Assembly: GCF_001426745.1 (NCBI RefSeq)
Contig: NZ_LMFI01000003.1
Coordinates: forward strand, 95,837-159,836
Source: Nocardioides sp. Root140
GTDB taxonomy: Bacteria > Actinomycetota > Actinomycetes > Propionibacteriales > Nocardioidaceae
DNA: 64,000 nt
Direction: 5' to 3'
Shown here: positions 1 to 64,000 of the stretch, one piece after another
Layout: the number at the start of each line of letters is the position of its first letter
Numbering within the stretch: position 1 is the first letter of the stretch
Translations under genes and position numbers: made by a program
Notes under the pieces: model-generated
The model's database searches: none
What the model saw: only the letters and a program-made list of their open reading frames with translations
What the model was told of the DNA's origin: nothing

Positions 1-259
1 GGGGAGTCCGAGGTACTCGACCAGGGCCGCGCAAAACGACTCTTCACCGGCCCGCAGATCCTCGCCATGGGGATCCGCGACAAGACCTGCCGCAGCGAAG
101 GGTGCCTGGTGCCGGCCAAGTGGTGCGAAGCCCACCACCACACCTTGAGCTGGTTGCACGGCGGCACGACCGACACCAAGGACGGCAAGCTCCTGTGCCG
201 CTGGCACCACCACCGTGCCCACGACGACACCTACGACATGACCCTGATGGCCAACGGTG

Positions 260-1573
260 GGCGGATTCAAGGAGTCAGCGCAACACCTTCATCGTGAAGG
301 AGTTGTTGTCATGGCCTACCAGCCGTTGCGCGCAGAACAGAGCGCGTTCTGGGAGATGTATTCAGTCGGGTCGACGACCGCGGAAGCAAGTGCGCGTGTC
401 GGGCACAGCTTGGGCTGGGGACGGCGGCTCGTGATCAAGGCTGGTGGCGTGCGCCCCGAGTTCACCAAGTCACGTGTCCCGTCGTCACGTTTCCTGAGCA
501 TCGCCGAACGCGAGCAGATCCTTGCCGGGATGGAGCGGGGTGACTCGATCCGACAGATCGCTCGTGATCTGGGGAGGGCGCCCTCGACAATCCAACGCGA
601 GATCCGACGCAACGTCCGCAAGAGCCAGAACTACCGCTCGCGGGCGGTGTACGAGAAGAAGCGTCCCGGTGGCCGGCCACGGATCCGTGCGTTGCGGTAC
701 TCCCCGCACGTCGCGCAACTGCGCGCCGACCACTTCGCTTCCCGTGCCCGCGACGGCAAGTTGGTTACGACCCAGCGGCTACGCGTGTGGGTGCAAGATC
801 GGCTGGAGGAAGAGCATTCACCCGAGCAGATCTCGGCCATGCTGCACATTGAGTTCCCGCACGACCCGGAGATGCGTGTGTCGCACGAAACGATCTATCG
901 AGCCCTTTACGTCCAGGGTCGGGGCGGGCTTCGGCGTGACCTGCACCAGCGGCTTCGGACCGGACGAGCTGTTAGAAAGCCAGACCGCCACGCAGCGCGG
1001 AGGCGTCAGCGGATCCCCGGGATGGTCCTCATTAGCGAACGACCCGCCGAGGTGGCCGACCGTGCCGTTCCTGGCCATTGGGAAGGCGATCTGATCATGG
1101 GAGGAACCGGGACCAAGTCGGCGATCGGCACTCTGGTCGAGAGAGCAAGCCGCTATGTGATGCTGCTGCACCTGCCCGACGGGTTCGGGGCCGACGCCGT
1201 CGAGACCGCGATGGTCGAGTCGATGTCCAAGCTCCCTGAGCAACTACGCCAGACGCTGACATGGGACCAGGGTTTCGAGATGGCGAATCACGTCCGGATA
1301 GCTGCGGCGACCGACCTGGATGTCTACTTCTGCGACCCTCACTCGCCGTGGCAGCGGGGCACGAACGAGAACACCAATGGGCTTCTGCGCCAGTACTTCC
1401 CCAAGGGTGCCGACCTGAACAACTTCCCGCCCGACTACCTCGAGCACGTTGCACGCAAGCTCAACACCCGTCCCCGCAAGACCCTCGACTGGAAGACGCC
1501 AGCACAAGCCCTTGAGGAGCTACTGTCCAACCCATCCACCCCACCAGGTGTTGCGTTGACCGGTTGAACCCAA
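260..1573 (+). mobile_element. IS30-family insertion sequence
   Basis: Imperfect terminal inverted repeats lie at 263-288 and 1546-1571. Both read GG-x-TTCAA-x3-GTCA-x-CGCAACACCT from the outside in, with 21 of 26 positions identical. The element carries one transposase gene. GGTG occurs at 256-259 and again at 1574-1577, and joining these copies restores the interrupted HNH frame, so a 4-bp target duplication is the simplest reading. IS30 elements more often make 2-3 bp duplications, so the exact outer boundary could be off by one or two bases. Confidence 0.85.
311..1567 (+). CDS. IS30 family transposase
   Basis: This is a DDE transposase of 418 residues, full length for the family. A helix-turn-helix DNA-binding region (about residues 60-105, ending in ...APSTIQREIRRN) is followed by an RNase H-like catalytic core. 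The core shows D260 (GHWEGD), D319 (TLTWDQG) and E353 (SPWQRGTNENTNG), the expected D-D-E triad. The start at 311 is preferred over an upstream in-frame start at 257 because GAAGGAG lies 8 bases upstream and the upstream codons belong to the interrupted HNH gene and the IS end. The stop codon falls inside the right inverted repeat. Nothing indicates decay, so the element may be active. Confidence 0.95.
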   Translation: MAYQPLRAEQSAFWEMYSVGSTTAEASARVGHSLGWGRRLVIKAGGVRPEFTKSRVPSSRFLSIAEREQILAGMERGDSIRQIARDLGRAPSTIQREIRRNVRKSQNYRSRAVYEKKRPGGRPRIRALRYSPHVAQLRADHFASRARDGKLVTTQRLRVWVQDRLEEEHSPEQISAMLHIEFPHDPEMRVSHETIYRALYVQGRGGLRRDLHQRLRTGRAVRKPDRHAARRRQRIPGMVLISERPAEVADRAVPGHWEGDLIMGGTGTKSAIGTLVERASRYVMLLHLPDGFGADAVETAMVESMSKLPEQLRQTLTWDQGFEMANHVRIAAATDLDVYFCDPHSPWQRGTNENTNGLLRQYFPKGADLNNFPPDYLEHVARKLNTRPRKTLDWKTPAQALEELLSNPSTPPGVALTG

Positions 1574-1687
1574 GGTGACGTCCGGTTCCGCAAACGCACC
1601 TAGGCCATACCCGGACAGCCACAGACACAAGGGCAGCACACCGGGGATTCCTTTGCCATGCCCCGGTGTGCCGTGATGGCGTGGCTT

Positions 1688-1850
1688 GGTTTCGAGACGG
1701 TCGCCAGGGCGACCTCCTCAACCAACGGTCGCGCGGGGCGGCATGGCGGGGGTCTCGATACGGTCGCAGAGCGACCTACTCGACCACCGAAAGAAGACCG
1801 CGACCTACTCGACCACCGAAAGAACCGCGGCCTTCTCGACCAACGGTGGC
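1688..1850. repeat. Intergenic palindromic repeat cluster
   Basis: Two diverged copies of a roughly 40-bp unit lie at 1688-1728 and 1751-1790. Each has the form GGTyTCGAkACGGTCGC...GCGACCTmCTCrACCAmCG, with a GGTCGC/GCGACC inverted core. A 25-bp direct repeat (1771-1795 and 1800-1824) and a third partial copy (1826-1850) follow. A related copy in the opposite orientation occurs at 34705-34744. No gene is visible in the 1604-1855 gap. The pattern resembles short dispersed REP-like elements of high-GC actinobacteria, which is a recognition from memory rather than a search. Confidence 0.7.
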
Positions 1851-1855
1851 GCGGG

Positions 1856-2209
1856 TCAGGTGGGAGTGGCGTAGGCCGCGACGCCGGTGTCGAGGAGCAC
1901 GCACGGCTCGTCGCCGACGGTCCATGCGTCGTGACCGGGGTCGAGGTCGATGACGTCGCCGGGACCGATGGTGATCTCGTCTCCGTCGTCGGGCTTGATG
2001 GTCATCTGCCCGGACACGCAGAACCCTGTGTGGTGGACCTGGCAGGAGTCGGTGCCGGCGATCGGCTTCACGTCGTTGGACCAGCGCCAGCCCGGTTCGA
2101 AGACGCCGCGGCCGAGCGTGAAGTCGCCGAGGGTGACGACGTCCATGTGCCCGTGGTCGGTGAACGGACGTCGTTCGTGCGCGTCCTCGATGTTCTGCTT
2201 GGCGGACAT
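1856..2209 (-). CDS. Cupin domain protein
   Basis: This is a 117-residue single-domain cupin. A central HHTGFCVSGQMTIKPDDG stretch and a later GPGDVIDLDPGHDAW stretch match cupin motifs 1 and 2, including His ligands for a metal and the typical PGD turn. The first residues (MSAKQNIEDAHERRPFTDHGHMDVVTLGD) resemble other small stress-type cupins. It lies 57 bp downstream of the flavin oxidase on the same strand and is probably co-transcribed with it. The family is functionally diverse (enzymes, binding proteins), so the substrate cannot be named. Confidence 0.8.
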   Translation of the reverse strand: MSAKQNIEDAHERRPFTDHGHMDVVTLGDFTLGRGVFEPGWRWSNDVKPIAGTDSCQVHHTGFCVSGQMTIKPDDGDEITIGPGDVIDLDPGHDAWTVGDEPCVLLDTGVAAYATPT

Positions 2210-2266
2210 GATGCACTCCTCTTGTCGAAGGGACTGACGGTCGGCGTCGGACTGCCCACGAAGCGA

Positions 2267-3607
2267 TCAGGCGGGGACCTTGGGGCGGATGTTCTGGTTG
2301 CCGGAGAAGACGTTGCCCGGGTCGTACTCGGACTTGATCTGCACCAGTCGCTCGTACTTCTCCGCGCCGAAGGCCGCCTTGATGCGGTCGTCACCCTCGT
2401 CGCCGATGAAGTTGAGGTAGACGCCGCCGGTCGTGAACGCGGCGTTCGCCTTCCGGTAGTCACGAACCCAGGCGATGTTGGCCGCGTCGTCGGCGGGGTC
2501 CTCCCAAGTCGCGAAGGGGTGACTCACCCAACGCGCCGAGCGCTGGCTCAACGGTGTGGCGTCCGCATCGAGGCGTGCCAGCGCGCCGCCCCACGGCAAC
2601 AGCAGGTGTTGGGTCATCGGCGAGGCACGGCGTGCGCCTGCATCGAGGAACAGGTCGAGCGCCTCGTCGGGGAAGGCATCGTGGTAGTCGGCGCTCCAGT
2701 ACTGCCGGAACCCGGGCGGGTCGTCGATCATCGACTGCAGGACCGCGTAGGGCATCGGGCCGACCAGGTCGACCTCCGGTGCCAGGTCCCGCAGGACCTG
2801 GACGACCTCCAGACCAGTTGCCTCGTCACCGTTCCAGCAGACCGCGACGGCGATCAGGGGCTCACCCTGCAGGTGCGGTGGGATGAACTCCTCGGGCGGT
2901 CCGCTGAGCATCACCAAGCCGGGGCCGAGCTCATCCGGAGCGTCGTCCGCCCAGTCCCGGAAGGCGCGAGAGACCTCAGGTCCGCGGTCGGCCGGCCACG
3001 CCATCAGCCCGCCGATGATCGTCGGACCGACCGGGTGCAGCTGGAACTCCAGCGCGGTGACGACTCCGAAGTTGCCGCCTCCTCCCTTGCTGGCCCAGAG
3101 CAGATCCTGGTGCTGGGTCTCGTCGGCGCGGACCTCTCGGCCGTCAGCGGTCACCAGCTCGACGGCCAGCAGATTGTCGCAGCTGAGTCCGTGCTGGCGT
3201 TCGAGCCAGCCCGAGCCGCCTCCGAGTGTCAGCCCGGAGACCCCGGTGGTGGACACTCGCCCGCCGGTGGTGGCGAGACCGAACTCCTGCGCCGCCGCGT
3301 CGAAGTCACCCCAGGTGCAGCCGCCTCCGACCCTGGCCCGTCGGGCCGCGACGTCGATGTCGACGGCCTTCATCGGCCGGACGTCGATGACCAGTCCGTC
3401 GTCGTTGCTGGACTGCCCGGCCACCGAGTGGCCGCCCGAGCGTATGGCCACCGACAGATGGTCATCGGCGGCACGCTCCAGGGCCTCCTTGACATCGGCT
3501 GGCCCGTCGCATGCCGCAATGATCCGCGGCCTCTTCACGATCATCGCGTTGAACAGCGCGCGCCGCTCGTCGTACTCGGAAGCGTCTGCTTCGATCCAAT
3601 TCGTCAT
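2267..3607 (-). CDS. FAD-binding oxidoreductase, berberine-bridge-enzyme-like
   Basis: This protein has 446 residues. The N-terminal PCMH-type FAD domain includes RSGGHSVAGQ, whose His is the usual covalent flavin attachment site, and STTGVSGLTLGGGSGWL. The C-terminal BBE motif is YDPGNVFSGNQNI. At the position where bicovalent members carry a Cys two residues before the TxG motif, this protein has Val, so only one covalent flavin bond is expected. Family members oxidise sugars, alkaloids or phenols with oxygen. The start at 3607 is preferred over an upstream in-frame start at 3667 because AGAAGG sits about 8 bases upstream and MTNWIEADASEYDERR matches the family N-terminus. The cupin gene follows in the same direction. 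Confidence 0.9.
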   Translation of the reverse strand: MTNWIEADASEYDERRALFNAMIVKRPRIIAACDGPADVKEALERAADDHLSVAIRSGGHSVAGQSSNDDGLVIDVRPMKAVDIDVAARRARVGGGCTWGDFDAAAQEFGLATTGGRVSTTGVSGLTLGGGSGWLERQHGLSCDNLLAVELVTADGREVRADETQHQDLLWASKGGGGNFGVVTALEFQLHPVGPTIIGGLMAWPADRGPEVSRAFRDWADDAPDELGPGLVMLSGPPEEFIPPHLQGEPLIAVAVCWNGDEATGLEVVQVLRDLAPEVDLVGPMPYAVLQSMIDDPPGFRQYWSADYHDAFPDEALDLFLDAGARRASPMTQHLLLPWGGALARLDADATPLSQRSARWVSHPFATWEDPADDAANIAWVRDYRKANAAFTTGGVYLNFIGDEGDDRIKAAFGAEKYERLVQIKSEYDPGNVFSGNQNIRPKVPA

Positions 3608-3903
3608 GCTCGCGCCTTCTGCCGGCCCCGCCCTCCTCACCATCCTCCGCGCAGGAGACGGTGACAACGGATCGGGGACGACTGGCCTGCCGAATCCCGA
3701 AAATGGGGGACGACCGCGGATCAGCGGCGGGTTGTCAACGCGTGAGGCGATCCCGAGCCTGCGACATCCGTGACGGCCGTCGCGATCCGGATGCGGGCAT
3801 GTCGACGAGTATTGGGGATCTTGTCGTGCGGCTATGGACGATGCGGGACCGGAGGCGTACGACGGTCAAAGGGGCTCTGAACACACAAACGAAGGGCTCG
3901 ATC

Positions 3904-4263
3904 ATGATGAGACGCGGCATCACATTGGTGGGGACGACCACGGCGCTGTTGATCCTGGGTGTGACCGGGGCCTCGGCGCACGAGTGCTACAACGCCAGTC
4001 GCAGCGACACCGGCAACGCGAACGCGGTCAATGGCCAGGCGATGGTCTCGTACGGCGAGCTGCTCGCCGAATTGTGCCCGGCCGGCGCTGCGATCGTCGA
4101 AGGGGCAGTGGCAGCGAACGGGTTCGACACCGACGGGATCCTGGTGAACTCGAACGCGCTGATGGGTGGAGGGAGGCAGGCGACCGATGGCCAGGCCATC
4201 GACTACCTGCCGACGTGGTTCTCCGAGAGCGTCGGTGCCGCGTTCGGGACCTGTTTCGGCTGA
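3904..4263 (+). CDS. Small secreted protein of unknown function
   Basis: The protein has 119 residues. A typical signal peptide (MMRR, hydrophobic TLVGTTTALLILGVTG, cleavage after ASA) precedes about 93 mature residues with three cysteines and an Asn/Gly-rich start. GAAGGG lies about 10 bases upstream of the double ATG. It is alone in its orientation, divergent from the flavin oxidase. The roughly 300 bp upstream (3608-3903) show no other gene and must hold both promoters. I do not recognise the family. Confidence 0.7.
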   Translation: MMRRGITLVGTTTALLILGVTGASAHECYNASRSDTGNANAVNGQAMVSYGELLAELCPAGAAIVEGAVAANGFDTDGILVNSNALMGGGRQATDGQAIDYLPTWFSESVGAAFGTCFG

Positions 4264-4286
4264 CGGGCGCCAGCCGGTTCCGAGGT

Positions 4287-4784
4287 TCAGCTGGCTCCGA
4301 ACTTGGCCTTGGCGAGGTCTTCGACCGCCTGGGGAATCCGGGTCTCGAAGTCGTGGATCTTCACCCAGGTCGGCGTGATGTCTATGCGCGTCATCGTGTC
4401 GTAGAGCGCGTTCACGCCCGCTTCCCACTCCGGGAACGCGTCGGCCGGCGTCACCTTCCTGGCACCCTCGACGTACTCCGGGAAGACACCGTCGACGTCG
4501 GTGAGCGTGGCCGTCCCGCGGATCAGGAGCGCGTTCGGTGGCCACGTCGGCGGGCTGGTGTCGATGGTGATCGCCACCGCCGGGTTGGCCTTCAGGGCCG
4601 CGACCTTCGCGGACGTCGGGATGGTGCCCAGCACGATCGAGGTGCCGTCCCACTCGAAGCCGATCGGGATCACCCGCGGCGTCCCGTCCGGGGCGACATA
4701 GGCCAACCGAGCCGGGTTCGCCGACTGCAACAGCCGCTGCGCCACGGGATCTGCCATGGCAGTGCGAATCTCATCCGGGGTCAC
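4287..4784 (-). CDS. Pyridoxamine 5'-phosphate oxidase family protein
   Basis: The protein has 165 residues with the split-barrel flavin-binding fold signature: LAYVAPDGTPRVIPIGFEWDGTSIVLGT followed by KVAALKANPAVAITID. Such proteins bind FMN or F420 and reduce or oxidise small substrates; this one is nearer to the F420/FMN general-stress type than to true PdxH, judging by length. The start at the GTG (VTPDEIRTAM) is chosen because AAGAAGGTGG lies just upstream. An in-frame ATG at 4832 is a weaker alternative. It converges with the small secreted gene, 23 bp away. Confidence 0.8.
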   Translation of the reverse strand: MTPDEIRTAMADPVAQRLLQSANPARLAYVAPDGTPRVIPIGFEWDGTSIVLGTIPTSAKVAALKANPAVAITIDTSPPTWPPNALLIRGTATLTDVDGVFPEYVEGARKVTPADAFPEWEAGVNALYDTMTRIDITPTWVKIHDFETRIPQAVEDLAKAKFGAS

Positions 4785-4875
4785 GAGCCCACCTTCTTCC
4801 GAGCGGAGAAAGTACGTCGCCTCGAGCATGCCACTGATCGCCGTGCCTCGCACCGGGTGCCGTGGCAGCGCGACC

Positions 4876-5643
4876 TCAACCAGTGGTGAGGACGTCGGCG
4901 CGGTCGACCAGCACGGCCTTGTGGTCCGAGGCATTCGCCAGCAGCCGCACCGAGGTCGGGAGACCCGGCCCGTGCACGTCGTCGATCTTGCGGCTCGGCC
5001 CCAGGGTGCCCGGTTCGGCCTCGCGGCCCTCCCACGCCGAGGTGAGGCCGGTCAGCCGGAATCCGTCGAAGTTCGAGTCGCCGACGGCGTACACCGTGTG
5101 CCCCAGGGCCCGGCATTCGTCGACCATGGCCTGCACGCGTGCGACCTCCTCGCGGTGCCGCGCCGCGAGCAGCGGGCGGTCGGCGCGGTAGACGCCGCCG
5201 GACTGGACGCCGGGCACGAGGTGGTAGCTGATCAGGCTCACGGTGCGGCCACCCGTGCGGTCGTCGTACGTCGCCACGGTGGCCAGGTGGGGCGGCTCGA
5301 TGCGACGTCGACGGGCCAGGGCGGCATCGGCGCGGCCGGGCCTGCTGAGCCAGACGGATCCCACGTGCAGCAAGGAGAACCGCTCGCTGCGCGCACCCAC
5401 CACGCAGTCGCCCAGCACCGGCATCGTCCAGAGGTAGCCGGAGTCCCGGCGGGACCGCCGAGGTCCGCGCAACAGCCCCACACTGCCGGTCTCCGCGAGC
5501 AGTCGGACCCGCCAGGGATGCCACTCCTGCAACCCGACGAGGTCGGGCTCGTGCTCGAGCACGTCGCGAAGCGCCTCGCGGGCGTCGCGGGTGCCGAGGC
5601 CACGATGGACGTTCGCGGTGGCGACGACGGTGTGGGCGGTCAC
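4876..5643 (-). CDS. Endonuclease/exonuclease/phosphatase family protein
   Basis: The protein has 255 residues and no signal peptide. EEP-fold motifs appear in order: ATANVHRGLG (N of the metal/phosphate site), GLQEW (catalytic Glu), YHLVPG (His), VGDSNFDG (D-x-N) and SDHKAVLV (terminal Asp-His). All key residues are present, so a divalent-metal phosphodiesterase is expected. The substrate (DNA, phosphoinositide or other) cannot be told. It lies about 90 bp downstream of nothing on its own strand and is divergent from the GT-C gene. Confidence 0.85.
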   Translation of the reverse strand: MTAHTVVATANVHRGLGTRDAREALRDVLEHEPDLVGLQEWHPWRVRLLAETGSVGLLRGPRRSRRDSGYLWTMPVLGDCVVGARSERFSLLHVGSVWLSRPGRADAALARRRRIEPPHLATVATYDDRTGGRTVSLISYHLVPGVQSGGVYRADRPLLAARHREEVARVQAMVDECRALGHTVYAVGDSNFDGFRLTGLTSAWEGREAEPGTLGPSRKIDDVHGPGLPTSVRLLANASDHKAVLVDRADVLTTG

Positions 5644-5709
5644 GGGCCAACCTTGTCAGAAAACAATAATCACCTGCGGATGTTTGCAGGGCACGAGCAT
5701 GATGTCCTC

Positions 5710-7227
5710 ATGCTGCTGGTGGAGACCCCGCCTCAAGCTGTCGTCGGGGGACGTGTCGCTGCCCTTCTTCGTCAGCGTCCGGGGCATGTCGTCGTGGCGA
5801 TGGCCGTGCTGACCTGTCTGCTCGGATGGCTGCCCTTCATGGGGCGGCCGTTGAGCCCCGACGAGAGCGGCCTGTTGATGGTGGCCCGGCAATGGGCGCC
5901 GGGGGACTCGCTGTACGGCGACTACTGGGTCGACCGGCCGCCCGTCCTCATCGCGCTGGTCGCCCTGGGCAACCTGTTCGGCGGCGCGTGGGGTCTTCGC
6001 ATCCTCGGCATCGTCGCGGTCTTCACCTCGGTCCTGCTCGCGGGTCGGTTGGGTCGTGTGGTGGCGCCGCATGTGCCGACGGCAGCGCTGCTGCCCGCGG
6101 CCACTGCCGCCATCCTGGTCGGTACGCCGCTCTTCGGTGGCACGGTCGTGAACGCCGAGCTGCTGGGGCTTCCCCTGCTGCTGGCCGGCATGATCGCCGC
6201 CGTCACGGCGAGCCGGTCGGCCGGGTTCCGCGAGGCGCTGTGGTGGGGGACTGCCGCCGGCGCAGCGGGTGCGGGTGCGGTGCTGACCAAGCAGAACCTC
6301 CTCGACGTCCTCGTCTTCCTGCTGGCGCTCCTGATCACCGGCGGCCTCACCCGACAGGGACGTGCGCACGCACGTACGGCGCTCGCCACGGCCCTGGGCG
6401 CAGCCCTCGGCGGTGCCACGGTCCTCGTGGTCGTCGTCTCGGGTGCCGCCGCCTTGGGCACCGACCCCGTCGACCTGTGGTCGGCAGCCGTCACGTTCCG
6501 ATGGGAAGCGGCCAGCGTGGTCCTCGAGTCGCCGTCCTCGGGCGAGCGCTTTCGGTTGATGCTGCTGGCCCTGCTCGGCAGTGGGGCGCCGCTCTTGGTC
6601 GGCGTGCTCCTCCCGCGGCTGCGTCGACGGGCGGTCGGTGCCCCCGCGCACCCCGACTTCCGGCTGCCGGTGCTCGCCGTGCTCACCTGGGAGTCAGCGG
6701 CCGTCGTCGCGGGCGGCAGCTACTGGCTGCACTACCTGATGGGACTCGTCCCCGGGCTGGTGCTGCTGGCCGCCGTGACCGGCCTGCCCGATCGCGTCCG
6801 CGCCTCCCTGGCCCTCACCTACGGGCTTCTGGTCGTGTCGACGCTGTGCTCGATCGGCTGGGTCGCCGTACACCCGATCGACCGGCCGGAGCAGGAGGTG
6901 GCGACCTACCTGTCGGATCGTGCGCAGCCGGGCGACACCGCGATGGTCGCCTTCGGGGTCTCCTCGATCCTCGAGTCGTCCGGCCTCGAGAGTCCCTACC
7001 CGCATCTGTGGAGCCTTCCGGTGCGGGTGCGTGACCCGCAGCTGCACGAGCTCGCAGCCGTCCTGGCCGGCCCCGACAGACCCACCTGGCTGGTCATCTC
7101 GGGCATCGGCCTCGGCAGCTGGGGCCTGGACACCACAGCGGCGCAGCCCCTGATCGCCCGGCACTACGACCGGCTCGCCGACGTGGCCGGCTACCGGATC
7201 TTCCGCGAGTCGGAGGCCAGGCGCTGA
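5710..7227 (+). CDS. GT-C family membrane glycosyltransferase (PMT/ArnT-like)
   Basis: The protein has about 505 residues and roughly ten membrane helices. LSPDESGLLMVAR in the first extracytoplasmic loop gives the D-E pair, and YWVDRPPVLIALVALG matches the GT39/ArnT-type loop. Such enzymes transfer sugars from polyprenyl-phosphate donors outside the membrane. The start is uncertain: ATG 5710 or ATG 5680 both fit, and neither has a strong Shine-Dalgarno. The upstream 66 bp are unusually AT-rich (AACAATAATCACC), probably the divergent promoter. The stop overlaps the start of the next gene by one base, so the two are translationally coupled. Confidence 0.75.
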   Translation: MLLVETPPQAVVGGRVAALLRQRPGHVVVAMAVLTCLLGWLPFMGRPLSPDESGLLMVARQWAPGDSLYGDYWVDRPPVLIALVALGNLFGGAWGLRILGIVAVFTSVLLAGRLGRVVAPHVPTAALLPAATAAILVGTPLFGGTVVNAELLGLPLLLAGMIAAVTASRSAGFREALWWGTAAGAAGAGAVLTKQNLLDVLVFLLALLITGGLTRQGRAHARTALATALGAALGGATVLVVVVSGAAALGTDPVDLWSAAVTFRWEAASVVLESPSSGERFRLMLLALLGSGAPLLVGVLLPRLRRRAVGAPAHPDFRLPVLAVLTWESAAVVAGGSYWLHYLMGLVPGLVLLAAVTGLPDRVRASLALTYGLLVVSTLCSIGWVAVHPIDRPEQEVATYLSDRAQPGDTAMVAFGVSSILESSGLESPYPHLWSLPVRVRDPQLHELAAVLAGPDRPTWLVISGIGLGSWGLDTTAAQPLIARHYDRLADVAGYRIFRESEARR

Positions 7228-8213
7228 TGGTGATCCTCGAGCTGAAGCCACGCGAGCGGCCACCGATGCCGACGACCCGTCCGGCCGCGCGAGCGAGGGC
7301 GTTGGTCGGGTACGTCGCGGTGCTCGCGGTCTGGATCCACTTCATCGGCATCCCCAACGATCCGATCGGCGTGACCCTCTGGCTGTGGCTGTTCACCATC
7401 GCCTGGAACGCCGACGCCCCACGCGAGCGGCACCTCGACTTCGGGCGCGACTGGTGGCGGCCGATGCTCCTGTTCACCGGCTACTGGCTCCTGCGTGGAC
7501 TGGCCGACCAGACCGGGATGCCGATCCACGTCACGGCACCGGTGCGCATCGACGAGTGGTTCGGCGGCGGCACCACACCGACCGTCCTGCTCCAGCACAA
7601 CCTGTGCGGCAACCCGTGCGACCCCGACAGCGCGCCGCGGTGGTACGACGTCCTGCTCACCACCGTCTACGCGTCGCACTTCCTGACCGCGCTGACGATC
7701 GGGGCCGTGCTGTGGATGCGCAACCGGCAGGAGTGGCTGCTGTGGATGCGTCGCTACGTGACGATCCTCTACGCCGGCCTGGTGATCTACTTCCTGTACC
7801 CGATGGCGCCGCCGTGGATGGCCTCGAAGCTCGGGGTCATCGAGGAGGTGCACCGGATGACCGGCCGCGGCTGGTCCGAGCTGGGCTTGCACCGCCAGAG
7901 CATGGTGTTGATGGGCATGCCCAACAAGGTGGCCGCGATGCCGTCGCTGCACGCCGGCATCGCGTTCCTGATCGTGTTCTACGCGATCACCCGGCTCCGC
8001 TCGCAGTTCCGTTGGCTGCTCCTGTTGTATCCGGTGGCGATGTCGACGGCGCTGGTCTACTTCGGGGAGCACTACGTCATCGACGCCGTGGCCGGAGCCG
8101 TTCTCGCACTCCTGGTCGTGGTCGGTTGCGCGGCCTTCGAGAGGCGCGGCGAGCGCAGGAAACCTGAACCGCTCGTGCACCACGAGCCCCGGGGCGTGGC
8201 CGGACAGCGATGA
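7227..8213 (+). CDS. PAP2-superfamily membrane protein (inositol phosphotransferase-like)
   Basis: The protein has 328 residues and about six helices. Two PAP2 motifs are clear: AAMPSLHAGIAF (residues near 235) and YFGEHYVIDAVAG near the C-terminus, carrying the catalytic His and the His-Asp pair. The arrangement resembles AUR1/inositol-phosphorylceramide-synthase-type transferases rather than soluble phosphatases. Its ATG overlaps the TGA of the GT-C gene, which suggests joint work on a lipid-linked sugar or phosphoinositide product; that is inference. Confidence 0.8.
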   Translation: MVILELKPRERPPMPTTRPAARARALVGYVAVLAVWIHFIGIPNDPIGVTLWLWLFTIAWNADAPRERHLDFGRDWWRPMLLFTGYWLLRGLADQTGMPIHVTAPVRIDEWFGGGTTPTVLLQHNLCGNPCDPDSAPRWYDVLLTTVYASHFLTALTIGAVLWMRNRQEWLLWMRRYVTILYAGLVIYFLYPMAPPWMASKLGVIEEVHRMTGRGWSELGLHRQSMVLMGMPNKVAAMPSLHAGIAFLIVFYAITRLRSQFRWLLLLYPVAMSTALVYFGEHYVIDAVAGAVLALLVVVGCAAFERRGERRKPEPLVHHEPRGVAGQR

Positions 8214-8274
8214 GTCTCGCGCCGACCCAGGGTCAGTCCTCCGACACTCGTCACCACACCTCGAGGAGAACTAC

Positions 8275-8853
8275 ATGACCGCGACCTACACCTGGGACGT
8301 CTTCAGCAGTCTTGACGGCTTCGGCTCGTACGACGAGAACGGTGACTGGGGTGGCTACTGGGGCAAGCACGGGCCCGAGTTCCTCGACCGCCGCGTCGAG
8401 GTCCTCGCCGAGGAGCAGCGGATGGTCCTCGGCGGCAACACCTTCCGGCTGTTCGTGCGGCTGCTGAGCCCGAGTGCCCCCGAGCCCGTGGACGACCCGG
8501 TGAACACCCGCATGAGGAACCTGCCCACCACCGTGGTGTCGAACAAGCTGGAGGGGCCACTCGACTGGCCCGATGCGACCGTCGAGGGCGGCGACGCCGC
8601 CGACGTCGTACGCCGGCTCAAGCAGGAGTCCGACGTACCGCTGCGCTCGCACGGCAGCCTCTCGTTGAACCGGGCGCTGATGGCTGCCGGTCTCGTCGAT
8701 CGCGTGCAGCTGACCGTCTTCCCGGTGCTCACCGGTGAGACCGGCGCCGCACCGCTCTTCCGTGGCGCGGCCGACTTCGACCTCGAGCTCCTCGAGAGCC
8801 GGACCCTCGACGGCGGCACCCTGGAGCTGACCTACCGACCCACCCTGCACTGA
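8275..8853 (+). CDS. Dihydrofolate reductase family protein (RibD C-terminal-like), copy 1
   Basis: The protein has 192 residues. The N-terminus YTWDVFSSLDGFG and the strings RMVLGGNTF, LRSHGSLSLNRALMAAGLVDRVQLTVFPVLTG match the RibD_C/DHFR-like reductase fold. Actinobacterial relatives are usually annotated only as dihydrofolate reductase family. GAGGAGAA precedes the ATG by about 7 bases. A close paralog follows 167 bp downstream on the same strand, so the pair looks like a tandem duplication. Confidence 0.85.
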   Translation: MTATYTWDVFSSLDGFGSYDENGDWGGYWGKHGPEFLDRRVEVLAEEQRMVLGGNTFRLFVRLLSPSAPEPVDDPVNTRMRNLPTTVVSNKLEGPLDWPDATVEGGDAADVVRRLKQESDVPLRSHGSLSLNRALMAAGLVDRVQLTVFPVLTGETGAAPLFRGAADFDLELLESRTLDGGTLELTYRPTLH

Positions 8854-9020
8854 GTCGGCTGCAGACGAGTGCCCGATCCCACGACCTGACTCTGCCCCGG
8901 CACGGGAATCCGCCGAGGCGGCGAACATTCTCACGCCGGGCTGTCGGATCGGGGGGTCGGCGTTCGTAGCGGTGGTGAGAGGCACCCACACGGGGTCGCC
9001 ATGAACACAAGGAGCTCACC

Positions 9021-9596
9021 ATGACTGCCACCTACACCTGGGACGTCTTCTCCAGCCTCGACGGCTTCGGTTCTGCCACTGGCGACTGGACCGGATACTG
9101 GGGCAAGCAGGGCCCGGAGCTGCTCGACCACCGCCTGGCGTTGTACGACGCACCGCAGCGGATGGTGTTCGGCGCGAGGACCTACCGGGAGTTCGTGCAG
9201 ATGCTGGGCTCGGGCCCGGCCGACTCCGAGGTGCACGACCCGTGGGTCACACGGATGGTGAACCTGCCGGCGACGGTGGTGTCCGCCTCCCTCGAGGGCC
9301 CGCTCGACTGGCCCGACGGCACCGTCGAGCGTGGTGACGCCGTCGACGTCGTGGCCCGGATGAAGGAGACCTCGGACGTGCCGCTGCGCTCGCACGGCAG
9401 CCTGTCGATGAACCGCGCGCTGATGGCGGCGGGCCTGGTCGACTTCGTCCAGGTGACGGTCTTCCCGGTCATCACGGGACAGACCGGGACTGCGCCGATC
9501 TTCGGTGGAGCGGCCGACTTCGACCTCGAGCTGGTCGAGAACCGCACGTTGGACGGGCGCACCCAGCAGATGGTCTACCGGCCGACCCTGCACTGA
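9021..9596 (+). CDS. Dihydrofolate reductase family protein (RibD C-terminal-like), copy 2
   Basis: The protein has 191 residues and aligns with its upstream neighbour along the whole length: YTWDVFSSLDGFG at the start, GHGSLSMN-type NADPH-loop (LRSHGSLSMNRALMAAGLVDF) and a common YRPTLH ending. AAGGAG lies 6-8 bases before the ATG. Differences cluster in residues 18-80, which could reflect different substrates. Function beyond a nucleotide-dependent reductase fold is not known. Confidence 0.85.
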   Translation: MTATYTWDVFSSLDGFGSATGDWTGYWGKQGPELLDHRLALYDAPQRMVFGARTYREFVQMLGSGPADSEVHDPWVTRMVNLPATVVSASLEGPLDWPDGTVERGDAVDVVARMKETSDVPLRSHGSLSMNRALMAAGLVDFVQVTVFPVITGQTGTAPIFGGAADFDLELVENRTLDGRTQQMVYRPTLH

Positions 9597-9644
9597 GCCG
9601 GACGCGCGGTTCCTGGTCGTCGGCATGCACGTGCGCTGCTGAAG

Positions 9645-9674
9645 GCGTCCGGACCGGGGCCCCGGTCCGGACGC
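9645..9674. terminator. Bidirectional intrinsic hairpin
   Basis: This is a perfect 15+15 palindrome with left arm GCGTCCGGACCGGGG. It lies midway between two convergent genes ending at 9596 (+) and 9697 (-). It has no T-run, as is common in high-GC actinobacteria. Confidence 0.7.
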
Positions 9675-9696
9675 ACTCACTCTGCGTCGGGCGCGC

Positions 9697-10095
9697 TCAG
9701 CACTTCACCATGGAGCCGTTGTCGCTGAGGTAGGAGTCCTTGAACCACCCCTGCTTGTTGGTGCCGGCGATCCGACCGTGGGTCCACGTGCCGTCATTGT
9801 CGGTGAAGGTGAAGCAGTGGTAGTAGATCTTGGTGCGGCGCGCGGCCTGGCCCAGCGACGTGCAGCTGGGGTGCGGCCCTACGCGGTAGCGCAGCCAGTC
9901 CGCGTCGACGTACCCGTAGCCGGACTTGTCCTTGTCGGAGTTCGAGTGCGAACAGCTCTGGGTCGTCATGTCGTCGTCACCCGACGGTGGCGCGGCCTGG
10001 GCGGTGGTCAGGACGCCGAGTCCCAACGGCACCGCGCCCAGGGTGGTGGCCAGGGTGATGCCTGCGGTCTTCCTGCTGAGCAGTCGTACGGTCAT
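9697..10095 (-). CDS. Secreted protein with SH3-like domain
   Basis: The protein has 132 residues. A signal peptide (MTVRLLSRKTAGITLATTLGAVPLGLGVLTTAQA, AQA cleavage) precedes a mature part with five Cys, apart from which the string DGTWTHGRIAGTNKQGWFKDSYL is typical of bacterial SH3-like modules that bind cell wall. GAGAGGAAG precedes the chosen ATG. An upstream in-frame ATG (10146) would bury the signal peptide and is rejected. It probably acts outside the cell; the ligand is unknown. Confidence 0.75.
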   Translation of the reverse strand: MTVRLLSRKTAGITLATTLGAVPLGLGVLTTAQAAPPSGDDDMTTQSCSHSNSDKDKSGYGYVDADWLRYRVGPHPSCTSLGQAARRTKIYYHCFTFTDNDGTWTHGRIAGTNKQGWFKDSYLSDNGSMVKC

Positions 10096-10245
10096 GATGC
10101 TTCCTCTCGTGGGTTCCTGCGTTGACTCCACGAGGTTGGCCGTCATCCCTTTCGCATCGCTGTGGTCCCGCTTTCATCCCTGGCCGCACCCGGAGCTGGA
10201 GACGACCCGGGAATGGAAGCGGCTCCGCGTGTGGTTGAAGGTTGC

Positions 10246-11268
10246 ATGAAGAAGATCGGATTCCTGAACTTCGGGCACTGGAACGCCTCGCCGCACTCGC
10301 AGGTGCGCAACGCCTCGGACGCGCTGCTGCAGTCGATCGACCTGGCCGTGGCGACCGAGGAGCTGGGCGCCGACGGTGCCTACTTCCGGGTGCACCACTT
10401 CGCGAACCAGCTGGCCTCGCCGTTCCCGCTGCTGGCCGCGATCGGTGCGAAGACGCAGCGGATCGAGATCGGAACCGGCGTGATCGACATGCGCTACGAG
10501 AATCCCCTCTACATGGCCGAGGACGCCGGCGCGGCGGACCTCATCGCAGGCGGCCGACTGCAGCTCGGGATCAGCCGGGGATCACCGGAGCAGGTCATCG
10601 ACGGGTGGAGCTACTTCGGCTACCAGCCCGGTGAGGACTCCGACGCCTCCGAGATGGCGCGCCGGCACACCGATGTCTTCCTCCAGGTGCTCGAGGGCGA
10701 GGGCTTCGCCCGGCCGAACCCGCGGCCGATGTTCCCCAACCCGCCCGGTCTGTTGCGGGTCGAGCCGCACTCCGAGGGCCTGCGCGAGCGGATCTGGTGG
10801 GGCGCTGCCTCGGATGCCACCGCACGCTGGGCCGCCGAGCAGGGCATGCACCTGATGAGCTCGACGCTGAAGGCCGACGAGACGGGCGAGCCGTTCCACG
10901 TGCAGCAGCGCAAGCAGATCGAGGCGTTCCGTGAGGCATGGGCCGAGGCCGGTCAGGCGCACGAGCCGAGGGTCTCGGTCAGCCGCTCGATCATGCCGAT
11001 CGTCACTGACACGGACCGCGCCTACTTCGGCCAGGAGGGTGAGAGTCGCGACCAGATCGGGCAGATCGAGCCGCAGCTGCGTGCCGTCTTCGGACGGTCG
11101 TACGCCGCAGAGCCCGATCGCCTGGTCGAGCAGCTGGCGCAGGACGAGGCGATCGCCGCGGCCGACACGTTGCTGCTCACCGTGCCCAACCAGCTGGGCG
11201 TCGACTACAACGCGCACCTGCTGCGCACGATCCTCGAGGACGTGGCTCCCGGCCTCGGTTGGCGCTGA
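10246..11268 (+). CDS. LLM class flavin-dependent oxidoreductase (luciferase-like)
   Basis: The protein has 340 residues and the TIM-barrel of bacterial-luciferase-like monooxygenases. FRVHHFANQLASPFPLLAAIGAKT, IEIGTGVIDMRYENPLYMAEDAGAADLIAGGRLQLGISRG are the FMN/F420-binding barrel strands. The start MKKIGFLNFGHW fits the family; longer in-frame starts are not supported. It stands alone and converges with the APC permease. The substrate is unknown. Confidence 0.85.
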   Translation: MKKIGFLNFGHWNASPHSQVRNASDALLQSIDLAVATEELGADGAYFRVHHFANQLASPFPLLAAIGAKTQRIEIGTGVIDMRYENPLYMAEDAGAADLIAGGRLQLGISRGSPEQVIDGWSYFGYQPGEDSDASEMARRHTDVFLQVLEGEGFARPNPRPMFPNPPGLLRVEPHSEGLRERIWWGAASDATARWAAEQGMHLMSSTLKADETGEPFHVQQRKQIEAFREAWAEAGQAHEPRVSVSRSIMPIVTDTDRAYFGQEGESRDQIGQIEPQLRAVFGRSYAAEPDRLVEQLAQDEAIAAADTLLLTVPNQLGVDYNAHLLRTILEDVAPGLGWR

Positions 11269-11307
11269 CGTCGTACGAGCCGAGGACGTACGAGGCCCAC
11301 GAGGCAT

Positions 11308-11346
11308 CAAGAATCCACGGTTCGAGGCGCAAGAACCCACTGTTCG
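11308..11346. repeat. Tandem 17-bp direct repeat
   Basis: CAAGAATCCACGGTTCG (11308-11324) and CAAGAACCCACTGTTCG (11330-11346) agree at 15 of 17 bases with a 22-bp period. They lie in the 90-bp gap between two convergent genes. The role is unknown; the pieces are too short to say whether this is a remnant of a larger element. Confidence 0.55.
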
Positions 11347-11358
11347 CGGGTGGTGCTG

Positions 11359-13314
11359 TCAGCCGGCGTGGATGTGCGGGCGGCGCGTCCGCTCGGGCTC
11401 GGCACGACGCAGCACCTCCCGGGTGATCGGGGCGACCTCGCCGACACCGAACAGCAGGAAGCGGAGCAGGTGAATGAACGGTTTGCCCTCGGTCCACTCG
11501 AAGTAGATGTGCGGGCGTACGCCGGTGCGGTCGCGGATGTCGAGCAGCAGTGAGGCCAGAGTGTTCGGCACGGTCGCGCCGGTGACCGTGAGCACCCGGA
11601 ACTCGCCGTGCAGCGCCTCCCCGTGGACCTCGATCCGGCTCTCGAAGTCGGAGTAGTCGCCGACGGTCACCTCGACGAAGATGATGTCGCCCGGGTCGAG
11701 CAGGTCGTGGTCGTCGACCACCTGGCGGATCTTCTCGCGGTACTCCTCCACGTCCCGCGCGTCCGGCTCGTTGGCGACCAGCCGGATCGAGCGGCGGGCG
11801 CAGTCACGCAGGAACGCGTCGGCGCGGTCGTCGTACACGATCTCGGTGGTGCGCAGCTCGAGGGCACGCGCCACCCGGGACAGCAGCGAGACGATCACGA
11901 TCGCGGCGATGAAGCAGGCGCCGATCTTGACGCCGTCCGGACGCTCGTGCACGTTGTCGAGCGTCGTGTAGGCGAGCACCAGCGTGATCGCGGAGAACGC
12001 GACCGTCAGCTTCCGTTGCCCTGCCTTGCGCGCGGCCAGGGTGACGGCGACCGCGGCGGAGGTCATCAGCACCAGCACGCCGGTGGCGTAGGCGCCGCCC
12101 TGGGCGTTGACGTCGGCGTCGAAGATCCAGGTGATCAGGAACGCCGTGCAGGTGAGTACGAGCACCAGGGGTCGTACGGCGCCGGCCCACTCCGGCGACA
12201 TGCCGTAGCGCGGCAGGTAGCGCGGGATCAGGGCGAGCATGCCGGCCATCGCGGAGGCACCGGCGAACCACAGGATCAGGATGGTGGAGGCGTCGTACAC
12301 CGTGCCGAAGCCGTCGCCCAGGTAGAGGTGCGCGAGGTAGGCCAGGGCACGGCCGTTCGCCGAGCCGCCGTCCTCGAACTCGTGCGCCGGGATCAGCAGC
12401 GTGGTGACCAGGCTGGAGGCGATCAGGTAGACGCTCATGATGCAGGCGGCGACGGTGAGCAGCTTCTTGGTGTTGCGGATGCGGCCGGCCGGGCGCACCG
12501 GGTCGTCGCCGGGCTCACCGCGCACGTGGCTCATCACGGCCACGCCGGTCTCGAAGCCGGACATTCCCAAGGCCAGCTTGGGGAACAGGGTCAGGGAGAC
12601 CGCGATCATCAGCCCGATGTTGCCGTGCTCGGCGGTCAGGGTGGTGGTCCAGTCGGTCACCCGGTGCGCGTCCTCGAAGACGTGCACGGCGGCGACCCCG
12701 ATCACGACCGCGTTGAGCACGAGGTACGTCGACACGAGGGCGACCGCGACTCCGATCGCCTCGGTGAACCCCTTGAGGAAGACCGCGCCGAGCAGGGCCA
12801 CCAGGCCGAGGGTGATCCACAGCTCCTGGCCGTGCAGGAATCCCGGGACGTGCGGGTTCTCCACCACGTGGGCGCTGGCGTCCGCGGCCGAGAGCGTGAT
12901 GGTGATGATGAAGTCGGTGAGTGCGAAGCCGAGGAGGACGAGCACGAAGATCTTCCCGCGCCAGAAGGGCAGAAGCCGTTCCAGCATGGCGATCGAACCC
13001 TGGCCGTGCGGGCTCTCCGCGGCCACCCGTCGGTAGACCGGCAGTGCGCCGAACAGGGTGAGCAGCACCAGGATGATCGTGGCGATGGGGCTGAGCGCGC
13101 CGGCGGCGAGGAAGGCGATGCCCGGCTGGTAGCCCAGCGTGGAGAAGTAGTCGACGCCGGTCAGGCACATCACCTTGCGCCAGGAATGCGTCTTCTCGCC
13201 CGGAGGTGCGGCGGCGTGCGGGCCTGCGTGTCGGGCGGTCACCTCGGGACGGTGGAACAGCCACTCCCGGAAGCGCCCCTGGGCGGCCTCGGGTGACTGG
13301 AGATCGGTACTCAC
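11359..13314 (-). CDS. APC-superfamily permease, likely K+-linked
   Basis: The protein has 651 residues: about 12 membrane helices followed by a cytoplasmic tail of roughly 170 residues. [18 protein letters not shown] begins helix 1 with the broken-helix glycine pattern of APC transporters. The tail has a small alpha/beta region ([33 protein letters not shown]). Large APC proteins with cytoplasmic tails include Kup/KimA-type potassium importers. The gene is divergent from kdpD/kdpE homologues, which supports a potassium role by context. The GTG start (VSTDLQS) is the only sensible start, although the GGAGG lies unusually close to it. An amino-acid permease remains possible. Confidence 0.75.
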
Positions 13315-13354
13315 ACCTCCGATCCAACCCGCGGGAACCCCCGACCGGGGGCGG

Positions 13355-13371
13355 CCTAACGACTCCCTAAC
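13355..13371. promoter_or_regulatory. OmpR-type direct repeat upstream of the APC permease (candidate KdpE box)
   Basis: CCTAAC occurs twice with exactly 11 bp between starts (13355-13360, 13366-13371), the spacing recognised by OmpR/PhoB-family response regulators. It lies 41 bp upstream of the permease start and between it and the kdpDE operon. KdpE as the binder is inferred. Confidence 0.5.
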
Positions 13372-13453
13372 AAGGTGCTGACCGATGCACGCGACCAACG
13401 GGCGCTCCGCCCTGGGTCGGTGCGACGCATGGGCTCGTGCCGATGTCGTCAGC

Positions 13454-13486
13454 GTTCTGTCAGGACGTGTCAGGGTTCTGTCAGGA
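13454..13486. promoter_or_regulatory. Direct repeat upstream of the kdpDE operon
   Basis: GTTCTGTCAGGA occurs at 13454-13465 and 13475-13486, a 21-bp (two helical turn) period, with a further GTGTCAGG between. It lies 39 bp before the first gene of the kdpDE operon and could be a second regulator site or promoter element. Confidence 0.4.
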
Positions 13487-13524
13487 GGCCACCACCCGAG
13501 CCCTCGACGGCCTTGACTTGTGGC

Positions 13525-13848
13525 ATGGGCCAGCAACTGATGACGGACGAGGTGGGGGTGCGCTTCGGCATGGGCGCGGGTGCGCAGTTCCTCCTCACCG
13601 GACTCGTCGTCGCGACCCAACTGCCGGGGGAGTGGGGCGTGGCCCTGCTGTTGCTGGTCACCGCGCTGCTCTCGGTCTGGCTGGACGAGCCGCACGCCCT
13701 CGGGCTCGGCGTCGCGGGGTGGGCGTTCGCGACGGGCTTCGCCGTCAACACTCTCGGCGTGCTCACCTTCGCGCCGTACGACCTTGCCCGTCTGGGCGTC
13801 TTCGTCGCGGCGGCGGCACTCACATGTCGGCTCGGGGGTACGGCGTGA
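13525..13848 (+). CDS. Small membrane protein of the kdpDE operon
   Basis: The protein has 107 residues and three hydrophobic stretches ([49 protein letters not shown]). There is no clear Shine-Dalgarno before ATG 13525; ATG 13540 is an alternative. It sits 59 bp before the sensor kinase on the same strand. The pattern recalls the unnamed small membrane proteins found ahead of actinobacterial KdpD. It may fine-tune the sensor; this is inference. Confidence 0.6.
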
Positions 13849-13907
13849 GTGCGCGGGCCGGCGACCCGGGGAGCACAATGGGCCGACCCGACAAGTCTGG
13901 AGAAGCG

Positions 13908-15020
13908 ATGGTGCGCAGCAGCCTCAGTGCCCGGCGCCGGGGCTACGGCTATCTCCTCGCCGTCCTCGGCACGGCAGCGCTGGTCGGCGTGCTGGTGCCC
14001 GCGCGGGAACACCTCGACCTGGCCAGCGACGCGCTGTTGCTCCTGCTCCTCGTGGTGAGTGCGGCCATCCTGGGCGGCCTGGGGCCGGCCCTGACCGCGG
14101 GCCTGCTCGGCGCTGTCCTGCTGAACTTCTTCTTCACCGAGCCGTTCCACACGTTCCGCATCTCGGAGTCCACCGACGTCGTCGCCGTACTCGTCTTCGC
14201 GGCGGTGGCCCTGATGGTCAGCTGGGTCGTCGACCTGGCCGCCCGCCGTGCGTCCGCCGTGCGCGAGGCCGCCGAGCTCGAGGCGGGCAACAAGTTGCGT
14301 ACGGCCCTCCTGGCCGCTGTCGGCCACGACCTGCGCACGCCGCTGGCGACCGCGAAGGCAGTGGTCTCGGGGCTCCGGAGTCGCGAGGTGAAGTTGACCG
14401 ACGACGACCGGGATGAGTTGCTCGAGGCGGCCGACGACGCGCTCGACCGGCTCGCCGGCCTCGTCGACAACCTGCTGGACCTGAGTCGGCTGCAGGCCGG
14501 AGCACTGCCGGTGCGCACCCGGCCCGCGTCGGTCCACGACGTCGTCGCGACGGCGCTCGACGACCTCGGTGTGGAGCCCCGGGCCGTCGTCCTGGAGCTG
14601 CCCGACGACCTTCCCGACGCCGTGATCGACTCCGGCCTGCTCGAACGGGCGATCGTCAACGTGGTCGCCAATGCGCAGCGCCACGCGAAGCGTCCGCCGC
14701 TGCTGACTGCCGGTGTGGTCGGTGAAAGGGTCGAGCTGCGGGTGATCGACACCGGACCCGGGATCCCGGTGGCCGACCGGGACCGGGTCTTCGTCCCGTT
14801 CCAGCGGCTCGGCGACACGAGCACCGAAGGACTCGGCCTCGGGCTGGCGCTGTCCCGCGGACTGGTGGAGGCAATGGCCGGTTCGCTGGAGCTCGCCGAG
14901 ACACCCGGGGGCGGTCTCACCGTGGTGATCTCGCTGCCCGCTGACCCGACCCCGCCGACCGGTACGCCGGACCCGGGACCGCCGGCCGTGCCGACCTCAC
15001 CCGAGCAGGCATCGCCATGA
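13908..15020 (+). CDS. KdpD-type sensor histidine kinase lacking the N-terminal cytoplasmic domains
   Basis: The protein has 370 residues. Four membrane helices (about 14-110) match the DUF4118 sensor, with [12 protein letters not shown] between helices 3 and 4 as in KdpD. The H-box [12 protein letters not shown] carries H140; the N-box (VVANAQRHA), G1 (DTGPGIP) and G2 ([11 protein letters not shown]) follow. Classical KdpD is about 900 residues with an N-terminal KdpD/USP region that binds c-di-AMP; that part is absent here. TCTGGAGAAG precedes the ATG, so the short start is well supported. The stop overlaps the kdpE start by 4 bp. Confidence 0.9.
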
Positions 15021-15700
15021 GCCGGATCCTCGTCGTCGACGACGAGCCGCAGATCCTGCGGGCGCTGACGATCAACCTGCGCGCCCGCGGCTACGCGGTA
15101 CGTACTGCAGGTGACGGCGAAGAGGCGTTGCAGAGCGCCGCCGCCCATCCGCCGGACGCGGTGATCCTGGACCTGGGCCTTCCCGACCTCGACGGGGTCG
15201 ACGTGATCACCGGTCTCCGAGGCTGGACCGCCGTGCCGATCCTGGTGCTCTCGGGCCGCAGTGACAGCGTGGACAAGGTGGACGCGCTCGACGCCGGCGC
15301 CGACGACTACGTCACCAAGCCGTTCGGGATGGACGAGCTGATGGCCCGCCTGCGTGCCCTGCTGCGCCGAAACGCCCCGACCGAGGAGGCCCCGGCGGTC
15401 ACGTTCGGGGACGTCGTCGTCGACCTCACCTCCACGCGCGTCACCCGCGCAGGCGAGGAGGTGCGGCTGACCCCCACGGAGTGGCACCTCCTCGCGGCGC
15501 TGGTGCGCCACCCGGGCAAGCTGCAGAGCCAACGGCAGCTGCTCGACGAGGTCTGGGGTCCCGGCTACGAGACGGCACAGGGCAACCTGCGGCTCTACAT
15601 CGGCCAGCTGCGCCGCAAGCTGGAGCCCGATCCGGCCCGGCCGACGTACTTCCGCACCGAGCCCGGCATGGGCTACCGCTTCGAGCCGCACGACGAGTGA
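15017..15700 (+). CDS. kdpE: KdpE-type response regulator (OmpR family)
   Basis: The protein has 227 residues: receiver domain with the acidic pair VVDDE, phospho-acceptor D52 (ILDLGLPD) and conserved Lys (VTKPF), then a winged helix (about 130-225) with LTPTEWHLLAALVRHPGKLQSQRQLL and YFRTEPGMGYRF. These are diagnostic for OmpR/KdpE regulators. It is translationally coupled to the kinase and is the likely binder of the CCTAAC direct repeat upstream of the divergent permease. Confidence 0.9.
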   Translation: MSRILVVDDEPQILRALTINLRARGYAVRTAGDGEEALQSAAAHPPDAVILDLGLPDLDGVDVITGLRGWTAVPILVLSGRSDSVDKVDALDAGADDYVTKPFGMDELMARLRALLRRNAPTEEAPAVTFGDVVVDLTSTRVTRAGEEVRLTPTEWHLLAALVRHPGKLQSQRQLLDEVWGPGYETAQGNLRLYIGQLRRKLEPDPARPTYFRTEPGMGYRFEPHDE

Positions 15701-15761
15701 CCGTGCCCCGGCTACGGTTCCCGACGAAGGTCTCAGACTGCTGTGCACGAGGGGATGACGG

Positions 15762-16286
15762 ATGAGGACGACGAGATCGACGCCCTGGTTGATGATTGGC
15801 GCGGTCGTGGTGCTGGTGGCGGCCGGCGTCCTCCTCTGGCAGTCGCGATCTGGTGACAACGACGCGCCCGTGGACGAAGACCTCGCCTCGCGCATCACGG
15901 CCACCGGTGTCACGCCGTACGACGTACGCCTCGGCAAGGCCGACATCGACGAGGTGCGGGTGGAGGCCGGCAGTGTGCTGGTCGACTATGACCACACCGA
16001 CGAGGACCGCCACGCCTACACGCTCGTGCTGTCCAAGGCTCCGTCCGGTGACCTGTGCGGTGCGCAGGGGAGTGGCGAGCAGGACGACGGCAGCACCTGC
16101 ACGTCGGAGGACGACCGGATGTCCTCCACGTTCGAGGAGATGGGCAGCTTCTCGCTGCGTCGCGACGGCACCCTGCTCACGCTCAGCAACCTGGTGATCG
16201 AGAGCGACCCCGGCATCGAGGAACGCGCGTTCACCGCCCTCGAGGCCGCCGAGCCGGTCCCGGCGGACGACCTGGCGCGCCACTGA
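15762..16286 (+). CDS. Membrane-anchored hypothetical protein
   Basis: The protein has 174 residues. One N-terminal helix (WLMIGAVVVLVAAGVLLWQS) is followed by an Asp/Glu-rich extracytoplasmic region with two Cys (GDLCGAQGSG, GSTCTSEDD). It starts 61 bp after kdpE in the same direction and could be in that operon. I do not recognise the family. Confidence 0.65.
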   Translation: MRTTRSTPWLMIGAVVVLVAAGVLLWQSRSGDNDAPVDEDLASRITATGVTPYDVRLGKADIDEVRVEAGSVLVDYDHTDEDRHAYTLVLSKAPSGDLCGAQGSGEQDDGSTCTSEDDRMSSTFEEMGSFSLRRDGTLLTLSNLVIESDPGIEERAFTALEAAEPVPADDLARH

Positions 16287-16335
16287 GTCGAGCGCCGGGG
16301 CGAGCGAAGGGCGAGCGAAGGGAGAGGGCCTCCGG

Positions 16336-16890
16336 TCAGGCGTCGTACGCCGGGTCGCGGGTGCCCACCTTGCGCGCGACGGCGAGGTGGCCGCCCAGGA
16401 ACCCGGCACCGCCGGCGACAGTCGCACCCAGCAGGGCCAGCCGGGCGCCGGTGCCGTGCGCGCCCCGGCGACGGGCCAGCCAGGACGCGGCATAGAGGCC
16501 GATCGCCACGCCGTTGCCGACCGCGTGCACGACGCCCACCCGTTTCTCGCGCGGGCCGGCCTCGGACCACTCCGCCCACCCGGTCCACGCGGTGGGTCCG
16601 ACGACCACGAGGCCGGTGCCGACGAGGGCCTGTGCCGGCTCGGCCCACCGGCCGCGACCCAGCAGGTCGAGCACGGTCGCCGAGGTCCAGGACCCCAGCA
16701 CCACGTCGGTGAGCGCCGGATGGACCGCATGCCCCAGCCAGTCACCACGCAGCACGGCGCCACGGGTTCCGGACCCGAAGATCGTCCTGACGTGCGGCTC
16801 CAGGGCCTGCACGGGGCCGTCGAGGGCGGCTGAGTCCTCGAGCTTCTTGAGCCAGCGCACGGCTGCGGGCGGTGGTTCGAAGGGAGACAT
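16336..16890 (-). CDS. DUF2231-type membrane protein
   Basis: The protein has 184 residues. RGDWLGHAVHPALTDVVLGSWTSATVLDLLG contains the GHAxHPxLxDxPxG-type signature of DUF2231, followed by three or four membrane helices (VGVVHAVGNGVAIGLY, ALLGATVAGGAGFLGGHL). GGAGGAACGC precedes the ATG. DUF2231 proteins are uncharacterised membrane proteins; conserved His residues have led to suggestions of haem or metal binding. Confidence 0.75.
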   Translation of the reverse strand: MSPFEPPPAAVRWLKKLEDSAALDGPVQALEPHVRTIFGSGTRGAVLRGDWLGHAVHPALTDVVLGSWTSATVLDLLGRGRWAEPAQALVGTGLVVVGPTAWTGWAEWSEAGPREKRVGVVHAVGNGVAIGLYAASWLARRRGAHGTGARLALLGATVAGGAGFLGGHLAVARKVGTRDPAYDA

Positions 16891-16960
16891 GCGTTCCTCC
16901 TCGGTGACGACCGGTCTCGCCTTCACCCTGCCCCGCCGTACGACGAAGATCAACAGCAGC

Positions 16961-17590
16961 TCAGCTGTGTCGTACCGCCCGGACCACCGCGTCGACACCG
17001 GAGCCCGCGATCGAACGCGGCTGCTCCCTTGCGACCACCAGGTCCCACTCGTCCGCCGGGAGCACATCGGTCGCGTCCTTGACCGACACCTGCACCTGAC
17101 CGGCGGCCGGTGTGGGCTGGCCGGTGGCGGGGTCGACGGGCCGGTGCCCGACCAGGACCAGCGTTCCTCCGGGGGCGACGCCAGCGGCCAGCCGGGTCAC
17201 GAACTCGGCCACCGACCCGGCAACGTGGACGTAGAGACAGTTGACCAGGTCGAACGCCCCCGCGGCAGGTGCCCAGGTGCCGAGGTCGCCCTCGACCCAC
17301 TCGATGCGCTCGGCCACCTCGGTGCCGAGCGCCTCTGCCGTGGAACGGCCGTGCTCGAGCGCGGACGGTGAGAAGTCGACGGCGGTGACCTGCCATCCGG
17401 AGGTGGCCAGCCAGAGCGCCTCCGCGCCGTGGCCGCACCCGGCGTCGAGTGCACGGCCGGGAGGAAGCCCGACCGTCTGGTCGAGCAGGTGCTGGTTGGG
17501 TGCGCGGCTCGCCAGCTTGTCCGGGTGGTCACGCAGAACCTGTTCCCAGCGGTGCTCCCACGCGTCCCGGTCGTGCATCTCGCTCGTCAT
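16961..17590 (-). CDS. Class I SAM-dependent methyltransferase
   Basis: The protein has 209 residues. Motif I is ALDAGCGHGAEALWLA (near residue 47), followed by VTAVDFSP and WVEGDLGTW. The length and VDFSPSALEHGR pattern match general small-molecule methyltransferases such as those of the tellurite/thiopurine type. The first ATG is at 17590; MHDRDAW five codons downstream is an alternative. The substrate is unknown. It lies 70 bp upstream of the DUF2231 gene on the same strand. Confidence 0.85.
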   Translation of the reverse strand: MTSEMHDRDAWEHRWEQVLRDHPDKLASRAPNQHLLDQTVGLPPGRALDAGCGHGAEALWLATSGWQVTAVDFSPSALEHGRSTAEALGTEVAERIEWVEGDLGTWAPAAGAFDLVNCLYVHVAGSVAEFVTRLAAGVAPGGTLVLVGHRPVDPATGQPTPAAGQVQVSVKDATDVLPADEWDLVVAREQPRSIAGSGVDAVVRAVRHS

Positions 17591-17614
17591 GGGAGCGACC
17601 GTACGCCGGGCGCC

Positions 17615-18379
17615 CTACTGCTGCTTGCTGTAGCAGGTGATGATCATCGGGTTCACCGCACGCACGGACCACCGCCACACCCCCGGCCTGACGCGGCGCG
17701 GGCACACGCGCTCGGCCTCCCGCGTGGCGGTCCGCGACGTGTAGGGGTAGGCGGAGACCCAGCTGAACGTGGCGCGATAGACATGGCTGAGACCACAGTT
17801 GATCGCGTAGCCGCGGTAGGTCAGGCACCGTTGGTAGTACTTGCGGATCGCGGGGACCAGCTTGACGGGCTTGCCGGCGGTCGACACCCTCCACTTCCTG
17901 GGGGACTGCCAGGAGCCCACGGAGCAGCTCACCCAGCGGGCGCCGCGGCTCTCCTGCGCCGCGGTCGGGAGGAACCTGAACAGCTCGTACGTCGACAGGC
18001 CGAACTTCGCACCGCGGTCGCCCAGTGCGGCCTTCACCGCAGGCATACAGACCTTGTACTGGTAGTTGATGGACCTCCTGCTGTAGTCCAGGGGGATGCT
18101 GTCCGGGAGGGCGACGGTCCGGAGCACCCACAGCGTGTGTTGGCTCCGGCACGAAACCGTCTGGCTGAGGGAACGCCCGGAGGTCGCCTTCACCCCGGCG
18201 TTGTAGCACTGGCCCACGGTGGGCGCGCCGTACATCGTGTCGTCCGCGACCGTCGCCGGCGTCGGGGAGACGGTTGCCGGCGCCGGCGCGACCGGAGCGG
18301 CCAGGCCTGCGGAGGGCGAGACGAGGGTCGCCATCACCAGGAGAGTGGTGGTGGCGACCAGACGGAGTGATCGGAGCAT
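17615..18379 (-). CDS. Secreted protein, septum-formation-like
   Basis: The protein has 254 residues. The N-terminal signal sequence (LVATTTLLVMATLVSPSAGLAAP) is followed by a Pro/Thr-rich linker and a Cys-rich domain. MYGAPTVGQCYNAG and C-x-SQHTLWVLRT resemble Septum_form domains of actinobacteria, in which the first Cys and H mark the fold. The second half has four more Cys. Its function is not established; location outside the membrane is well supported. Confidence 0.65.
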   Translation of the reverse strand: MLRSLRLVATTTLLVMATLVSPSAGLAAPVAPAPATVSPTPATVADDTMYGAPTVGQCYNAGVKATSGRSLSQTVSCRSQHTLWVLRTVALPDSIPLDYSRRSINYQYKVCMPAVKAALGDRGAKFGLSTYELFRFLPTAAQESRGARWVSCSVGSWQSPRKWRVSTAGKPVKLVPAIRKYYQRCLTYRGYAINCGLSHVYRATFSWVSAYPYTSRTATREAERVCPRRVRPGVWRWSVRAVNPMIITCYSKQQ

Positions 18380-18575
18380 GACGGGGTTCCTCTCGAGCGG
18401 ACTGCGAGCAACCTAGGGGCTGTCGCGTCGTTCCGGGGCGGCTTTGGCGGAAAAGGTGATGGACGGGTGACGCCGCCAGCCCGTCGACACGGCCAGACGT
18501 ACGCTTCCGGCCCGTCGTCGTCCGCCCTGTCGGTGGTGCCTGTCAGGCTGTCGTCGAGCGAGGACTGGAGGAACC

Positions 18576-21500
18576 ATGTTCCTGATCGACGGGCAGCTTC
18601 ACTGGAGTGCCTCAGACCTGACCGCCGCCGCGGCCTGCGAGTTCGGGGTGCTCCGCACGCTGGACCACACCCTCGGCCGGGCCGAGCGCATCGAGCAGTC
18701 CGAGGACCCGCTGATGGAGCACATCGCGCGACTCGGCGAGCGCCATGAGTCGGCGTTGCTCGAGCAGCGCCGCAGCGCGGGGGGCCTCGTCGAGCTGCCG
18801 CACGTGGCGGCTCCCTACACCGCCAGGGCGCTCGGAGCTGCGGCCGACGCAACGCTCGCGGCGTTCCGCGCGGCTCCGACCGTGGTCCACCAGGCGGCCT
18901 TCCACGACGGCGAGTTCTTCGGGTACGCCGACTTCGTGGAACGGGCAGAGGACGGCTGGCTGGTCTGCGACGCCAAGCTGGCCCGCCAGGCCAAGCCGCG
19001 TGCGCTCCTCCAGCTCGGGGCGTACGCCGACCAGCTGCGCCGTCTCGACCTTCCCGTGTCGTCGACGGTCTCCCTGTTGCTGGGCAACGGCGAGCGCGTC
19101 GACTTCCCGGTGGCCGACGTCCTGCCGGTCTTCGAGGAACGACGAGAGCGCTTGCGCACGCTTCTCGGTGAGCACCGGGCCGGGGGAGAGTCTGTCGTCT
19201 GGGGCGACCCCCGCTACGTCGCGTGCGGCCGGTGCCAGGAGTGCATCCATGCCGCCGAAGAGACGTCCGACCTGATCCTCGTGGCCGGCCTGCGCATGGA
19301 GCAGCGCCGCAGGCTGCGGACCGAAGGACTCACCTCGATCGCCGATCTCGCCCGCGCGACCACGAAACCCGCGGCACTCTCGCAGCGCACCTTCGACAAG
19401 CTGCACGCCCAGGCCGCACTCCAGTGGAAGCAGCTCTCCGGCGGTGAGGGAGCACCCGTCGAGTCGGTGCTCACCGACGATGCCGCGGAGACGCTGGCGC
19501 TGCTGCCGGCCCCGTCGATCGGCGACCTGTTCTTCGACTTCGAGGGCGACCCGCTCTACGACGAGGGCGACCTGTCGCGCACCGGGCTCGAATACCTCTG
19601 GGGCCTCATGGACGACCAGGAGGCGTACGTCCCGTTGTGGGCGCACAGCTCCGCCGAGGAGAAGCAGGCGTTCCTCGAGTTCATGGACCTCGTCGCGAAG
19701 CGTCGTGCCGAGCACCCTGACATGCACATCTACCACTACGCGCCCTACGAGACCTCGGCGCTCAAGCGGCTCGCGATGCGCTTCCAGACGAGGGAGAAGG
19801 AGCTCGACGACCTGTTGCGCTCGGAGGTCTTCGTCGACCTCTACGCGACGGTCCGCGGGTCCGTGCGCGTCTCGGCGCCCTCCTACAGCATCAAGAAGCT
19901 TGAGCCGCTCTACATGGGGGACGAGCTGCGCAGTGCCGACGGCGTGCAAGCTGGTGACGCGTCGATCCTCGCCTACCACGAGTTCCGCGACCTCCGGGCG
20001 ACCCAGCCGTTGCGCGCGGAGGCGGTGCTCGACGACTTACAGGACTACAACACCTACGACTGCCTCTCGACGCTGCGGCTGCGCGACTGGCTGCTCGCTC
20101 GTGCCGTTGACGCAGGGGTTCGCGACCAGATCGTGTCGCGGGCACTCGACGTCAAGGGTGAGGAGACCTCCGACGACGACCCGGTGTTCCTCGCGCTGAT
20201 GGCGAAGACCGGGCCGGTCAGCCGGGCTGCGCGCACCCCCGAGGAGCAGGCCCACGCCATGCTCGCCACGGCCATCGACTACCACCGGCGCGAGCGCAAG
20301 CAGTTCTGGTGGGGGCACTTCGAGCGGCTCCAGCACCCGGTCGACGACTGGTCGCACACCCGCGACGTCTTCGTCGTCGAGAGCGCCGAGGTCGTCGGCG
20401 ACTGGGCCGTGCCCGAGGGACGCTCGAGCCGGCCCCGCCGCACCGTCCGCCTGATCGGCGACTGGGCTGCGGGCAGCAAGCAGGCGAAGGAGGCCCACGT
20501 CATCTACGCCGCACCGACGCCCGTGGGCGTCAACCGGCCCGAGGGTGCCCGCTACGGCTTCGCCCGCACCGAGACGTTGGCGTTCGTCGACACGGACCCA
20601 CGCGTCGTCCTGCTCACCGAGTCGTGCAAGCCCGACGAGACGTACGCCGAGCTGCCGCTGGCGTTGACGCCCGGGCCGCCGCCGGGCACCCAGGCGCTGG
20701 AGGCGGCGATCAAGTCCGTGGCCACCGACGCAGCGGGCGCGGGGTCCCTGCCGCGCGGCGCCGCGCTCGACCTGCTGGCCAGGCGTACGCCGCGTCTCGC
20801 CGGAGGACTGCCCCAGGAGGGCTCGGTCGTGGAGCGCGTCGTCGAGGCGCTGCTCGGCATGCAGGACTCCTACGTGGCGATCCAGGGGCCGCCGGGCACG
20901 GGCAAGACCTGGAACGGGTCGCGAGTCATCAAGGAGCTCGTGGAGCGCCACCACTGGCGGATCGGGGTGGTGGGGCAGTCGCACGCCGTCGCGGAGAACA
21001 TGCTGGCCAACGTGGTGGCCGCGGGACTCGACCCTGCCCTGGTCGGCAAGAACTCCAACGACGCGGAGTCGCCCACCTGGACCGACCTCAAGGGTGGTGC
21101 GCCCCCGCGGGCGAAGTTCCTCGCCGACCACGCCGAGAGCGGGTGCGTGCTCGGCGGCACGGCCTGGACCTTCGCGAACGCCAACCTCGTCGAGCGTGAG
21201 GGCCTTGACCTGCTGGTCGTCGACGAGGCCGGACAGTTCTCGCTCGGACCGACCCTGGCCTCGGCGATCTCCGCCAAGCGGCTCCTGCTGCTCGGTGACC
21301 CGCAGCAGCTGCCGCAGGTCAGCCAGGGCACCCACGCCGAACCCGTCGACGAGTCGGCGTTGGGCTGGTTGATGGACGGGCACGACACGATTCCCTCCAC
21401 CCACGGCTACTTCCTGGAGGAGTCCCGGCGCATGCACCCGGCGTTGTGCGCGAAGGTCTCCGAGCTGTCGTACGACGGCCGACTCTCCTCCGCAGCTTCC

Positions 21501-22013
21501 GCGTCGCAGCGCCACCTCGACGACGTGCAGCCGGGTCTCTCGGTGGTGACCGTCGCCCACACCGGCAACCGCACGGAGTCTCCCGAGGAGGCCCTGGCGG
21601 TCGTGGAGCAGGTGGAGGCGTTGCTCGGCACCGCGTGGACCTCCGCACCCGACGCGGCTCCTCGTCCCCTCGCAGGTGGCGACTTCCTCGTCGTCGCGCC
21701 GTACAACGCCCAGGTGGTGACGATCCGCAAGGCACTCGACAAGGCCGGGCTGGCCACGGTGCGGGTCGGCACGGTCGACAAGTTCCAGGGCCAGGAGGCG
21801 CCGGTGGCGATCCTGTCGATGACCGCGTCGTCCCACGGCGACGTGCCGCGCGGCATGGGCTTCCTGCTCAGTCGCAACCGTCTCAACGTCGCCCTCTCCC
21901 GGGCGCAGTGGCGGGCCATCCTGGTCCGCTCCGAGGCACTCACGTCGTTCATGCCCACCAGCGTGCGCGGGGTCCTCGAGCTCGGCGGGTTCATCGGCCT
22001 CTGCCAGGACTGA
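18576..22013 (+). CDS. RecB-like nuclease / RNase H-like / SF1 helicase fusion (TM0106-type)
   Basis: The protein has 1145 residues. N-terminal RecB-like nuclease: DFVERAEDGWLVCDAKLA with LLQLGAYADQL, then CGRCQECI. Middle RNase H-like (RNase_H_2) region: DLFFDFEGDPLY (near 318) and DYNTYDCLSTLRLRDWLL. C-terminal Dna2/Upf1-like SF1 helicase: Walker A QGPPGTGKT (near 770), Walker B LLVVDEAGQ (near 880), and VDKFQGQEA...NRLNVALSRAQ near the end. All motifs look intact. This domain order is known from TM0106-family putative DNA-processing enzymes. GACTGGAGGA precedes the ATG. It stands alone. Confidence 0.9.
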   Translation: MFLIDGQLHWSASDLTAAAACEFGVLRTLDHTLGRAERIEQSEDPLMEHIARLGERHESALLEQRRSAGGLVELPHVAAPYTARALGAAADATLAAFRAAPTVVHQAAFHDGEFFGYADFVERAEDGWLVCDAKLARQAKPRALLQLGAYADQLRRLDLPVSSTVSLLLGNGERVDFPVADVLPVFEERRERLRTLLGEHRAGGESVVWGDPRYVACGRCQECIHAAEETSDLILVAGLRMEQRRRLRTEGLTSIADLARATTKPAALSQRTFDKLHAQAALQWKQLSGGEGAPVESVLTDDAAETLALLPAPSIGDLFFDFEGDPLYDEGDLSRTGLEYLWGLMDDQEAYVPLWAHSSAEEKQAFLEFMDLVAKRRAEHPDMHIYHYAPYETSALKRLAMRFQTREKELDDLLRSEVFVDLYATVRGSVRVSAPSYSIKKLEPLYMGDELRSADGVQAGDASILAYHEFRDLRATQPLRAEAVLDDLQDYNTYDCLSTLRLRDWLLARAVDAGVRDQIVSRALDVKGEETSDDDPVFLALMAKTGPVSRAARTPEEQAHAMLATAIDYHRRERKQFWWGHFERLQHPVDDWSHTRDVFVVESAEVVGDWAVPEGRSSRPRRTVRLIGDWAAGSKQAKEAHVIYAAPTPVGVNRPEGARYGFARTETLAFVDTDPRVVLLTESCKPDETYAELPLALTPGPPPGTQALEAAIKSVATDAAGAGSLPRGAALDLLARRTPRLAGGLPQEGSVVERVVEALLGMQDSYVAIQGPPGTGKTWNGSRVIKELVERHHWRIGVVGQSHAVAENMLANVVAAGLDPALVGKNSNDAESPTWTDLKGGAPPRAKFLADHAESGCVLGGTAWTFANANLVEREGLDLLVVDEAGQFSLGPTLASAISAKRLLLLGDPQQLPQVSQGTHAEPVDESALGWLMDGHDTIPSTHGYFLEESRRMHPALCAKVSELSYDGRLSSAASASQRHLDDVQPGLSVVTVAHTGNRTESPEEALAVVEQVEALLGTAWTSAPDAAPRPLAGGDFLVVAPYNAQVVTIRKALDKAGLATVRVGTVDKFQGQEAPVAILSMTASSHGDVPRGMGFLLSRNRLNVALSRAQWRAILVRSEALTSFMPTSVRGVLELGGFIGLCQD

Positions 22014-22051
22014 TGTCCGTGATGTTCTCCGGTAACCGAGGGGGAGCCGGG

Positions 22052-22879
22052 TCAGCGGGCGCGGTCGATGGCGTCGACGATGGCCTGGTAACCCCGGTCG
22101 GAGGCGAGTCGGCGGGGGAGCACCCCGTCGCCGTCCGGGATGGCCGGGTCGGCGCCGGCCTCCAGGAGCATCTCGACCACCTTCACGTGTCGCGGTGATC
22201 CGTCGCCGAGCACGATCGCCTCGTGCAGTGCCGTCCACGACAGGTTGTTCACGTGGTTGACCGGGACTCCGGCGGCGATCAGGATCCGCACCGTCTCGAC
22301 GTGCGCGTGCTCGCTGGCGGGGATCAGCGCGGTGCCGCCGTAGCGGTTGATGCTCGACACGTCGGCACCGTGGGCGAGGGTGAGCTCGAGGATCTCGTCG
22401 AGGCCCTCGGCCCCGGCGTAGAGGAACGCGGAGTCCTCGAGGTCGTCCTTGGCGTTGGGGTCGGCGCCGGCCTCGAGGAGTGCCCGGGCGATGGCCACCC
22501 GGTTCGCCTTGGTCGCGACCACCAGTGGTGTGCGGCCGAGGTCGTTGCGGGACTCGAGGTCCGGGCGGTTGGCGAGGGCCTCTTTCACCGTGGCGAGGTC
22601 TCCGTCGGCCGTGGCGCGGGCCAGCAGCGCGGTGGCCTGACGTCGGGTCATCGTGGGTTCCTTCGGGGTGGAGGGCTCGGTGGACTGGGCAGTGGCAGCG
22701 GAGCCATCGGCCGCGGAGGTCGGCGACCCGGATGGCGCGGTCGTTGTCTCGGGCGCGGCGTCGTCCGACGTACCACCCGGCGAGCACGCGGACAGCACGA
22801 AGACCATCGCCGGGGCGAGGGTCAGTGCCTTCCAGTCGAGGGCCCTCCAGTCGAGGCGGCCGTGGGGGTCTTCCTGCAT
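22052..22879 (-). CDS. Ankyrin-repeat lipoprotein
   Basis: The protein has 275 residues. A lipobox VLSAC ends a hydrophobic segment (ALTLAPAMVFVLSAC), so the mature protein is likely lipid-anchored outside the membrane. A Ser/Thr/Ala-rich linker precedes about five ankyrin repeats (GRTPLVVATKANRVAIARALLEAGADPNAKD, GGTALIPASEHAHVETVRILIAAGVPVNHVN, and others). An oddity is the duplicated LDWRALDWKAL before the lipobox, from a short tandem repeat at 22840-22862. Partner unknown. Confidence 0.8.
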   Translation of the reverse strand: MQEDPHGRLDWRALDWKALTLAPAMVFVLSACSPGGTSDDAAPETTTAPSGSPTSAADGSAATAQSTEPSTPKEPTMTRRQATALLARATADGDLATVKEALANRPDLESRNDLGRTPLVVATKANRVAIARALLEAGADPNAKDDLEDSAFLYAGAEGLDEILELTLAHGADVSSINRYGGTALIPASEHAHVETVRILIAAGVPVNHVNNLSWTALHEAIVLGDGSPRHVKVVEMLLEAGADPAIPDGDGVLPRRLASDRGYQAIVDAIDRAR

Positions 22880-22893
22880 GGGTGCTCCCTCTG

Positions 22894-23322
22894 TCAGGGT
22901 GAGTCGAGGATCAGGGTGACCGGCCCGTCGTTGACCAGCGACACGGCCATGTCGGCGCCGAACACACCGCGTGCGACCGGTGAGCCGAGACGCTGCAGCT
23001 CGTCGCAGAACGCCTCATACAGCGGCTCGCTGACCGCGCCCGGTGCCGCCGCCGACCAGGTGGGACGGCGGCCCTTGCGTGCGTCGCCGTACAACGTGAA
23101 CTGGCTGACCACCAGCAGCGGCGCACCGGCGTCGGCCACCGACTGCTCGTCGCGCAGGATCCGGACGTCACGCACCTTGCGGGCCAGCCACTCGACGTCG
23201 GCCAGCCCGTCGTCGTGGGTCACCCCGAGCAGCACGACGAGCCCGGGTCGGTCGAGCCCGCCGACGACCTCGCCGGCCACGCTGACCGAGGCCGACGACA
23301 CGCGTTGCAGCACCGCTCTCAT
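22894..23322 (-). CDS. dtd: D-aminoacyl-tRNA deacylase
   Basis: The protein has 142 residues, the usual DTD length. [15 protein letters not shown] at the start, [22 protein letters not shown] (the Ser-Gln motif) and [11 protein letters not shown] (Gly-cis-Pro motif) are diagnostic. The enzyme removes D-amino acids mischarged onto tRNA in the cytoplasm. The start at MRAVLQRV is preferred over the in-frame ATG four codons upstream because it matches the family exactly. It lies 14 bp upstream of the ankyrin gene on the same strand. Confidence 0.95.
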
Positions 23323-23406
23323 GCGCCAATCCAAGCAGAGCAGACCTCATCAGCCCGGACGCGAGCACCAGGACCGGTCCTTCATGGTCCGGTTCCGTGC
23401 AGGAGA

Positions 23407-23883
23407 TCAGGTGTGGGACTCGACGAGCGCGGCCAGCTGCTGGGTGACGGCTCCCCAGCCGTCGTGGAAGCCGAGCTGCTCGTGCCTGTCGCGGTCGGCG
23501 GCGTCGCGGTGTCGTGCCGTGGCGGCGTACGCCGTACCGCCGTCGGGGTGGTCCGCCATCGTGATGACGGCGGTGACGAACGACGCCGGGGCGGGACGCC
23601 AGTCGGCGACCAGTGCGTCGGTCCAGACGAGGCGCGCGAGGTCCTGCACCTCGAGGAAGCAACCCGTGACGTGCGGGCCGTAGGTCGTGCCGTCCTCGCT
23701 GATCTCGGTGCGGAAGGCGCCACCGGGTCGCAGGTCGAGCTCGGCGACGCGACACGAGCTGGGCGCCGGAACCCACCACTGTGCGAGGAGCGCCGGATCC
23801 GTCCACGCGTTCCAGACGGCGTCGCGGGGTGCGGCGATGATGCGAGTGACGGTGAGGTCGAGGTCGGGGCGGTCGTGCGTCAT
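23407..23883 (-). CDS. SRPBCC (AHSA1-type) domain protein
   Basis: The protein has 158 residues. TVTRIIAAPRDAVWNAWTDPALLAQWWVP and the C-terminal LGFHDGWGAVTQQLAALVE are classic AHSA1/SRPBCC features. Such proteins hold hydrophobic ligands. Its ATG overlaps the ArsR stop by 4 bp, so it is the second gene of a two-gene autoregulated operon. The pairing is common in bacteria; function is unknown. Confidence 0.9.
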   Translation of the reverse strand: MTHDRPDLDLTVTRIIAAPRDAVWNAWTDPALLAQWWVPAPSSCRVAELDLRPGGAFRTEISEDGTTYGPHVTGCFLEVQDLARLVWTDALVADWRPAPASFVTAVITMADHPDGGTAYAATARHRDAADRDRHEQLGFHDGWGAVTQQLAALVESHT

Positions 23884-24254
23884 GAGTCGGCCTTCCTGTT
23901 GATGTGCGCGGTGTTCTTGTGGGGATTGCTTGTGCGGCCGGTGACGAACTGCTCGAGACGATCGGTGCGGCCCTCCCAGACCCGGCGCTGCTCGTCGAGC
24001 CAGCCCTCGACCAGGTCGAACTGCCCGGTCTCGAGGGTGCACGTGCGCACCCGCCCCGCCTTGCGGGTGCTGATCCAGCCGGTCTGCTCGAGGTGGCGGA
24101 TGTGCTTCATGAACGAGGGGAGGGCCATGTCGAACGGGGCGGCCAGGTCGCTGATGCTGGCCGGCCCCGCCCCCAGGCGGCTGAGGACCGCGCGTCGGGT
24201 GGGGTCCGAGAGCGCGTGGAACACCGAATCGAGGACGGTCGCATGCTGAGCCAT
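23880..24254 (-). CDS. ArsR/SmtB-family transcriptional regulator
   Basis: The protein has 124 residues. LDSVFHALSDPTRRAVLSRLGAGPASISDLAAPFDMALPSFMKHIRHLEQTGWI is a winged helix with the ArsR recognition helix. No metal-binding CxC is present, so the signal is probably not a heavy metal. It is translationally coupled to the SRPBCC gene. A 12-bp inverted repeat 18 bp upstream is the probable operator. Confidence 0.9.
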   Translation of the reverse strand: MAQHATVLDSVFHALSDPTRRAVLSRLGAGPASISDLAAPFDMALPSFMKHIRHLEQTGWISTRKAGRVRTCTLETGQFDLVEGWLDEQRRVWEGRTDRLEQFVTGRTSNPHKNTAHINRKADS

Positions 24255-24271
24255 GAGGCTAAGTTACGCCG

Positions 24272-24305
24272 CGCCAACACTTATCGCAAGGGCTAAGTGT
24301 TGGCG
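24272..24305. promoter_or_regulatory. Perfect inverted repeat, candidate ArsR operator
   Basis: CGCCAACACTTA (24272-24283) and TAAGTGTTGGCG (24294-24305) are exact reverse complements with a 10-bp gap. It lies 17 bp upstream of the ArsR start. A GGCTAAGT half-site also occurs at 24257-24264. The rest of the 361-bp gap to the symporter gene (24255-24615) holds no further gene. Confidence 0.65.
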
Positions 24306-24615
24306 TGGGTGACCGGTGAGGCCCGCACCACACCACGCGCCGGGAATGCCGGGCCGTGGTGCGGGGTTGCCCGACTGTGCGAAGTGAACCGACCGACGAA
24401 GGCGACCTGTTGACCCGTCGCCTCGTCGTCGACCTCGTGCGTCTGCAGCTCTGCAGCTGTCGCTGACCGATCCGGCCGAGCCTGCCCCCGTGATTGGCCC
24501 CGTGACTTGGCCCCGTGGTCCGGCCCCGCATCCGTCTGCCCTCCCACCCGACTCTCCTCCGCTGTCGACGCGCCCGGTGGCGCGTCGTACGGCTGCAGTG
24601 AAAGGCCCCTCCCGC

Positions 24616-25992
24616 ATGAGTTCCTCCGCAGCAACCACAACCCCCACGAAGCGGCGCAGCTGGCTTCCCTCCTTCGGTGTCCAGGTCCTGATCGGCCTGG
24701 CGCTCGGCGTCGTCCTGGGCCTGGTGGCCCGCTCGATGGGCGCCGACGGCGTCGACTCGGCGACCGGCGAGGTCGACCCGAACTGGCTGACCGAGACCCT
24801 GACCACCGTCGGCAGCACGTTCGTGACGCTGCTCCGGGCAGTGGTCCCGCCGCTGGTATTCCTGGCCATCGTCGCCTCGATCGCCAACCTGCGTGAGGTC
24901 ACCGGCGCGGCCAGGCTGGCGTGGAAGACCCTGGTCTGGTTCGCGATCACCGCCCTCATCGCGGTGTCGATCGGCATCGTGCTCGGGCTGGTGCTCGAGC
25001 CCGGCAACCACACCAGCGTCTCCAAGGCGGCCGCCGAGGCCCCGGGCAGCACCGGCTCGTGGTTGGACTTCCTCACCGGCCTGGTCCCGGCCAACGTGCT
25101 CGGCCTCGAGGCCAGCGCGAACGGCGACGGCTCGATCGGGCTGTCCTTCAACGTGCTGCAGATCCTCGTCGTCGCGATCGCGGTCGGCATCGCCACGCTC
25201 AAGGTGGGCGAGGCTGCCGACCCGTTCCTGACGGTGGTGCGCTCGGCCCTGTCCATCGTGCAGAAGGTGCTGTGGTGGATCATCCTGCTGGCCCCGATCG
25301 CCACGGTCGGCCTGCTCGGCAACGCGGTCGCGTCGTACGGCTGGGACGCCCTCGGCTCACTGGGCACGTTCGCCGGTGCGATCTACCTCGGCCTCGCGCT
25401 GGTGATGTTCGTGGTCTACCCGGTGCTGCTGCGGGCCAACGGCCTCTCCATCAGGCAGTTCTTCTCCGGCGCCTGGCCGGCGATCCAGCTGGCCTTCGTG
25501 TCGCGCTCCTCGGTGGGCACCATGCCGGTCACCCAGTCCGTGACCGAGCGCAACCTGGGGGTGCCCTCGGCGTACGCCTCGTTCGCCGTGCCGCTCGGCG
25601 CGACCACCAAGATGGACGGCTGCGCCTCGATCTACCCGGCGATCTCGGCGATCTTCGTCGCGCAGTTCTTCGGCGTCGACCTGGCCCTCACCGACTACCT
25701 GCTGATCGTGTTCGTCTCCGTGATCGGCTCGGCCGCCACCGCCGGTGTCACCGGAGCGACCGTCATGCTGACGCTCACCCTGTCGACGCTCGGCCTCCCG
25801 CTCGAGGGGGTCGGCCTGCTGCTGGCCATCGACCCGATCCTCGACATGGGTCGTACGGCGACCAACGTTGCCGGTCAGGCACTCGTGCCGACGCTGGTGG
25901 CCAAGCGTGAGGGCATCCTCGACGAGTCGGCGTACGCCGCATCGCGTCGTGGTGAGGTGTGGCGCGAGGACGACGAGCTGGTCGCCGCCTGA
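24616..25992 (+). CDS. Dicarboxylate/amino acid:cation symporter (DAACS family)
   Basis: The protein has 458 residues and about eight helices plus hairpins. SRSSVGTMPVT matches the Ser-rich HP1 tip, and KMDGCASIYPAISAIFVAQ and DMGRTATNVAGQ match the two substrate/cation motifs of GltPh/DctA (NMDGT and D-x3-TxxN). Uptake of C4-dicarboxylates or glutamate with protons or sodium is expected. The ATG at 24616 (GAAAGG upstream) is preferred over longer in-frame starts. The residue after DG is Cys rather than Thr, a mild variation. Confidence 0.85.
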   Translation: MSSSAATTTPTKRRSWLPSFGVQVLIGLALGVVLGLVARSMGADGVDSATGEVDPNWLTETLTTVGSTFVTLLRAVVPPLVFLAIVASIANLREVTGAARLAWKTLVWFAITALIAVSIGIVLGLVLEPGNHTSVSKAAAEAPGSTGSWLDFLTGLVPANVLGLEASANGDGSIGLSFNVLQILVVAIAVGIATLKVGEAADPFLTVVRSALSIVQKVLWWIILLAPIATVGLLGNAVASYGWDALGSLGTFAGAIYLGLALVMFVVYPVLLRANGLSIRQFFSGAWPAIQLAFVSRSSVGTMPVTQSVTERNLGVPSAYASFAVPLGATTKMDGCASIYPAISAIFVAQFFGVDLALTDYLLIVFVSVIGSAATAGVTGATVMLTLTLSTLGLPLEGVGLLLAIDPILDMGRTATNVAGQALVPTLVAKREGILDESAYAASRRGEVWREDDELVAA

Positions 25993-26056
25993 CGAACCGC
26001 AGGTCTGCTGCGTCGGTGCGTCAGCAGCCCCGCCCCCACACGCCACAACGTTTCGC

Positions 26057-26106
26057 GTTGAATGAACGTTTGTTCAAGGTCCAGCTTGAACAAACGTTCA
26101 TTCAAC
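26057..26106. repeat. Perfect 22-bp inverted repeat, AT-rich, orphan
   Basis: A 22-bp left arm (26057-26078, core TGAACGTTTGTTCA) and its exact reverse complement (26085-26106) flank a 6-bp loop GTCCAG. Each arm itself has the form TGAAC-N4-GTTCA seen in TetR-type operators. It is strikingly AT-rich for this genome and lies between convergent genes (ends 25992 and 26160), where an operator is not expected. It may act as a bidirectional terminator, or mark a lost regulator gene. Confidence 0.7.
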
Positions 26107-26159
26107 CGCGGCAGGTGGGGCCGCGAGCGCAGGTCGGGGGATCGGCTTCCCGGTCCGAG

Positions 26160-27464
26160 CTAGGCCACGAGCGCGGTCGGCTCGTCGCTCGAGGCGTTGG
26201 CCCGGGGTGAGCCGGGCGAGGCGGGCGCCGAGGGCGCCGCGGGCGCTCGAGTGCCGCGCAGCACCACGATCAACAGTGCGGTCAGGGTCAGGAGGCCGCC
26301 GCTCAGCGCCACGACGCCGGTCCAGCCCGCGTGCGTCCAGGCGGTGCTGCCGAGGTTGCCGAACACGGAGGACCCCACGTAGTAGGAGAACAGGTAGAAC
26401 GACGCGGCCTGGCCGGTGCTGGCCCCCAGCGCGTGCGCGCGCACGGTCACCCAGCCACTGGCCAGGCCGTGCATGCTGAAGAAGCCGATTGACAGCAGGG
26501 CGATGCCGAGGACGATCACCGGCAACGATCCGCTCAGGGTGAGCAGGACACCGGCCAGCGCCACGGCGCAGCCGATGGGGATGATGCGCCGGCGGTCGAT
26601 CCGGTTGGCGAAGCGCCCGGAGACGATCGAGCTGACCGAGCCGAGCGGATTGACCAGGTAGATCAGGCTGATCGCACCCAGTGACAGGCCGTAGGGAGCC
26701 GCAGTGAACCTGAAGCCGATCGCGTTGAACACCGAGACGTAGCTGCCGATCAGGCAGGCAGCGAGGGCGTAGAGCGCCAGGAGTGCACGGTCGTCGAGGA
26801 CTCCGCGCGTGGCCCGGGCCAGGTTGCCGCGGCCCCGGGTGGCGGGCGTGAACTGGCGTGACGACGGCAGCAGGACGGCGACCAGCACGGCGCAGACGAG
26901 TGCGAACAAGGCGGCGCTGGCCAGTGCCCACCGCCAGCCGGCCACGTCCGCGACCGGTGCGGTGACGAGTCGACCTGCCATCCCACCCAGGGCGGTGCCT
27001 CCGACGTACAGCCCAACGGCGCCGGCCTGGGCGGAGCGGTGCAGCTCCTCGCGCAGGTACGCCGTCGCGACCGCAGGCAGCCCGGCGAGGGCGAAGCCGG
27101 CCAGCATGCGCAGGGCGAGCAGGGTCTCCCAGGTGGGGGCCAGGGCGCAGGCGAGCCCGACGACGACGGAGGCCCACATCGAGAGGTGGATCAGCCGGGT
27201 TCGTCCGACCACCTCGGAGAGCGGGCCGGCGATCAGCAGTGCCACGGCCAGCGAGGCGGTGGTCAGTGAGACGGTGAGCGTGCTGCGCGTGGGGGAGACG
27301 CCGAACTCGTCGACGAAGGCCGGCAGGAGCGACTGTGTGGCATAGAGCAGGACGAAGGTGGCGTTGCCGGCCGCGAACATCGAGATCATGATTCGGCGGT
27401 AGCCCGGGCTGCCCGGTGCGTGTCCGGAGTCGGAGGTGGGACGAGTGGTCAGGGTGGTGCTCAC
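26160..27464 (-). CDS. MFS transporter (DHA1-like)
   Basis: The protein has 434 residues and about 12 helices. FAAGNATFVLLYATQSLLPAF and GPLSEVVGRTRLIHLSMW carry the MFS loop 2-3 motif (G-x2-S/D-x-V/G-GR). A proton-coupled efflux or uptake role is expected. It is divergent from a LysR gene 72 bp away, the usual arrangement for regulator and target. Confidence 0.85.
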   Translation of the reverse strand: MSTTLTTRPTSDSGHAPGSPGYRRIMISMFAAGNATFVLLYATQSLLPAFVDEFGVSPTRSTLTVSLTTASLAVALLIAGPLSEVVGRTRLIHLSMWASVVVGLACALAPTWETLLALRMLAGFALAGLPAVATAYLREELHRSAQAGAVGLYVGGTALGGMAGRLVTAPVADVAGWRWALASAALFALVCAVLVAVLLPSSRQFTPATRGRGNLARATRGVLDDRALLALYALAACLIGSYVSVFNAIGFRFTAAPYGLSLGAISLIYLVNPLGSVSSIVSGRFANRIDRRRIIPIGCAVALAGVLLTLSGSLPVIVLGIALLSIGFFSMHGLASGWVTVRAHALGASTGQAASFYLFSYYVGSSVFGNLGSTAWTHAGWTGVVALSGGLLTLTALLIVVLRGTRAPAAPSAPASPGSPRANASSDEPTALVA

Positions 27465-27482
27465 GTTTCACAAGGATCCGCC

Positions 27483-27539
27483 TCCAATGGTGATACGTAC
27501 AATGCCGAAATTGGAAGCACTCCATACGCAACACGTATG
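27483..27539. promoter_or_regulatory. Divergent LysR/MFS operator region
   Basis: CATACG (27523-27528) and CGTATG (27534-27539) form an ATACG-N5-CGTAT palindrome with T-N11-A spacing typical of LysR sites, overlapping the lysR start. A second inverted pair TCCAAT (27483-27488) / ATTGGA (27510-27515) and another ATACGTA at 27493 lie between the two genes. Confidence 0.5.
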
Positions 27540-28439
27540 ATGTTGGATGTGCTGATCCGAGACCTCGAATGGCTGCTCACCCTGGCCGAGCACGGTCACG
27601 TCACGGACACCGCTGCGATCCTGGGCGTCAGCCAGCCGACGCTCTCCCGGTCATTGACCCGGCTCGAGGACGAGCTCGGTGCGCGCCTGTTCGAACGCGT
27701 TCCCGCTGGCGTACAACTCAACCCGACGGGGGACCTCGTGGTGGCGGCGGCCCGCGACATCGTCGACCGTCACGCCCAGCTGCGCAGCGACCTCGACACC
27801 CGACTCGATCCCGAGGCGGGTGTCGTGCGGCTGGCCTTCCTCGACTCGATGGCCACCTCGTTGGTGCCCCAGATGCTGCGCGCCTTCCACGCCCACGCGC
27901 CGCGGACCAAGGTGCTGCTGGCCCAGGAGCCGCACCACGACATCATGCGCGACCTGACCACGGGCGAGGCCGAGCTGGGGGTCACCACCATCCAGCCCGC
28001 GGGACCGTTCGGCTGGCTGACGCTGCAGCACGAGCGGTTGGTGGCCGTCGTGCCACCCACGCATCGGCTCCGGGACCGCAAGCGGATCACGCTCCGGGAC
28101 CTGGCCGGCGACGAGCTCATCACCACTCCGGTCGGCTTCGGCTACCGGGCGGTGGTCCAGCAGCTGATGGCCGAGGACGGGGTGGCGCTGCGGATCTCCT
28201 TCGAGAGTGCCGACCTGGCCACCATCGAGGGGCTGGTGGCGGCCGGCCTGGGCGTCGCGATCCTGCCCGAGCAGCTCGCCGGCGTGAACGGAACGATCAG
28301 CCTGGCGCTGCGCTCGCCGCTCGCCCGGCGCACGGTCGGCCTGACCTGGCGCACCGACCACGCGCAGGCTCCGCCCGCAGAGCGGATGCTCTCGTTCCTC
28401 AGGGACACCTGGAAGCTGGATGGTTCGGTCGTGCCCTGA
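27537..28439 (+). CDS. LysR-family transcriptional regulator
   Basis: The protein has 300 residues. The N-terminal winged helix (ILGVSQPTLSRSLTRLEDELGARLFERV) is followed by a periplasmic-binding-like ligand domain (VRLAFLDSMATSLVP...GLGVAILPEQL). It probably controls the divergent MFS gene and itself. Either of two adjacent ATGs may start it. The start overlaps the inferred operator. Confidence 0.9.
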   Translation: MMLDVLIRDLEWLLTLAEHGHVTDTAAILGVSQPTLSRSLTRLEDELGARLFERVPAGVQLNPTGDLVVAAARDIVDRHAQLRSDLDTRLDPEAGVVRLAFLDSMATSLVPQMLRAFHAHAPRTKVLLAQEPHHDIMRDLTTGEAELGVTTIQPAGPFGWLTLQHERLVAVVPPTHRLRDRKRITLRDLAGDELITTPVGFGYRAVVQQLMAEDGVALRISFESADLATIEGLVAAGLGVAILPEQLAGVNGTISLALRSPLARRTVGLTWRTDHAQAPPAERMLSFLRDTWKLDGSVVP

Positions 28440-28489
28440 ATGGGGTGGGCCGCGTCGACGGTGGTGTCGCGGTGCAGGAGGATGGATCC

Positions 28490-28780
28490 ATGACTGCCTA
28501 CTGGATCAGCACCTACAACGAGATCCTCGACCCCGCGAAGATGGCCGCGTATGCCGAGATCGCCGGGCCCGTCCTGACCGAGGCCGGCGGCACGTACCTG
28601 GCCCGGGACCAGTCCGCGCACACCTGGGAGGACGCACGAGAGGGCCGCGTGGTGATTATCCGCTTCGACTCGGTCGAGCAGGCGGTGGAGGCGCACGACA
28701 GTCCGGCGTACCAGGCAGCGTTGGCAGCGCTCGACGGTGGCGTGCGGCGCGAGGTGCGGATCGTCCCCGGGGTCGAGTGA
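28490..28780 (+). CDS. DUF1330 domain protein
   Basis: The protein has 96 residues. AYWISTYNEILDPAKMAAYAEIAGPVLTEAGGTYLARD and VVIIRFDSVEQAVEAHDSPAYQAAL are characteristic of the ferredoxin-like DUF1330 family (dimeric alpha-beta barrel). Function is not established. CAGGAGG precedes the ATG. It lies 115 bp upstream of jetA, and is probably not part of that operon. Confidence 0.85.
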   Translation: MTAYWISTYNEILDPAKMAAYAEIAGPVLTEAGGTYLARDQSAHTWEDAREGRVVIIRFDSVEQAVEAHDSPAYQAALAALDGGVRREVRIVPGVE

Positions 28781-28895
28781 CCCCGTTCCACGCATCCACG
28801 AGACAGGCCCACGCTCCCTGGAGGCCGGACCGTCGGACCCCTCTGGAATGCTTGCGCTCCGGTCGGTACGACGAACGCAGTCTGGAGGTGTGGGG

Positions 28896-30419
28896 ATGAG
28901 CGAGATCGCCGGTGAGCTGGCGCGGGTCAAGGGGGCGTTCAGCCAGCCCACCCTGACCCTGCTCCACCAGCGCCAGGCGCCCGTGGTGATCACGATCTTC
29001 CGGGCCGCGTTCGGACGCAACAACAAGCCGATCCCCACCGCCCGCCTGCATGCCCAGGTCGAGGAGCACCTCGCCCAGATCCGCCTGACCGGCGAGTCCC
29101 TGGTGCCCGAGGGGAGCGGACGCGACCTCTGCCAGAAGTGGATGCGCGGTCAGTGGCTGGTGCGCGCGCTCGACGAACGCGGTCACGAGGTCTACACGCT
29201 CACCTCCCACGCGCAGCAGGCACTCGAGCTGGTCAAGGGCCTGGCCCGCGACCGGGCCACGCTGAGCGAGCATCGCATCGCCACCATCCTCGGCACGGTC
29301 CGGCGGTTCAACGCCGAGGCCAACCCCGATCGCACCGCGCGGGTCTCCCTGCTCAACGAGGAGATCGCCAGGCTCAGCGCCGAGCGCGACCGGCTCGTCG
29401 ACGGCGCAGAGATGGTCAGCGCCACCGAGGACTACATGCTCGAGGGGTTCACCGAGCTCCAGTCGTTGATCTCCGCGCTGCCGAGCGACTTCGCCCGGGT
29501 CGAGGAGCGGTTCGCCGGCATCCGTGCCGAGATCCTGGCCGCCTTCCGCGCCGAGGACCGTCCACCCGGCGACGTGATCGACGACTACCTGGCCCGCGCC
29601 GACGCACTGATGACTGCAACCCACGAGGGCCGGGCCTTCGAGGGCGCCTTCGGGCTGCTCCGCGACGACGCCCTGGTTGCCCAGCTCCGCGAAGACCTCA
29701 CCGCGCTGCTCGAGCACCCGATCTCCGACCGGATCCTCGCCGAGTCCGACCGGGCCGAGCTGCGCGGCACCGTCAAGCTGGTCCGCGACGGGCTCGACCG
29801 GGTGCTCACCCAGCGGTCGAGGGTGACCGCGACGCTCAAGGAATACATCGTCTCCCACGACGCCGCCCGTGACCGCGAGCTCGAGCAGACGCTGCGCCAG
29901 GTGGAGTCCGAGCTGATGACCTGGATGGCCACCACCGGCCCGCGGGCCACCCACGACGTGCCACTGCTGCCGTTGCGCGCCGGCATCGACCACCTGCGCG
30001 AGCGCTTCCACGACCCGGCCGACGACCGGCTGCCCGACCCGATCGAGCCGGTCGACCCCGACGACGCGAGGTCGCCGTCGCTGGCCGAGCTGATGGCCCA
30101 GGGCGGGCCGCAGCTGCCGTCGCTGCGGCAGCGCCTCGACGACGCACTCTCCGACCTGCTGCCCGCAGCCACTCTCGGCGAGGTCTTCGACCGGCTCGAG
30201 CCCTCGTTGCGCCGACCGGTGGAGATCTACGGACTGCTCCACCTGGCCGCCGACCGCGGCTGGACCACCGACGACGTCGTCGAGACCTGGGCCACGGTCC
30301 GCCACGACGGGTCGCGGCGAACCTTCGCCGTGCCGCGGATGCCGCTGCCCGACCCTGACCTCGACGCACACCGCACCCAGCAGAGCCGCACCCAGCAGAA
30401 GAGTGAGACCCCCGCATGA
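28896..30419 (+). CDS. jetA: Wadjet JetA subunit, kleisin-like (DUF3375)
   Basis: The protein has 507 residues. The N-terminus (ELARVKGAFSQPTLTLLHQRQAPVVITIFRAAFG) and the long helical middle match DUF3375/JetA, the MukF-like kleisin of Wadjet and MksF complexes. TGGAGG lies 8 bases upstream of the ATG. The 3' end overlaps jetB by 4 bp (ATGA). In Wadjet, JetA bridges the JetC heads and binds JetB. The sequence looks intact, with no frameshift. Confidence 0.85.
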   Translation: MSEIAGELARVKGAFSQPTLTLLHQRQAPVVITIFRAAFGRNNKPIPTARLHAQVEEHLAQIRLTGESLVPEGSGRDLCQKWMRGQWLVRALDERGHEVYTLTSHAQQALELVKGLARDRATLSEHRIATILGTVRRFNAEANPDRTARVSLLNEEIARLSAERDRLVDGAEMVSATEDYMLEGFTELQSLISALPSDFARVEERFAGIRAEILAAFRAEDRPPGDVIDDYLARADALMTATHEGRAFEGAFGLLRDDALVAQLREDLTALLEHPISDRILAESDRAELRGTVKLVRDGLDRVLTQRSRVTATLKEYIVSHDAARDRELEQTLRQVESELMTWMATTGPRATHDVPLLPLRAGIDHLRERFHDPADDRLPDPIEPVDPDDARSPSLAELMAQGGPQLPSLRQRLDDALSDLLPAATLGEVFDRLEPSLRRPVEIYGLLHLAADRGWTTDDVVETWATVRHDGSRRTFAVPRMPLPDPDLDAHRTQQSRTQQKSETPA

Positions 30420-31210
30420 GCACCGACGTCGACCTCAACCGGCCGGAGCCGGAAGACGCGCTCGAACCGGACGACGCCCTCGAGCGCGACCCGGCGTACG
30501 ACGACTCGGTCTCGCTCTTCGAGGGCGACGAAGGCGGTCTCGAGCACTCCCAACGCCAGGCCCTCGTCGTGCTGCTCAAGCAGCGGTTCATCAGCGCCCG
30601 CACCCACCCACGTGACTGGCAGGTGCTGGTCGAGCACGAGCGGGTGCTCCGCTCACGCCTCAACGACGTGTTCCTCGACCTGATGGTCGACCGCGAGCGC
30701 GAGGTCGCCTGGAAGCGCCAGGCCGTCCCCGAGACCGGCGGCCGGTTCCCGACCCTGCTCCACGACACCGGCTGGTCGCGCGAGGAGACGCTGGTGCTGG
30801 TGCACGTGCGCGACCGGCTGCGCGCCGGGCTGGCCAGTGGCGACACCCGGGTCTTCGTCGACCGCGACGACATCCTCGACTACGTGGCCAGCTTCCGACC
30901 CGCGCACGCCACCGACGAGTCGGGCGACACCAAGCGCGCCCAGAACGCCGTCCAGAGCGTCGTGAAGTCCGGTCTCCTGATCGGTGCCACCGGTGACGAA
31001 CGGTTCGAGATCAGCGAGGCGGTGGAGCCGCTGCTCCCGCTCGAGCTGCTCCAGGAGCTCCTGTCCGCGCTCCGCTCCGCCAACGACACCACCCCAGAAC
31101 CCGAGGAGCCCGCCGACCTCTTCGACGAGGACGGTGCTGACACAGACGGTGCCGGCAAGGACCGTGCCGACAAGGACGGGGCCGACGCCGACGAGGAGCG
31201 CGACGCATGA
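30416..31210 (+). CDS. jetB: Wadjet JetB subunit, KITE-like (DUF4194)
   Basis: The protein has 264 residues. ALVVLLKQRFISARTHPRDWQVLVEHERVLRSRLNDVFLDLMVDREREVAWKRQA matches DUF4194/JetB, the winged-helix (MukE-like) subunit. The N-terminus (30 residues) and the C-terminal 45 residues are acidic and low-complexity (DED, GADTDGAGKD-like repeats), probably disordered. It overlaps both neighbours by 4 bp, so the A-B-C subunits are translationally coupled. Confidence 0.85.
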   Translation: MSTDVDLNRPEPEDALEPDDALERDPAYDDSVSLFEGDEGGLEHSQRQALVVLLKQRFISARTHPRDWQVLVEHERVLRSRLNDVFLDLMVDREREVAWKRQAVPETGGRFPTLLHDTGWSREETLVLVHVRDRLRAGLASGDTRVFVDRDDILDYVASFRPAHATDESGDTKRAQNAVQSVVKSGLLIGATGDERFEISEAVEPLLPLELLQELLSALRSANDTTPEPEEPADLFDEDGADTDGAGKDRADKDGADADEERDA

Positions 31211-34200
31211 GCACCGACCAGATCAACGAGCACGAGCTCGGCGGCGACGAGGTCGACGAGGCCTCCGACGGGCTCTTCGCCCGACAGGTGGTCGACACCC
31301 CGGCCGACGACACCGTCCAGTGGCGGGCGGCCCTTCTCCAGCTGGTCAACTGGGGAGGCTTCGGCGGCCTGACGACGGTGCCGCTGCGCGGTGACACCAC
31401 GATGATCTCCGGGGCCTCCGGCGTCGGGAAGAGCACGATCCTCGACGCCTACACCGCGCTGATGATGCCCTCCGACACCAAGTTCAACGGCGCCTCCAAC
31501 GACGCGGTCAGCGGGCGCGCCCGCGGTGTCGGCCAGCGCAACCTGCTCTCCTACCTTCGTGGCGCCGTCGACGTGATCGACGACCCCAGGACCGGCCGAC
31601 CGGTCGAGAAGCTGCTGCGCGGCAAGGGCGCCGACACCTGGGGTGCGGTCGCGATGACGTTCGTCAACGACCAGGGCGGCCGGTTCACCGCGCTGCGCAC
31701 CTACTACGTGCCGCGTCGCGCCACCCGGTCGAGCGACGTGCAGATGCAGCTGGCCACCCACGAGGGGGCGCTCACCCTCGACACCCTCGAGGTCGCCGTC
31801 CCCGAGCGCTTCCACGCCAACACCTTGAAGAAGCTCCTCCCCGGCATTCGCGTGCACCGCACCTACGCCGAGTTCTCCGCGGTGCTGCACGCCCGCCTCG
31901 GCATCGGCGCGAACGGCGACGGTGCCAAGGCTCTGCGCCTGCTCTCACGCATCCAGGCCGGCAACCAGGTGCGCAGCGTCGACGAGCTCTACAAGGAGAT
32001 GGTGCTCGAGCGCCCCGCGACGTACGCCGCCGCCGACCGCGCCATCGAGCACTTCGACGACCTCGACGCGGCGTACTCCGCGATGCGCACCGAGGAGGAG
32101 AAGCTCGACCTCCTCGGCCCGATCACCGAGCTGCACGCGCGCAAGGTCGCGGCAACCCGCCGCCAGTCCCAGCTCGACTCCTACGGCGTCACCCTCGGCG
32201 GCGACACCCCGCTGCGACTGTGGCTCCTGCGCACTCACCATCGCCTGCTCGAGGCGGCGGTCGCCGCCAACCGCGACGCGCGTACGACGAACGCGGACGA
32301 CCTGTCCCAGACGTCGTCGGCCGAGGCCGCCCTGGTCGCCGACCTCGAGAACGCCAAGGACTCCCACCGCGCCGCCGGTGGAACCACGCTCCAGAACCTC
32401 GCCCTGTCGATCGAGCAGGAGCAGGTGGTCCGCGACGACCGCGCCGGCCGGCGCGCCGTGTTGCAGGAGCGCCTGCTGCCGCTGGTCGACGTGGCCGACC
32501 CGCACGCAGTCAGCGTCGAGACCGCGCTCGAGTCCGATGCCGGCTTCGGCGCCCTGCAGCAGCAGGCCCGTGAGTGGCTGGCCGGCTGGCAGGACCAGGC
32601 GGCCAGCCTCAAGCGTGAGCGTGACATCGCCCGCGACGGACTCTTCCCGGTCAAGCAGCGGCAGGCCGAGCTGCGCGAGGAGCGTGCCTCGCTGCAGAGT
32701 CGGGCCGGCCGCATGCCGTCCCGCATGCATGAGATGCGTGAAGAGGTGGCCCTGGCCAGCGGGCTCGGCATCGACGAGCTCCCGTTCGTGGCCGAGCTGG
32801 TCGACGTCGCCCCCGACGAGTCGCGGTGGCGCACCGCGGTCGAGACCGTCCTCGGCGGCACCGCCCGCCTCATGCTGGTGCCGATCGACCGGCTCAAGGA
32901 CTTCTCCTCGGCCATCGACGGGCTCCGGCTGCGTGGCCGGCTGACCTTCGAGGGCGTCGAGCTCGACCTGCCCGACACCGGTCCGGCCGACCCCGAGCGC
33001 GTCGCCGGCAAGCTGCTCTTCAAGGACTCGCCGTTCTCCGGCTGGGTGCAGGCCCACCTCGGTGAGCCGTCGCGCAACGCCCTGTGCGTCGAGACCGCCG
33101 ACGGCCTCGCCGGTGGCGGCTTCCGGGTGACTCTCGCCGGCCAGACCCGCAACGGTCGTCGCGGTGCCCACGGACGCGCCGACACCCGCAACATCATCGG
33201 TTTCTCCAACGAGGACGCGCTCTCCGAGATCGACTCCGAGCTCGCCGCCCTTGAGGAGAAGCTGCAGGCCTTCGACGCCGACGTGGCCGAGCTCGACCGC
33301 CAGGGCCGCGTGCTGGAGCAGGTCCGCACGGCCTACGACACGATCCGCGCGGCGCGCTTCGACGACATCGACGTCGCGGGCAGCGACGAGCGCATTGCCG
33401 AGCTCGGTCATCGGCGAGCCGAGATCCTCCGCGCCGACGACAAGCTGCACGTGCTCCAGGGCCAGATCGACGACCTGTCCGACCGACTGGAGCAGGCCCG
33501 CAAGAAGCGGTTCGTGCTCGAGGAGCGCCACAAGCGCCTGGCCGCGGAGCATGCCGAGCTGGTCGACTCCGAAGACCTGGTCAACGACCGCCTCGATGTG
33601 ATGGACCGCAACGGCACGGTGACGCTCACCGAGGAGCAGGACGCGGCGTTGGCCGCCGACTTCGCCGCGGCCGCGACGCCCGACGACCCCGACGACCTCG
33701 ACCGCTTCCCGGTCACGTCGCAGCGGTTGGCCGAGCGACTGCGTGACGCGGTGGGGGAGACCGAGACCGAGATCAACCGGGTCGACGACGAGCTCGGTGC
33801 GATCTTCCGGATGTACAAGCTCAAGTGGGAGTCGCCGAACCTCGCCGCGACCCCCGACTCGTACGCCGACTACGCCCGCATCCTCGACGACATCCGCGGC
33901 ACCGGCCTGGCCCAACGGCGCACCGAGTGGCGCCGCCGCCTCACCGAGTGGAGTGGCCAGGACCTCGTGCCGCTCGTGGGCGCGATGGCCGCCTCCATCG
34001 AGGAGATCGAGGACCGGCTCGAGCCGATCAACGCGATCCTGCGGCGGCTGGAGTTCGGGGCGTCCGGCGACAGACTGCGCATCCGACTGCGGCGGCTCTC
34101 ACCCGCCCACGTGCAGGTCTTCATGAAGGACCTCCGCATGCTCTCCTCCGGTGTGACGGCCGAGCCGGACGAGGCCGACCTCGAGAAGCGGTTCCTCGAC

Positions 34201-34689
34201 CTGAGCCGGTTCATGCGCCAGCTGCGCAGGCCGGTCCCGGGTGGCGATCCGGTCACCGACCGCGACCGCCTCCTCGACGTACGCCGGCACGTGGAGATCA
34301 GCGCCGAGCGCTATGACCACCACACCGGCGAGCTGCGGGCGACGTACCGCACGCTGGGGGAGAAGAGCGGCGGCGAGAGCCAGGAGCTGGTCGCGTTCAT
34401 CGTCGGCTCGGCGCTGCGGTTCCGGCTCGGCGACGAGATGCGCTCGCGGCCCCGGTTCGCGCCGGTCTTCCTCGACGAGGGCTTCGTGAAGGCCGACTCC
34501 GAGTTCGCCGGCCGCGCCGTCCAGGCGTGGAAGGGCCTCGGCTTCCAGCTGATCATCGGTGTGCCCCTCGACAAGGTCACCGGTCTCGAACCGCACATGG
34601 ACGAGCTGTTGGCGATCACCAAGAGCACCACGACCTACCAGTCGTGGATCACTCCGATCACCGACGCGGAGCAGACTCCCGCTGGTTGA
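31207..34689 (+). CDS. jetC: Wadjet JetC subunit, SMC-like ATPase
   Basis: The protein has 1160 residues. Walker A is GASGVGKST (69-77), followed by long coiled-coil arms and a small central hinge. The signature motif LGEKSGGESQ (near 1050) and Walker B PVFLDEGF (D1090, E1091) close the ATPase head. These are the MukB/SMC features of JetC, the DNA-translocating motor of Wadjet. All catalytic motifs are intact. The last codons (PAG and TGA) coincide with the start of a dispersed intergenic repeat. No jetD follows. Confidence 0.9.
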   Translation: MSTDQINEHELGGDEVDEASDGLFARQVVDTPADDTVQWRAALLQLVNWGGFGGLTTVPLRGDTTMISGASGVGKSTILDAYTALMMPSDTKFNGASNDAVSGRARGVGQRNLLSYLRGAVDVIDDPRTGRPVEKLLRGKGADTWGAVAMTFVNDQGGRFTALRTYYVPRRATRSSDVQMQLATHEGALTLDTLEVAVPERFHANTLKKLLPGIRVHRTYAEFSAVLHARLGIGANGDGAKALRLLSRIQAGNQVRSVDELYKEMVLERPATYAAADRAIEHFDDLDAAYSAMRTEEEKLDLLGPITELHARKVAATRRQSQLDSYGVTLGGDTPLRLWLLRTHHRLLEAAVAANRDARTTNADDLSQTSSAEAALVADLENAKDSHRAAGGTTLQNLALSIEQEQVVRDDRAGRRAVLQERLLPLVDVADPHAVSVETALESDAGFGALQQQAREWLAGWQDQAASLKRERDIARDGLFPVKQRQAELREERASLQSRAGRMPSRMHEMREEVALASGLGIDELPFVAELVDVAPDESRWRTAVETVLGGTARLMLVPIDRLKDFSSAIDGLRLRGRLTFEGVELDLPDTGPADPERVAGKLLFKDSPFSGWVQAHLGEPSRNALCVETADGLAGGGFRVTLAGQTRNGRRGAHGRADTRNIIGFSNEDALSEIDSELAALEEKLQAFDADVAELDRQGRVLEQVRTAYDTIRAARFDDIDVAGSDERIAELGHRRAEILRADDKLHVLQGQIDDLSDRLEQARKKRFVLEERHKRLAAEHAELVDSEDLVNDRLDVMDRNGTVTLTEEQDAALAADFAAAATPDDPDDLDRFPVTSQRLAERLRDAVGETETEINRVDDELGAIFRMYKLKWESPNLAATPDSYADYARILDDIRGTGLAQRRTEWRRRLTEWSGQDLVPLVGAMAASIEEIEDRLEPINAILRRLEFGASGDRLRIRLRRLSPAHVQVFMKDLRMLSSGVTAEPDEADLEKRFLDLSRFMRQLRRPVPGGDPVTDRDRLLDVRRHVEISAERYDHHTGELRATYRTLGEKSGGESQELVAFIVGSALRFRLGDEMRSRPRFAPVFLDEGFVKADSEFAGRAVQAWKGLGFQLIIGVPLDKVTGLEPHMDELLAITKSTTTYQSWITPITDAEQTPAG

Positions 34690-34744
34690 GGCGCGCCACA
34701 CCCTCGTTGGTCGAGGAGGCGAGCCAGCGCCGCTTCGAACCACC
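34680..34744. repeat. Dispersed palindromic repeat at the 3' end of jetC
   Basis: CGCTGGTTGAG (34680-34690) includes the jetC stop, and a second copy of the element runs from 34705 to 34744 (CGTTGGTCGAGGAGGCGAG...CGCTTCGAACC). This matches, in opposite orientation, the repeat cluster at 1688-1850. The jetC terminal codons therefore lie inside repeat DNA, at the place where jetD is normally found. Confidence 0.65.
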
Positions 34745-34798
34745 CGACCCCGAGGTGCGGTGCCGTCGGCGAGGACGACCGTCCAGTACGCTTCGAAC

Positions 34799-35179
34799 AT
34801 GTGTTCGGAGTCGAGGTGCGACGAACAGGCGTTCCTGCCGTTCGACCCGCCACCGACGGCACCGGCGTCCGCCTCGACGACCTCGGCCAAGCGCCGGGGC
34901 GACGGAGCCATCCGTCACCTCATGGTCGACGACGCGCTTGCCTCCCTGGGCAGGCCGGCCGGCACGGAGCTCCTGCTGTCCCCGTGCCGTACGCCGCGCC
35001 GCGGCCAGGTCGTCCTCGCCAGCGACGGGAGCAGCCTGCGGATCGGCATCTTCGACCTGCATCTTGGCCGCGCGGCACTGCGCACCGACCACGGCACGGT
35101 CTGGATCGGTCGCGCGTCGCAGGTGATCGGCGCGGTCACGGAGGCGGCCGCGCCACTGACCGGCATGCCGGGTTCGTGA
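34799..35179 (+). CDS. Small hypothetical protein (possible S24-like fold)
   Basis: The protein has 126 residues, starting MCSESRCDEQAF. The second half (GTELLLSPCRTPRRGQVVLASDG...GRAALRTDHGTVWIGRASQVIGAV) recalls the beta-rich pattern of S24/LexA-type C-terminal domains, with an RRGQVVLA turn and a closing hydrophobic IGAVT strand. No convincing catalytic Ser-Lys pair is visible. It is not similar to JetD (too short; no DUF3322/DUF2220 motifs seen). Its coding status is likely but not certain. Confidence 0.5.
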   Translation: MCSESRCDEQAFLPFDPPPTAPASASTTSAKRRGDGAIRHLMVDDALASLGRPAGTELLLSPCRTPRRGQVVLASDGSSLRIGIFDLHLGRAALRTDHGTVWIGRASQVIGAVTEAAAPLTGMPGS

Positions 35180-35337
35180 GGGCCACGGACTGGGGCCGGA
35201 GGCGACTGAACCGGCAACTGTCGGGTACCGCCGGACCTTCACGAGCGCGCCGCGACACGCCGACAGAACGCGATCGAGCAGCATCTGTGCTTGTGTTGAG
35301 AAGGTCAAATTCGACGCAACCGGGGTGATTCGCAGGC

Positions 35338-35979
35338 ATGTGGGACTTCGTGAAGGACCGCTGGGACCTCATCCTCTACAACGCGTTGCAGCACGCGAAC
35401 CTCGTCTTCCAGGCCGTGCTGGTCGCGACCGTCGTGGCCATCCTGCTGGCCGTGGTCGTCAACAGGTTCCGGATGCTCGAGTCGGTGGCCAACACGCTGT
35501 CCGCGATCGGATTGACCATCCCGTCCTTCGCGTTGGTGGGCCTGCTCCTCCCGGTGACGAAGATCGGCGCGACGACGGCCTTCATCTGCGTCGCCTTCTA
35601 CGCGATGCTTCCGATCCTGCGCAACGCGGTGGTCGGGTTCAGCCAGGTCGACGCCACCCTGCTCGAGTCGGCCAAGGGCATGGGCATGACCGAGGTCGGC
35701 ATCCTGATGCGGGTGCGACTGCCGCTGGCCTGGCCGGTGATCCACGCCGGTGTCCGCACCTCGGTGCAGATGTCGATGGGGATCGCCGCCATCGCGGCCT
35801 ATGTGCTCGGCCCCGGACTCGGGGGCTACATCTTCACCGGCCTCTCGCAGGCCGGGAACGAGAACGCCGTCCGCTACGCCTTGGTCGGCACGGTCGGCAT
35901 CGTGATCGTCGCCCTCATCGCCGACCTGCTGATGCTCCTGCTCGGACGCATCACCATCTCGAAGGGAATCCGCGCATGA
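35338..35979 (+). CDS. Betaine/choline ABC importer permease (OpuBB/OpuCB-type)
   Basis: The protein has 213 residues and five or six helices. The EAA loop ESAKGMGMTEVGILMRVRLPLAWPVIHAGVR contacts the ATPase. The first gene of a four-gene operon: its stop overlaps the ATPase start by 4 bp. The 158-bp gap upstream (35180-35337) should carry the operon promoter; a near-consensus is not evident. Import of osmoprotectants is expected. Confidence 0.9.
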   Translation: MWDFVKDRWDLILYNALQHANLVFQAVLVATVVAILLAVVVNRFRMLESVANTLSAIGLTIPSFALVGLLLPVTKIGATTAFICVAFYAMLPILRNAVVGFSQVDATLLESAKGMGMTEVGILMRVRLPLAWPVIHAGVRTSVQMSMGIAAIAAYVLGPGLGGYIFTGLSQAGNENAVRYALVGTVGIVIVALIADLLMLLLGRITISKGIRA

Positions 35980-37208
35980 CCCAGACCGGCGCCGCCGACA
36001 ACGAGCGGGCGATCAGTGGAGCGGAACTCCGCCTCGAGGGCGTGATGAAGCGCTACCCTGGCCAGAAGGTTCCGGCCGTCGAGTCGCTCTCGCTGACCGT
36101 TCCGGCCGGAGAGATCGTCACGTTCGTCGGGCCCTCGGGCTGTGGCAAGACCACGTCCCTGAAGATGATCAACCGGCTGATCGAGCCGACCGCCGGCACG
36201 ATCCTCATCGACGGCCAGGACATCAAGGCGGACAGCGCGACCAGCCTGCGCCGCAAGATCGGCTACGTCATCCAGGGCGGCAGTCTCTTCCCGCACATGA
36301 CGGTGGCCACCAACGTCGGCGTCGTCCCGAAGATGCTCGGCTGGGACTCCGCCAGGATCAGTGCCCGGGTCGACGAGCTGCTCGACCTGGTCGGCCTCGA
36401 CCCCGATCGCTACCGCGACCGCTATCCCCGCGAGCTCTCGGGTGGCCAGCAGCAGCGCGTGGGCGTCGCCCGGGGCCTGGCCGCGGACCCGCCGGTGATC
36501 CTGATGGACGAGCCGTTCGGTGCGGTCGACCCGATCACCCGCCAGCGGCTCCAGGACGAGCTGATCAGCATCCAGCGCGAGCTCGGCAAGACCATCGTCT
36601 GTGTCACCCACGACATCGACGAGGCGATCAAGCTGGGCGACCGCATCCTGATCCTCCAGGAGGGCGCGCACATCGCGCAGTACGACACCCCCGAGAACAT
36701 CCTCGCCGCTCCCGCCAACGACTTCGTGGCCGACTTCGTCGGCGCCGGCTCGACCCTCAAGCAGCTCTCGCTGACCCGGGTCAGGGCCCTCGACCTGAAC
36801 CAGCCGACCATCGCGCGGGTGGGCGAGGACACCCGGCCCGTGGTGCAGAAGGCCGAGGCGGCGGGGGACGAGACCGTGGTCGTGCTCGACGACCGGGAGC
36901 GCCCGGTCGCGTGGCCCTGGCTGAGGCAGATGCGCCACAACCCGACGGTGCGCGGCGAACCCCGCGAGAACCTGCTGACCATCGACCACGCGGCCACCCT
37001 CAACGACGCGCTCGACACGATGCTCACCTCGACGCACTCGAAGGTGATCGTCACCGGCGACCGTGACCGCTACCTCGGCGTCCTCGACTTCGAGACGGTC
37101 ACCGACCACATGCGCCAGGCCGAACGGGAGGCGGCGGAGCATGTCGAGCTGGCCCAGCAGGATCAGGCACAAACAGTGACGGAGCAGCAGGAAGGCAGCC
37201 ATGGCTGA
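35976..37208 (+). CDS. Betaine/choline ABC importer ATPase with CBS domains
   Basis: The protein has 410 residues. Walker A GPSGCGKT (52-59), signature LSGGQQQRVGVARGL, Walker B VILMDEPFGAVD and the H-loop THD are present. The C-terminal about 150 residues hold a CBS-domain pair (VVVLDDRERPVAWPWL, LDTMLTSTHSKVIVTGDRDRYLGVLDFETV), as in OpuA/OpuCA where CBS modules sense ionic strength or c-di-AMP. It overlaps the second permease gene by 8 bp. Confidence 0.95.
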   Translation: MTQTGAADNERAISGAELRLEGVMKRYPGQKVPAVESLSLTVPAGEIVTFVGPSGCGKTTSLKMINRLIEPTAGTILIDGQDIKADSATSLRRKIGYVIQGGSLFPHMTVATNVGVVPKMLGWDSARISARVDELLDLVGLDPDRYRDRYPRELSGGQQQRVGVARGLAADPPVILMDEPFGAVDPITRQRLQDELISIQRELGKTIVCVTHDIDEAIKLGDRILILQEGAHIAQYDTPENILAAPANDFVADFVGAGSTLKQLSLTRVRALDLNQPTIARVGEDTRPVVQKAEAAGDETVVVLDDRERPVAWPWLRQMRHNPTVRGEPRENLLTIDHAATLNDALDTMLTSTHSKVIVTGDRDRYLGVLDFETVTDHMRQAEREAAEHVELAQQDQAQTVTEQQEGSHG

Positions 37209-38115
37209 GCCCAGCCCTGCCGTTCTCGACGAGCCGGTCCCCGAGGGCCACGAGCCGACCGGCAAGCGTGGCGCGCGGGTGATCACCCGCGAGATGGTCA
37301 TCATGCTGACCTTTCCGCCGATCCTGGTGGCCGCGGTCTTCGGTGGCTTCGTGTGGTGGCGCCAGACCGCCGAGCTCGACGTGGTCGAGGCGAACCAGCT
37401 GCGCTGGAGCCTGCTGTTCGACAGCCACTTCCACGAGGTGTTCCCGAGCTGGAACCCGGCCGACTGGCACGCCCCCTTCCCGGGCTGGAACCCGGCCAGC
37501 TGGTACGACGGCCCGTTGCTGCAGGGGTTGATCTGGGAGCACGTCCTGCTCACCGTCGTCTCCGCGATCATCGTCGTGGCGATCGCCGTACCGCTGGGCA
37601 TCATGCTGACCCGCGGTGGCCTCCGGGTCCTGGCGCCGGTCGTCGTCGGCATCGCCAACGCCGGCCAGGCGGCACCCTCCGTGGGACTGATCGTGCTGCT
37701 CTTCCTCTGGCTCGACGGTGGCTTCTGGACGGCGATCTTCGCGCTCAGCCTCTACGGGATCCTGCCGGTGCTGCGCAACACCATCGTCGGCATCCAGGGG
37801 GTCGACCCCACGCTTGTCGAGGCCGGTCGCGGCATCGGCATGACCGGCGTGATGACGCTGTTCAAGATCGAGCTGCCACTGTCGGTCCCGGTGATCATGG
37901 CCGGCGTACGCACGTCGCTGGTGCTGATCGCCGGCACCGCGTCGCTGGCCTGCTTCATCGACGCGGGCGGCCTGGGCGAGATCCTGCAGACGGGCATCTC
38001 CCTGTTCAAGTTCTCACTGATGGTGACCGGCGCCGTCCTGATCGCGCTGCTGGCCCTGCTGATCGAGTGGCTGGGCCGCGTCCTGGAGCTGCTCACCCGA
38101 CCGAAGGGGATCTGA
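37201..38115 (+). CDS. Betaine/choline ABC importer permease 2 (OpuCD-type) with N-terminal extension
   Basis: The protein has 304 residues. A standard permease core (EAGRGIGMTGVMTLFKIELPLSVPVIMAGVR EAA loop) is preceded by about 110 extra residues. These include one helix (about 33-52) and a presumably extracytoplasmic loop with two repeats, FPSWNPADW (81-89) and FPGWNPASW (93-101). The repeat might contact the binding lipoprotein or cell envelope. Apart from that it is a normal OpuBB/OpuCD homolog. Confidence 0.9.
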   Translation: MAEPSPAVLDEPVPEGHEPTGKRGARVITREMVIMLTFPPILVAAVFGGFVWWRQTAELDVVEANQLRWSLLFDSHFHEVFPSWNPADWHAPFPGWNPASWYDGPLLQGLIWEHVLLTVVSAIIVVAIAVPLGIMLTRGGLRVLAPVVVGIANAGQAAPSVGLIVLLFLWLDGGFWTAIFALSLYGILPVLRNTIVGIQGVDPTLVEAGRGIGMTGVMTLFKIELPLSVPVIMAGVRTSLVLIAGTASLACFIDAGGLGEILQTGISLFKFSLMVTGAVLIALLALLIEWLGRVLELLTRPKGI

Positions 38116-38116
38116 C

Positions 38117-39118
38117 ATGTACGACGCGCTGCGCCGTCGCCGTTCCCTGCTCGCCCTGGTCAGCACCATCTCGGCGATGTCCCTGTTGCTGAGCAGCTGC
38201 TTCCTGGGCACGGCGGCCGGCCCTATTCGCAAGGGCGATCTGGCCGGCCCGGTGGCCGACGTGAAGCCCCTCGACGGGCTGGACATCTCGATCGGGTCCA
38301 AGAACTTCAGCGAGAACATCATCCTCGGCAAGATGGCAGTCACCCTGCTGGCCTCGGCCGGCGCCGACGTGACCGACCTGACCAACATCCCCGGCAGCGC
38401 CGCCGCCCGGCAGGCGCAGCTCGAGGGCCAGATCGACGCGATGTGGGAGTACACCGGCACCGGCTGGATCACCTACCTCGGTCACACCAAGCCGATCCCC
38501 GACGAGCAGAAGCAGTACGTCGCGGTCCGCGACGAGGACCTGAAGACGAACGACCTGGTCTGGCTGCCCCCGGCGCCGATGAACAACACCTACGGCTTCG
38601 CGATCACCCAGGCGGTCAGCAAGCGGTTCGGCATCACCAAGCTCTCCGAGATCAAGGACGTCCCGGTCAAGGACCGCACGTTCTGCGTGGAGTCGGAGTT
38701 CACCAACCGGCCCGACGGGCTGCCGGGAATGCTCAAGACGTACGGCATCCCGCAGGGCCAGGCCAACGGGGTTCCCGAGAAGAACCTCAAGACCTACCAG
38801 ACCGGCGCGGTCTACAGCGCGACCGCGAAGGGCGAGTGCAACTTCGGTGAGGTGTTCACCACCGACGGCCGCATCGTGGCGCTCGACCTGACGGTGCTCA
38901 AGGACGACAAGGAGTACTTCCCGAAGTACAACGTCTCCCTGGTGGTCGACGACGACCTGCTCAAGGAGTACCCGCAGATCGAGAAGCTGTTCGCCCCGAT
39001 CACCGAGAAGCTCACCAACGAGGTCCTGCTCAAGCTCAACGCGAAGGTCGACGTCGACGGACAGGAGCCGGTCGACGTGGCCTACGACTGGCTCAAGGAC
39101 GAGGGCTTCATCAAGTGA
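38117..39118 (+). CDS. Glycine betaine/choline-binding lipoprotein (OpuBC/ProX-type)
   Basis: The protein has 333 residues. The lipobox LLSSC (near residue 28) gives a lipid-anchored extracytoplasmic protein. ISIGSKNFSENIILGKM is the family's opening motif, and MWEYTGTGWITYLG is typical of QAT-type binders. It starts 1 base after the permease stop. It captures betaine or choline for the importer. Confidence 0.95.
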   Translation: MYDALRRRRSLLALVSTISAMSLLLSSCFLGTAAGPIRKGDLAGPVADVKPLDGLDISIGSKNFSENIILGKMAVTLLASAGADVTDLTNIPGSAAARQAQLEGQIDAMWEYTGTGWITYLGHTKPIPDEQKQYVAVRDEDLKTNDLVWLPPAPMNNTYGFAITQAVSKRFGITKLSEIKDVPVKDRTFCVESEFTNRPDGLPGMLKTYGIPQGQANGVPEKNLKTYQTGAVYSATAKGECNFGEVFTTDGRIVALDLTVLKDDKEYFPKYNVSLVVDDDLLKEYPQIEKLFAPITEKLTNEVLLKLNAKVDVDGQEPVDVAYDWLKDEGFIK

Positions 39119-39188
39119 CCAGCCCGGCCCGCCAGCTGGTGATCGCCCCGGGGTCCTGGGCCGCCCGAGCGTGGCTAGACTCGCGAGC

Positions 39189-39530
39189 ATGAGCACAGAC
39201 TGGCGATCCGACACGGTCGAGAAGGTGCGGTCACTCATCGTGACGGCGGAGCCCGACGTCGAGGAGGAGGCCAAGTGGCGCAAGGCCTCCAACCCCGACG
39301 GCGTCCCCACGTTCTCGTCGTCCGGACTGATCTGCACGGTCGAGACCTACAAGGACAAGGTGAAGCTGACCTTCGCCAAGGGCGCCGCTCTCGACGACCC
39401 GACCGGGCTGTTCAACGCCAGCCTCGACGCCGGCACCCGGCGTGCGATCGACCTCCGCGAGGGTGACCAGCTCGACGAGGACGCGTTCGCCGAGCTGGTC
39501 CGCGAAGCCGTTGCACTGAACAGGTCCTGA
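39189..39530 (+). CDS. DUF1801 domain protein
   Basis: The protein has 113 residues. EEAKWRKASNPDGVPTFSSSGLICTVETYKDKVKLTFAKGAAL matches the DUF1801 (YdhG-like) fold, which has no assigned function. A longer start at 39171 is possible, but MSTDWRSDTVEKV fits. A second, unrelated DUF1801-like gene lies at 42706-43152. Confidence 0.75.
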   Translation: MSTDWRSDTVEKVRSLIVTAEPDVEEEAKWRKASNPDGVPTFSSSGLICTVETYKDKVKLTFAKGAALDDPTGLFNASLDAGTRRAIDLREGDQLDEDAFAELVREAVALNRS

Positions 39531-39544
39531 AGGGCGGAGACGAC

Positions 39545-41821
<2,277 letters not shown>

Positions 41822-41823
41822 CG

Positions 41824-42648
41824 ATGGGCCGCGTCACCGCCCGCCGCAAGGTGCTGCGCGTCCGTGACGGCGTGGCCGACCACCGCGTCGACACCATCGC
41901 CGCGGAGGAGCCGATGGAGCTCCGGGTCAACGGCCGCACGCTCACCGTCACGATGCGCACGCCCGGTGACGACTTCGACCTGGCCGTGGGGTTCCTGGTC
42001 AGCGAGGGCGTGGTCCACGCGTCGTCCGACGTGACGTCCGTGCGCTACTGCGCGGGTGCCACGGCCGACGGCACCAACACCTACAACGTGGTCGACGTGC
42101 AGCTCGCGTCCGGCGTACCAGCCCCCGACCCGTCGCTGGAGCGCACCTTCCACACCACCTCGTCCTGTGGGCTGTGCGGCAAGGCCAGCCTCGAGTCGGT
42201 GCGCACGACGGCCACCTGGTCGGTCTCCGACGACCCGCTGCGCGTCGGACCCGAGCTTCTGGCGACGCTGCCCGAGGCCCTGCGCGAGGCCCAACGGGTC
42301 TTCGAGCGCACCGGCGGGCTGCACGCCGCCGGGCTCTTCTCCGCGGCTGGTGAGCTCCGGTGCGTGCGCGAGGACGTCGGCCGGCACAACGCCGTCGACA
42401 AGGTGGTCGGCGATGCCCTGCGCTCCGACACGCTCCCGTTGCGCGAGAGCATCCTGATGGTCAGCAGCCGTGCGTCGTTCGAGCTGGTCCAGAAGGCGGT
42501 GATGGCCGGAATCCCCATGCTGGCCGCGGTGTCCGCGCCCTCGTCGCTCGCTGTCGAGCTCGCCGAGGAGAGCGGCCTGACCCTGGTCGGGTTCCTGCGC
42601 GGCGCATCGATGAACGTGTACGCCGGCGCCGGCCGCATCGACGTCTAG
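41824..42648 (+). CDS. fdhD: Formate dehydrogenase accessory sulfurtransferase FdhD
   Basis: The protein has 274 residues. The CGLCGK motif (SSCGLCGKAS near 120) holds the sulfur-transfer cysteines, and EDVGRHNAVDKVVG is the second family signature. FdhD adds the terminal sulfur to the molybdenum cofactor of FdhF-type enzymes, which explains the gene order. It starts 2 bp after the upstream stop, so co-transcription is near certain. Confidence 0.95.
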   Translation: MGRVTARRKVLRVRDGVADHRVDTIAAEEPMELRVNGRTLTVTMRTPGDDFDLAVGFLVSEGVVHASSDVTSVRYCAGATADGTNTYNVVDVQLASGVPAPDPSLERTFHTTSSCGLCGKASLESVRTTATWSVSDDPLRVGPELLATLPEALREAQRVFERTGGLHAAGLFSAAGELRCVREDVGRHNAVDKVVGDALRSDTLPLRESILMVSSRASFELVQKAVMAGIPMLAAVSAPSSLAVELAEESGLTLVGFLRGASMNVYAGAGRIDV

Positions 42649-42709
42649 GAGACTGCTGAACAAATCATGGCCGGCGGCGCGCCGCCCGAATTGTTCAGCA
42701 TCCTCCTAG
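42645..42709. terminator. Extended palindrome spanning two convergent stop codons
   Basis: CTAGGAG (42645) mirrors CTCCTAG (42703), GCTGAACAA (42655-42663) mirrors TTGTTCAGC (42691-42699), and a GGCGGC-GC-GCCGCC core is at 42673-42686. The TAG stops of fdhD (42646-42648) and of the opposite gene (42706-42708) occupy symmetric positions. It probably terminates transcription from both sides. Confidence 0.7.
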
Positions 42710-43152
42710 CCCGCGGCCTTCTTCACCAGTTCGGTGAGCGCCTTCTCAATGGTGGCGTTCGTCGTGGTGACCGCGAAGCAGGTCGGCCACATGTCGCCGT
42801 CGTCGAGGGCGGCGTGCTCGTTGAACCCGACCTCGGAGTAGCGCACGTCGAACTTCGAGGCGTTCTTGAAGAACAGGATGATCTTGCCGTCGCGGTGCCA
42901 GGCGGGCATGCCGTACCAGGTCTTCGCCAGCAGGTCGGGCGCGTTGGCCGTGACGATCTCGTCGAGCTTCGTGGCGATGGCCTGCTCGTCGGCGGTCATC
43001 GCGGCGATCTTCTCCGCCAGGTCCGCGCGGTCGGCCTCCGCCTTCTTGGGGCTGGTGCTGCGCTTCTTGGCCGACTTCAGCTCGGCCGCGCGCTCCTTCA
43101 TCGCGGCGCGCTCTTCCTTGGTGAATCCGTCGTACGACGTGTCGCTGCTCAT
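42706..43152 (-). CDS. DUF1801-like protein with charged N-terminal helix
   Basis: The protein has 148 residues. The first 60 residues are highly charged and helical (FTKEERAAMKERAAELKSAKKRSTSPKKAE), followed by a DUF1801-type core with LAKTWYGMPAWHRDGKIILFFKNASKFDVRYSEVGF. It is probably a soluble cytoplasmic protein of unknown function. GGAAGGACCAGCG precedes the ATG. It lies 80 bp downstream of ald on the same strand. Confidence 0.8.
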   Translation of the reverse strand: MSSDTSYDGFTKEERAAMKERAAELKSAKKRSTSPKKAEADRADLAEKIAAMTADEQAIATKLDEIVTANAPDLLAKTWYGMPAWHRDGKIILFFKNASKFDVRYSEVGFNEHAALDDGDMWPTCFAVTTTNATIEKALTELVKKAAG

Positions 43153-43232
43153 CGCTGGTCCTTCCCTCGTGGTCGGTGTGTCCTCGATCCTAGGAAGGCC
43201 CCGGCCGTGGTGCTTCTCGATTCCTGATCGCT

Positions 43233-44360
43233 TCAGCCGAGGACCTCGTCGGGGCTGACGGCGGCGATGCCGGTGGCCTCGCCGACCGGCTTGTTGGTGA
43301 GCCGGCCGTCGTGGGTGTTGAGGCCGAGGGCAAGTGAGTGGTCGTCGCGGCAGGCCTGGTGCCAGCCCTTGTCGGCCAGGGCGACGGCGTAGGGGAGGGT
43401 GGCGTTGGTCAGGGCGTAGGTGGAGGTGTTCGGCACGGCACCGGGCATGTTGGCCACGCAGTAGAAGGTTGACTGGTGGACCTGGTAGGTGGGGTCCGCG
43501 TGGGTGGTGGCGTGGGTGTCCTCGAAGCAGCCGCCCTGGTCGACGGCGATGTCGACGAGCACCGAGCCGGGCTTCATCCGGGAGACCAGGTCGTTGGAGA
43601 CGAGCTTGGGTGCGGCGGCTCCGGGGATCAGCACGGCCCCGATGACCATGTCGGCCTCCATCACCTGCTGCTCGATGGCGAGCTTGGAGGAGGCGAGGCC
43701 GTGGACGCGGTTGTTGTAGCGCCAGAACGACATCCGCAGCTTGTCGAGGTCGGTGTCGAGGAGGGTGACGTCGGCGCCCATGCCGAGGGCGATGTTGGCG
43801 GCGTTCTGTCCGGAGACGCCGGCGCCGATGATGACGACCTTGGCGTTGGCGACGCCGCCGACGCCGCCCATGAGGACGCCGCGCCCGCCCTGGGCCTTGA
43901 GCAGTGAGTGTGCGCCGACCTGGGGTGCGAGGCAGCCGGCGACCTCGGACATCGGGTAGAGCAGGGGCAGCCCGCCGCTGGGTAGTTGGACGGTCTCGTA
44001 GGCGATTGCGGTGACCTTGCGGGCGAGCAGCTCGTCGGTGAGGGGCTTGTCGGCGGCGAGGTGCAGGTAGGTGAAGAGCAGCTGGCCCTCCCGCATGCGG
44101 TGGTACTCCTCGGCGACGGGCTCCTTGACCTTGAGCACCAGGTCGACGCCGCCGTCGGTGCCCCACGCCTCCTCGGCTGTTGCGGCGATCGTGGCGCCGG
44201 CGGCGACGTACTGCTCGTCGCTGATCGAGGAACCGACCCCGGCACCCTGCTGGATGACCACGTCGTGCCCGTGCGCGGTGAGCTCGTGCACACCGATCGG
44301 TGTGATCGCGACGCGGTACTCGTGGTTCTTGACTTCGGTGGGGACGCCGATCCTCGTCAT
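43233..44360 (-). CDS. ald: Alanine dehydrogenase
   Basis: The protein has 375 residues, the usual length. MTRIGVPTEVKNHEYRVAITP opens the catalytic domain; LVLKVKEP and YLHLAAD carry the catalytic Lys and His. GAGVSGQNAANIALGMGADVTLLD is the Rossmann NAD motif, and IPGAAAPKLVSNDLVSRMKPGSVLVDIAVDQGG is characteristic. It interconverts L-alanine and pyruvate. GGAGAGG precedes the ATG; longer starts are not supported. Confidence 0.98.
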   Translation of the reverse strand: MTRIGVPTEVKNHEYRVAITPIGVHELTAHGHDVVIQQGAGVGSSISDEQYVAAGATIAATAEEAWGTDGGVDLVLKVKEPVAEEYHRMREGQLLFTYLHLAADKPLTDELLARKVTAIAYETVQLPSGGLPLLYPMSEVAGCLAPQVGAHSLLKAQGGRGVLMGGVGGVANAKVVIIGAGVSGQNAANIALGMGADVTLLDTDLDKLRMSFWRYNNRVHGLASSKLAIEQQVMEADMVIGAVLIPGAAAPKLVSNDLVSRMKPGSVLVDIAVDQGGCFEDTHATTHADPTYQVHQSTFYCVANMPGAVPNTSTYALTNATLPYAVALADKGWHQACRDDHSLALGLNTHDGRLTNKPVGEATGIAAVSPDEVLG

Positions 44361-44503
44361 TGGTCTGCCTCTCCTGCAGTCGTTGCCTCTGCCCACTGTG
44401 CCACCGCCGGCCACACCACACGAGGAATTTGGCGGCCCTCAGGCGGACGACGTATCCAAGGATGGTGATGCATTCGCGGCTTCGTCGAGGCTAACGTCGA
44501 GGC

Positions 44504-46429
44504 ATGACACTTCTCCGTGTCGCGGTGACCGCATTCAGCGCACTGTTCCTCGGGGTGACAAGCCTGTCTTCATCCGGCGCCCCCGGCCCGGGGGTCGAAG
44601 CGGCAGACGAACCCACGGCGAAGTTCACGGTGGCGGGCGACTTCTCGTCCTCGCCTTCCGCCAGAGCCGTCCTCGCTGGAATGGCGGGGGGCGGCAGCGA
44701 CCTCACCCTCGCCCTGGGGGACCTGTCCTACGGCACGACGGGTGCCGAACAGGCGTGGTGCGACGTGGTGACCGCCGGCGTCGGTGCGGGCTACCCGTTC
44801 GAACTCATCGCGGGAAACCACGAGGGCAACGGCCAGAACGGCAACATCAACGACTTCTCCGCCTGTCTGCCGAACCAGCTTCCGGGAGTCATCGGCACCT
44901 ACGGACGGCAGTACTACGTCGATGTCCCCGCGGCGGCACCACTGGTTCGCTACCTCATGATATCGCCGAACATCACGTTCAGCGACGGAACCTGGTCGTA
45001 CGACGCCGGAACGCCGCGGTACGGCTGGACAGAGGCTGCCATCGACGGAGCCCGTTCGGCCGGCATCCCCTGGGTCGTGGTCGGCATGCACAAACCCTGC
45101 CTGTCGGTGGGGGAGTACGCCTGCCAGCCCGGAGCCGACCTGATGAACCTGCTGATCGACAAGAAGGTCGACCTGGTTCTCACCGGTCACGAGCACTACT
45201 ACGCACGCACCGACCAGCTCGCAACAGGTCAGGAGTGCCCCGCCCTCGTGCCCGACAACTATGCGGCGGCCTGCGCTGTCGACGTCGACGCAACGATGGT
45301 GAAGGGTGCGGGCACCGTGTTCGGCACGGTCGGGACGGGCGGCACGCCGCTCCGCGACATCAACACCTCCGATCCGGAGTTCAGCTATTTCGCCGCGACC
45401 TCGGGAGCCAACCGGGACCCGGCCTATGGATACCTCGAACTCACGGTGACCCCCGACCGGCTCGACGGCACCTTTCGCGCGGTCTCGGGTGCGACGTTCA
45501 CCGACGCCTTCGCCATGGTCAGGGGAAACCTGCCGCCCTCGGCCTCGTTCACCACGACGTACGACGGCACGAGCGTCTCCTTCGACGCGGTCGCCTCCAG
45601 TGATCCCGACGGCTCGATCGCGTCGTACCTCTGGGACTTCGGTGACGGTGCCACGGCGTCCGGAGTGACGGCGTCACACACGTACGCCGGTACGGGGGAC
45701 TACCAGGTGCGGTTGACAGTCACCGATGACGCCGGCTCGACAGGTTCGGTGACCAAGGCCGTCACGGTCGTCGACCCGAATGGTGGGCCGGACCCCTTTG
45801 CGACCGACGACTTCGCGCGGAACTCGGTCAACGGGTGGGGCACGGCTCCCCTGGGTGGCAACTGGTCCATCACGGGCGCCGTTGGCAACGCCTCGGTGTC
45901 CGCGGGGAGCGGCTCGATCCGCATGCCGACGCCCGGCTCTGCCCCGGGCGCACAACTGAACGGAGTGTCGAGCACTGACACCGAGCTCCGGGTGACCGTC
46001 GGCCTGGACAAGGCCTCCACCGGCATCGGCACCTCGGTGCGTGTATTGCCCAGACGGCTGGCCAACGGGGACAGCTACTTCGCCGCCGTCCGGTTCGTGC
46101 CGAACGGGACGGTGGTGCTCACGCTGATGCGACTGGTCGGGACGCAGACGAAGCTGGCGACCGTGACCGTTGCCGGTCTCACGCACCAGTTGGGAGACCG
46201 GTTCAACGTCCGCACCCAGGCCACCGGAACCTTCCCGACCACGATTCGGGCGAAGGTGTGGAAGGTCGGCACGCAGGAACCGACGGCCTGGGCCGCGACC
46301 GTGACGGACGCGACGGCCGCGCTGCAGACCCTCGGTGGAATCGGGCTGCGCGGTGAGCTGGCCACCAACGCGACCAATGCCCCGGTCCAAGCCCTGTTCG
46401 ACGATCTGTGGGCGGGCCCGACGTCTTGA
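44504..46429 (+). CDS. Secreted metallophosphoesterase with PKD domain
   Basis: The protein has 641 residues. A signal peptide (VAVTAFSALFLGVTSLSSSGA) is followed by a calcineurin-like phosphoesterase (GDLSY, GNHEG, GMHKP, LTGHEHYYAR; residues 40-330), although the first D-x-H motif reads GDFSS. A PKD module (about 345-425, YLWDFGDGATASGV) and a lamin/concanavalin-like C-terminal domain (430-641) follow. It is likely exported, perhaps for phosphate scavenging. No anchor is visible. Confidence 0.85.
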   Translation: MTLLRVAVTAFSALFLGVTSLSSSGAPGPGVEAADEPTAKFTVAGDFSSSPSARAVLAGMAGGGSDLTLALGDLSYGTTGAEQAWCDVVTAGVGAGYPFELIAGNHEGNGQNGNINDFSACLPNQLPGVIGTYGRQYYVDVPAAAPLVRYLMISPNITFSDGTWSYDAGTPRYGWTEAAIDGARSAGIPWVVVGMHKPCLSVGEYACQPGADLMNLLIDKKVDLVLTGHEHYYARTDQLATGQECPALVPDNYAAACAVDVDATMVKGAGTVFGTVGTGGTPLRDINTSDPEFSYFAATSGANRDPAYGYLELTVTPDRLDGTFRAVSGATFTDAFAMVRGNLPPSASFTTTYDGTSVSFDAVASSDPDGSIASYLWDFGDGATASGVTASHTYAGTGDYQVRLTVTDDAGSTGSVTKAVTVVDPNGGPDPFATDDFARNSVNGWGTAPLGGNWSITGAVGNASVSAGSGSIRMPTPGSAPGAQLNGVSSTDTELRVTVGLDKASTGIGTSVRVLPRRLANGDSYFAAVRFVPNGTVVLTLMRLVGTQTKLATVTVAGLTHQLGDRFNVRTQATGTFPTTIRAKVWKVGTQEPTAWAATVTDATAALQTLGGIGLRGELATNATNAPVQALFDDLWAGPTS

Positions 46430-46451
46430 CCCGCAGCCTGTCGCCCACCCC

Positions 46452-46733
46452 GTACGGCGCATCGTGCTGCTCTCCGGATGCGGCGAGGCCCAGGCCCAGC
46501 GGGCGGAGGATCTCGTCGCCGTGGCCGGGCAGCGGTACGGCGCCGACCGGACCTACGAGCTGATCGGGCCCCGACCGATGACGTTCGCCGAGGCGACCGC
46601 CGACATCGCGACCGCCCTCGGGCGCCCGATCGCCTACGAGCAGGTCACCGCGGAGCAGCTGGTCGCTGACCTCGTCCGTGCCGGGCTGCCGCGCGACGAG
46701 GCCTGCTGCATCGGCGCCGCCCTCCGCGCATGA
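46452..46733 (+). pseudogene. NmrA-like NAD(P)-binding oxidoreductase, remnant
   Basis: The fragment VRRIVLLSGCGEAQAQRAED is followed directly by RYGADRTYELIGPRPMTFAEATADIATALGRPIAYEQVTAE. These match the middle and the C-terminal part of NmrA/SDR-type proteins, but the roughly 100 residues normally between them and the N-terminal Rossmann motif are absent. It has no plausible start of its own, so it is a decayed remnant with an internal deletion. Confidence 0.6.
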
Positions 46734-46743
46734 GGGAGGGCTT

Positions 46744-46761
46744 CTTACGAGGCGCTTACGA
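46744..46761 (+). promoter_or_regulatory. CTTACGA direct repeat, candidate OmpR-type box
   Basis: CTTACGA occurs at 46744-46750 and 46755-46761, an 11-bp period. It lies 50 bp upstream of the MTA-phosphorylase-like gene. The reverse complement (TCGTAAG) occurs at 50117-50123, 46 bp before the GT2 operon. The regulator encoded at 53833 is the natural candidate. Confidence 0.45.
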
Positions 46762-46811
46762 CCCGGCGCGCACCCTTCTCCGGCGGCGGTTGCGCTGGCA
46801 GCGTGGACGAC

Positions 46812-47621
46812 ATGAGTGAGCTCCGCGCAGATGTCGCCGTGATCGGTGGCACGGGCTTCTACGCCCTGTTCGACGACGCCCCGACCGCCACGGTCACCAC
46901 GCCGTACGGCGCCCCGTCGGCACCCATCACGATCGGCTCCGTGGAAGGGCGCAACGTGGCCTTCCTGCCCAGGCACGGATTGCACCACGAGTACCCGCCG
47001 CACCGGATCAACTACCGGGCCAACCTGTGGGCGCTGGCCTCACTCGGCGTACGCCAGGTGCTGGCGCCGTGCGCAGTCGGCGGCCTGGGGACGAAGGTGC
47101 GTCCGGGATACATCGTGGTGCCCGACCAGCTGGTGGACCGGACCCAGGGCCGCATCCAGACCTTCGTCGAGACCGGCGCCGTGCACGTGCCCTTCGCGGA
47201 TCCCTACTGCGACGGCGTGACGAAGGCCCTGGCCGCCGGATCGCCCGACGTGATGGTCGGCGGCGCCATGGTCGTCATCGAGGGCCCGAGGTTCTCCACG
47301 CGCGCGGAGTCGCGCAGCTACGCGGAGTCCGGGTGGTCGCTGGTGAACATGACCGGCCATCCGGAAGCCGTGCTGGCTCGCGAGCTGCGGCTCTGCTACG
47401 CCCCGCTGGCCCTGGTCACCGACATGGACGCGGGGGACGACACCGGCACCGGGGTCGGCCAGGCGGACGTCTTCGCGCTGTTCCGGTCGAACCTCGACCG
47501 ACTCGGCACGCTGCTCCGGACCGCGATCACCGAGCTGCCCGATCCGACCGGATGCGCGTGTGCCACCTGGGCCGACGAGATCGAGCTGACCTATCCCTCG
47601 CCCACCGGCGCACCGTCGTGA
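46812..47621 (+). CDS. mtnP: S-methyl-5'-thioadenosine/purine phosphorylase-like protein
   Basis: The protein has 269 residues. ADVAVIGGTGFYALF, FLPRHG, HRINYRANLWALASLGV, VIEGPRFSTRAES and VNMTGHPEAVLARE are diagnostic of the MTAP/PNP family. The enzyme cleaves methylthioadenosine (or another purine nucleoside) with phosphate. ATG 46812 is preferred over the GTG three codons upstream. Its stop overlaps the epimerase start by 4 bp, a less usual partner that links it to sugar chemistry. Confidence 0.85.
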   Translation: MSELRADVAVIGGTGFYALFDDAPTATVTTPYGAPSAPITIGSVEGRNVAFLPRHGLHHEYPPHRINYRANLWALASLGVRQVLAPCAVGGLGTKVRPGYIVVPDQLVDRTQGRIQTFVETGAVHVPFADPYCDGVTKALAAGSPDVMVGGAMVVIEGPRFSTRAESRSYAESGWSLVNMTGHPEAVLARELRLCYAPLALVTDMDAGDDTGTGVGQADVFALFRSNLDRLGTLLRTAITELPDPTGCACATWADEIELTYPSPTGAPS

Positions 47622-48652
47622 AGGTCCTGCTGACCGGCTCCGCGGGCTTCATCGGCTCCGCGGTGAAGCGCCGGCTCGAGGAACGTGGTGACGAGGTGGT
47701 CGCGGTCGACGTGATGCTCGACCTGGCCCACGGCGCCACGACTCCACCCGTTGGCACGCACCGGCTCGACGTACGCGACGCCGATGCGTGGGCCGATCTG
47801 CTCAGCGGTGTCGACGCGGTGTGCCACCAGGCCGCCGTCGTCGGAGCCGGCGTACGCGTCGCCGACCTGCCGGTATATGCGTCGCACAACGACCTCGGCA
47901 CCGCTGTGCTGCTGGCCACCATGCACGAGGCGGGCGTACGCCGACTGGTGCTGGCCTCCTCGATGGTGGCCTACGGCGAGGGCGCCTACGAATGCCCCGA
48001 GCACGGGCCCCAGGCTCCCGGACCCCGCAGCACCGAGGACCTCGACGCAGGTCGGTTCGACCACGCCTGCCCGGTCTGCGGCCAGTCGTTGCGGTGGACC
48101 CTGGTCGACGAGGCGGCGCCCGTCGATCCGCGCAGCTCGTACGCCGCCAGCAAGGTGGCGCAGGAGCACTACGCCTCGGCGTGGGCACGCCACGCGGATG
48201 CGCACGCGATCGCCCTTCGCTACCACAACGTCTACGGACCTGGCATGCCCCGTGACACTCCCTATGCCGGAGTGGCGGCGATCTTCCGCTCGAGTCTCGA
48301 ACGTGGAGCGGCACCCCGGGTCTTCGAGGACGGCGCGCAGATGCGCGACTTCGTGCACGTCGACGACGTCGCCCGCGCCAACCTGGCCGCCCTCGACGCG
48401 GTGATCGCCGAGCCGGCGCCCTTCGCGGCGTACAACGTGTGCTCCGGCCGACCGATCTCCATTGCCGAGGTGGCCGACCGGCTCGCCGGTGCCGACGGGC
48501 CCTGTCCCGTCGTCACCGGGCAGTACCGCCTCGGCGACGTGCGCCACGTGGTCGCCTCACCCGAGAAGGCCGCCCGGGAACTGGGCTTCACCGCGCTGGT
48601 CCACCCCGACGAGGGCATCGCCGACTTCGCCACCGCGCCACTGCGCGACTGA
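47618..48652 (+). CDS. NAD-dependent epimerase/dehydratase with zinc-knuckle insertion
   Basis: The protein has 344 residues and an extended SDR fold: VLLTGSAGFIGSAV, SSMVAYGEG, S-x-YAASKVAQEHY (Tyr-x3-Lys catalytic pair) and RYHNVYGPGM. An insert near residues 126-160 contains ECPEHG and CPVCG, whose four Cys/His could bind zinc; ordinary UDP-sugar epimerases lack this. The GTG start overlaps the mtnP stop (GTGA). It probably modifies a nucleotide sugar. Confidence 0.85.
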   Translation: MKVLLTGSAGFIGSAVKRRLEERGDEVVAVDVMLDLAHGATTPPVGTHRLDVRDADAWADLLSGVDAVCHQAAVVGAGVRVADLPVYASHNDLGTAVLLATMHEAGVRRLVLASSMVAYGEGAYECPEHGPQAPGPRSTEDLDAGRFDHACPVCGQSLRWTLVDEAAPVDPRSSYAASKVAQEHYASAWARHADAHAIALRYHNVYGPGMPRDTPYAGVAAIFRSSLERGAAPRVFEDGAQMRDFVHVDDVARANLAALDAVIAEPAPFAAYNVCSGRPISIAEVADRLAGADGPCPVVTGQYRLGDVRHVVASPEKAARELGFTALVHPDEGIADFATAPLRD

Positions 48653-48690
48653 CCTCCGGAGCGCTTGGCGGCCGAACCACCCGCGAGCGG

Positions 48691-50055
48691 TCACCAGCCG
48701 GTGTTGACCAGGTGCGCCAACAACAGCGTCCAGCAGGCCTGCCCGACGAGTGCCGGCCCTCGCCACCGCTTCGGCAGGGCGACCACGGCCAGCGTCAGCC
48801 AGGGCATGAACGGCAGCCAGATCCGCTCCACCTCGGCCTTGCTCATCAACGACAGGTCGGCCACGACCATCGCGGCCAACGCCCCGACGACCAGGGCCAG
48901 GGGAGCCCGGGGGAGATCGCGCAGCCGGGCGAGTCCGGCGGTCGCCCACGGCCCCACAGTGGCCACCACCAGCGCGAGGTCGGCCCACAACCAGTAGCTC
49001 GCGGGGCGCAGCGACGCGACGCCGTCCCAGTAGCGCTCACGCAGCACCGTGAAGCCCTCCGGCCACCAGTAGCCGAACGGCGCCAGGGACAAGGGCACCG
49101 CCAGCGCCACCAGCGCCGTCGGCAACAGGGGCCTCCACGATCGGGCCGTGAACAGCACGGCGAGGGCGAGGCACCCGAAGAGTCCCAGCCCGTAGGAGAG
49201 CAGGACCAGGCTGCCCAACAGGAGGCCGGAGGGGACGCTCCACCACAGTGACCGGGAGGCGGCGAGGGCAAGCGCGGCCAGGCCCCAGGCCGCCACCGCC
49301 GCCATCACGGCGTCCGCACTGACGGCCAGCAGCAGGGCAGCCGGCGTCAGGACCAGGTACGGCGCCGCCCGGCGACCGACCTCATCGGCGTCGAGGGCGC
49401 GCAGCGTGACCAGCACGGCGGGCACGATCGTCGCCGCCAGCACGGTCACCACGAGCCCGGCGGCGAGGTCTCCGCCCAGCCCGATCCGGGCCAGGAACAC
49501 GAAGAACAGGGTCATCCCGGGCGGATGGCCCGAGACATGCACCGGCCAGTTGTCCGCGGCGTCGAGTGGCACCCTGTCGACGAACTCGCCGAGGAAGACG
49601 GGCACGTCGTGCACCGAACGCGCGGTCTCCAGGTATTCGTTCGGTTCGCCGAGCACGCCGGAGATGCCGGACGTGCCGTCGATCGTGGCCAGGGACACCA
49701 GCCACGCCAGGGAGGCGAGGAAGGTGGCGACCGCCAGGCGGGCGAAGGGCAGGCGTTGCGCCAGGGAAGCGCCTCGGGTCACGACGAGTGCCGCGATCAC
49801 GAGTGCCGGCAGCGTTCCCGGACCGACGCGTGGATCGAGCCAGCCCTGCCAGGGCGGGAAGCCCTCGGGCGCACTGAACCGCGAGTGCACCTCCCACCCG
49901 GTCAGCAACGGCGCCAGGATCGCCGCGGCGACGAGCACGAGTCCGGCGGCGAGTCCCAGCCACGGAGCGACCCCACTCGACGAGCCCACGCGGGGTGATG
50001 CCGGGCGTGACGCGTGCGCCCCTGAAGGGCGCGGTCCTGGGGCGGTTCGGGTCAC
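48691..50055 (-). CDS. GT-C-type multi-spanning membrane protein
   Basis: The protein has about 454 residues and roughly 11 helices. GHPPGMTLFFVFLARIG after a D-rich loop (DNWPVHVSG) resembles mannosyltransferase/GT-C proteins of actinobacteria. The GTG at 50055 is preferred: TAGACT lies 7 bases upstream (50063-50068) and would make a leaderless transcript. An in-frame ATG at 50115 would add 20 poorly conserved residues. It is divergent from the GT2 operon, so it may share its control. Confidence 0.65.
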   Translation of the reverse strand: MTRTAPGPRPSGAHASRPASPRVGSSSGVAPWLGLAAGLVLVAAAILAPLLTGWEVHSRFSAPEGFPPWQGWLDPRVGPGTLPALVIAALVVTRGASLAQRLPFARLAVATFLASLAWLVSLATIDGTSGISGVLGEPNEYLETARSVHDVPVFLGEFVDRVPLDAADNWPVHVSGHPPGMTLFFVFLARIGLGGDLAAGLVVTVLAATIVPAVLVTLRALDADEVGRRAAPYLVLTPAALLLAVSADAVMAAVAAWGLAALALAASRSLWWSVPSGLLLGSLVLLSYGLGLFGCLALAVLFTARSWRPLLPTALVALAVPLSLAPFGYWWPEGFTVLRERYWDGVASLRPASYWLWADLALVVATVGPWATAGLARLRDLPRAPLALVVGALAAMVVADLSLMSKAEVERIWLPFMPWLTLAVVALPKRWRGPALVGQACWTLLLAHLVNTGW

Positions 50056-50114
50056 AATCGCGAGTCTAGGTTCGCGAAACGGCCTCGCCCCGGGTCGGGC
50101 AGGTGACGTCATCA

Positions 50115-50123
50115 CTTCGTAAG
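50115..50123. promoter_or_regulatory. CTTCGTAAG motif before the GT2 operon
   Basis: CTTCGTAAG contains TCGTAAG, the reverse complement of the CTTACGA repeat upstream of mtnP. A weaker second half-site (ACGTCAT at 50106) lies 11 bp away. It sits 46 bp upstream of the GT2 start. Binding by the response regulator is inferred from spacing only. Confidence 0.35.
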
Positions 50124-50169
50124 CAGCAGGGACGGTTCAGCGACCGCTCCGCGGCCTAGCGTCAATGAC

Positions 50170-50916
50170 ATGACTTCAACACCCTCCATCGACGTGGTGC
50201 TGCCCTGCCGTGACGAGGCACCGGCGCTGACGGCACTGTTGCCCCGCATCCCTGACGGAATGCGGGTGATCGTGGTCGACAACGGCTCCACCGACACCAC
50301 CGCCGACGTGGCCCGAGACCTCGGGGCCACGGTCGTGACCGAGCCCGAGGCCGGCTACGGCGCTGCCGTTGCGGCCGGACTCGACGCGGCCACCGCCGAC
50401 ATCGTGGCCTTCATGGACGGCGACGGTTCCTTCGACCCGGCGGACCTCACCGAGCTCGTCGCCGACGTGGTCGCCGGACGCGTCGACCTCGCCGCGGGAC
50501 GTCGACGTCCGGCAGCGAGGGGTGTCTGGCCGTGGCACGCCCGGTTCGGCAACGCGCTGATCGCGTGGTGGCTGCGCCGACGGATCGGGCTGCCGCTGAG
50601 CGACCTCGCCGCGATGCGCGTCGTGCGCCGTGAGGCACTGCTCGAACTCCACATCCAGGATCGACGGTTCGGCTACCCCGTCGAGCTCCTGCAGTCCGCG
50701 GTGCATGCCGACTGGCGGTTCTCCGAGCACGACGTCTCCTACGGGCCGCGCGCGGCCTGCACCCGCTCGAAGGTCTCCGGTTCGTTCCTCGGCACCGTGC
50801 GGACGGCGCGGGACTTCCGCCGGGTGCTCGCCGACGGCCACCACGACGGCCCCGGCGCCGGTCGAGCCGACGGCCGCCGTACGGGCGGAACCTCTCTCGA
50901 CGGGAGTCGGGCATGA
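50170..50916 (+). CDS. Glycosyltransferase family 2
   Basis: The protein has 248 residues. IDVVLPCRDEAPALTALLPRI and VDNGSTDTTADVA are the nucleotide-sugar binding start of GT-A enzymes, AFMDGDGSFDP is the DxD site, and SDLAAMRVVRREAL follows. No C-terminal membrane helices are present, unlike typical DPM synthases. It is the first gene of a seven-gene operon; its stop overlaps the DUF2064 start by 4 bp. Confidence 0.9.
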   Translation: MTSTPSIDVVLPCRDEAPALTALLPRIPDGMRVIVVDNGSTDTTADVARDLGATVVTEPEAGYGAAVAAGLDAATADIVAFMDGDGSFDPADLTELVADVVAGRVDLAAGRRRPAARGVWPWHARFGNALIAWWLRRRIGLPLSDLAAMRVVRREALLELHIQDRRFGYPVELLQSAVHADWRFSEHDVSYGPRAACTRSKVSGSFLGTVRTARDFRRVLADGHHDGPGAGRADGRRTGGTSLDGSRA

Positions 50917-51569
50917 GGGCGCAACCGCTGGTGCTGGCCAAGGCGCCGCGTCCCGGGCTGGTGAAGACCCGACTGGCCGCCACCGTCGGCGACGACGCTG
51001 CTGCGGAGCTCGCCGCGTTGTGCCTGCTCGACACGATCGCGGCCTGCAGCGCGGCGTCCGCGCGGTGCCACCTGGCCCTGGCCGGGGACCTCGCAGGGGT
51101 GGTGCTCGAGGACGAGCTCCGCCGGTCCCTGATCGGGTGGAGGGTCTTCGCGCAGCAGGGGGACGGTCTGGCGGAGCGCATCGCGCACGCCCACGCGACG
51201 ATCGCCGGACCGGTGGTGCAGGTCGGCATGGACACCCCGCAGGTCACTGCCGACGACCTCGCCGCCGCCGACGCGGCACTGGAGGACAGCCCGGCCGTCC
51301 TGGGCCACGCGGACGACGGCGGGTGGTGGCTGCTCGGGTTGCAGGACCCGTCGCGGGCCGGCGTCCTCACCGACGTCCCGATGTCGCAAGCCGACACCGG
51401 CACGCGCACGGCCCGGGCCCTGCTGGGTGCCGGCCTTCACATCGAGGTCGTACGCCGACTGCGCGACGTCGACACCGCGGAGGATGCGGAGATCGTGGCG
51501 CGGCTGGCACCGGGCACGAGGTTCGGCCGTCGCTGGCACGAACTGCCTGTCAGGAGCCCGGTCCGATGA
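50913..51569 (+). CDS. DUF2064/TIGR04282-type glycosyltransferase
   Basis: The protein has 218 residues. LVLAKAPRPGLVKTRLAATVG is the signature start and GMDTPQVTADDLAAADAAL...LGHADDGGWWLLGL the rest of the nucleotidyl/glycosyl-transferase-like fold. Family members are annotated as arsenosugar biosynthesis glycosyltransferases, but a role in arsenic cannot be assumed. It overlaps both neighbours by 4 bp. Confidence 0.85.
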   Translation: MRAQPLVLAKAPRPGLVKTRLAATVGDDAAAELAALCLLDTIAACSAASARCHLALAGDLAGVVLEDELRRSLIGWRVFAQQGDGLAERIAHAHATIAGPVVQVGMDTPQVTADDLAAADAALEDSPAVLGHADDGGWWLLGLQDPSRAGVLTDVPMSQADTGTRTARALLGAGLHIEVVRRLRDVDTAEDAEIVARLAPGTRFGRRWHELPVRSPVR

Positions 51570-52219
51570 GCACCGACGTGTCGTTCACCTCGACGTTCTC
51601 GGCATTGCTGTCCGGTCACCCCACGGTCGTGGTCGGGGTGGACAGCTCTCCGACACCGATCCCGGTCGAGCGCTGGTCGGCACCGGCCGACGAGGACGAC
51701 AAGCGCATCCTGACGCTGTGCCACGGTCCCACGCTCGACATCGGGTGCGGCCCCGGCCGGATGGCGATGGCCCTTGCGGAGACGGGTCGTATCGCGCTCG
51801 GTATCGACGTCGTGGCCGAGGCTGTCGCCCAGACCCGGCGCCGTGGTGCCTCGGCGCTGCAACGCGACGTGTTCGCCGAGGTGCCGGCCGAAGGCAGATG
51901 GGGGACCGTGCTCCTGGCCGACGGCAACATCGGCATCGGCGGCGACCCGGTGGCGCTGTTCCGCCGGGCGGGGGACCTGCTCGCGCCCGGAGGCCGTGCC
52001 GTGGTCGAGGTGGCCGAGCCTGGGGTCGAGTCGCGCACCGTCTGGGCGGTCCTCGAGTCCCAGGGCGGCAAGCACCGATCGCGCCCGTTCCGTTGGGCCG
52101 TGCTCGGCGTGGACGGGCTGGCCGACGCGGCCGCAGCGAGTGACCTGGTCGTCAGCGAGGTGCACGAGATCGGCGGCCGGTGGGTGGCCGTCCTGGTGCG
52201 CGGGGAGCGCCGCTCATGA
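51566..52219 (+). CDS. SAM-dependent methyltransferase
   Basis: The protein has 217 residues. Motif I is TLDIGCGPGRMAMAL (near 54), followed by ALGIDVVAEAV and VLLADGNIGIGGDPVALFRRA. The LLADGNIGIGG loop, with no obvious general base, resembles small-metabolite methyltransferases. Coupled to genes on both sides by 4-bp overlaps. The substrate may be the sugar product of the two upstream transferases; that is inference. Confidence 0.85.
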   Translation: MSTDVSFTSTFSALLSGHPTVVVGVDSSPTPIPVERWSAPADEDDKRILTLCHGPTLDIGCGPGRMAMALAETGRIALGIDVVAEAVAQTRRRGASALQRDVFAEVPAEGRWGTVLLADGNIGIGGDPVALFRRAGDLLAPGGRAVVEVAEPGVESRTVWAVLESQGGKHRSRPFRWAVLGVDGLADAAAASDLVVSEVHEIGGRWVAVLVRGERRS

Positions 52220-53367
52220 GGGCCCCGGCCGAGACCGACTTCACCTCACGGCTGAGGTCGCCTGCGGTCGCCGCCCGCATCGGTGTCTGGCTCGGCGTGT
52301 GCTTCGCCCTGGCGTTCGTGACCGGGGTGATCAGCCACTACGCCCAACTGCCGCACCCGATCGTGCCGTTGCCGACGTCGCCGTCATGGGGCTACCGGCT
52401 GACCCAGGGCCTGCACGTCGCCTCGGGCACGGCAGCGATCCCGCTGCTGCTGGTCAAGCTGTGGTGCGTCTACCCGAAGCTCTTCGCCGCACTGCCCAGG
52501 TCGTTGCGCACGGGCCTTCTCACCGCCCTCGAACGGGGCTCGATCGCCGTACTGGTGTCGGCGTCGATCTTCCAGCTGGCGACAGGCCTTGCGAACTCCG
52601 CGCAGTGGTACCCGTGGGAGTTCCCGTTCCGCAGCTCGCACTACGCGCTGGCCTGGATCGCGATCGGAGCGCTGGCCGTGCACATCGCCGTCAAGCTGCC
52701 GGTCATCCGTGAGGCCCTGGGCGCGCCCCTGGAGTCGACGGAGCTCGACCGGCCCGAAGCCTCGGTGCCCGGCGCGGTGAGTCGTCGTACGGTCCTGCGC
52801 ACGACGTGGGTCAGTGCCGGCGCCGCGGTGTTGTTGACCGCAGGAGCCACGGTGCCGTGGCTGCGCCGGGTCTCGCTCTTCGCCGTGCGCACCGGGGAGG
52901 GGCCGCAGGGCGTGCCGGTCAACCGCTCGGCGCGGGCCGCTGCGATCGATCCGGCCGCGACGGGCGAGGCCTACCGGCTGGTGGTGCGCCACGGAGACCG
53001 CTCACGTGAGCTCAGCCTCGCCGACCTCAAGGCTCTCCCGCAGCGCACTGAAGACCTGCCGATCGCCTGCGTCGAGGGATGGAGTGCCGGTGCCACCTGG
53101 ACCGGGGTGAGGGTCCGTGACCTCCTCGACCTCGTGGAGGCACCGTCCGACACCGAGGTACTGGTGCGGTCGCTGCAACGTCGCGGCGGCTACGCACAGT
53201 CGGTGCTCCCGGGGTCGTACGCAGACCACGACGACACGTTGCTGGCGCTCGAGCTGAACGGCGAGACGCTGGACTCCGATCACGGCTACCCGGCGCGCCT
53301 CATCGCGCCGAACCGGCCCGGGGTGCTGCAGACGAAATGGGTCAACGAGCTGGAGGTGCTCCCATGA
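52216..53367 (+). CDS. Membrane-anchored sulfite-oxidase-like molybdopterin oxidoreductase
   Basis: The protein has 383 residues. Residues 1-165 hold four helices with His41, His67, His142 and His156, a pattern suited to haem b. Near 188-212 an internal Arg pair (SRRTVLR) begins another hydrophobic segment. The C-terminal domain contains ACVEGWSAGATWTGV, with Cys285 as the molybdenum ligand, and DHGYPARLIAP. A membrane cytochrome-plus-Moco enzyme working outside the membrane is likely. It overlaps the next gene by 4 bp. Confidence 0.85.
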   Translation: MRAPAETDFTSRLRSPAVAARIGVWLGVCFALAFVTGVISHYAQLPHPIVPLPTSPSWGYRLTQGLHVASGTAAIPLLLVKLWCVYPKLFAALPRSLRTGLLTALERGSIAVLVSASIFQLATGLANSAQWYPWEFPFRSSHYALAWIAIGALAVHIAVKLPVIREALGAPLESTELDRPEASVPGAVSRRTVLRTTWVSAGAAVLLTAGATVPWLRRVSLFAVRTGEGPQGVPVNRSARAAAIDPAATGEAYRLVVRHGDRSRELSLADLKALPQRTEDLPIACVEGWSAGATWTGVRVRDLLDLVEAPSDTEVLVRSLQRRGGYAQSVLPGSYADHDDTLLALELNGETLDSDHGYPARLIAPNRPGVLQTKWVNELEVLP

Positions 53368-53861
53368 CCGCACCTCCCGTGGCTCGGCCCCTCATGATCG
53401 GCCGGGGGATGTTGGTGGCGGCCGGGGTGGCAGCAGGTGCGTGGGGCGCCTGGCTGCTGTACGACGCGACGCCGTGGGACCGCTGGCCGAACCTGCTGGT
53501 CTGGCTGGCCGGTGGCGTGCTCCTGCACGACGCCGTGCTGGCGCCGGTGGTCCTCGTGCTCGGCTGGTCCGCGGCGCGCGTCGTGCCCTGGTTCAGGAGT
53601 CCGGTCGTCGTCGGCGCCGTGTTGCTCGGTGCGCTGACCCTGGTGGCCGTGCCGGTACTCGGCGGGTGGGGTCGCCGACCCGACAACCCGACGCTGCTCG
53701 ACCGCGACTACACCGCCGGCTGGTTCATGATGGCCGGCGGCATCCTGGTCGGCGTGCTCGTGGCCGCTGCCGTCGTACGATCGCGAATGACAGAGATCGG
53801 TGCCCCGGAACGGGCACCGGCAGAGGATGGTGATGATGGCGAACGTCCTGGTCGTCGATGA
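53364..53861 (+). CDS. Small membrane protein
   Basis: The protein has 165 residues and four predicted helices (MLVAAGVAAGAWGAWLLY, LVWLAGGVLLHDAVLAPVVLVLG, VVVGAVLLGALTLVAVPVL, WFMMAGGILVGVLVAAAVV). Its start overlaps the upstream stop by 4 bp and its last codons overlap the regulator start, so it is a real link in the operon. I do not recognise the family; it may assist the molybdoenzyme or the sensor kinase. Confidence 0.8.
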   Translation: MTAPPVARPLMIGRGMLVAAGVAAGAWGAWLLYDATPWDRWPNLLVWLAGGVLLHDAVLAPVVLVLGWSAARVVPWFRSPVVVGAVLLGALTLVAVPVLGGWGRRPDNPTLLDRDYTAGWFMMAGGILVGVLVAAAVVRSRMTEIGAPERAPAEDGDDGERPGRR

Positions 53862-54528
53862 CGACGCGACGGTTCGTGAGGTGGTGGTGAGCTACCTGCG
53901 CGCCAACAAGCACGACGTGGTCGAGGCCGCCGACGGTGAGTCTGCCGTCGAGGCCGCGATGCGGCGTACGCCGGACCTCGTCGTCCTCGACCTCATGCTG
54001 CCCGGCATCGACGGGTTCGAGGTCGCCCGGCAGCTCCGCCTGACCAGTGAGGTGCCGATCGTGATGCTGACCGCCCGGAGCAGCGAGACCGACCGGGTGG
54101 TCGGCCTCGAGCTCGGCGCCGACGACTACGTGAGCAAGCCGTTCAGCCCCCGCGAGCTGGCGCTGCGGGTCGAGTCGGTGCTGCGCCGCACCTCGGGTCG
54201 TACGCCGACCCTGCCCGACGTACTCACCGACGGTGACCTGGTGATCGACCACCCGCGCCGTCAGGTCACCCGGGCCGGTGCGCCGTTGACGCTGACCGGT
54301 CGCGAGTACGACCTGTTGCGGTTCCTGGTGGCGCACCCCGAGGTGACCTATTCGCGTGAAGAGCTCCTCGAGCTGGTCTGGGGCTGGAGCTTCGGCGACC
54401 GCTCGACCGTGACCGTGCACGTGCGCCGGGTCAGGGAGAAGGTCGAGGCCGATCCGACCCACCCGGTGCGACTGTGCACGGTGTGGGGCGTCGGCTACCT
54501 GTGGTCCGCGTCTGGAGGCGACCGATGA
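53833..54528 (+). CDS. Response regulator, OmpR family
   Basis: The protein has about 231 residues. Receiver: VVDDD, D53 in VVLDLMLP, K in VSKPFSP. Winged helix: LTGREYDLLRFLVAHPEVTYSREELLELVWGW and VHVRRVREKVEADPTHPVRLCTVWGVGYLW. AGAGG lies 6 bases upstream of ATG 53833; ATG 53836 is possible. Its stop overlaps the kinase start by 4 bp. It probably binds the CTTACGA direct repeats in the cluster. Confidence 0.9.
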   Translation: MMANVLVVDDDATVREVVVSYLRANKHDVVEAADGESAVEAAMRRTPDLVVLDLMLPGIDGFEVARQLRLTSEVPIVMLTARSSETDRVVGLELGADDYVSKPFSPRELALRVESVLRRTSGRTPTLPDVLTDGDLVIDHPRRQVTRAGAPLTLTGREYDLLRFLVAHPEVTYSREELLELVWGWSFGDRSTVTVHVRRVREKVEADPTHPVRLCTVWGVGYLWSASGGDR

Positions 54529-55667
54529 CCGGCGACGCGTTCTGGACCATCGTGCTGGTCGCCTCTCTCTCGGCTGCGGTGGTCGGCATGCTCGGCTTCG
54601 CGGCCAGCTGGCTGGTCAGGCAGCGGTCGCTGGTCTGGCACCTCGCGATCCTTGCCCTGGTGGCGGTGCTGGCTCCGTTGGTGGGCCTGATCGCGGTGAC
54701 CCGGATGATGTTCTTCTCGGGCCACGACCTTGCCGTGGCGACGTACGTCGGCATCGTCGCGGCCGTCGTGACCCTCGGAGTTGCGATCGGGCTGGGCCTG
54801 GCCATCGGACAGTGGTCGGGCGCCGTGCAGCGCAACGTCCGGCAACTCGGTGGGGACGGCGAGCTCGCACCGCCCAGCGGTGCGAAGGAGTTCCGTGACC
54901 TCAGCACCGCACTGCACGAGACCCGCCGCGAGCTGGCCACGTCGCGCGAACGCGAGCAGCTGCTCGACCAGTCGCGGCGCGACCTGGTCTCGTGGGTCTC
55001 CCACGACCTGCGCACCCCGCTGGCCGGGCTGCGGGCGATGTCGGAGGCCCTCGAGGACGGCATGGCCGCCGACCCGCAGCGCTACCTGACCCAGATCCGG
55101 CAGGACGTCGACCGGATGGCGACGATGGTCGACGACCTCTTCGAGCTGTCAAGGATCCACGCCGGCGTGCTGGTGCCGCAGCGCGAGACCGTGCTGCTGC
55201 ACGACCTGGTCAGCGAGGCCATCGCCAGCCTCGACCCGGTCGCCCGCACGCGCGACGTCAGGGTGGGTGGCGCTGTCCAGGACGGCATCTGTGTCTCGGC
55301 CGACCCGGCGGCCCTCTCGAGGGCCCTCTCGAACCTGATCATGAACGCGATCCGGCACACGCCGCCCTCGGGCGAGGTGCAGGTGCGTGCCGAGCAGGTC
55401 GAGGGCGGCGTCGTGCTCAGTGTCGCGGACCAGTGCGGCGGCATCGCCGAGCACGACATGACCCAGGTCTTCGAGGTCGGTTGGCAGGGCTCGTCGGCCC
55501 GTACGCCGGACCGTGACCTGGGCGGCCGGGCCGGGCTGGGGCTGGCCATCGTGCGCGGCATCGTCGAGGCCCACGACGGGGTGGTCGGCGTCGAGAACCT
55601 CGAGTCCGCCGACGGGTGCCGGTTCCTGATCCGGCTGCCCTCGTCACCGGAGGTCGCCGCGGTCTGA
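54525..55667 (+). CDS. Sensor histidine kinase
   Basis: The protein has 380 residues. Three or four N-terminal helices (about 8-95) are followed by a short HAMP-like linker, an H-box [13 protein letters not shown] with H160, an N-box (NLIMNAIRHTP), and G boxes (DQCGGIAEHD, GRAGLGLAIVRG). There is no large external loop, so it may sense a membrane signal. It completes the two-component pair at the end of the operon. Confidence 0.9.
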   Translation: MTGDAFWTIVLVASLSAAVVGMLGFAASWLVRQRSLVWHLAILALVAVLAPLVGLIAVTRMMFFSGHDLAVATYVGIVAAVVTLGVAIGLGLAIGQWSGAVQRNVRQLGGDGELAPPSGAKEFRDLSTALHETRRELATSREREQLLDQSRRDLVSWVSHDLRTPLAGLRAMSEALEDGMAADPQRYLTQIRQDVDRMATMVDDLFELSRIHAGVLVPQRETVLLHDLVSEAIASLDPVARTRDVRVGGAVQDGICVSADPAALSRALSNLIMNAIRHTPPSGEVQVRAEQVEGGVVLSVADQCGGIAEHDMTQVFEVGWQGSSARTPDRDLGGRAGLGLAIVRGIVEAHDGVVGVENLESADGCRFLIRLPSSPEVAAV

Positions 55668-55695
55668 CGCCGGGCCATTGACGAAACTCTCTTGT

Positions 55696-55738
55696 TGAAC
55701 ACTGATGTTCGAGTTAACATCTCGAACATCAGTGTTCA
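55696..55738. promoter_or_regulatory. Double TetR-type operator
   Basis: A perfect 18-bp inverted repeat (left arm TGAACACTGATGTTCGAG, 55696-55713; right arm 55721-55738) has a 7-bp centre. Each arm contains its own GAACA-N4-TGTTC palindrome, so two dimers could bind. It sits 25 bp upstream of the MFS start. The TetR gene at the end of the operon is the likely binder. Confidence 0.7.
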
Positions 55739-55763
55739 TCTTGCATCGGAAGGGGTTTCGGCC

Positions 55764-57197
55764 ATGGCACACGAACCACGCACGACGGTGGCGGACGGCC
55801 CGGTGGCCGACCCTCGCCGCTGGACCATCCTGGGCTTCCTCGGAGTCGCCCAGTTCATGCTGATCATCGACGTCACGGTGGTCGCGATCGCGTTGCCACA
55901 CATGGGCGCCGACCTCGGGCTCGACCGCGAGGCGACCACCTGGGTGGTCAGCGCCTACACCCTCGCCTTCGGGGGACTCATGCTGTTGGGCGGTCGCATC
56001 GCCGACCTGCTGGGATCACGCAACGTCGTGATCGCGGGACTGGCCGTGTTCACCGTCGCTTCGCTGGTCTCCGGTGTGGCGGACAGCTCGACGGCGCTGC
56101 TTGGTGGCCGGGTCGCGCAGGGAGTCGGTGCGGCGCTGCTCTCGCCGGCCGCACTCTCGGCCGTGGTCCAGCTCTTCGACGGAGAGGAGCGCAACAAGGC
56201 GCTCGGCATCTGGTCCGGACTCGGCGGGGCGGGGGCCGCGGTCGGCGTACTGCTGGGCGGCGTGCTCACCGCAGGGCCCGGCTGGCCCTGGGTGTTCTAC
56301 GTCAACGTGCCGATCGGCGTCGTCGTGACCGTTGTCCTGTTGCGCGTGCTGCCTGTGGCTCCGGGTGCTGGAGCCACCGGGATGCGACGGGGGAGCCTGG
56401 ACGTCATCGGCGCCGGGTTGGTCACCGCCGCCACCGGCACCGCCATCTACGCGTTGATCGGCGCCGGTGACCGGGGTTGGACCGACCGCACGACCCTGCT
56501 GCTCCTGCTGGGTGCGGTGCTGCTCTACGTGCTGTTCGGGTTGCGGCAGCGTACGGCGGCCGTGCCCCTCATGGACCTTGCGCTGCTGGCCCGTCGACCG
56601 GTGGCAGCCGGCACGTTCCTGGTGGTCAGTGCGACCTCCCTGATGGTGGCCGCCTTCTTCCTGGGCACGTTCTACCTCCAGCACCACGCCGACCTCGGAG
56701 CCCTGCTGACCGGAGTGCTGTTCCTGCCGATCGCGCTGGCCACCATGGCCGGTGCCACGGTCGCCGGGCAGCAGCTCGCCGCCGTCGGTGGCCGACTGCT
56801 CACCGCACTCGGGTTCGGCATCGCGGCGCTCGGGTTCACGGTGGCCGCCGTCGGCCTCGGCACGACGGCTGTCGTGGTCGGTCTGACCATCGGCGCCGTC
56901 GGGCTCGGGGTCCTCTTCGTCGTGGCCGCGGCCACGGCCCTCGGCCAGGTCGCTCCCCACGAGTCAGGCATCGCGTCCGGCATCGTGAGCACCTTCCACG
57001 AGTTCGGTGCCTCCCTGGGGGCCGCGGTGGTCTCGAGCGTCGCCGCGGCGAGCATCGCCGGCAGTGGCACTGACGGGTTCGTCGACGGCTTCACCCTCGG
57101 AGCCGCCGTCGCCGTGGCGGCCGGCCTCGTCGCAATGTTCCTGGTTCCGGGCCGGCCAGCCCAGGCTGCCACCGTCGCCGACGGAGGTGAGTGGTGA
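55764..57197 (+). CDS. MFS drug-efflux transporter (DHA2-like, 14 helices)
   Basis: The protein has 477 residues. FMLIIDVTVVAIALPHMGADLGLDREATTWVVSAYTL is the helix-1/antiporter motif of DHA2, and GGRIADLLGSRNVVIAG is the loop 2-3 motif. GGAAGGGG lies about 10 bases upstream. Its stop overlaps the next ATG by one base. The first gene of a three-gene operon that ends in a TetR regulator. Export of a toxic compound is expected. Confidence 0.9.
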   Translation: MAHEPRTTVADGPVADPRRWTILGFLGVAQFMLIIDVTVVAIALPHMGADLGLDREATTWVVSAYTLAFGGLMLLGGRIADLLGSRNVVIAGLAVFTVASLVSGVADSSTALLGGRVAQGVGAALLSPAALSAVVQLFDGEERNKALGIWSGLGGAGAAVGVLLGGVLTAGPGWPWVFYVNVPIGVVVTVVLLRVLPVAPGAGATGMRRGSLDVIGAGLVTAATGTAIYALIGAGDRGWTDRTTLLLLLGAVLLYVLFGLRQRTAAVPLMDLALLARRPVAAGTFLVVSATSLMVAAFFLGTFYLQHHADLGALLTGVLFLPIALATMAGATVAGQQLAAVGGRLLTALGFGIAALGFTVAAVGLGTTAVVVGLTIGAVGLGVLFVVAAATALGQVAPHESGIASGIVSTFHEFGASLGAAVVSSVAAASIAGSGTDGFVDGFTLGAAVAVAAGLVAMFLVPGRPAQAATVADGGEW

Positions 57198-57655
57198 TGA
57201 CGTCGCGCGAGGTGCGCAGGTTCGCCCTGCACTACGGCGAGATGGTGCTGGCCATGGTGATCGGGATGATGGCGCTCCACCCGTTGTGGACGCTCGCAGT
57301 GTCCGGCACCGACCCACAGGGCGTGCTCCGTTCGGTGGAGGTCGACTCCCTGGCCATGGCGACCACCATGGCGGTCCCGATGGGGGCGTGGATGCGGTTC
57401 CGTGGCCACGCCTGGCGCCCGGTCCTGGAGATGAGTGGCGTGATGTACGCCGGGTTCGTCGTACTCTTCCCGTTCCTGTGGGCCGGCTTGCTCGGTGAGG
57501 ACGGCGTGATGGTGCTCGGCCACGTCCTCATGTTCCTCCTCATGTTCGTGGCCATGCTCTGGCGGAGCGAGGAGTACGTCGGCACGCACGCCCACCACGG
57601 CGATGCGACACGGCTCGCAGGCTCCGGGGCCGTGGAACGCGTCGACCTAGGATGA
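57197..57655 (+). CDS. Small membrane protein of the MFS operon
   Basis: The protein has 152 residues and four helices (MVLAMVIGMMALHPLWTLAV, LAMATTMAVPMGAWM, VMYAGFVVLFPFLWAGLL, MVLGHVLMFLLMFVAMLW), with His in three of them. It is translationally coupled to the MFS gene and lies 7 bp before the regulator. The family is unknown to me; it may assist transport. Confidence 0.75.
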   Translation: MTSREVRRFALHYGEMVLAMVIGMMALHPLWTLAVSGTDPQGVLRSVEVDSLAMATTMAVPMGAWMRFRGHAWRPVLEMSGVMYAGFVVLFPFLWAGLLGEDGVMVLGHVLMFLLMFVAMLWRSEEYVGTHAHHGDATRLAGSGAVERVDLG

Positions 57656-57662
57656 AGGCATT

Positions 57663-58289
57663 GTGACGACGACCGGACAGTCTGCAGGTGCCGCGGAGAA
57701 GCGGCCGCCCCGCGCGGACGCACGACGCAACATCGCCGCGATCCTCGATGCGGCGACCGAGTGCCTGGCCCGTGATCCCGATGCGACGATCAACCAGGTC
57801 GCCAAGGCTGCAGGCGTCGGACGCGTGACCCTCTACGGGCACTTCGACTCCCGCGCGACCCTGGTCGCGGCGGTCGCCGAGCGGGCGATGGCCGAGGCGG
57901 ACTCCGTGCTCAAGGACGTCGACCTCGCCGGAGATCCGGTCGCCGCACTCCAGCGCCTGATCGAGGCCACCTGGGCGGTCACCCACCGGTACGGCGCTCT
58001 GGTGGTCGCCGCCGAACGCGCCCTTCCGAGTGAGCAGGTCGACCAGGCTCACGCCGACCTGCGCGCACGGGCCGAGCGGCTGCTGAAGCGTGGCCAGCGC
58101 TCGGGGGCGTTCCGCAAGGACCTGCCCGTGTCGTGGCTGGTCACCGTGCTGCACTCGGTCACCCACGCCGCGGTGACCGCCGTACATGCCGGTGATCTCG
58201 ACGCAGCTGACGGCCCGCGGATGATCAGCGCCGCGATGCTCGGCGTCACCACCCCGGCCGGGGGAGTCGTCCCCGATCCGGCTGGCTGA
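57663..58289 (+). CDS. TetR-family transcriptional regulator
   Basis: The protein has 208 residues. The N-terminal helix-turn-helix (ILDAATECLARDPDATINQVAKAAGVGRVTLYGHFDSRATLVAAV) is textbook TetR. It starts with GTG 7 bp after the small membrane gene. It probably represses its own operon at the double palindrome upstream of the MFS gene until an exported compound binds. Confidence 0.95.
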   Translation: MTTTGQSAGAAEKRPPRADARRNIAAILDAATECLARDPDATINQVAKAAGVGRVTLYGHFDSRATLVAAVAERAMAEADSVLKDVDLAGDPVAALQRLIEATWAVTHRYGALVVAAERALPSEQVDQAHADLRARAERLLKRGQRSGAFRKDLPVSWLVTVLHSVTHAAVTAVHAGDLDAADGPRMISAAMLGVTTPAGGVVPDPAG

Positions 58290-58325
58290 CCCCGCGGGGG
58301 CGCGGGACCAGGGGGCCAAGGATCG

Positions 58326-60128
58326 TCAGGGCGTCGGCCGGAGCAGTCGGACCCTGAGCACCCGCTCGCGGTCGCGGGCCTCCTGCTGGTCACGGCGCCG
58401 TGCGGCGAGCAGCTGGGGCAGCGAGACCACGCCGACAACGACGTCGGGATCGTCGCGGTCCAGCACCGGCAAGGTGGTGATCCCGTCGACCGCCATCGTC
58501 TCGGCGACGGCACGAAGGGTCTGGTCGCTGTGGGTGTGGACGGGGTCGCGGACCAGGAGGTCGCCGATCGTGCCACCCGGTGTCCGTGCACTGCCGAGCA
58601 GCGCCCCGCGGGCAACCACGCCCGCGAACGCGCCGTCATCGGTGACCGGATAGAGCTGCTGTCGCCAGGCCGCGTGGTCGTCGGCAGGTTCCTCGAGGGC
58701 GGTGAGGGCACTGGCGATCGGCAGGTCGGGCGTGAACTCGACGATCTCACTGGTCATCACCTCGCTGACGAAGGTGATCTCGAGCGGATCGACGTCGTAC
58801 TCGCGGCTGAGGTGGTAGCCGCGTCGGGCGATCTTCTCCGTCAGCACGGAACGCTTGAGGATCAGTGCCGAGGCGCCGTACGCCGTGAAGGAGCCGATCA
58901 TCACCGGCAGGATCGCGTCCCACTGATGGGTCAGCTCGAGTGCGAACACGACCCCGGTGAGCGGGGAGCGCATCACGCCGCCGAGCACTCCGGCGAGCGC
59001 GACCAGCGCCCAGAAGCCGGGGCCGACCGCGGGGAAGAGGTGCGACTCGAGCGCACCGAGGGCTCCACCGATCATGAACATCGGTGCGAGCACGCCGCCG
59101 GACGTGCCCGAGCCCAGCGACAGCGACCAGACCAGGGTCTTGACGACGAGGATGCCCACGATCAGGCCCAGGCCGATCTCGCCGCTGAGCTCGGCCTCGA
59201 TCACGTCGTAGCCGACACCGAGCGCCTCGGGGACGAGGAGCCCGCCCAGGCCGATCAGCACGCCACCGATCGCCGGCCACCACATCCAGTGGATCGGCAG
59301 GCGGCGGAACGCGTCCTCCGAGGCATAGACCAGGACGGTCGCGACCAAGGCGAGCAGTGCGGCGATCAGGCCGGACACCACGCACAGCGCGTAGTCGACG
59401 TCGTGCAGGTGCAGGGCGCCGGTGACCGGGAAGACCGCTCCCTCGCCGAGCAGGTGGTGTCGGAGTACGGTGCCGACCGCGACGGCTCCGGCCACGGGGA
59501 CCAGGCTCCTGGGCCGGAACTCGAAGAGCAGCAGCTCTGCGGCCAGCAACAGGGCCGCGAGTGGCGAGTTGAAGGTGGCCGCCATCCCGGCCGCGGAACC
59601 GGCGACCAGCAGCGTCTTGCGTTCGTCGGCGGTCAGGTGGAGGAACTGTGCGAGCAGCGAGCCGAGCGCCCCGCCGGTCATGATGATCGGGCCCTCCGCA
59701 CCGAACGGACCGCCGGTGCCGATGGCGATCGCCGATGACGTGGGCTTGAGTACGGCGACGCGGGGCTGCACCTTGCTGCCACCGAGCAGGATCGCCTCGA
59801 TTGCCTCGGGCATGCCGTGGCCACGAATCTTCTCCGAGCCGTAGCGCGCCATCACGCCGATGACCAGGCCACCGACGACCGGCGCGAGCAACACGAGCCA
59901 CCAGGGGTGATCCCCGCCGCCGGGCGCGACGAGCTCGGTCGAGGTGCGTTGGTAGAAGACCGCGTTGGTGATCAGGCCGATCAGCTGCAACAGGGACCAC
60001 GCGGCCAGGGCGGCGACGGCGCCCACCGGCAGGGCAAGCAGGGCGATCACGACCATGCGCGGGGTGACGGTGAAGTCGCCGAGGTGGCGCACGTCCCGGA
60101 CCGCGACGTTGCTGGAGGGATTGCTCAT
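58326..60128 (-). CDS. ClC-family chloride channel/antiporter with CBS domains
   Basis: The protein has 600 residues and about 18 membrane segments. GHGMPEAIEAI (103-113) stands where most ClCs have GSGIPE, so the usual Ser is His. GPFGAEGPI carries the gating Glu (E145). LGSGTSGGVLAPMFMIGGALG matches the third pore motif. Two CBS domains (MTSEIVEFTPDLPIASALTAL; VHTHSDQTLRAVAETMAVDGITTLPVLDRDDPDVV) end the protein. The ATG at 60128 is chosen over an upstream GTG. It is divergent from a MarR gene. Confidence 0.9.
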   Translation of the reverse strand: MSNPSSNVAVRDVRHLGDFTVTPRMVVIALLALPVGAVAALAAWSLLQLIGLITNAVFYQRTSTELVAPGGGDHPWWLVLLAPVVGGLVIGVMARYGSEKIRGHGMPEAIEAILLGGSKVQPRVAVLKPTSSAIAIGTGGPFGAEGPIIMTGGALGSLLAQFLHLTADERKTLLVAGSAAGMAATFNSPLAALLLAAELLLFEFRPRSLVPVAGAVAVGTVLRHHLLGEGAVFPVTGALHLHDVDYALCVVSGLIAALLALVATVLVYASEDAFRRLPIHWMWWPAIGGVLIGLGGLLVPEALGVGYDVIEAELSGEIGLGLIVGILVVKTLVWSLSLGSGTSGGVLAPMFMIGGALGALESHLFPAVGPGFWALVALAGVLGGVMRSPLTGVVFALELTHQWDAILPVMIGSFTAYGASALILKRSVLTEKIARRGYHLSREYDVDPLEITFVSEVMTSEIVEFTPDLPIASALTALEEPADDHAAWRQQLYPVTDDGAFAGVVARGALLGSARTPGGTIGDLLVRDPVHTHSDQTLRAVAETMAVDGITTLPVLDRDDPDVVVGVVSLPQLLAARRRDQQEARDRERVLRVRLLRPTP

Positions 60129-60168
60129 GGGGAAAAAGTATCGGAACACGACATATTAGGCTGAGGGT

Positions 60169-60573
60169 GTGTCAACCGATGAGCAGTACCAGCGCCTCCT
60201 GCTGTTCCGCACCACCTTGCGGCGCTTCGAGCAGTGGAGCAGGCAGGCGGCCGAGGAGCACGGGCTGACCCATGCCCAGCATCAGCTCCTGCTCGCGATC
60301 AGGGGGAGCACGACGGACGGGGGGCCGTCGATCGGCGAGGTCGCCGATGCCCTGCTGGTGCGGCACCACACTGCCAGTGAGCTGGCCGACCGTACGGCGC
60401 AGCTCGGCCTTCTGAAGCGGTCGCGCAGCACTGAGGACGCTCGCCGCGTGCAGCTCCGCCTGACCTCGTCCGGTGCTCGCGTGCTCGAGGAACTCACCGC
60501 CGTACACGTCGAGGAGCTGCGACGGCTCTCGGGACTGCTCGATCCGCTCGCCCCACCCACGTCGGGGACCTGA
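60169..60573 (+). CDS. MarR-family transcriptional regulator
   Basis: The protein has 134 residues. HAQHQLLLAIRGS, GEVADALLVRHHTASELADRTAQLGLLKRSRSTEDARRVQLRLTSSG are the winged helix and wing. It starts with a GTG 40 bp from the ClC start. TATTAG lies 10 bases before the GTG (60154-60159), so transcription may be leaderless. It may regulate the divergent channel gene. Confidence 0.9.
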   Translation: MSTDEQYQRLLLFRTTLRRFEQWSRQAAEEHGLTHAQHQLLLAIRGSTTDGGPSIGEVADALLVRHHTASELADRTAQLGLLKRSRSTEDARRVQLRLTSSGARVLEELTAVHVEELRRLSGLLDPLAPPTSGT

Positions 60574-60609
60574 CTGAGGTCGTTTTCACAGCGTTGGGGC
60601 CGAGGTGCC

Positions 60610-61776
60610 TCAGCTTCTCGGCCTGACCCGGAGCACCGCGTCGTTGCCGTCGTTGGCCGTGGTGATCAGGAGGTCGCCGTTGGGAGCGCTGGTGACCGAG
60701 CGGAGCCGTCCGAAGCTGCGCAGCGCGGACGGGATGCGGACCGACACCAACGTGCCTGCAGCGGTGAACTTCATGAACAGCACCCGCTCTGCCTTCAGTG
60801 CCGCCACGGCCAGGGTGCCGTTGTAGACACCCCATCGGCTGCCCCGCACCCTCGCGGCACCGGACGTGGCGATCGTGGGGTCGCCCGAGCGCCACCGCGC
60901 GTTGATCTGCGTGCCCGGCAGCGACTGGTCGGTCATCGGCACGCTCTCGTCGTAGCCGGGCACGGGGTTCCACCCGTAGTTGCCCCGCGTGCGCAGCCGG
61001 TTGACCTCGTCGTCGCGGTAGCTCCCGTGCTCGACGGACCACAGCGACCCGTCCGCGCGTTGGGCGAGGCCCTGCACGTTGCGGTGCCCGTAGGTCAGCA
61101 CGTAGCGCCGCTTCAGGTTCGTGGACGTGAGGAAGGGGTTGGTGGGCCACGGCTTCCCGGTCATCCGGTTGAGTCGGAGCACCTTGCCGTTGAGCGAGTT
61201 GAGGTTCTGTGGGTTGGTGCCCACGGCGGCGTCACCGGTCCCGACCAGAAGGTCACCACCACGGCCGATCAGCAACCGGCAGCCGCCGTGACGCCCGGAG
61301 GTGGCCTGGATTCCCGAGAGCAGTACCCGGCTGCGGACCGCTCTGCCGTGGGTGAAGTCGAGGGTCCAGGCGACCACGCGGACGTCGTGGCGGCCGGATC
61401 CGGCATTGCCGCCCTGGCACATGTAGAAGCGGTGGTTGCGCGCGAAGCCCGGATCGATCGCCAGCGACATCAGTCCGGTCTCGCCACTGACCCACACCGA
61501 GCTCTTCGGGTAGGCGAGGCTGCGCAGTCGCCCGCGCGAGTAGAGCAGGAGCCGCCGGGTGTCCCGCTCGGTGATCAGCAGGCGTCCGCCGCCGATCGCC
61601 TTGACATCCCACGGTTGCTGGAGGTTGCGCACCTGGCGAGTCACCTGGAGCGAGGGGACCACCGCCGCCGCTCGTGGCTTGCTCTCCTCTGCGGACTGGT
61701 CGGCCGAGCCCGGGGGAGTCAGCCCCGCGAGCAGGGCGAGGAAGAGGACCACGGACAGTGCGGCGGCTCGGCGCAT
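60610..61776 (-). CDS. Secreted PQQ-type sugar dehydrogenase
   Basis: The protein has 388 residues. A signal peptide (LSVVLFLALLAGLTPPGSA) is followed by a six-bladed beta-propeller. QQPWDVKAIGGGRLLITERD, GLMSLAIDPGFARNHRFYM and YGHRNVQGLAQRADGSLWSVEHG are characteristic of soluble glucose/aldose dehydrogenases. A PQQ-independent propeller is also possible. It acts outside the membrane. It stands alone, 37 bp from the convergent MarR gene. Confidence 0.85.
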   Translation of the reverse strand: MRRAAALSVVLFLALLAGLTPPGSADQSAEESKPRAAAVVPSLQVTRQVRNLQQPWDVKAIGGGRLLITERDTRRLLLYSRGRLRSLAYPKSSVWVSGETGLMSLAIDPGFARNHRFYMCQGGNAGSGRHDVRVVAWTLDFTHGRAVRSRVLLSGIQATSGRHGGCRLLIGRGGDLLVGTGDAAVGTNPQNLNSLNGKVLRLNRMTGKPWPTNPFLTSTNLKRRYVLTYGHRNVQGLAQRADGSLWSVEHGSYRDDEVNRLRTRGNYGWNPVPGYDESVPMTDQSLPGTQINARWRSGDPTIATSGAARVRGSRWGVYNGTLAVAALKAERVLFMKFTAAGTLVSVRIPSALRSFGRLRSVTSAPNGDLLITTANDGNDAVLRVRPRS

Positions 61777-61841
61777 GACGCCCACGCTACGCCTGGCTTG
61801 TCGCGCAGGTGGCGAACGCCGGCTGAGTTCGCCACGGGCGT

Positions 61842-62540
61842 TCACGGCGTTCGGGCTCTGGCGCCCCTGCCTGGCCGCACTTCCACGCCCGCCTGGTCGA
61901 CGGAGTCGCGGCTCGACCGGACCCGACGTAGATGCAGGTTGACCAGGACGCTCGTGACGGCGGCCCACACGCACCACAGGGAGATGACACCACCCTGGTT
62001 GAGGGCAGCCAGGCCGAGCACGACGACGAGGTTGAGCACACCGAAGAGCTGGAGTGAGCGTGCCCGGGCGAGCAGTGGTGGTCCCAGACAGGCAACGGCA
62101 TAGACCGGGAGGACGTGATCGGGGATGTACTCGCCGGCGAAGTAGGTGATCTGGTGTCCGTCGACTCGACGGTCCGGAGCATCAAGTCCCAGCAGATTTC
62201 CGCAGATGGCAACCGCAGTGAGACCGGCAACCACGAAGCCGACGTCGGCCACTCGCGAGCGGCCGACTCCGAGGCGGAGGAACGCCCACGGGATCAGCAG
62301 TGGGACCACCAGCAGTGCGATGACCAGGTAGGAGTACGTCGCCACGTCGCCGGTGCACTGGCCGACCCTTCCCTGCAGCTCCCACCAGACGAGCGTCTCG
62401 ATCAGTTGATGAACCCCGAAGACGACCGGCACGGCGGCCAGGGCGACCTGCCTGCGTGAGGTCACCTGGCGCAGGCAGTCGATGCCGATCCCGGTCACGA
62501 CCACACCGGCGACGACATCCATCTCGGGGGAGAAGCACAC
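61842..62540 (-). CDS. DUF6629-type membrane protein
   Basis: The protein has 232 residues and six or seven helices. MCFSPEMDVVAGVVVTGIGIDCLRQV is the opening signature of the family; HQLIETLVWWELQGRVG follows. It starts with GTG and has TAGGTT 6 bases upstream (62547-62552), typical of a leaderless transcript. Its function is unknown. Confidence 0.8.
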   Translation of the reverse strand: MCFSPEMDVVAGVVVTGIGIDCLRQVTSRRQVALAAVPVVFGVHQLIETLVWWELQGRVGQCTGDVATYSYLVIALLVVPLLIPWAFLRLGVGRSRVADVGFVVAGLTAVAICGNLLGLDAPDRRVDGHQITYFAGEYIPDHVLPVYAVACLGPPLLARARSLQLFGVLNLVVVLGLAALNQGGVISLWCVWAAVTSVLVNLHLRRVRSSRDSVDQAGVEVRPGRGARARTP

Positions 62541-62568
62541 GACGTGAACCTAGCAAGGGTCGCGTGGC

Positions 62569-62583
62569 GAACTGCGGCAGTTC
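62569..62583. promoter_or_regulatory. Palindrome AACTGCGGCAGTT, copy 1
   Basis: GAACTGCGGCAGTTC is a perfect 7+1+7 palindrome, 28 bp upstream of the DUF6629 start. A near-identical motif follows 62 bp further upstream. The two could be a paired operator or dispersed repeats. Confidence 0.5.
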
Positions 62584-62630
62584 ACGCCCCGGACGTGGGT
62601 CGGCAGCGGGAGGAGGCTCGGCCCGCCGCC

Positions 62631-62645
62631 CAACTGCCGCAGTTG
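62631..62645. promoter_or_regulatory. Palindrome AACTGCCGCAGTT, copy 2
   Basis: CAACTGCCGCAGTTG is the second copy; the shared 13-bp core is AACTGC-S-GCAGTT. It lies between the DUF6629 promoter and a terminator hairpin. The 320-bp gap 62541-62860 contains these two palindromes and the hairpin but no gene that I can support. Confidence 0.45.
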
Positions 62646-62657
62646 CCGACAGACAGA

Positions 62658-62694
62658 ACGGCCCCCGACCTGCGTGGTGCAGGTCGGGGGCCGT
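62658..62694. terminator. Strong hairpin downstream of the methyltransferase gene
   Basis: Left arm ACGGCCCCCGACCTGC (62658-62673) and its exact reverse complement (62679-62694) flank a 5-base loop. It lies about 170 bp beyond the stop of the minus-strand methyltransferase, and before the next minus gene, so it probably insulates the two transcripts. Confidence 0.7.
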
Positions 62695-62860
62695 CGTACG
62701 ACGATCAGATGTCGTAATACTGACTGACTGACCCATGCTGACCTGCGCAAACGTCGAGATTTCCCGGCCGTTTGTACCGGGCTTGTAACAGGCTACCTCC
62801 TGCAACGGGGCACCCTGAGCGGGTGAACAGGTCTAGATTCGCCTAGATTCTGGCCACTCT

Positions 62861-63469
62861 CTAGTTGGTGCGCCGCGCCGTGACCCACGTGAACTGTTGC
62901 TCGGCGCCGCCGGGAGTGCGGTGCATCCGCATCTCCGCACGAGTGAGGGTGAAGGTGGGCGCGAAGAGCGCGGCGAGGTCGTCGGCCGAATGACGGGACG
63001 TCGGCAGTCCCGAGCAAGAGGTGGGTCCGTCGGGGCCGAACGTGGCCACGACCAGCAGGCCACCGGGGGAGAGGGCGCGGGCGGCCAGGTCGACGTACGC
63101 CGCTTGGTGTGCCGGTTCTGTGAGGAAGTGGAGCACGGCGCGGTCGTGCCAGGCGTCGTAGGTGCGCGCGGGCTCCCAGGCGAGGACGTCGCTGACGACG
63201 TAGGCGACCCGCCCCTCTGCGGAGCCGAGCCGCTCGCGCGTCACTGCGAGCGCCTCCTGGGAGATGTCGAGCACGGTGATGTCCTCGCGACCGTCGGCGA
63301 GGAGTGCGTCGGGGAGCCTGGACGCGCCGGCTCCGATGTCGATCACCGAGCCGGGCTGTTGGCGTAGCAGCTCCACAGAGTGGGCGGGCGTCTCTTCGAA
63401 CCACGAGACCGCGTCGAGGTCGCGCGACGCGAAGACAGCATCCCAGTGGTCAGCGCTGTCGTCGCTCAT
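62861..63469 (-). CDS. SAM-dependent methyltransferase
   Basis: The protein has 202 residues. SVIDIGAGASRLPDALLADG (motif I near 41), VLDISQEALAV and WHDRAVLHFLTEPAHQAAYV resemble thiol/thiopurine-type methyltransferases of actinobacteria; the opening DHWDAVFASRDLDAVSWFEE is typical for this group. Its start overlaps the upstream DUF2892 stop by 4 bp, so it is the last gene of a three-gene operon. Confidence 0.85.
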   Translation of the reverse strand: MSDDSADHWDAVFASRDLDAVSWFEETPAHSVELLRQQPGSVIDIGAGASRLPDALLADGREDITVLDISQEALAVTRERLGSAEGRVAYVVSDVLAWEPARTYDAWHDRAVLHFLTEPAHQAAYVDLAARALSPGGLLVVATFGPDGPTSCSGLPTSRHSADDLAALFAPTFTLTRAEMRMHRTPGGAEQQFTWVTARRTN

Positions 63470-63669
63470 CGGAAGGCGCACCCGTTGCTGACGCCGAGTC
63501 GGCGGAAGATGACGGCCGCGGGGCAGAAGCCGGTGATGGACGACTGGAGCAGGTTGAGCCCGACGAAGGCGGTCAACAGCAGCCACCACGGTGATACGAG
63601 GGCCACCAGCAGAGCGCTGAGCAGGGTCATGGTGCCGGCGAGGAGGAGCACGGCGCGGTCGAGGTTCAT
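63466..63669 (-). CDS. DUF2892 inner-membrane protein
   Basis: The protein has 67 residues. MNLDRAVLLLAGTMTLLSALLVALVSPWWLLLTAFVGLNLLQSSITGFCPAAVIFRRLG has the two-helix pattern and the conserved GFCP motif of DUF2892, a family often fused to or beside rhodanese. It is coupled to both neighbours by 4-bp overlaps. Sulfur handling is possible by analogy. Confidence 0.85.
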   Translation of the reverse strand: MNLDRAVLLLAGTMTLLSALLVALVSPWWLLLTAFVGLNLLQSSITGFCPAAVIFRRLGVSNGCAFR

Positions 63670-63833
63670 GCCTTGCCTCCGAAGAGGCGGCTGAAGAACC
63701 CGGTGCCGGGCTCGTGGGGGTGGCCGGCGCACCGGTCGGCGCGAGGGACGCGGGCGAGGACCTGGTCGACGTGCTGGCCGCAGCCGGCCCAGGTGGTCTT
63801 GCCGCACTTCTTACAAGTGACTGCTCGGCACAT
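63666..63833 (-). CDS. Small Cys-rich (zinc-ribbon-like) protein
   Basis: The protein has 55 residues. CKKCGKTTWAGCGQHVDQVLARVPRADRCAGH contains CxxC, a third and fourth Cys and His, suited to one zinc ion. AAAGGAG lies about 9 bases upstream of the ATG. It overlaps the DUF2892 gene by 4 bp. This small protein family is conserved next to such membrane genes in actinobacteria, as far as I recall; its role is unknown. Confidence 0.75.
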   Translation of the reverse strand: MCRAVTCKKCGKTTWAGCGQHVDQVLARVPRADRCAGHPHEPGTGFFSRLFGGKA

Positions 63834-63900
63834 GGTGGAGCTCCTTTGGTTCGGGTGATCGTGCGGGAGGGGTGAGGGTGGTGAGTCTGGAAGGGGAGGT

Positions 63901-63968
63901 GTGGTCCGGACCCCCGTGGGGTCGGGCGCCCGGACCACGTGCCGCGGCGCAGGGGGATACGCCGCGGC
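63901..63968. terminator. Two hairpins near the right edge
   Basis: GTGGTCCGG (63901-63909) pairs with CCGGACCAC (63930-63938), and GCCGCGGCG (63941-63949) pairs exactly with 63960-63968. They lie between the Cys-rich gene and the window edge. On the minus strand a frame ending TFSHG and TGA at 63982-63984 would put them just after a gene entering from the right; that gene is not verified. Confidence 0.5.
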
Positions 63969-64000
63969 GGTCGAGGAGCGCTCAGCCGTGCGAGAACGTG

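What the first reader, a model, noticed from the sequence alone, without database searches (positions are those of the whole stretch)
28896..34689. Intact Wadjet-type jetA-jetB-jetC operon without jetD
The three subunits overlap by 4 bp and all ATPase motifs of the SMC-like JetC are intact (Walker A 69-77, signature near 1050, D1090/E1091). Canonical Wadjet operons encode a fourth subunit, JetD (DUF3322/DUF2220), which cuts plasmid DNA. No such gene follows; the next gene is a 126-residue unrelated protein and then a betaine importer. Either JetD is encoded elsewhere, has been lost so that the system cannot cut, or the complex serves as an MksBEF-like condensin for the chromosome.
Basis: partly seen in the sequence, partly recalled or inferred. 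Interest (0 to 1): 0.75.

Follow-up and report, generated by a model that had tools for sequence, protein, structure and literature searches.

The report
Plasmid-defence motor that lost its nuclease
A bacterium of the genus Nocardioides carries the three-part DNA motor of a plasmid-destroying defence system but not its DNA-cutting part, and many related species keep the same cutter-less motor intact, so it probably does a useful job on DNA without cutting it.

Summary
JetA (28896-30419), JetB (30416-31210) and JetC (31207-34689) are intact type I Wadjet (MksFEB-like) subunits with 4-bp overlaps. Searches found no JetD in the host genome (99.99% complete, 17 contigs). In the JetC clade of this locus 87 of 93 tree tips lack JetD and 6 have it straight after jetC. 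Those six JetDs form one clade, so JetD was probably ancestral and lost several times (9-19 losses if never regained). JetABC did not decay: JetC dN/dS has a median near 0.11 in close JetD-less pairs, ATPase motifs are kept in 87 of 87 rows (three by eye), and 638 of 670 alignment columns conserved in JetD-bearing relatives stay conserved. All 168 same-genus genomes of the draw have ScpB, so JetABC is additional to Smc-ScpAB. In a draw of 394 genomes of the class, 27 of 30 lower-scoring JetA loci outside the genus also lack a nearby JetD, against 1 of 23 high-scoring ones. Best reading: a non-cutting, MksBEF-like SMC complex; its substrate is undecided. Loss of JetD has been proposed for Pseudomonas MksBEF, so this is a new variant of a known kind. 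New here are the scale, the selection evidence and a conserved LF motif in the JetB tail.

The parts
28896..30419 (+). jetA (mksF-like kleisin, DUF3375), 507 aa
   Evidence: solved JetA 8dk1 matches at 1.4e-18
30416..31210 (+). jetB (mksE-like KITE protein, DUF4194), 264 aa; overlaps jetA by 4 bp
   Evidence: weak match to solved JetB 8as8, E 0.033; predicted fold mean pLDDT 80
30515..30535 (+). JetB N-terminal motif LFEGDEG (residues 34-40), in a stretch predicted with low confidence; pattern kept in 87 of 87 JetD-less main-clade JetBs
   Evidence: possible counterpart of the JetD-contacting IFDR motif named in PMC10586767 (equivalence not shown)
31115..31123 (+). JetB C-terminal tail motif DLF (residues 234-236); an LF occurs in the tail of 83 of 87 JetD-less and 5 of 5 JetD-bearing main-clade JetBs examined
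31207..34689 (+). jetC (mksB-like SMC ATPase), 1160 aa; overlaps jetB by 4 bp; Walker A 69-77, signature 1054-1057, Walker B DE 1090-1091
34690..34800 (+). stretch where jetD starts in JetD-bearing relatives; no JetD and no recognisable JetD remnant here or within 5 kb downstream

Best explanation
This is the SMC motor (kleisin JetA, KITE JetB, ATPase JetC) of a type I Wadjet/MksBEFG lineage that lost the nuclease JetD/MksG and is kept as a stand-alone complex. By homology it would form a dimer of SMC dimers that binds DNA and extrudes loops using ATP. Without JetD it should not cut. I infer that it acts as an accessory, MksBEF-like condensin next to Smc-ScpAB, organising the chromosome and/or compacting small circular DNA without cleavage. 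Shown here: intact subunits, no JetD found, loss within a clade, purifying selection, coexistence with ScpB. Inferred: loop extrusion, no cutting, and the substrate.
For: Intact subunits. No JetD found in the host. 87 of 93 main-clade tips lack JetD, 6 have it straight after jetC. The six JetDs are one clade (100/100), which points to an ancestral JetD; 19 losses on the tree if never regained, 13 or 9 when weak branches are collapsed. JetD-less L171 and JetD-bearing L175 and L178 have JetC 93% identical and share neighbour families. JetC dN/dS in 16 close JetD-less pairs 0.03-0.15 (13 pairs of the main clade, 3 of other JetD-less groups), in 2 JetD-bearing pairs 0.12-0.14. Columns conserved in at least 12 of 13 JetD-bearing rows and kept at 80% or more in JetD-less rows: JetA 154 of 158, JetB 76 of 81, JetC 408 of 431. 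ScpB in all 168 same-genus genomes of the draw (my count). In P. [quoted passage not shown]
Against: No experiment. Only 112 of 168 same-genus genomes have a JetC relative, and 13 of 32 strong JetC clades conflict with the species tree, which is more like an accessory or defence module than a housekeeping condensin. In C. glutamicum the related MksB affected plasmids and not the chromosome (PMC10123090, passages). The JetB stretch that may contact JetD is kept in all 87 JetD-less rows, which could mean that some partner still binds there.
Confidence: 0.6

Rival explanations
1. JetABC still drives plasmid cleavage, but recruits an unrelated nuclease or topoisomerase encoded elsewhere, through the conserved JetB N-terminal motif and/or the C-terminal LF tail motif.
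For: JetB LFEGDEG pattern in 87 of 87 JetD-less rows, in a stretch predicted with low confidence; LF in the variable JetB tail of 83 of 87, 70 of 73 tails tested against a mean of 5.1 after shuffling.
Against: No gene family was consistently next to jetABC in the flanks examined; no JetD-like protein found in the genome. A similar N-terminal stretch is also kept in the far JetD-less clade L217-L224, so it may be needed inside the complex. Genome-wide co-occurrence of other nucleases was not tested.
Confidence: 0.17
2. A non-cutting anti-plasmid complex: JetABC extrudes small circles completely and silences, compacts or mis-segregates them, as I recall being discussed for eukaryotic Smc5/6 on extrachromosomal circles.
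For: Patchy distribution and partly horizontal spread within the genus; EptC expression in M. smegmatis is reported to interfere with segregation of pAL5000 plasmids (PMC6135046, passage); an anti-viral role of Smc5/6 is named in the abstract of PMC10586767 (listing).
Against: M. smegmatis EptABCD is described as JetABCD-homologous, so that phenotype may need the nuclease (PMC12287153, passages). All four subunits were needed to suppress plasmid transformation in B. subtilis (PMC10586767, passage).
Confidence: 0.18
3. A decaying relic: JetD was lost recently and JetABC is on its way out.
For: A few loci are damaged: JetC in two frames in L191 and L207, JetA in two frames in JetD-bearing L185.
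Against: JetC dN/dS median near 0.11 in close JetD-less pairs, ATPase motifs in 87 of 87, no recognisable JetD remnant within 5 kb in 140 JetD-less loci (best tblastn E 0.19).
Confidence: 0.03

Closest known systems
Type I Wadjet (JetABCD) / MksBEFG (C. glutamicum), EptABCD (M. smegmatis)
   Same: Order kleisin-KITE-SMC, overlapping genes, same Pfam and PADLOC families; JetD-bearing members exist inside the same JetC clade
   Different: No JetD/MksG found in the operon or genome
MksBEF of Pseudomonas aeruginosa (condensin without nuclease, as described in PMC10586767)
   Same: Three-subunit MukBEF-like SMC beside Smc-ScpAB (ScpB; Pseudomonas: passages)
   Different: Only a sub-threshold MksE hit, 13.5 bits against a cut-off of 27; function not tested; here JetD loss looks as if it happened within the genus
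MukBEF of Escherichia coli
   Same: Remote relation in the SMC head: MukB N-terminal 18.8 bits, below the cut-off of 23
   Different: Does not replace Smc-ScpAB here (ScpB present)

Membership tests
Type I Wadjet anti-plasmid system | JetA kleisin with DUF3375 | tested here: met
   375 bits over residues 15-483; PDLC00464 5e-194
Type I Wadjet anti-plasmid system | JetB KITE with DUF4194 | tested here: met
   123 bits; PDLC00497 2e-137
Type I Wadjet anti-plasmid system | JetC SMC with intact ATPase motifs | tested here: met
   PDLC00517 1478 bits; motifs; solved JetC 8dk2 2e-46
Type I Wadjet anti-plasmid system | JetD nuclease (DUF3322 + DUF2220) | tested here: not met
   0 matches in the host genome; none in the window after jetC
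Type I Wadjet anti-plasmid system | Cleaves small circular DNA | not testable with these tools
   needs reconstitution or a plasmid assay
MksBEF (condensin without nuclease) | Kleisin-KITE-SMC operon without nuclease | tested here: met
MksBEF (condensin without nuclease) | Coexists with Smc-ScpAB | tested here: met
   ScpB match in host (3e-50) and in all 168 same-genus genomes of the draw; Smc and ScpA themselves were not searched
MksBEF (condensin without nuclease) | MksE family match over cut-off (PF21980) | tested here: not met
   13.5 bits, cut-off 27
MksBEF (condensin without nuclease) | Role in chromosome organisation | not testable with these tools
   needs Hi-C, microscopy or genetics
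MukBEF | MukB N-terminal domain over cut-off; replaces Smc-ScpAB | tested here: not met
   18.8 bits, cut-off 23; ScpB present

The most novel reading that the evidence does not exclude
In actinomycetes JetD loss is a repeated route by which a plasmid-cutting SMC becomes a non-cutting complex, and in Nocardioides JetABC gained a second docking site, the LF motif in the JetB tail, that ties it to a replication or other host protein. The DNA sliding clamp is one candidate: the host's own DnaE carries QDSLFGG, which I recall as clamp-motif-like. The complex could then act on freshly replicated DNA.
Probability: 0.12. Interest if true: 0.75.

Novelty: new variant of a known kind. Interest (0 to 1): 0.52.

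Why it matters
Wadjet is understood as a loop-extruding sensor plus a nuclease. A clade of many species that keeps the sensor under selection after losing the nuclease, with a JetD-less and a JetD-bearing locus whose JetCs are 93% identical, is a natural experiment on what the motor does alone. It bears directly on the proposal that condensins such as MksBEF and MukBEF arose from a defence system (PMC10586767, section 7). It also warns that annotation by JetABC genes alone would call genomes plasmid-defended that may not be.

Tried and rejected
A conserved fourth gene next to jetABC: clustering of frames of 85 aa or more within 2.5 kb upstream and 4 kb downstream in 118 loci found none; its largest family looks like a frame antisense to the start of jetA. 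Genes shorter than 85 aa were not covered. The 126-aa downstream protein as new partner: a small family (25) lies beside jetABC in 4 loci, on either side; I saw the sequence of one of them, L111, and its likeness to the window's protein is by eye. Single copy in the host, no family hits. Not supported.

JetA/B/C sites that change with JetD loss: 4, 5 and 23 columns conserved in JetD-bearing rows were below 80% in JetD-less rows. For the five of them printed with their sisters, the nearest JetD-less rows share the JetD-bearing state wholly (3 columns) or in part (2 columns), so this looks like phylogeny. A repeat behind jetC as deletion hot spot: 14 of 101 JetD-less loci against a background of 0.34 per 250 bp, no enrichment. 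Promoter and terminator scan: 0 and 0; RNA fold of the downstream gap z -0.52. Plasmid carriage: 8 of 72,556 plasmid records match JetC, all under 60% identity; one with annotation has JetD, another has no annotation, the other six were not opened.

Papers: the MukB/sliding-clamp search was seen as a listing and gave nothing used; passages of PMC4255302 and PMC10512200 gave nothing used. PMC3179180 (MksBEF families), PMC4169951 (EptC) and the Wadjet paper I looked for under a recalled DOI are not held, so what they say about actinobacterial operons without the nuclease is unchecked.
Full report
What is there. jetA, jetB and jetC are intact, in one direction, with two 4-bp overlaps. Family searches put them in type I Wadjet/MksFEB: DUF3375, DUF4194, SbcC_Walker_B and AAA_29, PADLOC JetA1, JetB1, JetC1 near full length, solved JetC and JetA chains; JetB matches solved JetB only weakly, E 0.033. 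A DUF1330 gene precedes the operon, a 126-aa orphan follows.

JetD was not found elsewhere in this genome. The window lies in a 5.43-Mb, 17-contig, 99.99% complete genome. PF09983 and PF11795 gave 0 matches, with C. glutamicum ringing as control. A relative's JetD gave 0 matches at E<=10 (no positive control in that call). DUF2399 gave one hit below cut-off, E 0.26. A JetD in an assembly gap cannot be excluded, but the place after jetC is covered.

The host. Of 47 named loci with a related JetC, 38 are called Nocardioides; those at 61% identity or more are all called so except Pimelobacter simplex and one Propionibacteriales MAG. I therefore take the genus (g1) to be Nocardioides.

Relatives. 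In a draw of 294 genomes of the family, 120 have a JetC match and 36 a PF09983 match. I count 168 same-genus genomes in the listing; 112 of these have JetC. I fetched 120 flanked JetC loci; further places, mostly at 25-29% identity, were left out. JetC was found in 120, JetB in 119 and JetA in 118 of 120: jetA lies beyond the contig end in L111, JetA and JetB were not found with the window's proteins in far locus L227, and jetC runs off the contig in L198. JetD was sought with a profile built from the loci. That profile is noisy, since some seed frames were wrong or cut, but its 18 positives among these 120 loci all agree with PF09983 places. The main clade has 93 tips in the tree: 92 unnamed-genome or window rows plus L062, a named 3.2-kb MAG contig with about 656 residues of JetC. 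Three damaged or cut loci (L191, L198, L207) were left out. 87 tips have no JetD, 6 have it directly after jetC (L062, L166, L175, L178, L182, L185). Two JetD-less rows have less than 5 kb behind jetC (L128 646 bases, L189 4.3 kb), enough to see a jetD start. Seven loci at 50-55% identity from other genera (L055, L063, L064, L067, L072, L074, L076) and L201 all have JetD. Five loci at 53-54% (L202-L206) and a far clade at 35-38% (L217-L224, 8 of 8) lack it. Of 90 main-clade JetD-less genomes (damaged loci and host included), 12 have a PF09983 match elsewhere: 10 of these have a second JetC place, 2 only a fragment; 78 have none.

History. The six main-clade JetDs form one clade (100/100), and within it the four JetDs of L175, L178, L182 and L185 stand together, as their JetCs do with JetD-less L171 and L172 among them. 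All six keep the EN and GDMD motifs of the nuclease domain (motif names recalled). That points to JetD present at the base and lost several times: 19 losses on the FastTree topology if never regained, 13 or 9 when branches under 80 or 95 support are collapsed. The count leans on that tree, for which the program warns of long branches, and several columns in which the L160-L185 group shares the outgroup's letter suggest that the group may branch deeper, which would lower it. Regain by transfer cannot be ruled out; without the no-regain assumption the whole tree needs 7 changes, 5 forced by starred branches. JetD-less L171 and JetD-bearing L175 and L178 have JetC 93% identical and share flanking families 14, 3 and 17: the same place with and without the gene. 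JetC of L175 and L182 are 91% identical while their JetDs are 57%, so JetD either evolves fast or was swapped. No JetD remnant was recognised within 5 kb behind jetC in 140 JetD-less loci, a set in which named and unnamed records partly repeat the same species (best E 0.19).

Not decaying. NG86 dN/dS of JetC is 0.03-0.15 (median 0.11) in 16 close JetD-less pairs, 13 of the main clade and 3 of other JetD-less groups, and 0.12-0.14 in 2 JetD-bearing pairs; two more distant JetD-less pairs gave 0.22 and 0.28. A strict pattern finds Walker A in 85, the signature in 87 and Walker B in 86 of 87 rows; the three exceptions carry ordinary variants by eye. Columns conserved in at least 12 of 13 JetD-bearing rows stay at 80% or more in JetD-less rows for 154 of 158 (JetA, 86 rows), 76 of 81 (JetB, 87 rows) and 408 of 431 (JetC, 87 rows). 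L062 was not among these rows. I see no eroded JetD surface.

JetB motifs. A review says that JetD contacts an IFDR motif at the JetB N-terminus (PMC10586767, section 7). At a comparable place the JetBs here have [LIV][FW][ED]GD[ED]G, in 87 of 87 JetD-less rows; whether it is the equivalent of IFDR is not shown. AlphaFold gives that stretch low confidence (block pLDDT about 60). The variable C-terminal tail of main-clade JetB carries a short LF motif, often DLF[DE]: 83 of 87 JetD-less and 5 of 5 JetD-bearing rows (71 of 87 under a stricter pattern), 0 of 8 JetD-bearing outgroup rows, 0 of 9 and 0 of 8 in far groups; the single hit among five 54% rows lies in the folded domain. Of 73 tails that my anchor pattern found (of 92), 70 have LF against a mean of 5.1 and a maximum of 12 in 1000 shuffles. 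That ignores relatedness, but most of the rest of the tail does not align. The host DnaE has QDSLFGG, which I recall as resembling a clamp-binding motif; a clamp link is a guess.

Vertical or mobile. Against a tree of four proteins around scpB from 60 genomes (one of the four found in 55; 1214 columns; damaged L207 included), JetC distances correlate (r 0.53, maximum of 999 permutations 0.22), but only 21 of 57 JetC clades are in the species tree and 13 of 32 strong JetC clades conflict with strong species clades. The module is partly inherited, partly transferred. ScpB is in 287 of 294 genomes and in all 168 of the genus, so JetABC is an additional SMC complex; Smc and ScpA themselves were not searched.

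Wider. In 394 genomes of the class (a draw that includes genomes of the earlier one) I compared the 66 DUF3375 places of 294 bits or more with the 30 strongest PF09983 places. At 425 bits or more, 22 of 23 loci have PF09983 within 9 kb on the same strand; below, 3 of 30 loci outside the genus and 2 of 13 inside do. The 27 without lie in 6 families and 10 genera. The line at 425 was drawn after seeing the list, contig ends were not checked, and weaker or fragmentary places were left out. JetD-less type I-like loci are thus common in other families of the class, not special to this genome.

Literature. Searches for Wadjet with Nocardioides (2 papers, listing only), for MksBEF without MksG (30 papers, 20 listed) and for lost or absent JetD (11 papers listed) show, in their listings and the passages I read, no report of a JetD-less Nocardioides lineage. 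The review PMC10586767 states that P. [quoted passage not shown] PMC7485682 describes MksBEF beside SMC in chromosome organisation and clusters at the replication site (abstract and passages). C. glutamicum MksBEFG acts on plasmids (PMC10123090 and PMC7083940, passages). The library lacks most subscription papers, so 'not in print' is limited to these searches.

Verdict. The feature is real and the gene calls are right. It is not a complete Wadjet system, because the defining nuclease was looked for and not found. It works most likely like an MksBEF without nuclease: an ATP-driven SMC complex that is kept by selection and does not cut. Its substrate and partners remain open.

Noticed in passing
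window 34801-35181: 126-aa protein without family hits, single copy in the host; a family of small frames, one of which (L111) looks like it, lies behind jetC in L111 and L146 and before jetA in L108 and L142.
   Followed up: partly
L217-L224 (G259, G249, G247, G283, G263, G229, G253, G243): A second, far JetC clade (35-38% identity) in genomes of 5.0-6.3 Mb of the same genus, 8 of 8 without JetD, with neighbour families shared by most of the eight.
   Followed up: partly
L175 and L182: JetC 91% identical but JetD only 57%: fast JetD evolution or replacement of JetD in JetD-bearing loci.
   Followed up: no
L185 (G168), L191 (G284), L207 (G290): Split frames: JetA in two pieces in JetD-bearing L185, JetC in two pieces in L191 and L207.
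   Followed up: no
G288:C2:3532710, G146:C1:3665106, G260:C35:191377: Short PF09983 fragments away from any JetC place listed, perhaps remnants of other Wadjet systems.
   Followed up: no
L294 (NZ_CP069241.1, linear plasmid of Rhodococcus sp.): A complete JetABCD operon with JetD annotated on a 599-kb linear plasmid.
   Followed up: no
window 28490-28780: DUF1330 gene directly upstream of jetA on the same strand.
   Followed up: no
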